DNA of 26,541 bases from a virus, in the IMG/VR virus record IMGVR_UViG_3300036828_000512, positions 1-26,541 of that record; one strand, written 5' to 3'. The position numbers and the translations under genes are program-made. The notes under the pieces were generated by a model, which was given only the letters and a program-made list of their open reading frames with translations, was not told where the DNA came from and searched no databases. Of this stretch, positions 1 to 26,541 are shown in pieces. Position 1 is the first letter of the stretch. Every line of letters begins with the position of its first letter.

Positions 1-83
1 AGCGGCCGACTGAGCAGGAATTGCGGGCGGCCCGCCTATTGGCCCACCCGCCGCTAAAACCGGTCAGGCCGGGGCGCCGCTGA
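1..83 (+). CDS. C-terminal end of an unidentified upstream gene (partial)
   Basis: Reading from base 3, an open frame of 26 codons ends in TGA at 81-83. The encoded tail is rich in Arg, Leu and Pro and has no recognisable motif. The TGA overlaps the ATG of the next gene as TGATG, the same coupling used by most genes on this strand, which is the main reason to accept it. The start lies outside the window, and no function can be given. Confidence 0.4.
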   Translation, partial: RPTEQELRAARLLAHPPLKPVRPGRR

Positions 84-337
84 TGATCAAAGACGACGAG
101 ATCGCCATGCCTTCGAGCTGTCTCAACCGGGCCGCCGGTGATGAGCCGCTCTTTGTGCTGCGCGCCAAAGATCCGACGGCGGCCTTTATCGTTCGCGTCT
201 GGTGCCAGCTGGCCTGGCAGACCGCATTGCACGAACCCGAGAGGATCGGCGAGGCCAGGGCGCTCGCCGAGCAGATGGAGGACTGGCGCCGGCGCAATGC
301 CCCGGCCCTCCGCTCGGGCCTTGGGACGTGGCGATGA
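83..337 (+). CDS. small conserved phage protein, unknown function
   Basis: An 84-aa protein of unknown function. Its core (residues 9-45, around LNRAAGDEPLFVLRAKDPTA) resembles small proteins common in phage early regions of alphaproteobacteria, which typically carry a D/E-E-P-(I/L)-F-V-L-x-A-x-D motif followed by a helix. No catalytic residues, signal peptide or membrane segment are visible. The ATG at 83 overlaps the preceding TGA, and the TGA at 335-337 overlaps the next ATG at 334, so it is translationally coupled on both sides. ATG 107 is an alternative start. The family match is from memory of the motif, not from a search. Confidence 0.75.
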   Translation: MIKDDEIAMPSSCLNRAAGDEPLFVLRAKDPTAAFIVRVWCQLAWQTALHEPERIGEARALAEQMEDWRRRNAPALRSGLGTWR

Positions 338-564
338 GCGGCGGCCGGATGCATCACGGCTCGGTCTCGACCGTCCGCGTGGCGCTCAACGAGGAGGCCT
401 TTGACCGCCTGGTCGCCGGCGACATGGCGACCCTGCGCGGGGTCACCGCCGACGGCATCATCGAGGTCGAAATCATCCTCTCCGACATCGGCTGGACCCG
501 CATGCGTCTGGCGATCGACATCGCCGAGCAGCGGCTCAGCCGCAACGTGCCGGCGCCGGCCTGA
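334..564 (+). CDS. hypothetical phage protein (76 aa)
   Basis: I do not recognise this 76-aa protein. It begins MSGGRMHH and is predicted soluble, with alternating beta-like stretches (STVRVALNEEAF, GIIEVEIILSDIGWTRMRLAI). The start at 334 is chosen because the ATG overlaps the upstream TGA. A longer frame from 202 would run deep into the previous gene. The stop at 562-564 overlaps the next ATG. The position within a block of coupled short genes points to an early or accessory phage function. Confidence 0.7.
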   Translation: MSGGRMHHGSVSTVRVALNEEAFDRLVAGDMATLRGVTADGIIEVEIILSDIGWTRMRLAIDIAEQRLSRNVPAPA

Positions 565-1184
565 TGAAGACATCTGACGAAATCGGCCCGAGCCAGGGCA
601 GTCTGTTCTCGACCGCGACCCGGCTCAAGCGGGCCGCGAGCGAGGCCGCGGCCCCCGCCTCTGAAAGGGCATTGGGGAATTCCTCCGACGGTGCGGGGGC
701 CGCGGTGCGCCAGCCATTGGTCGGGATGCCGCTCTACCTCGGGCGCGCCGAGATCGCGGCGATCCAGCGGCTGATCAAATTCGCCGGCGAGGAGCGAGTG
801 CCGCTCGAAGAGATGAAGCGCCGGGTCAAGGCGCTGCAGCGCGGCGACAAGTTGCCCAGCCGCTACAACATGCGTTTCACGATCAAGATCCCGTTCGGGT
901 ACTCGGCCACTTACACGATCGAGGAGCAGCCCCAGGGCTGGGCCCGGCACTTGTCGGTCAGCGTCGAGCAGTTCGGCGGGATGCCGAATTCCAACGCGGT
1001 CGAGATGCTGATGCGCGAATTCGGCTTTCGTCGGACCGGGATACACGAGGCCGCCGCGGCCTGGCTGGAGCCGATCGGCAACGACCGCAAGGCGACCAAT
1101 GTCCTCGAATACATCGACCCGGCCGACGGCGCGCCGGTTGCCGACGAGTTTATCGCCGACCCCGACGCGGAGCCCGAGGAGTGA
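564..1184 (+). CDS. hypothetical phage protein (206 aa)
   Basis: A 206-aa soluble protein with no domain I can name. Residues 1-50 are low-complexity and Ala-rich. Residues 55-200 look globular, with a helical segment (RAEIAAIQRLIKFAGEERVP), a basic KRRVKALQRGDKLPSRY stretch and a beta-rich part with aromatic residues (RFTIKIPFGYSATYTIEEQP). The C-terminus is acidic (ADPDAEPEE). It starts at an ATG overlapping the upstream TGA, and its stop overlaps the GTG of the next gene. The sequence shows no signal peptide or metal site. The role is unknown. Confidence 0.7.
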   Translation: MKTSDEIGPSQGSLFSTATRLKRAASEAAAPASERALGNSSDGAGAAVRQPLVGMPLYLGRAEIAAIQRLIKFAGEERVPLEEMKRRVKALQRGDKLPSRYNMRFTIKIPFGYSATYTIEEQPQGWARHLSVSVEQFGGMPNSNAVEMLMREFGFRRTGIHEAAAAWLEPIGNDRKATNVLEYIDPADGAPVADEFIADPDAEPEE

Positions 1185-1390
1185 AGATCACCTTTTTGGC
1201 GCGCGGGATGCGGCCACTGGTGCAGGTCGACGATCGGCCGATCCTGACGCTGCTCTCGGGCGGGGTGTTCCTCGAAATCCCCGGGCGCAATGGCGGGTAC
1301 GAGGTCGAATTGACCCTCGACGAGTGCCGGCGCATCGCCGAGGCGATCGACTACGAGCCGGCGCGCTATGCCGGGCATCCGCCGCCATGA
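1181..1390 (+). CDS. hypothetical small phage protein (69 aa)
   Basis: This 69-aa protein uses a GTG start that overlaps the preceding TGA (GTGA). It is mostly beta strand (KITFLARGMRPLVQVDD, ILTLLSGGVFLEIPG) followed by one helix (LTLDECRRIAEAIDYE). It resembles no family I recognise. The stop TGA at 1388-1390 overlaps the next ATG. Confidence 0.7.
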   Translation: MKITFLARGMRPLVQVDDRPILTLLSGGVFLEIPGRNGGYEVELTLDECRRIAEAIDYEPARYAGHPPP

Positions 1391-1749
1391 AGGCCGGGCG
1401 CCAGCCGAAGATCACCCGCAATATGCGGCGCATTGCCGATGCGGTGCGCAGCGAGGTCAAGAACGAGCGGCTGCGCCAGATCGCGGAGGAGGGCTACCAC
1501 CCGGACGAGGACGACGACATGCGCGACGGCGAGCTCGCCCGGGCGGCCTGCGCCTATATCCGCCAGGCGAGCGCGCCGGCCGCCGCCGCCGAGCTGTGGC
1601 CGTTCCCGGCGCAGCCGATGAAGCCCAAGGGCCGGCGCCGCGCCCTGGTCATCGCCGCGGCGCTCTTATTGGCCGAGCTCGAACGCCTGGAACGGGCCCG
1701 CGAGCTCGACGAGGCGAACGAGCCGCGCCTGCCGCTGGGGGCGCCCTGA
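1387..1749 (+). CDS. phage protein with RQIAEEGYxPDxDD motif
   Basis: A 120-aa protein. Residues 33-62 (RLRQIAEEGYHPDEDDDM, then DGELARAACAYIRQA) match a motif common in small phage proteins of Proteobacteria, usually written R-x-Q-x-x-x-E-G-(W/Y)-x-x-E-x-D-D...D-G-E-L-A-x-A-A. Their biochemical role is not known to me. A second half (residues 80-105, RRALVIAAALLLAELERLERA) is a long amphipathic helix. The ATG overlaps the upstream TGA, and the TGA at 1747-1749 overlaps the ATG of the repeat gene that follows. Confidence 0.75.
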   Translation: MKAGRQPKITRNMRRIADAVRSEVKNERLRQIAEEGYHPDEDDDMRDGELARAACAYIRQASAPAAAAELWPFPAQPMKPKGRRRALVIAAALLLAELERLERARELDEANEPRLPLGAP

Positions 1750-2597
1750 TGGCACCCCGATTTTGTCCCGACGCCGCGCTCCGCGCCGCAACGCTTCGCA
1801 ACGCATCGCTTCGCCTCGCAGCGCAGCTCGCCGCCTCGCAGCGCCGCGCTTCGCTCGGCATCGCCCCGCTCCGCCTCGCAACGCAACGCCCCGCCCCGCT
1901 TCGCCCGGCAGCGCGCCGCACTGTCTCGCAGCGCCCCGCTCCGCTCGGCATCGCCCCGCTCCGCCTCGCAGCGCAACGCAACGCCTCGTCCCCCGGCTCA
2001 CCCTTTTCGCCCCGCACCGGTTTCGCCGCCGCGCGACGCATCGCTGCGCGCCGCAACGCACCGCTCCGCAGTGCGGCGCATCGCACCGCAACACCGCGCT
2101 TCGCTCCGCAACGCTCCGCTCCGCTCCGCAGCGCCACGCATCGCACCGCAACCCACCGCCGCACTGCGCAGCGCAACGCTCCGCAACGCAGCGCATCGCG
2201 CCGCTCCGCGGCGCCCCGCCCTGCTGCGCTCCGCAACGCATCGCATCGCTTCGCCTCGCCCCGGCCGGCCCCCCTATGTTCTTTCCGCGCCCCGCCTCGC
2301 TTCGCCCCGCGGCACCACGCAATGCGGCGCATCGCCACGCCCCGCCCCGCTTCGCAGCGCAAGGCTCCGCTCCGCACCGCATCGCTCCGCTCCGCAACGC
2401 TTCGCGTCGCACCGCCCCGCACCGCCCCGCATCGCAGCGCGACGCGGCGCACCGCTCCGCATCGCCCCGCTCCGCGTCACAACGCAGCACATCGCACCGC
2501 GACGCTTCGCCCCGCTTTGCTCCGCATCGCACCGCGTCGCAACGCACCGCTTCGCTTCGCACCGCAACGCCCCGCAACGTCCAATCGGAGGAACTAA
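1749..2597 (+). CDS. Arg/Ala-rich RxAxx pentapeptide-repeat protein encoded by CGCNN repeats
   Basis: This open frame of 282 codons is almost entirely tandem pentapeptides of form R-x-A-x-x (for example RNASL, RLAAQ, RPAPL, RSATH). It is extremely basic and predicted disordered, so nucleic-acid binding is possible but unproven. Two features favour real translation. Its ATG overlaps the upstream TGA exactly like its neighbours, and its TAA (2595-2597) falls 3 nt before the next ATG at 2601, inside that gene's ribosome-binding region. Against it, the repeat bars stop codons from every forward frame, so openness alone proves nothing. This is not the classical A(D/N)Lxx pentapeptide-repeat family, because the central Leu/Phe is missing. 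No signal peptide. Confidence 0.5.
   Translation: MAPRFCPDAALRAATLRNASLRLAAQLAASQRRASLGIAPLRLATQRPAPLRPAARRTVSQRPAPLGIAPLRLAAQRNASSPGSPFSPRTGFAAARRIAARRNAPLRSAAHRTATPRFAPQRSAPLRSATHRTATHRRTAQRNAPQRSASRRSAAPRPAALRNASHRFASPRPAPLCSFRAPPRFAPRHHAMRRIATPRPASQRKAPLRTASLRSATLRVAPPRTAPHRSATRRTAPHRPAPRHNAAHRTATLRPALLRIAPRRNAPLRFAPQRPATSNRRN
1775..2578 (+). repeat. degenerate pentanucleotide tract (CGCNN)n
   Basis: About 800 bp of the fixed trinucleotide CGC alternating with two variable bases (aa, tt, at, ct, ag, cc, tc, ac and others), roughly 150 units. Two short irregular breaks occur near 1986-2036 and 2259-2290. The + strand is strongly C-rich and G-poor at the variable positions. At least one internal duplication is visible: 29 bp at 1852-1880 recur at 1942-1970. 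That 90-bp offset is a multiple of both 3 and 5, so it preserves frame. Confidence 0.95.
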
Positions 2598-2600
2598 CCC

Positions 2601-3188
2601 ATGCGTCAATGCAAGGTCTGGATCGAAGGCATCCCCGGCTCGCCCTACAGCCAGTCGGCCATGCAAAAATCGGACAGGAAGGATCGCGAGAGTCACGACG
2701 ATTTTGACGAGCGCACTTGGCGGGAAAAATGCACGATCAACGACAAGGGGCAGACCTGCATCCCGCAGATGGCCCTTAAGCAGTCAATCGACACAGCGGC
2801 TTACAAGCTCGGCGAGAAGGTGCCGAACCGGCGTGGCGCCACCTTTAAGAATTTCTTTGCGTCGGGGTTTTTCTGCAATGGCGATGTGCCGATCGCCAAT
2901 GGCAAGGCGCTGACCCCGGACGATGCGTCGATGATCATGATCAGTGCCAATTCCACCGGTAATCGCGGCTCGGGCAAACGGGTCCCGCGGCGCTTCCCGC
3001 AATTTGACCAATGGAATGGCGTCGCCGAGTTTACGATCATCGACGACGTGATCAGCAGAGAGGTGTTCGAGCGCCACTTCAAAGCCGCCGGCATGATTGT
3101 CGGCATCGGCCGCTATCGGCCGGAAAACGGCGGCACCAACGGCCGTTTTCGCGCGACCAAATTCGACTGGACTGAGTTTGAGCTATGA
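2601..3188 (+). CDS. conserved phage protein, unknown function (195 aa)
   Basis: A 195-aa soluble protein preceded by a good Shine-Dalgarno (GGAGGAAC, 2586-2593). The C-terminal third contains a motif I associate with a widespread phage protein: an RRFPQFDQWNG segment, a FTIIDDVI strand, then GMIVGIGRYRPENGGTNGRF near residues 165-185. I cannot assign an enzymatic role. Residues 40-100 contain a helix with basic residues and an aromatic-rich FKNFFASGFF. Its stop overlaps the next ATG (ATGA). Slippage in the upstream repeat could change how ribosomes arrive here, because the other two frames run past its start codon. Confidence 0.8.
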   Translation: MRQCKVWIEGIPGSPYSQSAMQKSDRKDRESHDDFDERTWREKCTINDKGQTCIPQMALKQSIDTAAYKLGEKVPNRRGATFKNFFASGFFCNGDVPIANGKALTPDDASMIMISANSTGNRGSGKRVPRRFPQFDQWNGVAEFTIIDDVISREVFERHFKAAGMIVGIGRYRPENGGTNGRFRATKFDWTEFEL

Positions 3189-3706
3189 GCGAGGAGCGCC
3201 GGCCGTTCCAGCGCTCGGACATCACCGACGGGCTGGTGCGCTATCTGCAGCAGCACGATAAGGGGACGCGGATCGCCTATGGCGAGCTCAGCAAATTGGT
3301 CAGTCACCCGATCGACGCGCGCACCCCTTATTTGCGGGTTGCGCGGATGATCCTTGAGCGCGATTACAACCAGGTGTGGCTGGCATTGCGCGGCGAAGCG
3401 CAATTGCAGCGCCTCAATGATCCCGAGATCGCGGCGCGCCAGGCGACCTGGTGGTTGCTGGGCGCGCGCAACAAGTTGAGCAATGGCGCCAAGCAGGCCG
3501 ATGTCGTCGAGATCGAGGCCTTGACGATCGATCAGCAGGCGAGATTTGCCACCGATTCGATCGTCCGCGAGCTGGCCCGCGACGCATTGTCAAAGGCGAC
3601 CACCAGGCGCATCCAAAAGGTCGCGCGAGGCAGTTCCAATGATCTGCCGTCGTTCAATGCGGTCGAGTGGATGATCTCGTTGAGCCCGAAGCGGTCGCGC
3701 ACCTGA
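3185..3706 (+). CDS. hypothetical phage protein (173 aa)
   Basis: A soluble, mainly helical 173-aa protein. Residues 10-60 (ITDGLVRYLQQHD, IAYGELSKLVSHPIDARTPY) look like a small winged-helix-type fold with a basic residue pattern, but no family can be named. The middle contains a Trp-rich ATWWLLGARNKL, and the C-terminus is basic. The ATG overlaps the preceding TGA. The stop TGA (3704-3706) overlaps the ATG chosen for the next gene. Confidence 0.7.
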   Translation: MSEERRPFQRSDITDGLVRYLQQHDKGTRIAYGELSKLVSHPIDARTPYLRVARMILERDYNQVWLALRGEAQLQRLNDPEIAARQATWWLLGARNKLSNGAKQADVVEIEALTIDQQARFATDSIVRELARDALSKATTRRIQKVARGSSNDLPSFNAVEWMISLSPKRSRT

Positions 3707-3996
3707 TGGCGCACCTGGCCCCACTCCCCGGCTTTGACTGGACCAAGGTCAATTGGGGCGGGCCCGACGAGCCGCGCACCGAGGTCTGCTCGTATTGCGG
3801 CGACCCGTTCCCCGACGATGACGCAACCGACTTTGTGCCGCTGATCTTATGGAACGCCGCCGGCTGGTGCGCCGAATTCTGCAGCCACTGCCAGGCCGCC
3901 TATTGGGGGATTCAAACCCTTGACGAACCGATCGAGCCACGCGACGAGCCCGAGGTCCTGCGCAAACGACAGTGGCGTTTCTGGCCAAAGGATTGA
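3706..3996 (+). CDS. zinc-ribbon phage protein
   Basis: A 96-aa protein with two Cys pairs, C28-x2-C31 (CSYCGDPFP) and C59-x2-C62 within GWCAEFCSHC. This is the arrangement of a small treble-clef or zinc-ribbon protein found in many phages, likely binding one Zn and perhaps nucleic acid. The start at 3706 is preferred because ATG overlaps the upstream TGA as TGATG. A GTG at 3667 would add 13 residues inside the previous gene. The zinc ligands are seen directly; the function is inferred. Confidence 0.7.
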   Translation: MAHLAPLPGFDWTKVNWGGPDEPRTEVCSYCGDPFPDDDATDFVPLILWNAAGWCAEFCSHCQAAYWGIQTLDEPIEPRDEPEVLRKRQWRFWPKD

Positions 3997-4114
3997 ACCC
4001 GACGACTACGACGGCAGCCGCTTGCTGCGCGGCATCGCCTTTGGATCGCCGATCGCGGCGCTGGTGTGGGCGCTGATCATCCTCGGCTTTTGCAGCGTGA
4101 TCGGCCATGGGTGA
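3920..4114 (+). CDS. small single-span membrane protein
   Basis: The last 40 residues form a short polar segment (EPDDYDGSRLLRG) and one hydrophobic helix (FGSPIAALVWALIILGFCSVI). The start is unclear. The only upstream standard codons in frame are TTG 3920, which overlaps the zinc-ribbon gene by 77 nt, and TTG 4022, which leaves 30 aa. An ATT at 3992 sits exactly at the junction with the previous stop. The stop TGA (4112-4114) overlaps the next gene. The role may be membrane-associated; there is no evidence for holin activity. Confidence 0.5.
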   Translation: MTNRSSHATSPRSCANDSGVSGQRIEPDDYDGSRLLRGIAFGSPIAALVWALIILGFCSVIGHG

Positions 4115-4682
4115 GGCTCAGCGCAAGCGCCGGGCGCGCCAGGCGCAGACGGCGATGATGCAGCAGCTGGTCGACAGTTATTTCGACATGCTGAGCGAGC
4201 CAAAGCGCCAGGGCGCGCCGTTTGGCCCGGCCGACATGCTGGCCCTGCTGCTCGAGAAGGCGATGCTGCTCGGCGGCTTTGACGAACGCGAAAAAGATCG
4301 GCTGATCAACCTGTTGGAGGAGATCGAGCGGCGGATGGACGACGCCAATTTCCTGGTCCCCGATGAGCGCGAGCCCGAGAATTGGCGCCAGGTCGGCGAG
4401 GCCATGCCGCCGGCGGCGCAGCAAGCCGCCAAAAAGCCGATCGACCCCGAGCGCATGGCCATGATCGAAGAGCGCGCCCGGCTGATCGCTGCGTTTGTCA
4501 ACGATCAGACCAAGGGGCTCGGCTGGTGCGTGCTGCTGTTCGAGCTCGGTGACCGGCCCGAGCTGACCTATGTGTCGAACTGCAAGCGCGAGGACATGCG
4601 CGAGGCGCTGACCGAGTTCCTCGCCGTGATCAGCGCCGGGCAGGATTTCCCGCCCGGTACGCTGACGCAGCGGCCGAATTGA
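4107..4682 (+). CDS. hypothetical phage protein (191 aa)
   Basis: A charged, mainly helical 191-aa protein. It has a basic N-terminus (GEAQRKRRARQAQ), a long helical region to about residue 130, and a more globular C-terminal part with an LGWCVLLFELGDRPELTYVSN strand and a DMREALTEFL helix. That last part resembles small phage proteins ending in an N-C-x-R-x-D-M-x-x-L-x-E-F/W pattern. I give no function. It is followed in the same frame, across a single TGA, by the open frame of the winged-helix protein at 4782. Confidence 0.7.
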   Translation: MGEAQRKRRARQAQTAMMQQLVDSYFDMLSEPKRQGAPFGPADMLALLLEKAMLLGGFDEREKDRLINLLEEIERRMDDANFLVPDEREPENWRQVGEAMPPAAQQAAKKPIDPERMAMIEERARLIAAFVNDQTKGLGWCVLLFELGDRPELTYVSNCKREDMREALTEFLAVISAGQDFPPGTLTQRPN

Positions 4683-4781
4683 GGGAGAGTAGGGATCGCC
4701 GACCCGCCGGATGATCTTTGGGAATGGGCGGATCAGCAAGAAAATCTCGACCGCGTTTTCTCGAAGCTGGGGTTATCAATT

Positions 4782-4970
4782 ATGGCCTTTTGTCGGGAAC
4801 GCCGGGAGTTTCACATGGAAGATCTGCGCAACCACTTGCGAGAGCTGGCTTGTGACTTCGCCCCGGACAGTCCGAGCCGCATTTTGCGTGAGCTCAGGTT
4901 GCGGGGATGGGTGAATTATGAGGTCACCAACCGCCGCCAATCGGCCTACCGCGTGACCTCGGTGCGATGA
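4782..4970 (+). CDS. winged-helix DNA-binding protein, start uncertain
   Basis: From ATG 4782 this encodes 62 aa: FHMEDLRNHL, then DSPSRILRELRLRGWVNYEV and a basic wing with RRQSAYRV. This helix-turn-helix plus wing pattern is typical of small phage DNA-binding proteins. The protein probably starts earlier. The frame stays open and coding-like back to the TGA at 4680-4682 (PDDLWEWADQQENLDRVFSK), yet that stretch has no ATG, GTG or TTG. A GGGAG motif (4683-4687) precedes ATC 4695. A rare start or readthrough of the upstream TGA is possible. The stop overlaps the next ATG. Confidence 0.6.
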   Translation: MAFCRERREFHMEDLRNHLRELACDFAPDSPSRILRELRLRGWVNYEVTNRRQSAYRVTSVR

Positions 4971-5164
4971 GCGGCTCGCCGCCCCCGCTGGCGACCGACC
5001 TGGTGTGTGATGAATTCACCTGCCGCGAGTGCGGCCGGCTGATCTTCGCGTTTCCGCGCGGCTGGGTGGCGTGGTTTGGCGAGCTCTGCGCGACCTGCCA
5101 GTGGTTGCCGGGGTGGCATTTGGATCCCCAGCTGCGCAAGCGGCTCGACCCCGACATGGAATGA
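4967..5164 (+). CDS. small zinc-ribbon protein (65 aa)
   Basis: A 65-aa protein with two Cys-x2-Cys pairs (FTCRECGR and ELCATCQW), spaced like a zinc ribbon, with hydrophobic residues between them. It is probably a structural zinc-binding phage protein. The ATG overlaps the preceding TGA, and its own TGA overlaps the ATG at 5161. It forms a pair with the next zinc-ribbon gene, just upstream of the primase. Confidence 0.65.
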   Translation: MSGSPPPLATDLVCDEFTCRECGRLIFAFPRGWVAWFGELCATCQWLPGWHLDPQLRKRLDPDME

Positions 5165-5508
5165 CGAGAGCCTCGAACCGCCGGGCCGCGCGCCGGGCTG
5201 AGCGTCGCCCGCGCAAATTAGATCCCGCACCCTATTGCCCGCGCTGCGATGTGCGGCTGAGCGGGGTCAGTGTCTTTGCTGGCCGCGGCGGGCTGGCACC
5301 CCAGCCCAAGAACGGCGACGTTTCCGTCTGCGCCTATTGCACGGCGGTCCTCGAATTCCGCGAGGTCGCCGGCGGGCTCGCCCTGGTCGAATTGACCGGC
5401 ACCGAGCGCGCCAAGATCCTGACTGATCCCGATCCCCAGCTCGACCCGATCCGGGCGACCATCGCGATGGGCCCATTGCCGCCGCCGCCGGGCTCGCGGC
5501 GTCATTAG
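5161..5508 (+). CDS. zinc-ribbon protein upstream of primase (115 aa)
   Basis: A 115-aa protein with a very basic N-terminus (ASNRRAARRAERRPRK) followed by CPRC and, about 36 residues later, CAYC, a likely zinc ribbon. The basic arm suggests nucleic-acid contact. The C-terminus is Pro-rich. The start at 5161 is chosen because ATG overlaps the upstream TGA. The longer frame from 5029 lies inside the neighbouring gene. Its TAG is followed immediately by the primase ATG. The role is unknown; the location suggests a replication accessory. Confidence 0.65.
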   Translation: MTRASNRRAARRAERRPRKLDPAPYCPRCDVRLSGVSVFAGRGGLAPQPKNGDVSVCAYCTAVLEFREVAGGLALVELTGTERAKILTDPDPQLDPIRATIAMGPLPPPPGSRRH

Positions 5509-6624
5509 ATGAGCGCCATCCTCGACGAATATCGCGAGGTCGCGCGCCGCCTCAACGAGCGCATCGCCCAGCTCGCCCCCGAGCTCCTGCCGCGCGGCTA
5601 TCGCGAGGGCTGGTATTGGCGGGTCGGCAGTGTCGCCGGCGAGGAGGGTCAATCGCTCGCGGTGCGCTTGCGGGGGGACAAGCAAGGCCGCTGGTTCGAT
5701 TATGGCGCCGCCAAGGGCGGGGACGCGCTCGACCTCATCGCCGGCGTCCGCTTTAACGACGACAAGCCCGAGGCGTTCCAATGGGCGCGCGACTGGCTCA
5801 ACCTGCCCGAGATCAAGCGGGCGCCGCCGGCGACCCGGCGGCCGTCGCGCAGTACCGGCTACATCGATTCGGTGCGCCGCATCTGGCGCGAGGCGCGGCG
5901 CCTGCAGCGCGGCGACCCGGTCGACCGCTATCTGCAGGACCGCGGCATCCACCTGGCCGAGCTCGGCCGCGCGCCCAAGGCATTGCGCTTTCACGCCGCA
6001 CTGTGGAACAGCCAGACCAAGAAATGTTGGCCGGCGATGGTGGCGGCGATTACCTCGCCGCTCGGCGAGCTCGTCGCGGTGCATTGCACCTGGCTATGGG
6101 CTGACGCGATCGTCGTCACCAAGGCGCCGATCCCCGACCGCCACGGTCCGAGCGGCGGCGCCAAGCGCACGCTCGGCACCTATCGCGGGTGTTGCATTCA
6201 TCTCTGGCGCGGCGCCTCGGGGCTGCGCTGGGAGGAGATGCCGGACGACGAGATCTGCATGGTCGGCGAGGGCATCGAGGACACCCTCTCGGCGGTGCTG
6301 AATCGCTCGGCCTGGCGCGCGGTGGTCGCGGTCAGCCTGAGCTCGATGCTGGTCCTCGATCTGCCGCCCGAGATCGCCACGGTGGTGATCCTCGGACAGA
6401 ACGACAACCGCGGTTCGGACGCCGACCAGCTGTTGCGCCGGGTCATTAAGCGCTGGGTCGACCAAGGGCGCGAGGTCCGCGTCGCCCGGCCGCCGGCGTT
6501 TCTTAAGGATTGGAACGACCTGGCCCAATGGTGCCGCAAGAAGAACGTCAGCATTGCCTGGGCTGATTGGCAGGAGGGGGAAGATGGCCGACGAGCGGGA
6601 CGAAACGGGGGAAGTCAGCCCTAA
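5509..6624 (+). CDS. TOPRIM-domain phage primase
   Basis: Likely DNA primase of the phage replisome, 371 aa. The N-terminal part (residues 24-80: REGWYWRVGS...GRWFDYGAAKGGDALDLI) corresponds to the zinc-finger region of a Rhizobiales-type phage primase, but the Cys/His ligands are absent. A helical linker follows. A TOPRIM core is seen at 252-262 (VGEGIEDTLSA, with the Glu-Gly motif) and 292-305 (VVILGQNDNRGSDA, where classical TOPRIM has DxD), ending in LKDWNDL. It overlaps the next gene, a helicase, by 41 nt, and the pair would act together in priming and unwinding. Primase-like identity is firm; activity is unproven because the motifs deviate. Confidence 0.85.
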   Translation: MSAILDEYREVARRLNERIAQLAPELLPRGYREGWYWRVGSVAGEEGQSLAVRLRGDKQGRWFDYGAAKGGDALDLIAGVRFNDDKPEAFQWARDWLNLPEIKRAPPATRRPSRSTGYIDSVRRIWREARRLQRGDPVDRYLQDRGIHLAELGRAPKALRFHAALWNSQTKKCWPAMVAAITSPLGELVAVHCTWLWADAIVVTKAPIPDRHGPSGGAKRTLGTYRGCCIHLWRGASGLRWEEMPDDEICMVGEGIEDTLSAVLNRSAWRAVVAVSLSSMLVLDLPPEIATVVILGQNDNRGSDADQLLRRVIKRWVDQGREVRVARPPAFLKDWNDLAQWCRKKNVSIAWADWQEGEDGRRAGRNGGSQP

Positions 6625-8110
6625 GCCAAAGCCGACGACATTGCGCCTAGCCACCCAGGACGGGCGCTTTCTCGATGAGAAAGAGCGGCGCGAGGGCGGC
6701 GGCGGCCCGCCGGGCGGTGGCAGTGGTGCGGGCGGCGACAAGGACGAGATCCCGACATTTGCCAGCGAAGAGGCGATGGCCAATGTGCTGATCCGCGAGC
6801 GCTTCAATGGTGACTGGCGCTATGGCAGCGACGGCAGCTGGTACCATTACAACGGGCAGCGCTGGGTGGCCGACGCGACGCTGCGCGTGCTCTACCTTGC
6901 CCGCTTGGTGTGCCGCTCGACCTCGGCCAAATGCACCAGCGCGAATGTCGCGCGCAATGTCAGCTCGTCGCGGTCGATCAGTGGGGTCGAGCGGGTGGCG
7001 CGCGCCGATGTCGATGTTGGCACAGCGATGGAGCTGTTTGATCGCGACCCGTGGAAACTCAACTGCCCAGCTGGCCTGGTCGATCTGAACACCGGCGAGC
7101 TCTCGCCGCATGATCGGGAAAAGTTGTGCCGGATGCTCGCCGGCGCCTCGCCGATGCCAATGCACGAGTGCAAGAACTGGAAACGGTTTTTGAAGGACAT
7201 CACCGGTGGTGATCAGGTCTATGAGGATTACTTGCAGCGTCTGGTTGGTTATTCGCTGTGTGGAACGAGACGTGAGGAGATCTTTGTCTTTATCTATGGC
7301 CCTTCGAATACCGGCAAATCAAAGTTCATCGAAACTTGGCGCATGCTGCTGGGCGATTATGGTGCCACCGCGTCAATGAATATCTTTATGGTGCAGCAGT
7401 ACAACCAGCGCGAGGTCGAGTTGGCGCTTGCCGGGCTGGTTGGCAAGCGCCTGGTTACTGCCGCCGAGACGGCCGAGGGTCGGCGCTGGGATCAGCAGAT
7501 ATTGACATCATTGACCGGGCGCGACCGGGTGCAGGGGCGCGCGCATTACGAAATGGCGTTTGACTACACGCCGCAGTTTCTCCTCGGATTCCATGGCAAC
7601 TATCGACCAAAGCTCAGCGGAGTATCGGACGCAATGCAGCGGCGGCTGCACTTGCTGCCGTTCAAGCACAAGCCGCTGCACATTGACAAATTTCTGATCG
7701 ACAAGTTTCGCGTTGAACTTCCCGGCATCATGGCCTGGGCAGTAGAGGGTTGCATCAATTGGCAGCGCGAGGGGCTCTCGCCACCGCCGATCGTGACCTC
7801 GGCCACCGACGATTACTTCGAATTCGAGGACACAATCGGCGAATGGATCGCGGAGCGCTGCGACCTCGATCCTGCCCTTTATGTGGGTTCGCGTGTCCTG
7901 CACAAGGACTTTTCCGGGTGGATGCAGGGGCGTGGGTTCATCCCCAATGAGCGCGACTTCGTCTCTCGGCTTGAGGGTGTTGATGGGCTCAAGCGCAGTG
8001 CCAAGTTGCCAAATGGCGCACGCGGTTTCCATGGCATTGCGCTCAAGCGGCGGCAAGACGAGTTTCGCTTGGATGGCGAGCCGCCCTTCCCTCCCACAAG
8101 TGATGGTTGA
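6584..8110 (+). CDS. P4/D5-type phage primase-helicase (SF3 helicase)
   Basis: A 508-aa replicative helicase of the phage/plasmid P4-D5 family. Residues 1-60 are low-complexity and Gly-rich. Residues 65-235 form the D5 N-terminal region (WKLNCPAGLVDLNTGEL). Walker A is GPSNTGKS at 239-246, followed by the superfamily-3 core (LVTAAETAEG, LTGRDRVQGR, FLLGFHGNYRP, AMQRRLHLLPF arginine-finger region). The start at 6584 follows a strong GGAGGGGGAAG and discards an upstream ATG inside the primase. It lies directly downstream of the primase, so the two form the replication module, followed by the presumed origin. Confidence 0.92.
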   Translation: MADERDETGEVSPKPKPTTLRLATQDGRFLDEKERREGGGGPPGGGSGAGGDKDEIPTFASEEAMANVLIRERFNGDWRYGSDGSWYHYNGQRWVADATLRVLYLARLVCRSTSAKCTSANVARNVSSSRSISGVERVARADVDVGTAMELFDRDPWKLNCPAGLVDLNTGELSPHDREKLCRMLAGASPMPMHECKNWKRFLKDITGGDQVYEDYLQRLVGYSLCGTRREEIFVFIYGPSNTGKSKFIETWRMLLGDYGATASMNIFMVQQYNQREVELALAGLVGKRLVTAAETAEGRRWDQQILTSLTGRDRVQGRAHYEMAFDYTPQFLLGFHGNYRPKLSGVSDAMQRRLHLLPFKHKPLHIDKFLIDKFRVELPGIMAWAVEGCINWQREGLSPPPIVTSATDDYFEFEDTIGEWIAERCDLDPALYVGSRVLHKDFSGWMQGRGFIPNERDFVSRLEGVDGLKRSAKLPNGARGFHGIALKRRQDEFRLDGEPPFPPTSDG

Positions 8111-8115
8111 GCGCC

Positions 8116-8143
8116 CTTTCCCCAGCGTTTCTGTGGGGTTTCG
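8116..8143 (+). terminator. possible terminator after helicase
   Basis: A short hairpin, CCCCA (8120-8124) and TGGGG (8134-8138), begins 10 nt after the helicase stop and is followed by TTTCG. The U tract is poor, so it may be a weak or factor-dependent terminator. Confidence 0.4.
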
Positions 8144-8846
8144 CGTGTCGTCGCATGTCTACTATAAACCCCTGAAACGCGCGCGCGCGTGGGCGCATTA
8201 GGAGGGTTTATATATCTGACGCGCAGACACGCGAATTCGCGCATTGAGTGTCGTGATAGGCTGCGGCTCGCGACCAATCGCCGGTTGCAGCTGAAAGGCT
8301 CAAAGTGTGGGGCTAGTGAGGCCTCGAAAAGGGCTCCAGCCAGGCTCGGCTGCCTCGGCCGAAAGTTTCGCGGCGCGCCGGCGCCGGCCGGGCCCCCTGC
8401 GGCGGCCTGTCGCAGCCTTGGCACACCCGGCGAGACCGACCGAGGACCGATCGAGGACCGATTTGGGACCGATCCGTGGGATTCGGTGACAGAGCTCGGG
8501 TGGGAAAACGCTGAGAGCCGCAGAAACCCTGGACTGACCACAAAATAGACGAGGTTGTGGTCGTGTCATTCTGCCATCGGCCGGGACCGCGTCGGGGCCC
8601 GGTAAGCGCCACAGGCTGTGGCGATTGGGGCCGGGAGCCGCGGGGGCGCGGTATTCCGGCCCTCGATGCCTAGATCTGGTGCCATAGGCGGACGGGGCCC
8701 CCCAGCCCTGGTAGGGCACTCGAGAAGGTTAACGGGAGGACCCCCCGGCATGGACCCGCAAAGGCGCCGGCCTGCTATATAACCCCCTCCACCCCGGAGT
8801 GGCGGGGCCGCGGGAAAAATTTTGTATAGAAATCAGAGGCTTAGGT
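8144..8846. other. non-coding structured region, candidate replication origin
   Basis: Roughly 700 bp without a convincing gene. It holds an alternating CG run near 8179, a short AT-rich patch (TTTATATATC, 8207-8216), a perfect 12-bp palindrome CGCGAATTCGCG (8230-8241), four 11-bp iterons (8434-8477), and strong hairpins at 8607-8623 and 8629-8661. The open frame 8189-8548 has no start signal or protein-like composition. The location behind primase and helicase supports an origin, but this is inference. Confidence 0.5.
8434..8477 (+). repeat. four tandem 11-bp iterons (GACCGA core)
   Basis: Four consecutive 11-bp units, GACCGACCGAG, GACCGATCGAG, GACCGATTTGG and GACCGATCCGT, share the first six bases. 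Spacing near one helical turn places every core on the same DNA face, as in iterons bound by replication initiators. Confidence 0.75.
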
Positions 8847-8922
8847 TGGTGCCGAGGGACGGAATCGAACCGTCGACACACGGGTTTTCGGCCCGCTGCT
8901 CTACCAGCTGAGCTACCTCGGC
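8847..8922 (-). tRNA. tRNA-Phe (GAA) with C33 and encoded CCA
   Basis: On the minus strand a complete cloverleaf can be folded: acceptor GCCGAGG with CCTCGGC, D arm GCTC/GAGC with GGT loop, anticodon stem GCGGG/CCCGT, variable GTGTC, T arm GACGG-TTCGATT-CCGTC, discriminator A and an encoded CCA. The anticodon loop is CCGAAAA, giving anticodon GAA (Phe). Position 33, U in nearly all elongator tRNAs, is C here. The first ten bases overlap the end of the coiled-coil gene. Either this is a deviant but folded phage tRNA or the C is an assembly error. Confidence 0.9.
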
Positions 8923-9215
8923 TTTGGCTCGACCACCACCCCGACGGCGAAGGGTTCGCCCGGCCGTGCCGTTTCGAGCGCCTGCAATCGTCCGCCCAGG
9001 TGGTTCTGCAAGCGGTGATGGGCGACGAGCTCGCGGCGGATGCTGCCCATCGCCTCGCGGGCGTCGTCGATCTCCGAGCGCGTGCAGACCAGCCGGTCTT
9101 CGAGCCGCGCCTGGGTCTCGTCGAGGCGCAACAGGGTCTCGCTGATCGCGCGGAGCTCGTCGCGGATCAGCGAGAGATCGACCGCTAAACTTTCGAGTGT
9201 CACCGGTGCCGGCAT
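8913..9215 (-). CDS. coiled-coil protein ending inside the tRNA gene
   Basis: A 100-aa minus-strand protein, MPAPVTLESL to VVEPKPR. Residues 8-85 show heptad-like spacing of Leu/Ile (LAVDLSLIRDELRAISETLL, then LDETQARLEDRLV), so a dimeric or trimeric coiled coil is likely. The function is unknown. The start at 9215 is the best in-frame ATG; a longer frame to 9413 overlaps the divergent gene. No clear Shine-Dalgarno precedes it. Its TAG stop is formed by tRNA positions 8-10, so gene and tRNA would be cotranscribed and then cut apart. It is divergent from the DUF6456 gene, with only 34 bp between starts. Confidence 0.55.
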   Translation of the reverse strand: MPAPVTLESLAVDLSLIRDELRAISETLLRLDETQARLEDRLVCTRSEIDDAREAMGSIRRELVAHHRLQNHLGGRLQALETARPGEPFAVGVVVEPKPR

Positions 9216-9249
9216 CACGGCACCATAACCAGCAACCAGGAGGGGGAAC

Positions 9250-9792
9250 ATGCCCAAGGCTCGCCGGCGTGATCGAGGGGATATGCTCGCAGCGCAGACA
9301 CTGACACCCGAGCGACGGGCCCAGGGGCCGGTCGAGCGGCTGCCGATGCCGGTCGAGGACAGTCTCGGCGCCTGGTCGAGACCGCTGCGGGCGCTCGACA
9401 CGCTGACCTGCATGCTGCGCGAGGGGACGATTTCCGAGCGCGAGAAGGTGGCGGGCGACCGCTTTCATGACGAATTCCGCCGCGCCCACCTGGACGGGCT
9501 TTTTGCCAGCGACACCGCGCGGTTGCCAGTGATCCTCAGTAACGGGAACAACTGGCGGCCGGTCAACGGCAGTGAGGCGGCGCGATTGGCGGTCAATGGG
9601 GCGATCGACGCCCTGGGCGGGGTGACCTCGCCCGGCGGGTCCTGCGCGTGGCACGTTCTTGGCTGCGAGGTCGGGCTGACGCGTTGGGCGATGACAATCG
9701 GGTGGGGATCGGGTCGCCGGGTCAGCCGGCTCGCGGCGGCCGGTATCCTGTTGGCCGATCTCGGAATTCTGAGCGCTTACTTCGACACCTGA
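9250..9792 (+). CDS. DUF6456-like protein upstream of terminase
   Basis: A 180-aa protein with a strong ribosome site (AGGAGGGGG, 9238-9246). Residues 115-178 (GGSCAWHVLGCEVGLTRWAM, IGWGSGRRVSRLAAAGILLA, then DLGILSAYF) match the pattern of DUF6456, an alphaproteobacterial domain with W-H-V-(V/L)-G, R/K-x-W-A and G-I-L-x-A-x-L-G. The N-terminal half is basic and helical. It sits where a small terminase subunit normally lies, and none is otherwise visible, so a DNA-recognition role in packaging is possible but only inferred from position. Confidence 0.7.
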   Translation: MPKARRRDRGDMLAAQTLTPERRAQGPVERLPMPVEDSLGAWSRPLRALDTLTCMLREGTISEREKVAGDRFHDEFRRAHLDGLFASDTARLPVILSNGNNWRPVNGSEAARLAVNGAIDALGGVTSPGGSCAWHVLGCEVGLTRWAMTIGWGSGRRVSRLAAAGILLADLGILSAYFDT

Positions 9793-9920
9793 AAAACACC
9801 CTTGACCGACCCGGTCGACCATGGGTCATGATCTTGTCATATGGCTCGCGACCCCCGCCTGAGGGGGGAACGAAAGGGGATCGTAACTAAAACGATTCCA
9901 AATATGACCGGATTAGGGCG

Positions 9921-12122
9921 ATGGCTACTGTCAGCTACAGCCCGCCCGGTGCTCAACTCGCCGCCTTTCTCAAATCCGACCACCGACTGCGCGCCCTGAT
10001 CGGGCCGGTCTATGCCGGCCGCAAATCGGCCGCGGTCTATGACATCGTGCAGCGTGCTGTCCGATATCGGCGGCAGCGCGCCTGGCGCTGGGTGGTCGTG
10101 CGGCTGCGCCGTGACGAGCTCGAAGCCGAGACCGTGCGCGCCGTGCAGTATTGGGTCAGAGACGGTAGCTACGACGCCAAAAAGCGCCGCTGGAGCTACG
10201 TTTATGACCTGGGAGACCAGGTCGAGCGGCTCCTTGAGATTGAGTTCCTGGCGATGGAGGAGGGCGCCGATCGCCGGCGTCTGCCGCACGCCGACTGCTC
10301 GGCGGTCTGGCTCGACGACGCCCGCAATCTCTCCGAAGGGGTGCTCGACGATGCCCGGCTGATCGCCGGCCGCTACCCGGGCGGGCTCGACGGCGGGACG
10401 CAATGGCGCGGGGTGATCGCGACCTCGCGCATGCCATTGCCCGGTCATTGGCTGGTCGATCGCGACGACGTCCAGCTCTACCGCCAGCCCTCGGGGCGCT
10501 CGCCCCAGGCCGAAAATGTCGACAACCTCACAGCGCGCGGGTTCTCCTACGTCAAATTGGCCGAGGACGAGGACCCCGATTGGGTCGCCCGCTATGTCGA
10601 CGCCGAGGTCACCGCCGGCGCCGCCGAGAGCGAGGCCGAGAGCACGCGGCAGGCGGCGCGCGGCTCGCTGACGCAGTTTATTCGGGTCATGATGCCGGAC
10701 ATCGAGCCGGCACTGCATCACCAGTACATCATCAGCAAGCTGGAGCAGGTCGCCAACGGCAAGATCAAGCGCCTGATGCTGTTTTTGCCGCCCGGATCGG
10801 CCAAAAGCACATATGCCAGTGTGCTGTTCCCGCCCTGGTTCATGGGCAATCACCCGTCATTGCCGGTCATTGCCGCCAGTCACTCAAAAGAGCTCGCCGA
10901 GCGGTTTGGCCGGCGGGTGCGCAACCAGGTCGGCTCGCCGCTCTTCAAGGAAATTTTCGGCTTTGGCCTGTCGGGCGATTCGGGGGCGGCCGGGCGCTGG
11001 GAAACCGCCCGCGGGGGCGAGTATTTCGCGGTCGGGGTCGATGCCTCGGTGACCGGCCGGCGCGCTGCGCTGGGCATCATCGACGATCCGGTCAAAGGCC
11101 GCCAGGAGGCCGATTCGGCGACCGTCCGGCAGCATGTGTGGGACTGGTACAAATCGGATTTTTGGACCCGGCTGATTCCCGACGCCGCAATGATCTACAT
11201 TGGCACCCGCTGGCATGACGACGATCTCGCCGGGCGGCTGCTTGAAGAAGCCAAGACCGGCGGCGAGCAATGGGAGGTTGTCAAATTATCGGCCGAGGCC
11301 AAGGAGAACGACCCGCTCGGCCGGGCGCCCGGCGAGCGCCTCTGGGCCGAGTGGTTTTCCGAGGAGCAGATCAGGATCGCCAAGCGCGACGCGCGCAACT
11401 GGTCGGCATTGTGGCAGCAAGAGCCGATGCCGGAATCGGGCGACTATTTCAAGGCCGAGTGGATCAAGTGGTACGACAACCCGCCGCCGCGCCTGCAATT
11501 GCGGACCTATGGCGCCTCGGACTATGCGACCAAGGCGCAGGGCGGCGACTTTACCGTCCACCTGGTGGTCGGGGTCGACCCGCTGTCCGACATCTACCTG
11601 CTCGACCTGTGGCGCGAGCACGCCGCCTCGGACGTGTGGGCTGACGTGTTGCTCGACATGATGGCCCGGTGGAAAACCATCACCTGGGCCGAGGAGATGG
11701 GGCAGATCAAGAATTCGGTCGGCCCGTTCATCACCAAGCGCCAGCTGGAGCGCAAAATCTTTGGCGTGCGGCGCCAGTTCGCGAGCTCGTTTGACAAGGC
11801 GACTCGCGCCCAGGCGATCCGCGGGCGCATGGCGATGGGCAAGGTGTGGTTCCCGCGCGGCGCCCCCTGGGCGATCGATCTGGTGCAGGAGCTATTGCGC
11901 TTCCCGGCTGGAACCCACGACGACCAGGTGGATGGGCTCAGCCTAATAGGCCAGATGATCGACGAGATGATGCCGGGATCAAAACCGGCACCAATACCGC
12001 AGCCGCTCGATGGCGCCACGGTGGTGACCGGGATGCAAATGCCGCTCGACTGGCACTGGAGCCACTCGACAAAAGACGCGGTCCTGCGGCTCGGCAATGG
12101 CAATGGCCCGCGGAGGATCTGA
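9921..12122 (+). CDS. terL: terminase large subunit with extra N-terminal degenerate terminase ATPase
   Basis: DNA-packaging motor and nuclease, 733 aa, far longer than the usual 450-550. Residues 248-680 form a complete terminase: Walker A PPGSAKST (290-297), Walker B GIIDD (385-389), the GTRWHDDDLAGRLL coupling segment (428-441), and a nuclease domain with acidic residues at D534, D543 and HDDQVD (666-671). Residues 1-232 resemble the ATPase of a different podovirus-type terminase: GPVYAGRKSA (28-37) where GPVGSGKS is expected, AVWLDDAR (128-135) for the Walker B NEAR motif, GRYP (150-153), and RQPSGRSPQAEN (188-199). The extra domain has lost a proper P-loop. The next gene overlaps the stop. 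Confidence 0.92.
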   Translation: MATVSYSPPGAQLAAFLKSDHRLRALIGPVYAGRKSAAVYDIVQRAVRYRRQRAWRWVVVRLRRDELEAETVRAVQYWVRDGSYDAKKRRWSYVYDLGDQVERLLEIEFLAMEEGADRRRLPHADCSAVWLDDARNLSEGVLDDARLIAGRYPGGLDGGTQWRGVIATSRMPLPGHWLVDRDDVQLYRQPSGRSPQAENVDNLTARGFSYVKLAEDEDPDWVARYVDAEVTAGAAESEAESTRQAARGSLTQFIRVMMPDIEPALHHQYIISKLEQVANGKIKRLMLFLPPGSAKSTYASVLFPPWFMGNHPSLPVIAASHSKELAERFGRRVRNQVGSPLFKEIFGFGLSGDSGAAGRWETARGGEYFAVGVDASVTGRRAALGIIDDPVKGRQEADSATVRQHVWDWYKSDFWTRLIPDAAMIYIGTRWHDDDLAGRLLEEAKTGGEQWEVVKLSAEAKENDPLGRAPGERLWAEWFSEEQIRIAKRDARNWSALWQQEPMPESGDYFKAEWIKWYDNPPPRLQLRTYGASDYATKAQGGDFTVHLVVGVDPLSDIYLLDLWREHAASDVWADVLLDMMARWKTITWAEEMGQIKNSVGPFITKRQLERKIFGVRRQFASSFDKATRAQAIRGRMAMGKVWFPRGAPWAIDLVQELLRFPAGTHDDQVDGLSLIGQMIDEMMPGSKPAPIPQPLDGATVVTGMQMPLDWHWSHSTKDAVLRLGNGNGPRRI

Positions 12123-12298
12123 TGCCGCTCTCGGTACTGTTCTGGCTGATATTCGTGTTGTGGGTGGTGTTTGGGGTCTGGCTCTATTGGCCGCAAACCC
12201 CGGCCCCGGTCTGGCGACCCTGGGGCAATCAGCTATTGCTGGTGGTCTTGGTGTTTCTGCTCGGGCTGGGGGTGTACGGGTCCATCGTCACCCGCTAG
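12122..12298 (+). CDS. small two-span membrane protein
   Basis: A 58-aa protein with two hydrophobic helices (LFWLIFVLWVVFGVWLYW and LLLVVLVFLLGLGVYGSIV) separated by a short polar loop containing several Pro. The ATG overlaps the terminase TGA. Its size and two spans would suit a holin or a membrane-anchored accessory, but nothing specific shows this. It converges with the minus-strand gene that ends at 12295, and the two stop codons share bases 12296-12297. Confidence 0.7.
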   Translation: MPLSVLFWLIFVLWVVFGVWLYWPQTPAPVWRPWGNQLLLVVLVFLLGLGVYGSIVTR

Positions 12299-12465
12299 GA
12301 GCCGTCGCCGCGGCCGAGACTGTGGGCGAGCAGTAGAACGCCGACGACGAGCCAGATCGCCACCGGGGCCGATATCGCCGGCACTACGAAATGGCTGAGC
12401 AGGGCCAGGGCAAGCATGCCCAGGGCCCCGCACAGCAACCAGAAGAGGGTGGCCGGGTCGTTCAC
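12295..12465 (-). CDS. small membrane protein, last gene of the minus-strand operon
   Basis: A GTG-initiated 56-aa protein with two hydrophobic segments (LFWLLCGALGMLALALLSHF and SAPVAIWLVVGVLLLAHSL). GTG 12465-12463 overlaps the TGA of the gene before it (GTGA), the same coupling seen throughout this operon, which supports it despite its size. Topology resembles the convergent small membrane gene at 12122. Function unknown. It ends head-on against that gene. Confidence 0.6.
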   Translation of the reverse strand: MNDPATLFWLLCGALGMLALALLSHFVVPAISAPVAIWLVVGVLLLAHSLGRGDGS

Positions 12466-12644
12466 ACCGGCGCCGGCGCCCGCGGTGTCGGCTTGCGCTC
12501 CCAGCTCCAGCGGGCGTCGTCGCTCAGCTGGTGCCAGGTCTTGCGCGGGGTGCCGTCGCCATAGCAGGGCTCGCGGGCGAGGTCCTCCTCATAGGCGATT
12601 TGGCCGGGGGTGCGCGCGGCGTAGGGCCAGTCGGGATGAGGCAT
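12462..12644 (-). CDS. small phage protein (60 aa)
   Basis: A 60-aa protein starting MPHPDWPYAARTPGQIAYEE, with an acidic helix followed by KTWHQLSDDARWSWERKP. The pattern (P-G-x-I-A-(Y/F)-E-x-D ... W-x-x-L-x-x-x-x-R-x-x-W) is one I associate with small phage proteins of unknown function. The start is fixed by ATGA overlap with the upstream gene; a longer frame to 12737 lies inside that gene. Confidence 0.65.
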   Translation of the reverse strand: MPHPDWPYAARTPGQIAYEEDLAREPCYGDGTPRKTWHQLSDDARWSWERKPTPRAPAPV

Positions 12645-12850
12645 CAGGCATGCCCCGGCGCAAAGCGCTGGGCCTCCTGGGCAAGCTGGTCGGCTGAATA
12701 GCCGCAGGCCCGCAGGTAGTGGGTCAGATGGACCCACAGCGCGAGGGCGACGCCATCCGGCCAGTCGGCCTCGGTGACCAGCGACATCAGGTCAAAGGCC
12801 TGACGCTCGCTTTGCACCGGGGTGGCGAGCCAATCGAGTATCGCGGTCAT
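12644..12850 (-). CDS. hypothetical small protein (68 aa)
   Basis: A helical 68-aa protein (MTAILDWLATPVQSERQAFD and GVALALWVHLTHYLRACGYS) of unknown function, without a membrane span or metal site. The start ATG at 12850 overlaps the stop of the HNH gene (ATGA), and the stop overlaps the next start. It is part of the CtrA-like operon. Confidence 0.65.
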   Translation of the reverse strand: MTAILDWLATPVQSERQAFDLMSLVTEADWPDGVALALWVHLTHYLRACGYSADQLAQEAQRFAPGHA

Positions 12851-13215
12851 CAGGCGGCCTCCCGCGCTAGGTAGATTTTGACCGGCTCGGCGACGGTGTA
12901 CCGGGTGATGTTGCGGCTGACGCAGTAGGGTGTCTTGAGCCAGTCGCTGAGCGTCTTGGTCCACTTGCTGGTGTTGCAGCCATTGCACGCGAACCCGACG
13001 TTTGCCGGGTCATCTAGCGGGCCGTCATTGTCAAAGTGCTCGACCGTGCGCCATTTCTGAAGGGGGGCCGCCGTGCTTCCCCAATTGACCATCCAGGTGT
13101 GGCAATAGACGCAGAGCCCGTCCCTCTCAAAGATCGTCGGCAGCTGGTCGGGCGGCAGTCCATAACGACGCCACTGCCGCGTTGCCTGGGCGACGGCGAA
13201 ACTGTTGTGAGGCAT
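12850..13215 (-). CDS. HNH endonuclease-like protein
   Basis: A 121-aa protein with the hallmarks of a small HNH nuclease: C35-x2-C38 (LCVYC), a VEHFDND segment with H60 as the likely first catalytic His, then N72 and C77-x2-C80-N (ACNGCN). The two Cys pairs would bind structural zinc. It could be a homing-type nuclease or a phage HNH protein helping packaging; its distance from cos or terminase signals prevents a choice. The start is fixed by ATGA overlap with the regulator gene. Being inside a regulator operon hints that the operon may have been mobile. Confidence 0.75.
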   Translation of the reverse strand: MPHNSFAVAQATRQWRRYGLPPDQLPTIFERDGLCVYCHTWMVNWGSTAAPLQKWRTVEHFDNDGPLDDPANVGFACNGCNTSKWTKTLSDWLKTPYCVSRNITRYTVAEPVKIYLAREAA

Positions 13216-13916
13216 CAGGCGGCCCTCGCTAAGACCGGGGCGGCGGCGCGCTCGCGGATAATGTAGCCGCGGCCCCAGGTGGTCTCGATCAAGCCGGCGG
13301 CGGCCGGGCAGACCTCGGCGAGTTTCTTGCGCAATTTGCAGATGTACACGTCGATGATCTTGTGATCCGGCTCGCGTTGCTCGGATTGGTAAATCTGCGC
13401 CAAAATCTGCTCTTTGGTGACGGTGCGATTTACCCGGATCACCAAGTATTCGAGCAAGGCGAATTCCCGGCCGCTCAGATGCACCGGCTGGCCGCCGACC
13501 GTGGCGCTGCGATCGTCCTGGTCGAGGCGCAGCGGGCCGGTGGTCAACACCTTGCCGGGATGCCCGGCACTGCGCCGGACGATCGCCTTGGCGCGGGCGA
13601 GGAGCTCGCGGCCGAGGAATGGCCGACACAGCACGTCGTCGGCCCCTTGTTCGAGAAAATGCAACCGGGTGCGGGCTGACCTGCTGTCCGGGCACGACAC
13701 CAGGACGATGATCGGGACATGGACCCGGGCGGTGCGCAGCCGCTGCGTGGTGTCGGGCTCGCTGTTGGCGTTGAGGATCAGCGCGTCATAGTCGAGGCCG
13801 CCGCGTTCGAGATCCTCGGCGCTGTCGATCGCGTCGCAGACCGCGTGCTCCTCGACAAACAAGGCCTGCAGGCGGCCGGCGCGCTCGGCGTCGGGCTCGA
13901 CGATCAAGATCCTCAT
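13215..13916 (-). CDS. CtrA-like response regulator with pseudo-receiver domain
   Basis: A 233-aa OmpR/CtrA-family transcription factor. The receiver (residues 1-118) keeps the fold (MRILIVEPD, GADDVLCRPF) but has Asn49 (ALILNAN) where CtrA has the phosphorylated Asp51, and Arg98 replaces the conserved Lys. The DNA-binding domain (130-222) is strongly CtrA-like: VHLSGREFALLEYL, then DHKIIDVYICKLRKKL and ETTWGRGYIIRE. In Caulobacter and relatives CtrA controls cell division, motility and replication. Here it likely binds CtrA-type sites without needing phosphorylation. The ATG overlaps the lipoprotein stop. Family identity is firm; loss of phosphorylation is inferred from alignment by eye. Confidence 0.9.
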   Translation of the reverse strand: MRILIVEPDAERAGRLQALFVEEHAVCDAIDSAEDLERGGLDYDALILNANSEPDTTQRLRTARVHVPIIVLVSCPDSRSARTRLHFLEQGADDVLCRPFLGRELLARAKAIVRRSAGHPGKVLTTGPLRLDQDDRSATVGGQPVHLSGREFALLEYLVIRVNRTVTKEQILAQIYQSEQREPDHKIIDVYICKLRKKLAEVCPAAAGLIETTWGRGYIIRERAAAPVLARAA

Positions 13917-14215
13917 TGCTGCACCACCTGCTCGGGGGCGTAGCCGAGGGCGGCCATGCACTCGTTGTAGATCCCCTGCTGCGCGTTGTGGGTATTGGAG
14001 GCGCGCACCGCCGAGGCGATGACGACAAAGGCCAGACCGCCCATCGCAAAGCCGCCGCCGGGCTCGGTGGCGCGGGCGGTTTGCTTGCACTCGAAGCTGT
14101 CGCGGGCGAATTCGGTCGGGACGGCGCCGGGTTTGGTCCAGCTGTAGCCGGGGGCTGGGGCGACGCAGCCCGACAGTAGGGTCAGCGTGACGCCGGCGGC
14201 GATTAGGGTACGCAT
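13913..14215 (-). CDS. lipoprotein, first gene of the CtrA-like operon
   Basis: A 100-aa protein with a type II signal peptide: MRTLIAAGVTLTLLSGC, lipobox LSGC with Cys17. The mature part contains one further hydrophobic Gly-rich stretch (GGGFAMGGLAFVVIASAV) and a short C-terminal domain with a Cys (YNECMAALGY). It probably sits in the outer or inner membrane facing the periplasm; superinfection exclusion or lysis functions are possible but unsupported. A good GAGGAG lies upstream. It heads the operon downstream of a long structured leader. Confidence 0.75.
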   Translation of the reverse strand: MRTLIAAGVTLTLLSGCVAPAPGYSWTKPGAVPTEFARDSFECKQTARATEPGGGFAMGGLAFVVIASAVRASNTHNAQQGIYNECMAALGYAPEQVVQQ

Positions 14216-14417
14216 TGGGTGTATGCTCCTCGGGGTTTGGTCTGCGGTTGAGCTCAGACCGACCGGCGTCGCTCCCCGCTGCATTGATGGGCCTGGGGAC
14301 GGGCTCAAACCGTCGCCAGTGACAGGCCGAAGGGGACAATCTCGGGGACCCCGGTCACTCGGGGCGAATTCCCCGAGCCCTCGCGAGTGTCCGCGGGGGA
14401 GCGGCGTCAATCCGTCA
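14216..14417 (-). promoter_or_regulatory. long structured leader of the lipoprotein/CtrA-like operon
   Basis: About 200 nt separate the presumed transcription start (near 14417) from the lipoprotein ATG. Two stem-loops stand out: CTCGGGG-N6-CCCCGAG at 14358-14377, and a nested pair with GGCCTG/CAGGCC (14290-14295 with 14323-14328) enclosing GACGG/CCGTC (14298-14314). No open frame of coding character is seen, so regulation at RNA level is possible. Confidence 0.4.
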
Positions 14418-14423
14418 CCCGGT

Positions 14424-14452
14424 TATATACGGTTTTAACCGTGTGCTTGCAA
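14424..14452 (-). promoter_or_regulatory. sigma70-type promoter with internal operator (lipoprotein/CtrA-like operon)
   Basis: On the minus strand TTGCAA (14452-14447) and TATATA (14429-14424) are separated by 17 bp. The spacer contains the inverted repeat CGGTT-AA-AACCG (14441-14430) abutting the -10 hexamer. The neighbouring operon's promoter has a near-identical element at the same place. Confidence 0.7.
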
Positions 14453-14454
14453 GA

Positions 14455-14544
14455 CTAAATTAAGCCTAGCGTCCACAGCTGCGCGACGACGACGCCGAGC
14501 ACCAAGGCGGCGGCGATCACCCAGGCCAGCAGCCGGCGGTTCAT
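14455..14544 (-). CDS. 29-aa single-span membrane peptide
   Basis: MNRRLLAWVIAAALVLGVVV and nine more residues: one transmembrane helix with a positive N-terminus. The ATG overlaps the TGA of the SciP-like gene (ATGA), so it is probably translated by coupling. A longer frame to 14658 is a shadow of the SciP gene. Its TAG lies only a few bases upstream of the next operon's -35 box. The function is unknown; small single-span peptides often modulate membrane proteins. Confidence 0.5.
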   Translation of the reverse strand: MNRRLLAWVIAAALVLGVVVAQLWTLGLI

Positions 14545-14813
14545 TCGCTCGGCGGCCGGCGCGGGCGGCCGCGGCGGCGCTCCTTGAAGGGCTGCGGGGC
14601 CGGCTTGCGGGTCACCCGCAAACCGGGGACGCCGCGCAGCTTGAAGGCGGCCAGCCATTGGGCGAGCTCGTCCTCGCTGAGCTCATAGCGGCGGCAGGCC
14701 TCCGCGGTGGTGATCACGCCGGCGGTCACCGCCAAGAGCACCGCGGCCTTGAGGGGCGGTGTCCAGCGCCTGATCGGCGGCCGCGGCGGTTGTGGTGGGT
14801 CCTCGGGGGTCAT
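14541..14813 (-). CDS. SciP-like CtrA inhibitor (DUF1153)
   Basis: A 90-aa protein whose core (residues 14-70) matches DUF1153/SciP: RRWTPPLKAAVLLAVTAG, then EACRRYELSEDELAQWLAAF and GVPGLRVTRK. Host SciP reads RRW-x4-KAEVVAAV...L..EEACERY.L..EEF..W...GL.GLR.TR. In Caulobacter, SciP binds CtrA at promoters and blocks CtrA-activated transcription in G1. The C-terminus here is a basic Arg/Lys tail not usual in the host protein. ATG overlaps the RHH stop (ATGA). Together with the CtrA-like gene downstream it forms a phage copy of the CtrA/SciP pair. The family assignment rests on motif recall. Confidence 0.85.
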   Translation of the reverse strand: MTPEDPPQPPRPPIRRWTPPLKAAVLLAVTAGVITTAEACRRYELSEDELAQWLAAFKLRGVPGLRVTRKPAPQPFKERRRGRPRRPPSE

Positions 14814-15016
14814 TCCTTGCGCCGCCGGCCGGCCGGGCGGTATTCGCGATGACCGACGGCGGCTTGTAACCCGAGATTGAGCAGGTGCAACAGCGCGGCG
14901 AGTCGATCGGGCGGTCCCGGCTGGGTCTGCCGCCAGGCTTCCAGGCGCGCCAAAAACTCGTCGGGGACCTGCATCTCGATGCGGGTGCGGGGGCCGTACT
15001 GGCGGGGGCGGGGCAT
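14810..15016 (-). CDS. ribbon-helix-helix repressor-like protein
   Basis: A 68-aa protein with the Arc/CopG pattern: a beta strand RIEMQVP (12-18), helix FLARLEAWRQ, turn with PGPPDR and second helix LAALLHLLNLGLQA, then a basic tail. Such proteins bind as dimers to short inverted repeats through the strand. It is the first gene of the minus-strand SciP-like operon, and the promoter just upstream carries an operator in its spacer, so autoregulation is likely. The start ATG at 15016 leaves only about 4 nt after the expected transcription start, which points to a leaderless mRNA. Confidence 0.7.
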   Translation of the reverse strand: MPRPRQYGPRTRIEMQVPDEFLARLEAWRQTQPGPPDRLAALLHLLNLGLQAAVGHREYRPAGRRRKE

Positions 15017-15026
15017 ATCGCCCGGT

Positions 15027-15054
15027 AATCTACGGATTAAACCGGGCTAGTCAA
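15027..15054 (-). promoter_or_regulatory. promoter with internal operator (RHH/SciP-like operon)
   Basis: On the minus strand TTGACT (15054-15049), a 16-bp spacer and TAGATT (15032-15027). The spacer holds CGGTT-TA-ATCCG (15044-15033), directly adjacent to the -10 box. It differs by two bases from the operator in the promoter at 14424-14452. Confidence 0.65.
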
Positions 15055-15068
15055 ATCGCTAACCAACA

Positions 15069-15088
15069 AAGGGACGGAGTCCGCCCTT
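15069..15088 (+). promoter_or_regulatory. hairpin over the portal ribosome-binding site
   Basis: AAGG-g-a-CGGA-g-TCCG-c-CCTT forms an imperfect palindrome covering GGAG (15076-15079) and the TTG start of the portal gene at 15087. Folding could limit translation. Confidence 0.4.
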
Positions 15089-16853
15089 GGCCGACCTCGC
15101 GACTTTCAATGCCTCGGCTTCGATCGAAGAGCGCGAGGATTTGGGGACCGGGCCGGAGGCGGTCTGGCTGTTTTGGGACACCCAGCTCGGGCTCGCCGAG
15201 AAGGAGGACAAGGATTGGATCGAGCGCGGCCGCAAGATCGTCGACCGCTACCGCGACGAGCGCGACGCCAACGAGCAACGCACTGCAAAATATAACATTT
15301 TATGGTCGAACGTTGAGGTCCTCAAGCCGGTGCTCTACGGGCGGACGCCAAAACCGGACGTCTCGCGCCGCCACAAGGACACCGCCGACCCGGCCGCCAA
15401 TCTCGGCGCCGACATCCTCGAACGGTCGCTGACCTGGGAGGACGACATCGAGGAGCTCGACACGGTGCTGCAGGCCGTCGTCGAGGACCGGCTGTTGCCC
15501 GGCCGCGGGACGGCGCGGGTGTTCTACGAGTACGAGCTCGGCGAATCGGAGGAGGACGAGGAGGGCGAGCCCGACGAGGAGGGCAACCCGGCGACCTTTC
15601 AGCCGGTGGTCGCCGAACGGGCGCCGGTGCGCTACGTGTTTTGGGAAGACTATCGCGAGACGCCGGCAAGAACTGAGACTGAGATCTGGTGGAAGGCCTA
15701 TCGCAGTTACTTGACCCGCAATGAACTCGTTGATCGCTTTGGATCCGAGAAGGGCAAGAAATGCGAGCTCGATTACACGCCGACCGGGGTCGACACCGAC
15801 AACACCAAGCAGGGACCGCTCGCCGATAACTTCAAAAAGGCGACGGTGTGGGAGATTTGGGACAAGAAGGAAAAAAAGGCCGTCTGGCATGCCAAGGGCT
15901 ACAGCGACGGGCCGCTCGACGAGAAATCCGACCCGCTCGAACTGCCCGGCTTTTTCCCGTCGCCGCCGTGTCTGAGATCGACCACGACCAACGAGCAGCG
16001 CGTCCCGGTGGCCGATTATGTCGAGTATCAAGACCAGGCGATGGAGCTCGACACGCTGACGAGCCGCATCGAAAAACTGACCCGGGCACTCAAGGTCGCC
16101 GGCGTCTATGCCGGGTCGGAAAAGGCGGTCCTCCAGCAGCTGGTCGATGATTCGAGCGACAACAAATTGATCCCGGTCGAGGATTGGGCCGGGTTCGCCG
16201 GCGACAAGGGCGGGCTCAACGGGCTGATCCAGTGGCTGCCGGTCGAGCAGATCGCTCGCGTATTGATCCAGCTCTACGACGCCCGCGAGCGCCTATTGCG
16301 GATCATCTACCAGACCACCGGAATCGCCGACATTCTGCGCGGCGAGACCAACCCGACCGAGACCCTCGGCGCCCAGCAGCTGAAAACGCAGTTCGCGACG
16401 CGCCGCATCACCAAGGCGCAAAAGGACGTGGCGCGCTTTGCCCGCGATCTGTTGCGGCTGCGCGGTGCGGTCATGGCGCGGCATTTCTCGCCCTCGACCT
16501 TGGCGCTGATGTCGGGTTTGCCCGAGCCGATGCCGGCGTTGCCGCCGCCGCCACCGATGCTGGTGCCGGCACCGGCCTCGCCGATCCCCGGCGGCCCGGT
16601 CGGGGCGCAGGCGGCGATCGGGGCGATGGGGGGAGCTGCTGGGGGAGGACCACCGGCGCCGGCGGCGGGGGGTGGGCCGCCGGCGCCGCCTATGCCAGGC
16701 GGGCCCGCAGGCGTACCGCCACGACCCCCCGGCGGCCCTGGGCCCCCGGCGGCCGCCGGCGTTTCCCCGGTACCTGGAGCCCGCCTGGCACCCGATGGGC
16801 GGCACTACGTGCCCGACCCCAGGCGCCCAGGCAAATACCTGATGGTCGCCTAG
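15087..16853 (+). CDS. phage portal protein, N-terminal and central part
   Basis: A 588-aa portal protein of podovirus type, forming the ring through which DNA is packaged. Typical features: KYNILWSNVEVLKPVLYGRT near residue 70, the TLTSRIEKLTRALKVAGVYA segment, the LYDARERLLRIIYQTTGIAD and DILRGETNPTETLGAQQLK motifs near 400-430, and HFSPSTLALMSGLPEPMPAL near 466. After residue 485 it becomes a 100-aa Pro/Gly/Ala-rich tail. The C-terminal IDIE-x-DST domain usual in this group is absent and is found in the gene at 20316. It uses a TTG start with GGAG inside a hairpin. It begins the structural module. Confidence 0.85.
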   Translation: MADLATFNASASIEEREDLGTGPEAVWLFWDTQLGLAEKEDKDWIERGRKIVDRYRDERDANEQRTAKYNILWSNVEVLKPVLYGRTPKPDVSRRHKDTADPAANLGADILERSLTWEDDIEELDTVLQAVVEDRLLPGRGTARVFYEYELGESEEDEEGEPDEEGNPATFQPVVAERAPVRYVFWEDYRETPARTETEIWWKAYRSYLTRNELVDRFGSEKGKKCELDYTPTGVDTDNTKQGPLADNFKKATVWEIWDKKEKKAVWHAKGYSDGPLDEKSDPLELPGFFPSPPCLRSTTTNEQRVPVADYVEYQDQAMELDTLTSRIEKLTRALKVAGVYAGSEKAVLQQLVDDSSDNKLIPVEDWAGFAGDKGGLNGLIQWLPVEQIARVLIQLYDARERLLRIIYQTTGIADILRGETNPTETLGAQQLKTQFATRRITKAQKDVARFARDLLRLRGAVMARHFSPSTLALMSGLPEPMPALPPPPPMLVPAPASPIPGGPVGAQAAIGAMGGAAGGGPPAPAAGGGPPAPPMPGGPAGVPPRPPGGPGPPAAAGVSPVPGARLAPDGRHYVPDPRRPGKYLMVA

Positions 16854-19055
16854 ATGTCGGAAGATCGGGACCCGACCCTGATCCCGGTCGATCACGACCC
16901 GTTTGCCGATCCGAACGCGCCGCGCTGGGATCTCGCTGGCGCCCTCGCCGGCACCAGCCAGCCTGGCTATTTCGGGCAGATCGGCCAGGACATCAGCGAT
17001 TTCTGGCAGCACCCGCTGACCCATGTGCAGGGGCGGCTGGGCGATATCGGCCAGTCGTTTGTCGACGTCGCCAAGGGCGGGTTGCAGCACCAGGCCGAGC
17101 TCACCGGGGCGGATTATTCGAACCAGCCATTGGTCGGGGTCGGTGCGGGCGGCGAGCTCACCGGCCGCATACCGGCATTGGCCGAGATCGTGCGCAGCGG
17201 CATGGCCGGGCCGGTGCCGGGCGGTGGGGCCGGCGGGGTCGTGCTGGGTGCGGGACCACGCATGGGCCGCGGTGCGGGCGAGCTCGAAACGCCGATCGGC
17301 GACACGCTCAAGGCCAGCCAGTTCGCCCAGGACCTGCGGGCCCAGCATCTGGAGCGCGAGGGCGGGTTGCCGCTCTCCGGGGCCACCCAACCGGTCAGCC
17401 CACCGCCGCACATCCAGACGCCCGAGGATATGGACGCGCTGGTCAACCACTACGCCGATCTGGCGCAGGGAGGGGCTGCGGCGCGCAACTGGTACCAGGA
17501 ATCGGGGCGCTCGATCCTGTCGCACGCCGGCGATCCCGAGGCCGCTGACCGCTTTGCCGCGGCACTCGCCGGGACCAGCCCGCAGACCGATGTCGCCGGC
17601 AATGCAGCGCAGGCGGTCAAGGCTTGGAACCAGGCGATGGCCGGCGAGCCGGCGTTGACGGCCGGGCGCTATCCCAATGTGATGGGGGCGCGGGTCGCGC
17701 AGTACCTGCAGGAGGGCCAGCCGGTCACCGGCGAGAAGATCGGCCCGTTCATGTCGGCCCTCGGGGCCGAGTGGAACCCCGATTTCAACCACGCCTTTGT
17801 CAATGACATTTGGAACATGCGGGCGCTCGGCTACCCGCACCCCGAGGGCCGGCTCAAGGGCCCGGCGAACATCAACGGCGCCGACTACTACAACGCGACG
17901 CCGAGCTTGGGGCAGCACAACTTTGCCCGCATCGTCGCCGATCGCGCCTCCGATGTGCTGAAGGACCGCACCGGGCTCGATTGGGAGCCGCAGCAGGTCC
18001 AGGCGGCGGCTTGGGCCGGCATCAAGTCGCAGACCGAGGGCACGCCCGCCGGCGAGGCGGCGTTCAATTTCGCCGACGCGCTGCGCCAGCGCTACGCGCA
18101 GCAGAGCTGGGAAAGCGCCCCCGGCGAGACGACGGCGCACATGCCGGAATTTCACCAGGCCGCACCGATCGATCAGCAGGCCTACCACACCGCGATCCGC
18201 GGGGTATTGGAGGACGAGCAGGGCCGCGATCTGATCTCGCAGCATTTCGGGCTGTTGACCGGGCCCTCGTTCGAGGGGCCGGGGGTGTTCGAGGGCCAGG
18301 TCCGGCCGGGCAGCCAGGCGCAGACCGTCACCGGGCCGGCGCCGGGGTCGTTTTTGCAGGGTGTCGACCCGGCGACTCGCGATCTGTTGACTGCCGCCGA
18401 GGCAACCCGCGGGCTGCTACTGCGTCAGGACGCCTCGGCCTGGCATCAGCCGGTGTTCAAGGCATCCTTGAAGCCGGGCGATGCCAACATGGTCGATGTC
18501 GATGCCGGGCGGCCACTGACAACCAGCGAGGCGCAGGCCGCGGTCGAGGCGATGCACAAGGCCTCGGGGTCGGATTTTTTCTCGCCGATCGCCACGCAGA
18601 ACGGGTTTCGTTTTTTGAACGTCCCCGAGGTCTCAGGCATCAAGAACGTTGATTTTCACAAATACGTTGAAAAAGCCCTGCAAGATGACAGATTGCCTGA
18701 TGCCGAGCCGCAGAAGGCGTTTGCCGATTCCGGCTATATCCCGAACAACTGGAAGGAGCAGCCGGGTGGGCAAGGTTACTTGGAAGCCATCGCCGGGACC
18801 GGACGACCCGATCTGGAAAGAAGGGCCTCGCAGCTACTCGCCACATTGGGGCCGCGCGTATCTGAAGTCGAAGAACACTTCGCCCAAACCCACGGATGGA
18901 CCCCCGACCGATCAACCCGGATCTGGGAGCACTCCCCGCAAATCCAGCAATACGGCGGAATGAACCGTTTGCCCGAGCCGCCGCGGCCCTGGGAGGGCGG
19001 CGCGCCGCGCCTGGTCCCGGTCGATCACGACCCGTTTGCCGCACCCGGAGGGTAG
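16854..19055 (+). CDS. large virion-associated protein with DUF7178-like domain and repeated VPVDHDPF termini
   Basis: A 733-aa protein starting immediately after the portal stop. It begins MSEDRDPTLIPVDHDPFA and ends LVPVDHDPFAAPGG; the repeat is encoded by an identical 27-bp stretch at both ends. Residues about 200-430 resemble a phage domain I believe to be DUF7178: RNWYQESG, then TSPQT, FVNDIWNMRALGYP and QQVQAAAWAGIKSQ. Its function is unknown to me. Location beside portal genes and size suggest an internal or ejected virion protein. An antisense frame of 650 codons over this gene is a shadow. Confidence 0.8.
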   Translation: MSEDRDPTLIPVDHDPFADPNAPRWDLAGALAGTSQPGYFGQIGQDISDFWQHPLTHVQGRLGDIGQSFVDVAKGGLQHQAELTGADYSNQPLVGVGAGGELTGRIPALAEIVRSGMAGPVPGGGAGGVVLGAGPRMGRGAGELETPIGDTLKASQFAQDLRAQHLEREGGLPLSGATQPVSPPPHIQTPEDMDALVNHYADLAQGGAAARNWYQESGRSILSHAGDPEAADRFAAALAGTSPQTDVAGNAAQAVKAWNQAMAGEPALTAGRYPNVMGARVAQYLQEGQPVTGEKIGPFMSALGAEWNPDFNHAFVNDIWNMRALGYPHPEGRLKGPANINGADYYNATPSLGQHNFARIVADRASDVLKDRTGLDWEPQQVQAAAWAGIKSQTEGTPAGEAAFNFADALRQRYAQQSWESAPGETTAHMPEFHQAAPIDQQAYHTAIRGVLEDEQGRDLISQHFGLLTGPSFEGPGVFEGQVRPGSQAQTVTGPAPGSFLQGVDPATRDLLTAAEATRGLLLRQDASAWHQPVFKASLKPGDANMVDVDAGRPLTTSEAQAAVEAMHKASGSDFFSPIATQNGFRFLNVPEVSGIKNVDFHKYVEKALQDDRLPDAEPQKAFADSGYIPNNWKEQPGGQGYLEAIAGTGRPDLERRASQLLATLGPRVSEVEEHFAQTHGWTPDRSTRIWEHSPQIQQYGGMNRLPEPPRPWEGGAPRLVPVDHDPFAAPGG
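16882..16908 (+). repeat. 27-bp direct repeat, copy 1
   Basis: Identical to 19015-19041. It encodes the PVDHDPFA peptide near the N-terminus of the 733-aa protein. Confidence 0.9.
19015..19041 (+). repeat. 27-bp direct repeat, copy 2
   Basis: Identical to 16882-16908. It encodes PVDHDPFA at the very C-terminus of the same protein, just before its stop. Confidence 0.9.
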
Positions 19056-19056
19056 A

Positions 19057-19242
19057 TTGGAGTTCGGCGACGTGATGTGGCCGCTGCTCTTGCTCGCCGT
19101 CGGCTTTGCCTGCGAGCGCATGGGCTATGCCCGCGGGCGGGCCGAGGCTTGCCGGTTCTTTATGCGGTCCTTTGACGATGCGGAGAGCGGCGTTTATCGG
19201 CCTTTCCGAGGAGGAGCCCCGTACAGCGAGGGAGAGGGTTGA
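19057..19242 (+). CDS. small membrane-anchored protein
   Basis: A 61-aa protein with one hydrophobic helix near the N-terminus (MWPLLLLAVGFACERMGYARG) and a soluble C-terminus. The TTG at 19057 is preferred because GGAGGG (19047-19052) sits at suitable spacing; ATG 19075 is an alternative. Its TGA overlaps the next ATG. It is located among virion genes; the role is unknown. Confidence 0.6.
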   Translation: MEFGDVMWPLLLLAVGFACERMGYARGRAEACRFFMRSFDDAESGVYRPFRGGAPYSEGEG

Positions 19243-19472
19243 TGGCGACAATGCAAGATCTCGTCGGGGTCGGCATGCCGGCGCAAAAGGCCCGATTGCT
19301 CGGCAGCGACGGGCAGAACGGGGCGAAGATTGTCGAGCTCGCCGGTGTCGGCTTCTCGATGGCGCAGGCCAAATTGCTCGCCACCGACGCGCCGGGGACC
19401 AAACCGCCGCCGATGGCGCTGCTGATCCGGGCCGGGATGCCGGCACCCCAGGCCATGCGCCTCGGGGTCTAG
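19242..19472 (+). CDS. small protein with three GxGMPAQxAxLLG-type repeats
   Basis: A 76-aa protein composed of three related motifs: GVGMPAQKARLLG (9-21), GVGFSMAQAKLLA (36-48) and RAGMPAPQAMRLG (63-75), spaced 27 residues apart. Similar G-(M/V)-P-x-x-x-A-x-x-L motifs occur in small phage structural proteins near capsid genes. ATG 19242 overlaps the upstream TGA; a TTG at 19239 is also possible. A Rho-independent-like hairpin follows at 19613. Confidence 0.65.
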   Translation: MATMQDLVGVGMPAQKARLLGSDGQNGAKIVELAGVGFSMAQAKLLATDAPGTKPPPMALLIRAGMPAPQAMRLGV

Positions 19473-19481
19473 CCCGCGAGG

Positions 19482-19513
19482 GGAGAGGCCAGCCTTGCGG
19501 TTGACCTCCCCCC
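19482..19513. terminator. GC-rich hairpin downstream of the repeat-motif gene
   Basis: GGGGAG (with AGG) and CCTCCCC flank a short loop between converging small genes. There is no U tract in either direction, so termination is uncertain. Confidence 0.3.
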
Positions 19514-19515
19514 TG

Positions 19516-19593
19516 CTAACGGCGCACGGTGATCTTGACGCTCACGCGCACGGTCACCATGATCCGCAGCAGGAGTTTGCGATGGTGCTTCAT
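19516..19593 (-). CDS. 25-aa cationic peptide with strong ribosome site
   Basis: On the minus strand AAGGAGG lies 5 nt before an ATG opening a 25-codon frame, MKHHRKLLLRIMVTVRVSVK plus ITVRR, ending in TAG. It is strongly basic, with alternating Val residues that suggest a beta strand or amphipathic peptide. No homologue is recognised. The excellent ribosome site and placement between hairpins argue it may be translated; its small size argues for caution. Confidence 0.4.
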   Translation of the reverse strand: MKHHRKLLLRIMVTVRVSVKITVRR

Positions 19594-19612
19594 CGCTTCC
19601 TCCTTCGCAGGT

Positions 19613-19644
19613 GCCAGCCCCACAACGGCTGGCATTTGCGTTTT
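19613..19644 (+). terminator. Rho-independent-like terminator
   Basis: GCCAGCC (19613-19619) and GGCTGGC (19627-19633) form a perfect 7-bp stem followed by ATTTGCGTTTT. It probably ends transcripts from the genes upstream. Confidence 0.6.
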
Positions 19645-19658
19645 AGCCCGAGGGTTGA

Positions 19659-20141
19659 TTGATGGCGAGCCTGCCGCCGATTCCCGCCAAGCCGGATGAC
19701 CGGCTCGAAACCCGCGCCGAATACGAGACCCGGCGTGCGGTTATTGCGACGCACCGCCAGATGACCGACCAGTTTCTGGCGTGGATGAAAAAAAACCCCC
19801 AACCAGGTGGGGGTTTTCCGTTTTGGGGGAAGTTGGAAAACTTCTTTCCGGCAACGAGGTCGCCGCTGCGGCGGTCCTCGGCCAAGATCCTCGGGCGGCG
19901 TGCCGGTGTCGCGATCTTCGACGACTCCGACTTGGTCCCCGTCCCGATCACGCTGATGCCGGACTGGCGCCTCTATCCCCGGCCCGAAGACGACGAGGCG
20001 GCGTCAGTCCGCCTCGCCGATCGGCGTCGCAGCCATGCTGCGCGCTACCCGCAGTTTTTCGCGCATCAGTTCGAGATCACGCTGCCCGAGAGCGCCCCTG
20101 GCGACACCGGGTGGGTAGTGGAAGATCGCCGCCTCCCATAG
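19659..20141 (+). CDS. hypothetical protein with a terminator inside its frame
   Basis: A 160-aa frame beginning MASLPPIPAKPDDRLETRAE. The first 45 residues and residues 75-115 (AIFDDSDLVPVPITLMPDWR) have normal codon use. Between them lies a perfect terminator hairpin (19788-19821), translated as KKNPQPGGGF. The last 46 codons overlap the convergent gene at 20004-20231. It could be a real gene subject to attenuation or a decayed one. Function unknown. Confidence 0.45.
   Translation: MMASLPPIPAKPDDRLETRAEYETRRAVIATHRQMTDQFLAWMKKNPQPGGGFPFWGKLENFFPATRSPLRRSSAKILGRRAGVAIFDDSDLVPVPITLMPDWRLYPRPEDDEAASVRLADRRRSHAARYPQFFAHQFEITLPESAPGDTGWVVEDRRLP
19788..19821. terminator. strong bidirectional Rho-independent terminator
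   Basis: A8-CCCCC (19788-19800), loop AACCAGGT and GGGGG-TTTT (19809-19817). Read on the minus strand the stem is followed by eight T, so it best serves the minus gene at 20004-20231. On the plus strand it has TTTTCCGTTTT. Confidence 0.8.
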
Positions 20142-20231
20142 CGCGGCCGCCTTGACGTAATCGAGCTCCATCTCGGCCCGCCGCGCGGCGCTGCGATAGT
20201 CCGCTGTCGTTTGCGGGGTCTGCTGGGTCAT
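20004..20231 (-). CDS. small helical protein with its own operator-controlled promoter
   Basis: A 75-aa helical protein, MTQQTPQTTADYRSAARRAE and onward, with tetratricopeptide-like spacing (YVKAAALWEAAI) and a charged C-terminal helix. I do not recognise the family. The start at 20231 has AGGAG upstream; ATG 20276 would begin inside the operator palindrome. It is a single minus-strand gene among plus structural genes, with its own promoter (20259-20287) and terminator (19788-19821), so it looks like an independently inserted unit. Confidence 0.6.
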   Translation of the reverse strand: MTQQTPQTTADYRSAARRAEMELDYVKAAALWEAAIFHYPPGVARGALGQRDLELMREKLRVARSMAATPIGEAD

Positions 20232-20258
20232 CACCTGTGCTCCTGTTGCCTCCCCCCA

Positions 20259-20287
20259 TATATGGCATTTTGCCATAGACCATGCAA
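20259..20287 (-). promoter_or_regulatory. promoter with ATGGCA-N3-TGCCAT palindrome
   Basis: On the minus strand TTGCAT (20287-20282), 17 bp and CATATA (20264-20259). The palindrome ATGGCA-AAA-TGCCAT (20276-20262) fills the spacer and touches the -10 box. It is unlike the operator of the CtrA/SciP operons. Confidence 0.5.
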
Positions 20288-20315
20288 CCCCGACTAGGCC
20301 CCTTGGGAGGTCTGA

Positions 20316-21218
20316 ATGTCCGAGGACCGCGGCGGCACCAATCCGGGCGGCGTCTACCCGGTCGGCAGCGGTCAGCCGCCGGCCGGCGCCCCGCTGACCC
20401 AGGACCCGGACAGCGCACCGGGCGGGGTCGCTCAGGGCGGCGCGCCGCGGTCCGCCGGCGGGATGCTGCCGCGCACCAGCGCGCCCGGTTTTGGCATGCA
20501 GAACGCGCCGGGGCTCGGCCAGCAGCAGCTCGCCCCGCCGGGCATGATGGTCAACCCGGACTTTCTCAAATGGCGCCAGATGGCGACCGCCTGGCAGCAG
20601 GAGAAGTCGCGCCGCCAGGTGCAGTTCCTCAGTGCCTGCAATGTGATCCGGCGCGATGCCGCGACCGGCTATGCGATCGACATCGAGGCGGATTCGACGA
20701 TCGCCGCCGACGAGCAGGAGGAAAAGCGCTCGCGCACCGAATTCCTGACCTCGATCATGCCATTACTGCAGGTGATCGTTCCGCAGATCCAGACCAATCC
20801 GGCCATCGCACCACTGGCTAAGGCCTTGGTAATGTTCGGAGTTCGTGCTTTCCCGGCGGCCCGCAGTCTCGAGGAAATGTTTGAGCAGGCGTTTGCCACA
20901 TTGGCCCAATCGCCGCCCCCGCCGCAGCCGCAAAAAGGCAATGTCAAGCCGCCCCAGGAGATCGCCGCCGAGCAGGCGACAGCCAAGGGCGAGCAACAGG
21001 TCGACATGGCCAAAATTCAGGTCGAACAGCAGAAAAACGCCGCCGACATGATGCAGGCCTCGGCGAAACTGCAGCAGGACCAGCAGAAACAGCAGGCGGA
21101 CAATGTGTTCCGTTCGGCCGAGCTCTCCCAGCAGGCCGAGGTCCAGCAGGCGCGCGGGCAGCTGGCCGCCGCTCGGGTTGCGGCGATGCTGAGCCGCAGC
21201 ACCGGCGGTCTGGTGTGA
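20316..21218 (+). CDS. portal C-terminal-domain protein with long coiled-coil tail
   Basis: A 300-aa protein. Residues 1-75 are Gly/Pro-rich, starting MSEDRGG. Residues 95-200 contain VQFLSACNVIRRDAATGYAI, DIEADSTIAADEQEEK and PLAKALVMFGVRAF, which match the C-terminal domain I know from podovirus-type portal proteins (RIDIETDSTI-x-x-DE). Residues 215-290 are a Gln/Ala-rich coiled coil. The portal gene itself (15087-16853) lacks this domain, so this looks like its separated C-terminal part. GGGAGG precedes the ATG. The portal relation is inference from motif memory. Confidence 0.75.
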   Translation: MSEDRGGTNPGGVYPVGSGQPPAGAPLTQDPDSAPGGVAQGGAPRSAGGMLPRTSAPGFGMQNAPGLGQQQLAPPGMMVNPDFLKWRQMATAWQQEKSRRQVQFLSACNVIRRDAATGYAIDIEADSTIAADEQEEKRSRTEFLTSIMPLLQVIVPQIQTNPAIAPLAKALVMFGVRAFPAARSLEEMFEQAFATLAQSPPPPQPQKGNVKPPQEIAAEQATAKGEQQVDMAKIQVEQQKNAADMMQASAKLQQDQQKQQADNVFRSAELSQQAEVQQARGQLAAARVAAMLSRSTGGLV

Positions 21219-21221
21219 TCT

Positions 21222-21686
21222 GTGATCTGCGAGCACTGCCATGCCGAGATCGCTGGCACTGCCGAGCGATTGCCCAACCCGCCGTTCAACTCGGTGCAGC
21301 AGACCGTCTATGGATTGCACATCCCGCGGGGAGTGTGGCGGGTCATTGAGGTTCTCTATCGGCGCCGCGGCCGCGACCCGGTGTCGCTCAACAGCTTGAT
21401 GCTGGTGCTCTATGGCGACCGGCTCGACCCGCCCGAAGCCCGCATCATTCCGACGCTGATTTGCCGCGCCCGCCCGCTGGTGGCGCTCGCCGGCTGGCAC
21501 ATCAGAAATTATCACGGCCGCGGTTGGGAGTTGGTCGCGGCGGGCTCGGCCGAGGCGCGGGCCGACATCGAGCGGCGCCGCAACCAGAGCCATCAAGGCA
21601 ACCCGCTCTCTCGGCGGCGGGAATGGCCATCCGAGTTCATGGACTCCTTGTTCCAGGCCACCCGGCCGAGCCGACAGCCGCGATAA
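21222..21686 (+). CDS. winged-helix DNA-binding phage protein
   Basis: A 154-aa protein with an N-terminal CEHCH zinc-like motif (Cys3, Cys6) and a domain at residues 33-110 resembling the OmpR-type winged helix: GVWRVIEVLYRRRGRDPVSL, a recognition-helix region, then HIRNYHGRGWELV as the wing. Phages often carry such a protein of unknown regulatory role. It starts at GTG 21222, four bases after the previous stop. The C-terminus is basic. Confidence 0.65.
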   Translation: MICEHCHAEIAGTAERLPNPPFNSVQQTVYGLHIPRGVWRVIEVLYRRRGRDPVSLNSLMLVLYGDRLDPPEARIIPTLICRARPLVALAGWHIRNYHGRGWELVAAGSAEARADIERRRNQSHQGNPLSRRREWPSEFMDSLFQATRPSRQPR

Positions 21687-21714
21687 AGCAGATCAAGGGC
21701 GGACCTCTGACGGC

Positions 21715-21755
21715 GGACCGGCAGCAGGCGAGCCCTGGGGAGTAGAGCCCGGTCC
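21715..21755. other. inverted repeat in the gap before the GH16-like gene
   Basis: GGACCGG (21715-21721) and CCGGTCC (21749-21755) can pair across a 27-nt loop. No gene is seen from 21687 to 21837. It could be a terminator or RNA-processing stem; there is no T tract. Confidence 0.3.
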
Positions 21756-21837
21756 GTCTCGGCAAACGCTCCCAAGCCGGTGATCCCCGGTCGTGCGGGT
21801 GGAAGGCCTGCAGCCTCTAACCAGGGAATTTAAGCCA

Positions 21838-22815
21838 ATGCGCCGATATTGGGTCATGGCCCTCGGGCTGGCCGCGCTCTCCGTGTGTCTTGGGGCCGAT
21901 GCGGCGGCCGACAAGCCGGACCGCGGCGCGGCGGCCGACAAGCCGGGCCGCGACCCGGCCGCACCGCCGCAGGCCGTTGCCGCGGGGTTTGCGACGGTCG
22001 CGTTCAATGCCGATTTCCGGGTCCCCGGCTATCTCGGCGACAATCTGAGCTGCGCCACCGCTCCGCAGCTCAAAACCTGGAAACAGGGGATGTATTGGGA
22101 GGGGCAGAACAGCCCCGCGGGGGTGGCGCCCTGCGACCTGATCCAGATCGTCAATGACCCGGTCTTGGGCTCGCCGGTGCTCGATCTCGCCTGGGTCGCC
22201 GCCCGCGTCGTCAATCAGGGCGAAGACGACGTGTCGGTTTCGACCTTCCCGCTCGACCATGTCAGCCCGAGCTATGCGTTCCGCCACGGCTATGTCGAAA
22301 TCGTCGCGCGGTTCCCGGGAGCCTTGACGACAAAAGGTTATTTCGCCGCATTGTGGGCGGTCTCCGACGAGCCGATCCGCGGCCAGAACCTGCCGCCGTG
22401 GAATTGGCCGATCGGCGGCGCCGAGCACGATTACCTCGAAATCGTCGGCCCCGTGACGCTGGGCAACCCGCAGCCGACCTGGGATGCGGCAGTGCATGAA
22501 TGGGACGCCGGCGGCACCAGCGCGTTCCTCGCCAATGCCAATGGGGTGTTGACCGGGGTCTTTGACCCGACCCAGCCGCACAAATACGGCTGGTTGTGGA
22601 CGACCGGCGGCGAGTACCAGTTCGGCCAGGTGTGCGCCTACCGCGACGATCAGAAAGTCGGCTGCGTCGCGACCACCGCCTATTCCGAAGCCTTCAACTT
22701 TGCCCTCGTCCTGACGATGCAGGTCAGCTGCAACGCCAACGGCTACACCGACCGTTCGTGCATCTCGGTGCCGCGCATGGACGCGCTCGTCCAGCGCGTG
22801 ACGATCTTCCAGTAA
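21838..22815 (+). CDS. secreted GH16-like glycoside hydrolase
   Basis: A 325-aa protein with a signal peptide (MRRYWVMALGLAALSVCLGA) and a short repeated linker (AADKPDRG, AADKPGRD). The domain from residue 50 resembles family GH16 beta-glucanases: a GYVEIVARFPG strand, ALWAVS, and the catalytic signature ExDxxE as E196-H-D198-Y-L-E201 (GAEHDYLEIVG). GH16 enzymes cleave beta-1,3/1,4 glucans or galactans with the first Glu as nucleophile. In a phage it may degrade host exopolysaccharide. The start at 21838 gives a proper signal peptide. The substrate cannot be told from sequence. Confidence 0.7.
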   Translation: MRRYWVMALGLAALSVCLGADAAADKPDRGAAADKPGRDPAAPPQAVAAGFATVAFNADFRVPGYLGDNLSCATAPQLKTWKQGMYWEGQNSPAGVAPCDLIQIVNDPVLGSPVLDLAWVAARVVNQGEDDVSVSTFPLDHVSPSYAFRHGYVEIVARFPGALTTKGYFAALWAVSDEPIRGQNLPPWNWPIGGAEHDYLEIVGPVTLGNPQPTWDAAVHEWDAGGTSAFLANANGVLTGVFDPTQPHKYGWLWTTGGEYQFGQVCAYRDDQKVGCVATTAYSEAFNFALVLTMQVSCNANGYTDRSCISVPRMDALVQRVTIFQ

Positions 22816-22828
22816 CGGGAGCCCGACG

Positions 22829-23455
22829 ATGTGGCGACCGCGTGGTCAGCGGGGCGATTACCCCGGCACCTTTCGCAGCAGCAAAAACCGCTGGGGCATG
22901 AAGGTCTGGATTGATGGCCAGCTGCACTATCTCGGCGCGATGGCCGACCGCGCCGATGCCGCGGCTTATGTGCGCCTGGTCGAAAGCCGCTATCCCAATC
23001 GCCTGAGGCGCAAGCGCGGCACCCTCTGTCGCCACAACAAGCGCTGGGTGGCACGCGGGCCGCGGCCGCAACGCTCGATGATCGGGACATTTGAGACCCG
23101 CTGGGCGGGTGAGCAAGTCATGAAACGGCTCGGGCTGAGAGGGCTGGTCGCCGCCGCTTGGTGTCTATCGGCCGTTGCTGCGACGGCTCAGGACCGCGGA
23201 GCCCCGTTCCCCAGGATCAGCTTTGATCCGCCGGCGCCGGTCATTGCCGACGATGCGCCGCTGTTGACGCCGATCGCCCAAATCATCGTGACGATGAGCA
23301 ACGGCTCGCGCTTTCGCGGGTCTCTGGGGTTTGGGGCGCCCAATTTTGACGCCGGCGGCTGCATCGGGATTGCCGGCCGCGAGCTCGTCCTGACCTGCCA
23401 GCTGCCGCCGGCACCCACCGTCATCTATACGACGATTACCGCGACGAGGCGCTGA
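22829..23455 (+). CDS. AP2-like DNA-binding domain fused in frame to a secreted protein
   Basis: The open frame of 208 aa has two unlike halves. Residues 10-97 contain two AP2-like motifs (GTFRSSKNRWGMKVWIDGQL with YLGAM, and CRHNKRWVARGP with IGTFET), as in phage HNH/AP2 proteins. From Met98 (position 23120) there is a clear signal peptide (MKRLGLRGLVAAAWCLSAVA) followed by a beta-rich domain ending TTITATRR, with two Cys. A DNA-binding domain ahead of a signal peptide makes little sense as one protein, so Met98 may be an internal start giving a second, exported product. GGGAG precedes ATG 22829. Confidence 0.6.
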   Translation: MWRPRGQRGDYPGTFRSSKNRWGMKVWIDGQLHYLGAMADRADAAAYVRLVESRYPNRLRRKRGTLCRHNKRWVARGPRPQRSMIGTFETRWAGEQVMKRLGLRGLVAAAWCLSAVAATAQDRGAPFPRISFDPPAPVIADDAPLLTPIAQIIVTMSNGSRFRGSLGFGAPNFDAGGCIGIAGRELVLTCQLPPAPTVIYTTITATRR

Positions 23456-23462
23456 GCAAGCG

Positions 23463-23831
23463 ATGCGGCGACGCTATGTCATGCGCGGCGGCGAGCTCGT
23501 CGAGCTCGACCTCGAAGCACCGCCGCGGCCATCGCTGGCGCCAATGGTGATCAGCGACATCCGCCCTTATCGCTCGATGCGGACCGGCGAGATGATCACC
23601 GGGCGGGCCCAGCATCGCGAGCATCTCAACCGCCATGGGTTGACCGAAGTCGGCAATGAGCGCGCCGCCTTTGCCGCGCGGCCGCCGGTCGGTCCGGCGC
23701 CTGGCGAGATCGGCCAGGAGATCAAGCGCCAGCTCGCCCGCGATCCCGGCGAGCGCCGCGCCGAGGCCAACCAGGTGTTGCGCGAGGCTGGTTATCAGGG
23801 CCCGCAGATCGATCGGATCCTCAAGAGCTGA
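23463..23831 (+). CDS. conserved phage structural-region protein
   Basis: A 122-aa protein. Residues 30-66 (DIRPYRSMRTGEMITGRAQH, then REHLNRHGLTEVGNE) match a motif that recurs in small proteins near phage capsid genes. The N-terminus is MRRRYVMRGGELVEL, and the C-terminal half is charged and helical (EIKRQLARDPGERRAEAN). It is likely a virion-associated or assembly protein. Its TGA overlaps the next ATG. Confidence 0.7.
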   Translation: MRRRYVMRGGELVELDLEAPPRPSLAPMVISDIRPYRSMRTGEMITGRAQHREHLNRHGLTEVGNERAAFAARPPVGPAPGEIGQEIKRQLARDPGERRAEANQVLREAGYQGPQIDRILKS

Positions 23832-24040
23832 TGCCCTGCCCGTTCTGCCACCTGGCGCGGCCGGGTCTGCCCTGCCCGGCCTGCGGCGGGTGTGCGATCG
23901 GCTCGTGCTGCGAGGGTGCGGTCGGCGGCCCCTACGAGGTCACCAATACGGGAAAGCGCGATGAAAACCCACGATATGCGCCGCTCCGACCGCGAGAAGA
24001 AAGCCGAGCGCGAGCGCTACATGGTCGGGCCGATCAATGA
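23831..24040 (+). CDS. zinc-ribbon small protein
   Basis: A 69-aa protein whose first 32 residues contain six Cys: CPFC, CPACGGC and SCCEG. The pattern CPxCxG-x-G-(I)-xx-CCEG is familiar from small phage zinc-binding proteins. The ATG overlaps the preceding TGA. The last 26 codons overlap the next gene by 80 nt and look less protein-like, so the true end may be a degraded tail. Function unknown. Confidence 0.55.
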   Translation: MPCPFCHLARPGLPCPACGGCAIGSCCEGAVGGPYEVTNTGKRDENPRYAPLRPREESRARALHGRADQ

Positions 24041-24374
24041 GGGTGCCGATTACGCGCATGGGCTGCATGTCCGGCTAAGCGAGCCCGAGCTCGCCCGGAT
24101 CGGCATCGATGGCATGCCCAAGGTCGGCGACACCTACCGCGTCGAGGGCGAGATGAAAGTCGTCTCGGCTGAGGGCCGAGACAGCGAGAACGCCCCTTCG
24201 ACCCGCGAAGTCACCTGCGTCCTGCAGCGGCTCGGCGCCGAACCCAAGGGCAATGGGCGCGAGCAGTCGGACGTCCGCGAGGACCTCGAAAAAGCGCGCC
24301 ACCAGGCCAGTGGCACGACCGCCGGGACCAGGGCTCAGCCAGCAGGGCGCATCGGCGCCCGGCTCGATTGCTAA
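23961..24374 (+). CDS. probable capsid staple/decoration-type protein
   Basis: A 137-aa protein starting MKTHDMRRSDREKKAERERY. The middle (YAHGLHVRLSEPELARIGID, MPKVGDTYRVEGEMKVVS, VTCVLQRLG) matches a family encoded between scaffold and capsid genes of many phages that I associate with the label capsid staple protein: a short strand-helix unit with Y-x-(Y/H)-G-L-x-(I/V)-x-L and (L/M)-P-x-V-G-D. The C-terminal 45 residues are polar and low-complexity. The position just before the scaffold fits. The start is ATG 23961; an upstream frame to 23892 is spurious. Confidence 0.65.
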   Translation: MKTHDMRRSDREKKAERERYMVGPINEGADYAHGLHVRLSEPELARIGIDGMPKVGDTYRVEGEMKVVSAEGRDSENAPSTREVTCVLQRLGAEPKGNGREQSDVREDLEKARHQASGTTAGTRAQPAGRIGARLDC

Positions 24375-24389
24375 TCAGGAGGACCAGAA

Positions 24390-25667
24390 ATGTCCGAGGA
24401 CCGCGGCAACCCGCCGACCGGCAATTCGCCGCCGGATGATGATCTGCGCTCATTGATCGCCGGGATCACCACCGAGTCGAAGGGCGAGGCCCCACCGCCG
24501 GCGCCGGAAGGTGGTCAGGCCGCAAACGAGCCGCCGGCGAAACCGCCGGAGGGCGGGCGGGCCCCGCCGGCCGGGCGCGGCGCCGATGGGCGGTTTTTGA
24601 GCGCTGGCGAGCCGCCGCCGTCCGAGCCCGAGCGCAAACCGCCCGCAGAACCGCCGGCGCGGCCCGCTGGTGAGCCTCCGGCCGAGGGTGGGGAAAAGCC
24701 CCCGGCTCCAAAAGAGCCGCCACAGCCGGCCGCCGGCGGGGCCGGTAAGGCGGTCGCACCCGAGCATTGGTCGGCTGGCGACAAGGCGGTGTTCAACGCC
24801 TGGCAGGAGCCGATCCGCGACCAGTTCCTGACGATGTACAAGCGCATGGAGGGCGGGTTTACCCAGCGCCTGCAGCGCGGCGCCGATCTCGAACGCGGTT
24901 ATGGCGAGGTCGAGCAATTGTTCGCGCCCTATCGCGATGAATTGCGCCAGCTCAACCGGACCCCGGCCCAGGTCATCAAGAGCTGGCACGATGTCGAGAA
25001 GGGGCTGCGGGCGCCGCAAATGCAGGACGAGATCATCGCCCGGATCATCAATAACTACAAAGCCGACCCGGCGAAGATCGCGGGGTATTTGAACCAATTG
25101 CGCGGGTTTGCCGCCCCGCAGCCGGGTGCCGGCGATGGTGGCGCGGCGCCGCCGCGGGTCGGCAATGGCGCCGATCCGGGGACCGGGATTCACCCGGCAC
25201 TGGCCGCCCGGCTCGATGCGCTCGAAGCCGACCGCACCGAGCGCGTCAATTCCGACAACCAGGCGCGCCTGCAGACGGCGCAGCAGCAGATCGAAGAATT
25301 CGCCAATGCCAAGGATGCCGACGGCAACCTTTTGCACCCGTTATACGCCGAGCTCGAAGGGGAGATGATGCAGCTGGCCTATGCCGACCGTGCGGCCGGT
25401 AGGACGCCAGTCATCAAGGATCTTTACGAGCGTGCGGCGTGGGCCAACCCGGTGACCCGCGACAAACTCCAGGCCTCGCAGCGTGAAGCCGAGGACAAGG
25501 AGCTCGCGGCCGCCAGGAAGGCCAAAGCCGAGGCCGCGCAGCGTGCCGGTTCGAGCGTCACCGGAGCCCCGAGCTCCGGCCAGGTGCCGAATTCAGGGGC
25601 TCCCGACCGCTCCATCCGCGACGAGATCAAGGCCCAAATGGCAGGCCGCCAGACCGGCCGGGTCTAG
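24390..25667 (+). CDS. capsid scaffolding protein
   Basis: A 425-aa, acidic, Pro/Glu-rich protein starting MSEDRGN. Residues 1-120 are disordered; 125-210 contain HWSAGDKAVFNAWQEPIRDQ, then a helical region; 255-400 are helical with coiled coil; the C-terminus has the DRSIRDEIKAQM helix typical of phage scaffolds that bind the coat. It is located directly upstream of the major capsid gene. It would organise procapsid assembly and leave or be cleaved before packaging. A good AGGAGG precedes the ATG. Confidence 0.85.
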   Translation: MSEDRGNPPTGNSPPDDDLRSLIAGITTESKGEAPPPAPEGGQAANEPPAKPPEGGRAPPAGRGADGRFLSAGEPPPSEPERKPPAEPPARPAGEPPAEGGEKPPAPKEPPQPAAGGAGKAVAPEHWSAGDKAVFNAWQEPIRDQFLTMYKRMEGGFTQRLQRGADLERGYGEVEQLFAPYRDELRQLNRTPAQVIKSWHDVEKGLRAPQMQDEIIARIINNYKADPAKIAGYLNQLRGFAAPQPGAGDGGAAPPRVGNGADPGTGIHPALAARLDALEADRTERVNSDNQARLQTAQQQIEEFANAKDADGNLLHPLYAELEGEMMQLAYADRAAGRTPVIKDLYERAAWANPVTRDKLQASQREAEDKELAAARKAKAEAAQRAGSSVTGAPSSGQVPNSGAPDRSIRDEIKAQMAGRQTGRV

Positions 25668-25693
25668 TCGCTTTTCCTCAATCCCCTGATGAC

Positions 25694-25715
25694 GAGCCCG
25701 GCGGGGACCGGGCTC
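25694..25715 (+). promoter_or_regulatory. hairpin just before the capsid ribosome-binding site
   Basis: GAGCCCGG (25694-25701), loop CGGGGA, CCGGGCTC (25708-25715): a perfect 8-bp stem ending directly before GAAGGAGGAG of the capsid gene. It may stabilise or separate the capsid mRNA from the scaffold mRNA. Confidence 0.5.
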
Positions 25716-25728
25716 GAAGGAGGAGCCC

Positions 25729-26541
25729 TTGCCTAGCCCGAACCCGAACTGGGGTGAAATTACAACCACTACACTGTTCAATAGGAGCCGAAAGCTCGCC
25801 GACAACGTTACCAAGAACAACGCGGTCCTCGCCCGGCTGTCGCAGCGCGGCAAAGTCAAGCCGGTCGATGGCGGGCAAGCAATCGTCCAAGAGCTCGAAT
25901 ACTCGGAGAACGGCACTTACAAGAGATATTCAGGTTACGACATCCTGAATATTTCGCCGTCCGACGTTTTTACTGCGGCTCAATACCCTTGGGCACAAGC
26001 CGCGGTGGCCGTCTCGATCAGCGGCCTCGAAGAGCTGCAGAACAGCGGCGAAGAGCGGATGATCGATCTGCTCGAAAGCCGGGTCGGCAATGCCGAGCGG
26101 ACCATGACCAACGGCATTTCGGGCGATTGCTACGGCGACGGCACGCTCGATGGCGGCAAGCAGATCGGCGGGCTGCAATTGCTCGTTGCCGATGTCCAGA
26201 CTGCCGGGGTGGTCGGCGGGATCGACCGCGGATTGTGGCCGTTCTGGCGCTGCTTTGTCGGTTCATTTGCCGCGGCTGGATTAACGCCCGGTACAGCCAC
26301 GATGCAAACCATGATGAATAGGCAATGGTTAAGTCAAGTTCGTGGCACCGACAGACCAGACCTAGTAATTGCTGATAATGCTTACTTCAGCTTTTATTGG
26401 GAAAGCCTCCAGGCGATCCAGCGTATTACTTCAACCGCGGAAGGAATGGCCGGTTTCCAAAGTCTAAAATTTATGGATGCCGACGTTATCTTTGACGGCG
26501 GCTTCCAAGGGGTGCAGGCTGGGGTCCTAGTCGGTGGGCCG
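25729..26541 (+). CDS. major capsid protein, N-terminal 271 codons (truncated by window end)
   Basis: A continuous frame from TTG 25729, reading PSPNPNWGEITTTTLFNRSR onward. Features typical of podovirus-type coat proteins: LADNVTKNNAVLARL, VQELEYSENGTYKRYSGYD, then QYPWAQAAVAVSISGLEELQ and GEERMIDLLESRVGNAERTM. GAAGGAGGAG sits 3 nt before the TTG. Later codons use A/T at third positions far more than the neighbours (for example CTA GTA ATT GCT GAT AAT), unusual for a gene expected to be the most expressed. The C-terminus lies beyond the window. Confidence 0.85.
   Translation, partial: MPSPNPNWGEITTTTLFNRSRKLADNVTKNNAVLARLSQRGKVKPVDGGQAIVQELEYSENGTYKRYSGYDILNISPSDVFTAAQYPWAQAAVAVSISGLEELQNSGEERMIDLLESRVGNAERTMTNGISGDCYGDGTLDGGKQIGGLQLLVADVQTAGVVGGIDRGLWPFWRCFVGSFAAAGLTPGTATMQTMMNRQWLSQVRGTDRPDLVIADNAYFSFYWESLQAIQRITSTAEGMAGFQSLKFMDADVIFDGGFQGVQAGVLVGGP

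Follow-up and report, generated by a model that had tools for sequence, protein, structure and literature searches.

A phage-borne regulatory island encoding CtrA-like and SciP-like proteins with a structured RNA leader and twin candidate operators

Background

CtrA is the cell-cycle master regulator of alphaproteobacteria, and SciP is its direct inhibitor. In Caulobacter, SciP blocks the recruitment of RNA polymerase and leaves the DNA binding of CtrA unperturbed (PMC6169604). T24 is one of two positions at which sciP alleles lift SciP repression, and a mutation at T170 of CtrA mimics the loss of that repression (PMC4241560). Phage-borne host cell-cycle regulators have a precedent in the phiCbK-like phages, which carry homologues of GcrA (PMC3556154). 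In lytic deferment it is the host CtrA that is used, by way of CtrA boxes contained in phage promoters (PMC9437464). In the literature searched, no description was found of SciP in a phage, of CtrA paired with SciP in a phage, or of an RNA leader on such a pair.

The locus described here lies on a 26.5-kb IMG/VR virus contig, a soil bacteriophage fragment that was analysed over its full 26,541 nt (hereafter the window). Its CtrA-like gene resembles the GcrA gene of phiCbK-like phages in being a phage-carried relative of a cell-cycle regulator from alphaproteobacteria; GcrA, however, is another regulator, and neither an inhibitor partner nor an RNA or twin operator has been described for it. 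A link between phage and CtrA is common to the window and to lytic deferment, but there the boxes are in the phage, whereas here the phage has the protein without the boxes. The closest phage protein family is the CtrA-like phrog_731, matched over the whole length of the window protein (E 1e-32); none of the other phage records examined showed the pairing with SciP found in the window.

Results

Layout and phage context

Open reading frames were found at the positions reported in the first-pass annotation, and the two adjacent minus-strand operons proposed there are supported by start/stop overlaps at 14813/14810, 13916/13913, 13215/13215, 12850/12850 and 12644/12644. Operon 1 consists of rhh and sciP; operon 2, downstream on the same strand, comprises the structured RNA, the lipoprotein gene, the ctrA-like gene, the HNH gene and the small ORFs (Table 1). 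The lipoprotein gene is translationally coupled to the ctrA-like gene. The location beside terminase and portal is likewise borne out: terL and the portal gene flank the island on both sides, so the CtrA-like and SciP-like genes are phage genes and not host genes in a flanking chromosome. In several close relatives (L007, L009, L011, L013 and L014) the gap between terL and portal measures no more than tens of bases and contains no island, so the island is an insertion. The best match of the portal reaches only 52% and is on a MAG contig from Xanthobacteraceae; weaker relatives are spread over many phyla.

Table 1. Features of the regulatory island and its flanking genes in the window
Feature	Position	Strand	Details
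terL	9921-12122	+	flanks island on one side
ORF resembling small membrane protein, 56 aa	12295..12465	-	sequence reading
Small ORF, 60 aa	12462..12644	-	no family in Pfam search
Small ORF, 68 aa	12644..12850	-	no family in Pfam search
HNH-endonuclease-like protein, 121 aa	12850..13215	-	PHROG HNH families, best E 6e-6; overlaps ctrA stop
CtrA-like regulator, 233 aa	13215..13916	-	receiver degenerate (D51N); DNA-binding domain CtrA-type (KIIDVYICKLRKKL)
Small lipoprotein	13913..14215	-	lipobox LLSGC; ORF reading; no family in Pfam search
Structured RNA, ~165 nt	14256..14422	-	leader of lipoprotein-ctrA operon; closing helix and three hairpin arms
Candidate operator copy 2 (CCCGGTTATATACGGTTTTAACCG)	14418..14441	+	between -35 and -10
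Promoter, RNA-ctrA operon	14424..14452	-	TTGCAA, 17-nt spacer, TATATA; sequence
Putative hydrophobic peptide ORF, 29 aa	14455..14544	-	MNRRLLAW...; sequence reading; overlaps sciP stop
SciP-like DUF1153 protein, 90 aa	14541..14813	-	basic C-terminal tail RRRGRPRR; start overlaps rhh stop by 4 nt
RHH-like putative repressor, 68 aa	14810..15016	-	first gene of operon 1; alignment A7
Candidate operator copy 1 (CCCGGTAATCTACGGATTAAACCG)	15021..15044	+	overlaps spacer and -10
Promoter, rhh-sciP operon	15027..15054	-	TTGACT, 16-nt spacer, TAGATT; sigma-70 scan
Portal	15087-16853	+	flanks island on other side

The CtrA-like regulator

The assignment of this gene as a CtrA-like regulator holds at the family level. 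The protein matches Trans_reg_C in Pfam (E 1e-20), and its top NCBIfam model is CtrA NF045991, at 181.5 bits against 97.6 for the runner-up and below the equivalog cut-off of 350 bits. In a tree that also includes 16 further regulators of the OmpR family encoded by the same genomes, its DNA-binding domain falls inside the CtrA clade, grouping with host CtrA at a support of 97/96; the placement uses the DNA-binding domain only, because long branches leave full-length CtrA trees without resolution. With host CtrA, an OmpR/PhoB-type response regulator, the protein also shares a near-identical recognition helix (KIIDVYICKLRKKL versus KIIDVFICKLRKKL in the host), the WGRGY motif, a C-terminal AA (it ends ...LARAA, a candidate ClpXP degron) and the conserved T170. 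It differs at 40-42% overall identity and above all in the receiver, which scores under the Pfam cut-off (18 vs 30.2 bits) and in which the phosphorylation site is lost (Asp51 to Asn), the acidic pair of the pocket is altered (P at 8) and Lys101 is replaced by Arg. Because of these three changes the protein, judged by its residues, cannot be a normal CckA/ChpT-phosphorylated CtrA. An AlphaFold model (pLDDT 90), with a receiver and a winged helix by secondary structure, predicts an OmpR-type two-domain fold. In the related phages G010 and G013 the CtrA-like protein consists of the DNA-binding domain only (112 aa), and the short genes start directly after the ribosome-binding site behind the RNA leader.

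The SciP-like protein

Membership of the second protein in SciP/DUF1153 (PF06627, NF051866) is confirmed at the same level. It scores 61.2 bits for DUF1153 against a Pfam cut-off of 23.5, over a shared central helix-turn-helix core (residues 10-69), and its top NCBIfam model is CtrAInhibSciP (63.8 bits, equivalog cut-off 100). The HMM check suggested in the first-pass annotation thus returned CtrA and SciP as the best NCBIfam models, both under their equivalog cut-offs. A transposase-type helix-turn-helix was rejected, as those profiles score far lower (26 vs 61 bits). By sequence the only solved relatives are the DUF1153 entries 2jrt and 2oa4, which are also the top two PDB matches of the predicted model (pLDDT 71), at weak E-values of 0.07 and 0.2.

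The protein departs from host SciP at both ends. The host N-terminal KYVIGPDGSPLTIADLPP segment, the T24 region, is missing from the window protein and from the other aligned phage SciPs, while a basic RGRPRR tail has been gained at the C-terminus; the T65-equivalent position holds S. The exception among those aligned, the G042 copy, keeps the KYVIGPDGSPLTIADLPP segment and was rejected as a phage gene, being a host-like sequence at a contig end. Host SciPs form a clade that excludes the phage SciPs (99/99), which gives no support to a recent capture of the pair. The proposal that the locus holds CtrA and its direct inhibitor is thus borne out only in part: the two families are right, but with the T24-bearing segment lost, the role of direct inhibitor is putative.

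The RHH-like protein, promoters and candidate operators

The RHH repressor first annotated here is RHH-like by alignment with six homologues from related phages (alignment A7), and the label rests on that alignment because Pfam gave no match; a PHROG repressor match is weak (E 0.05). Its promoter is the sole match of the sigma-70 scan in 12000-15200, and the same layout recurs upstream of the rhh homologues in G010, G013, G020 and G014. The layout of the RNA-ctrA promoter is likewise found upstream of the RNA in G010, G013 and G020; L006 and L208 keep it with a different palindrome. The two candidate operator copies are identical at 20 of 24 positions, and the best 26-mer shared by the two upstream regions agrees at 21/26, whereas 200 simulations never exceeded 19. 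In the window, and again in G010, G013 and G020, the two promoters share a palindrome placed between -35 and -10.

The RNA leader

The structured RNA is supported by 13 compensatory pairs across seven sequences, and the window copy scores 178 bits with model R1. The claim rests on this covariation because the single-sequence fold is unremarkable (z -1.5). Rfam 15 gave no match above chance in 14150-14560, and the RNA is a new, previously undescribed family, well supported by covariation. A coding explanation of the conserved block was rejected: single-base indels and stops break the frames between homologues, and base pairs covary. A match to the motif in L209 lies within unrelated genes and was rejected as chance. 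The model found nothing in 397 genomes of the order of Xanthobacteraceae, an empty result of little weight. The first-pass annotation had overlooked the structured RNA as well as the twin promoter/operators that lie between the two genes.

Distribution of the pair and of CtrA boxes

The CtrA-like and SciP-like genes occur together in only three related phages, the window, G010 and G013. G019 encodes a CtrA-like protein but no SciP; the reverse holds for G020 and G017, both fragments. No DUF1153 above the cut-off was found in 31 further records with CtrA-like genes, and no OmpR-type domain in four other SciP-bearing records; the pair first described is thus not obligate. The order is sciP then ctrA in the window and ctrA then sciP in G010 and G013. 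In several host genomes sciP lies near ctrA on one strand, the distance being 1.5 kb for a Rhizobium and 4 kb for a Rhodomicrobium. The exact CtrA box TTAA-N7-TTAA is absent from about 314 kb of seven phage genomes, and one-mismatch boxes are at chance level in the same genomes. Timing of phage genes via CtrA, one of the two roles proposed earlier, is therefore unlikely, and any target of the CtrA type probably lies in the host.

Discussion

A possible redirection of the host switch by the phage pair is the favoured reading. The leading, still tentative explanation is that the island is a self-regulated, RHH-controlled phage module making phosphorylation-independent mimics of CtrA and SciP, whose function would be directed at the host. 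For it speak the CtrA-type DNA-binding domain, the lost or degenerate receiver, the SciP relation, the twin operators, the box-free phage DNA and the GcrA precedent; against it, the rarity of the pair, the missing SciP N-terminus with S at the T65-equivalent position, the differing gene order and the position of phage SciPs outside the host clade. The RHH protein would bind both palindromes and so keep both operons off together. On release, a CtrA-type DNA-binding protein that could not be phosphorylated would be made, together with a SciP-type partner. As it could not be phosphorylated, the CtrA mimic would be uncoupled from host CckA-ChpT control, and it would most likely sit on host CtrA boxes, since the phage genomes have none while its recognition helix is CtrA-like. 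With SciP, which in Caulobacter stops polymerase recruitment while CtrA stays on the DNA, it would keep the host CtrA regulon silent. The RNA leader is likely to provide a further, post-transcriptional layer of ctrA control. The fuller version, in which one RHH repressor and the new RNA co-control the CtrA mimic and a rebuilt SciP, locking the host cell-cycle regulon in one state during infection or lysogeny, is doubtful.

A serious, if less probable, alternative is that the three regulators act on phage genes (early/late or lysis/lysogeny) and not on the host cell cycle, host families having been recruited to bind phage-specific sites. The island runs against the morphogenesis genes, as many phage repressor regions do; the twin palindrome is an obvious candidate phage operator; serine recombinases in several related phages, in G020 beside rhh-sciP, fit a temperate life; and both proteins are strongly diverged, as their sub-equivalog scores attest. 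The recognition helix, however, would be unusually conserved had its sites changed, and G020 keeps the twin palindrome with no ctrA gene found there, suggesting that the palindrome is bound by RHH and not by CtrA.

That the CtrA-like and SciP-like genes are loosely assembled morons, inserted separately at a permissive terL-portal spot with no joint function, is unlikely. The insertion itself and the rarity of co-occurrence would fit, but the combination of rhh, the RNA and either sciP or ctrA is found in each of the window, G010, G013 and G020, at genome positions that differ and with matching operators in both promoters. Least probable is the joint capture from a host chromosome of a functional CtrA together with the SciP that directly inhibits it, both acting as in the host. 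The neighbourhood of sciP and ctrA in several host genomes, in the window's order, and the conserved T170 suit it; the loss of the phosphorylation site and SciP N-terminus, the scores of both proteins below the equivalog cut-offs, the reversed order in G010 and G013 and the exclusion of phage SciPs from the host clade do not.

The preferred reading, a module of CtrA and SciP mimics under RHH control, suggests a host control circuit rebuilt for the phage's own use. If phage CtrA proteins have lost the phosphorylation site repeatedly, this would reveal that phages free the master regulator from its kinase.

Genomic setting of the island

The source record, a virus contig, is 26,541 bases long. 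Both ORFs proposed in the first-pass annotation, one CtrA-like and one SciP-like, are present at the positions proposed, with an RHH-like ORF immediately upstream overlapping its operon partner sciP. The proposed setting beside the terminase and portal genes also holds, terL and portal lying on the opposite strand on either side. Because these two genes adjoin in several close relatives (phage records L007, L009, L011, L013 and L014), the island represents an insertion between them. A tRNA gene lies upstream of terL. In phage L025 a serine recombinase gene is directly upstream of rhh-sciP, and similar recombinases occur in phages G012, G014, G016 and G019.

Features of the island and of related loci
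Feature	Record	Coordinates	Strand	Sequence
tRNA-Phe (GAA)	window	8847-8922	-	
terL	window	9921-12122	+	
CtrA-like	window	13215-13916	-	
Structured RNA	window	14256-14422	-	
Operator, copy 2	window	14418-14441		
Conserved element	window	about 14458-14464		TTAATTT
SciP-like	window	14541-14813	-	
RHH-like	window	14810-15016	-	
Operator, copy 1	window	15021-15044		
Portal	window	15087-16853	+	
rhh promoter	window			TTGACT-16-TAGATT
RNA promoter	window			TTGCAA-17-TATATA
Serine recombinase	L025	5181-5852	-	
Stand-alone RNA	L006	5005-5170	-	
Stand-alone RNA	L208	11560-11724	+	
Distant RNA homologue	L198	10222-10332	-	
sciP-ctrA locus	host genome	G034:C2:15233-17643		
sciP-ctrA locus	host genome	G036:C10:80941-85824		

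The CtrA-like and SciP-like proteins

Profile searches agree with the assignments proposed for both proteins. CtrA is the top NCBIfam model for the CtrA-like protein at 181.5 bits (runner-up 97.6), below the model's cut-off of 350, and its AlphaFold model is a two-domain OmpR fold of high confidence (pLDDT 90). In a DNA-binding-domain tree one branch (97/96) separates the protein, together with 13 further phage proteins and six CtrAs of hosts, from 16 other response regulators drawn from the same genomes, and its helix KIIDVYICKLRKKL aligns in near-identity with host CtrA. The receiver is degenerate: Asp51 is replaced by N, the first residue of the acidic pair by P and Lys101 by R. Asp51 is kept in all six host CtrAs compared. 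It is repeatedly lost in phage CtrAs, as Glu in L102, L103, L106 and L109 and as Asn in L101, L107 and the window; D51E is a laboratory phosphomimetic change, and the L102 protein, which carries it, exceeds the CtrA equivalog cut-off (355.9 bits). The proteins of G010 and G013 consist of the DNA-binding domain only (112 aa), their ATG following a ribosome-binding site downstream of the RNA leader. Exact CtrA boxes were sought in seven phage genomes and are absent.

The SciP-like protein scores 61.2 bits with DUF1153 (cut-off 23.5) and 63.8 bits with the SciP equivalog model, below its cut-off of 100. Its solved relatives, 2jrt and 2oa4, are also its two best structure matches, but weak ones. 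When aligned with host SciP, it is missing the N-terminal KYVIGPDGSPLTIADLPP segment. Caulobacter sciP alleles at T24 and T65 relieve SciP action (PMC4241560); in our alignment T24 falls in the missing segment and T65 corresponds to S in the window. Host SciPs form a clade (99/99) with phage SciPs outside it. In the window and G020 the protein ends in RGRPRR, which we read as an AT-hook-like motif.

Among relatives gathered from IMG/VR by portal protein, DUF1153 was found in G010, G013, G017 and G020 and OmpR-type domains in G010, G013 and G019 (weaker in G024), so the pair is present in the window, G010 and G013. DUF1153 was above cut-off in none of 31 further IMG/VR records chosen for CtrA-like genes, and an OmpR-type domain was found in none of four chosen for SciP. 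The single SciP-like match in annotated phage genomes is in Erythrobacter phage XM05 (49 residues). In host genomes of Rhizobium and Rhodomicrobium, sciP neighbours ctrA on a single strand, with the two genes ordered as in the window.

Twin promoters and structured RNA

Both window promoters carry the same palindrome overlapping spacer and -10, with 20 of 24 positions common; the 24-position pattern derives from the two sites themselves, making its zero expectation circular. The best match between upstream regions is 21/26, against a maximum of 19 in simulations. A TACGG-N6/8-CCGTA-type palindrome occupies that place in both promoters of G010, G013 and G020 and in the rhh promoter of G014. The one gene present in every case is rhh, which makes its product the likely binder. 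A conserved TTAATTT element is found just upstream of the RNA promoter in the three phages with the RNA before ctrA (window, L015, L018); L025 lacks it.

Downstream of the RNA promoter lies a conserved block of some 165 nt, shared by the window, G010, G013, G020, L006 and L208; G019 has a distant copy. In an alignment of seven distinct sequences, fitted to the model and hence biased towards it, 93.1% of cells are paired and 13 pairs have changes in both partners; the covariation score is 0.316 against 0.112 in shuffles (0/500 reach 0.316). An independent MAFFT alignment of six sequences gives nine such pairs, and four of its five measures were matched or exceeded in 0 to 3 of 500 shuffles. As kinship can beat such shuffles without any structure, the case leans on several independent pair types and on a slid control, in which shifting partners by one base lowers pairing to 54-60%. 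An Rfam search gave no match. The L006 and L208 copies, downstream of an orf16854 homologue, have no ctrA or sciP nearby, and their promoters carry another palindrome (TGGCCA repeats); the RNA is therefore a gene in its own right, serving here as ctrA leader. The L198 homologue (49.7 bits) immediately precedes another small lipoprotein gene, and rhh and ctrA-like genes are present elsewhere in that phage.

Relation to known systems and possible action

Host CtrA regulates phage promoters (PMC9437464) and is required for phage Jorvik infection (PMC10589892), and phiCbK-like phages carry GcrA homologues (PMC3556154). No report of DUF1153 in phages or of a phage CtrA-SciP pair was found among the open-access papers searched; phage CtrA-like proteins are already clustered in phrog_731 without assigned function.

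The sequence shows the gene identities, the overlaps within the operons, the twin operators, the covarying RNA, the lost phosphorylation site and the lack of CtrA boxes. Beyond that, the RHH protein may repress both operons, the structured RNA would tune ctrA expression, the CtrA mimic would aim at host CtrA boxes and the SciP-like protein would modify the mimic. Against such a mechanism stand most strongly the loss of the SciP N-terminus and the fact that the pair is rare. In Caulobacter, SciP bound to CtrA prevents the recruitment of polymerase while leaving DNA binding undisturbed (PMC6169604); by this mode of action the phage pair might work as one repressor.
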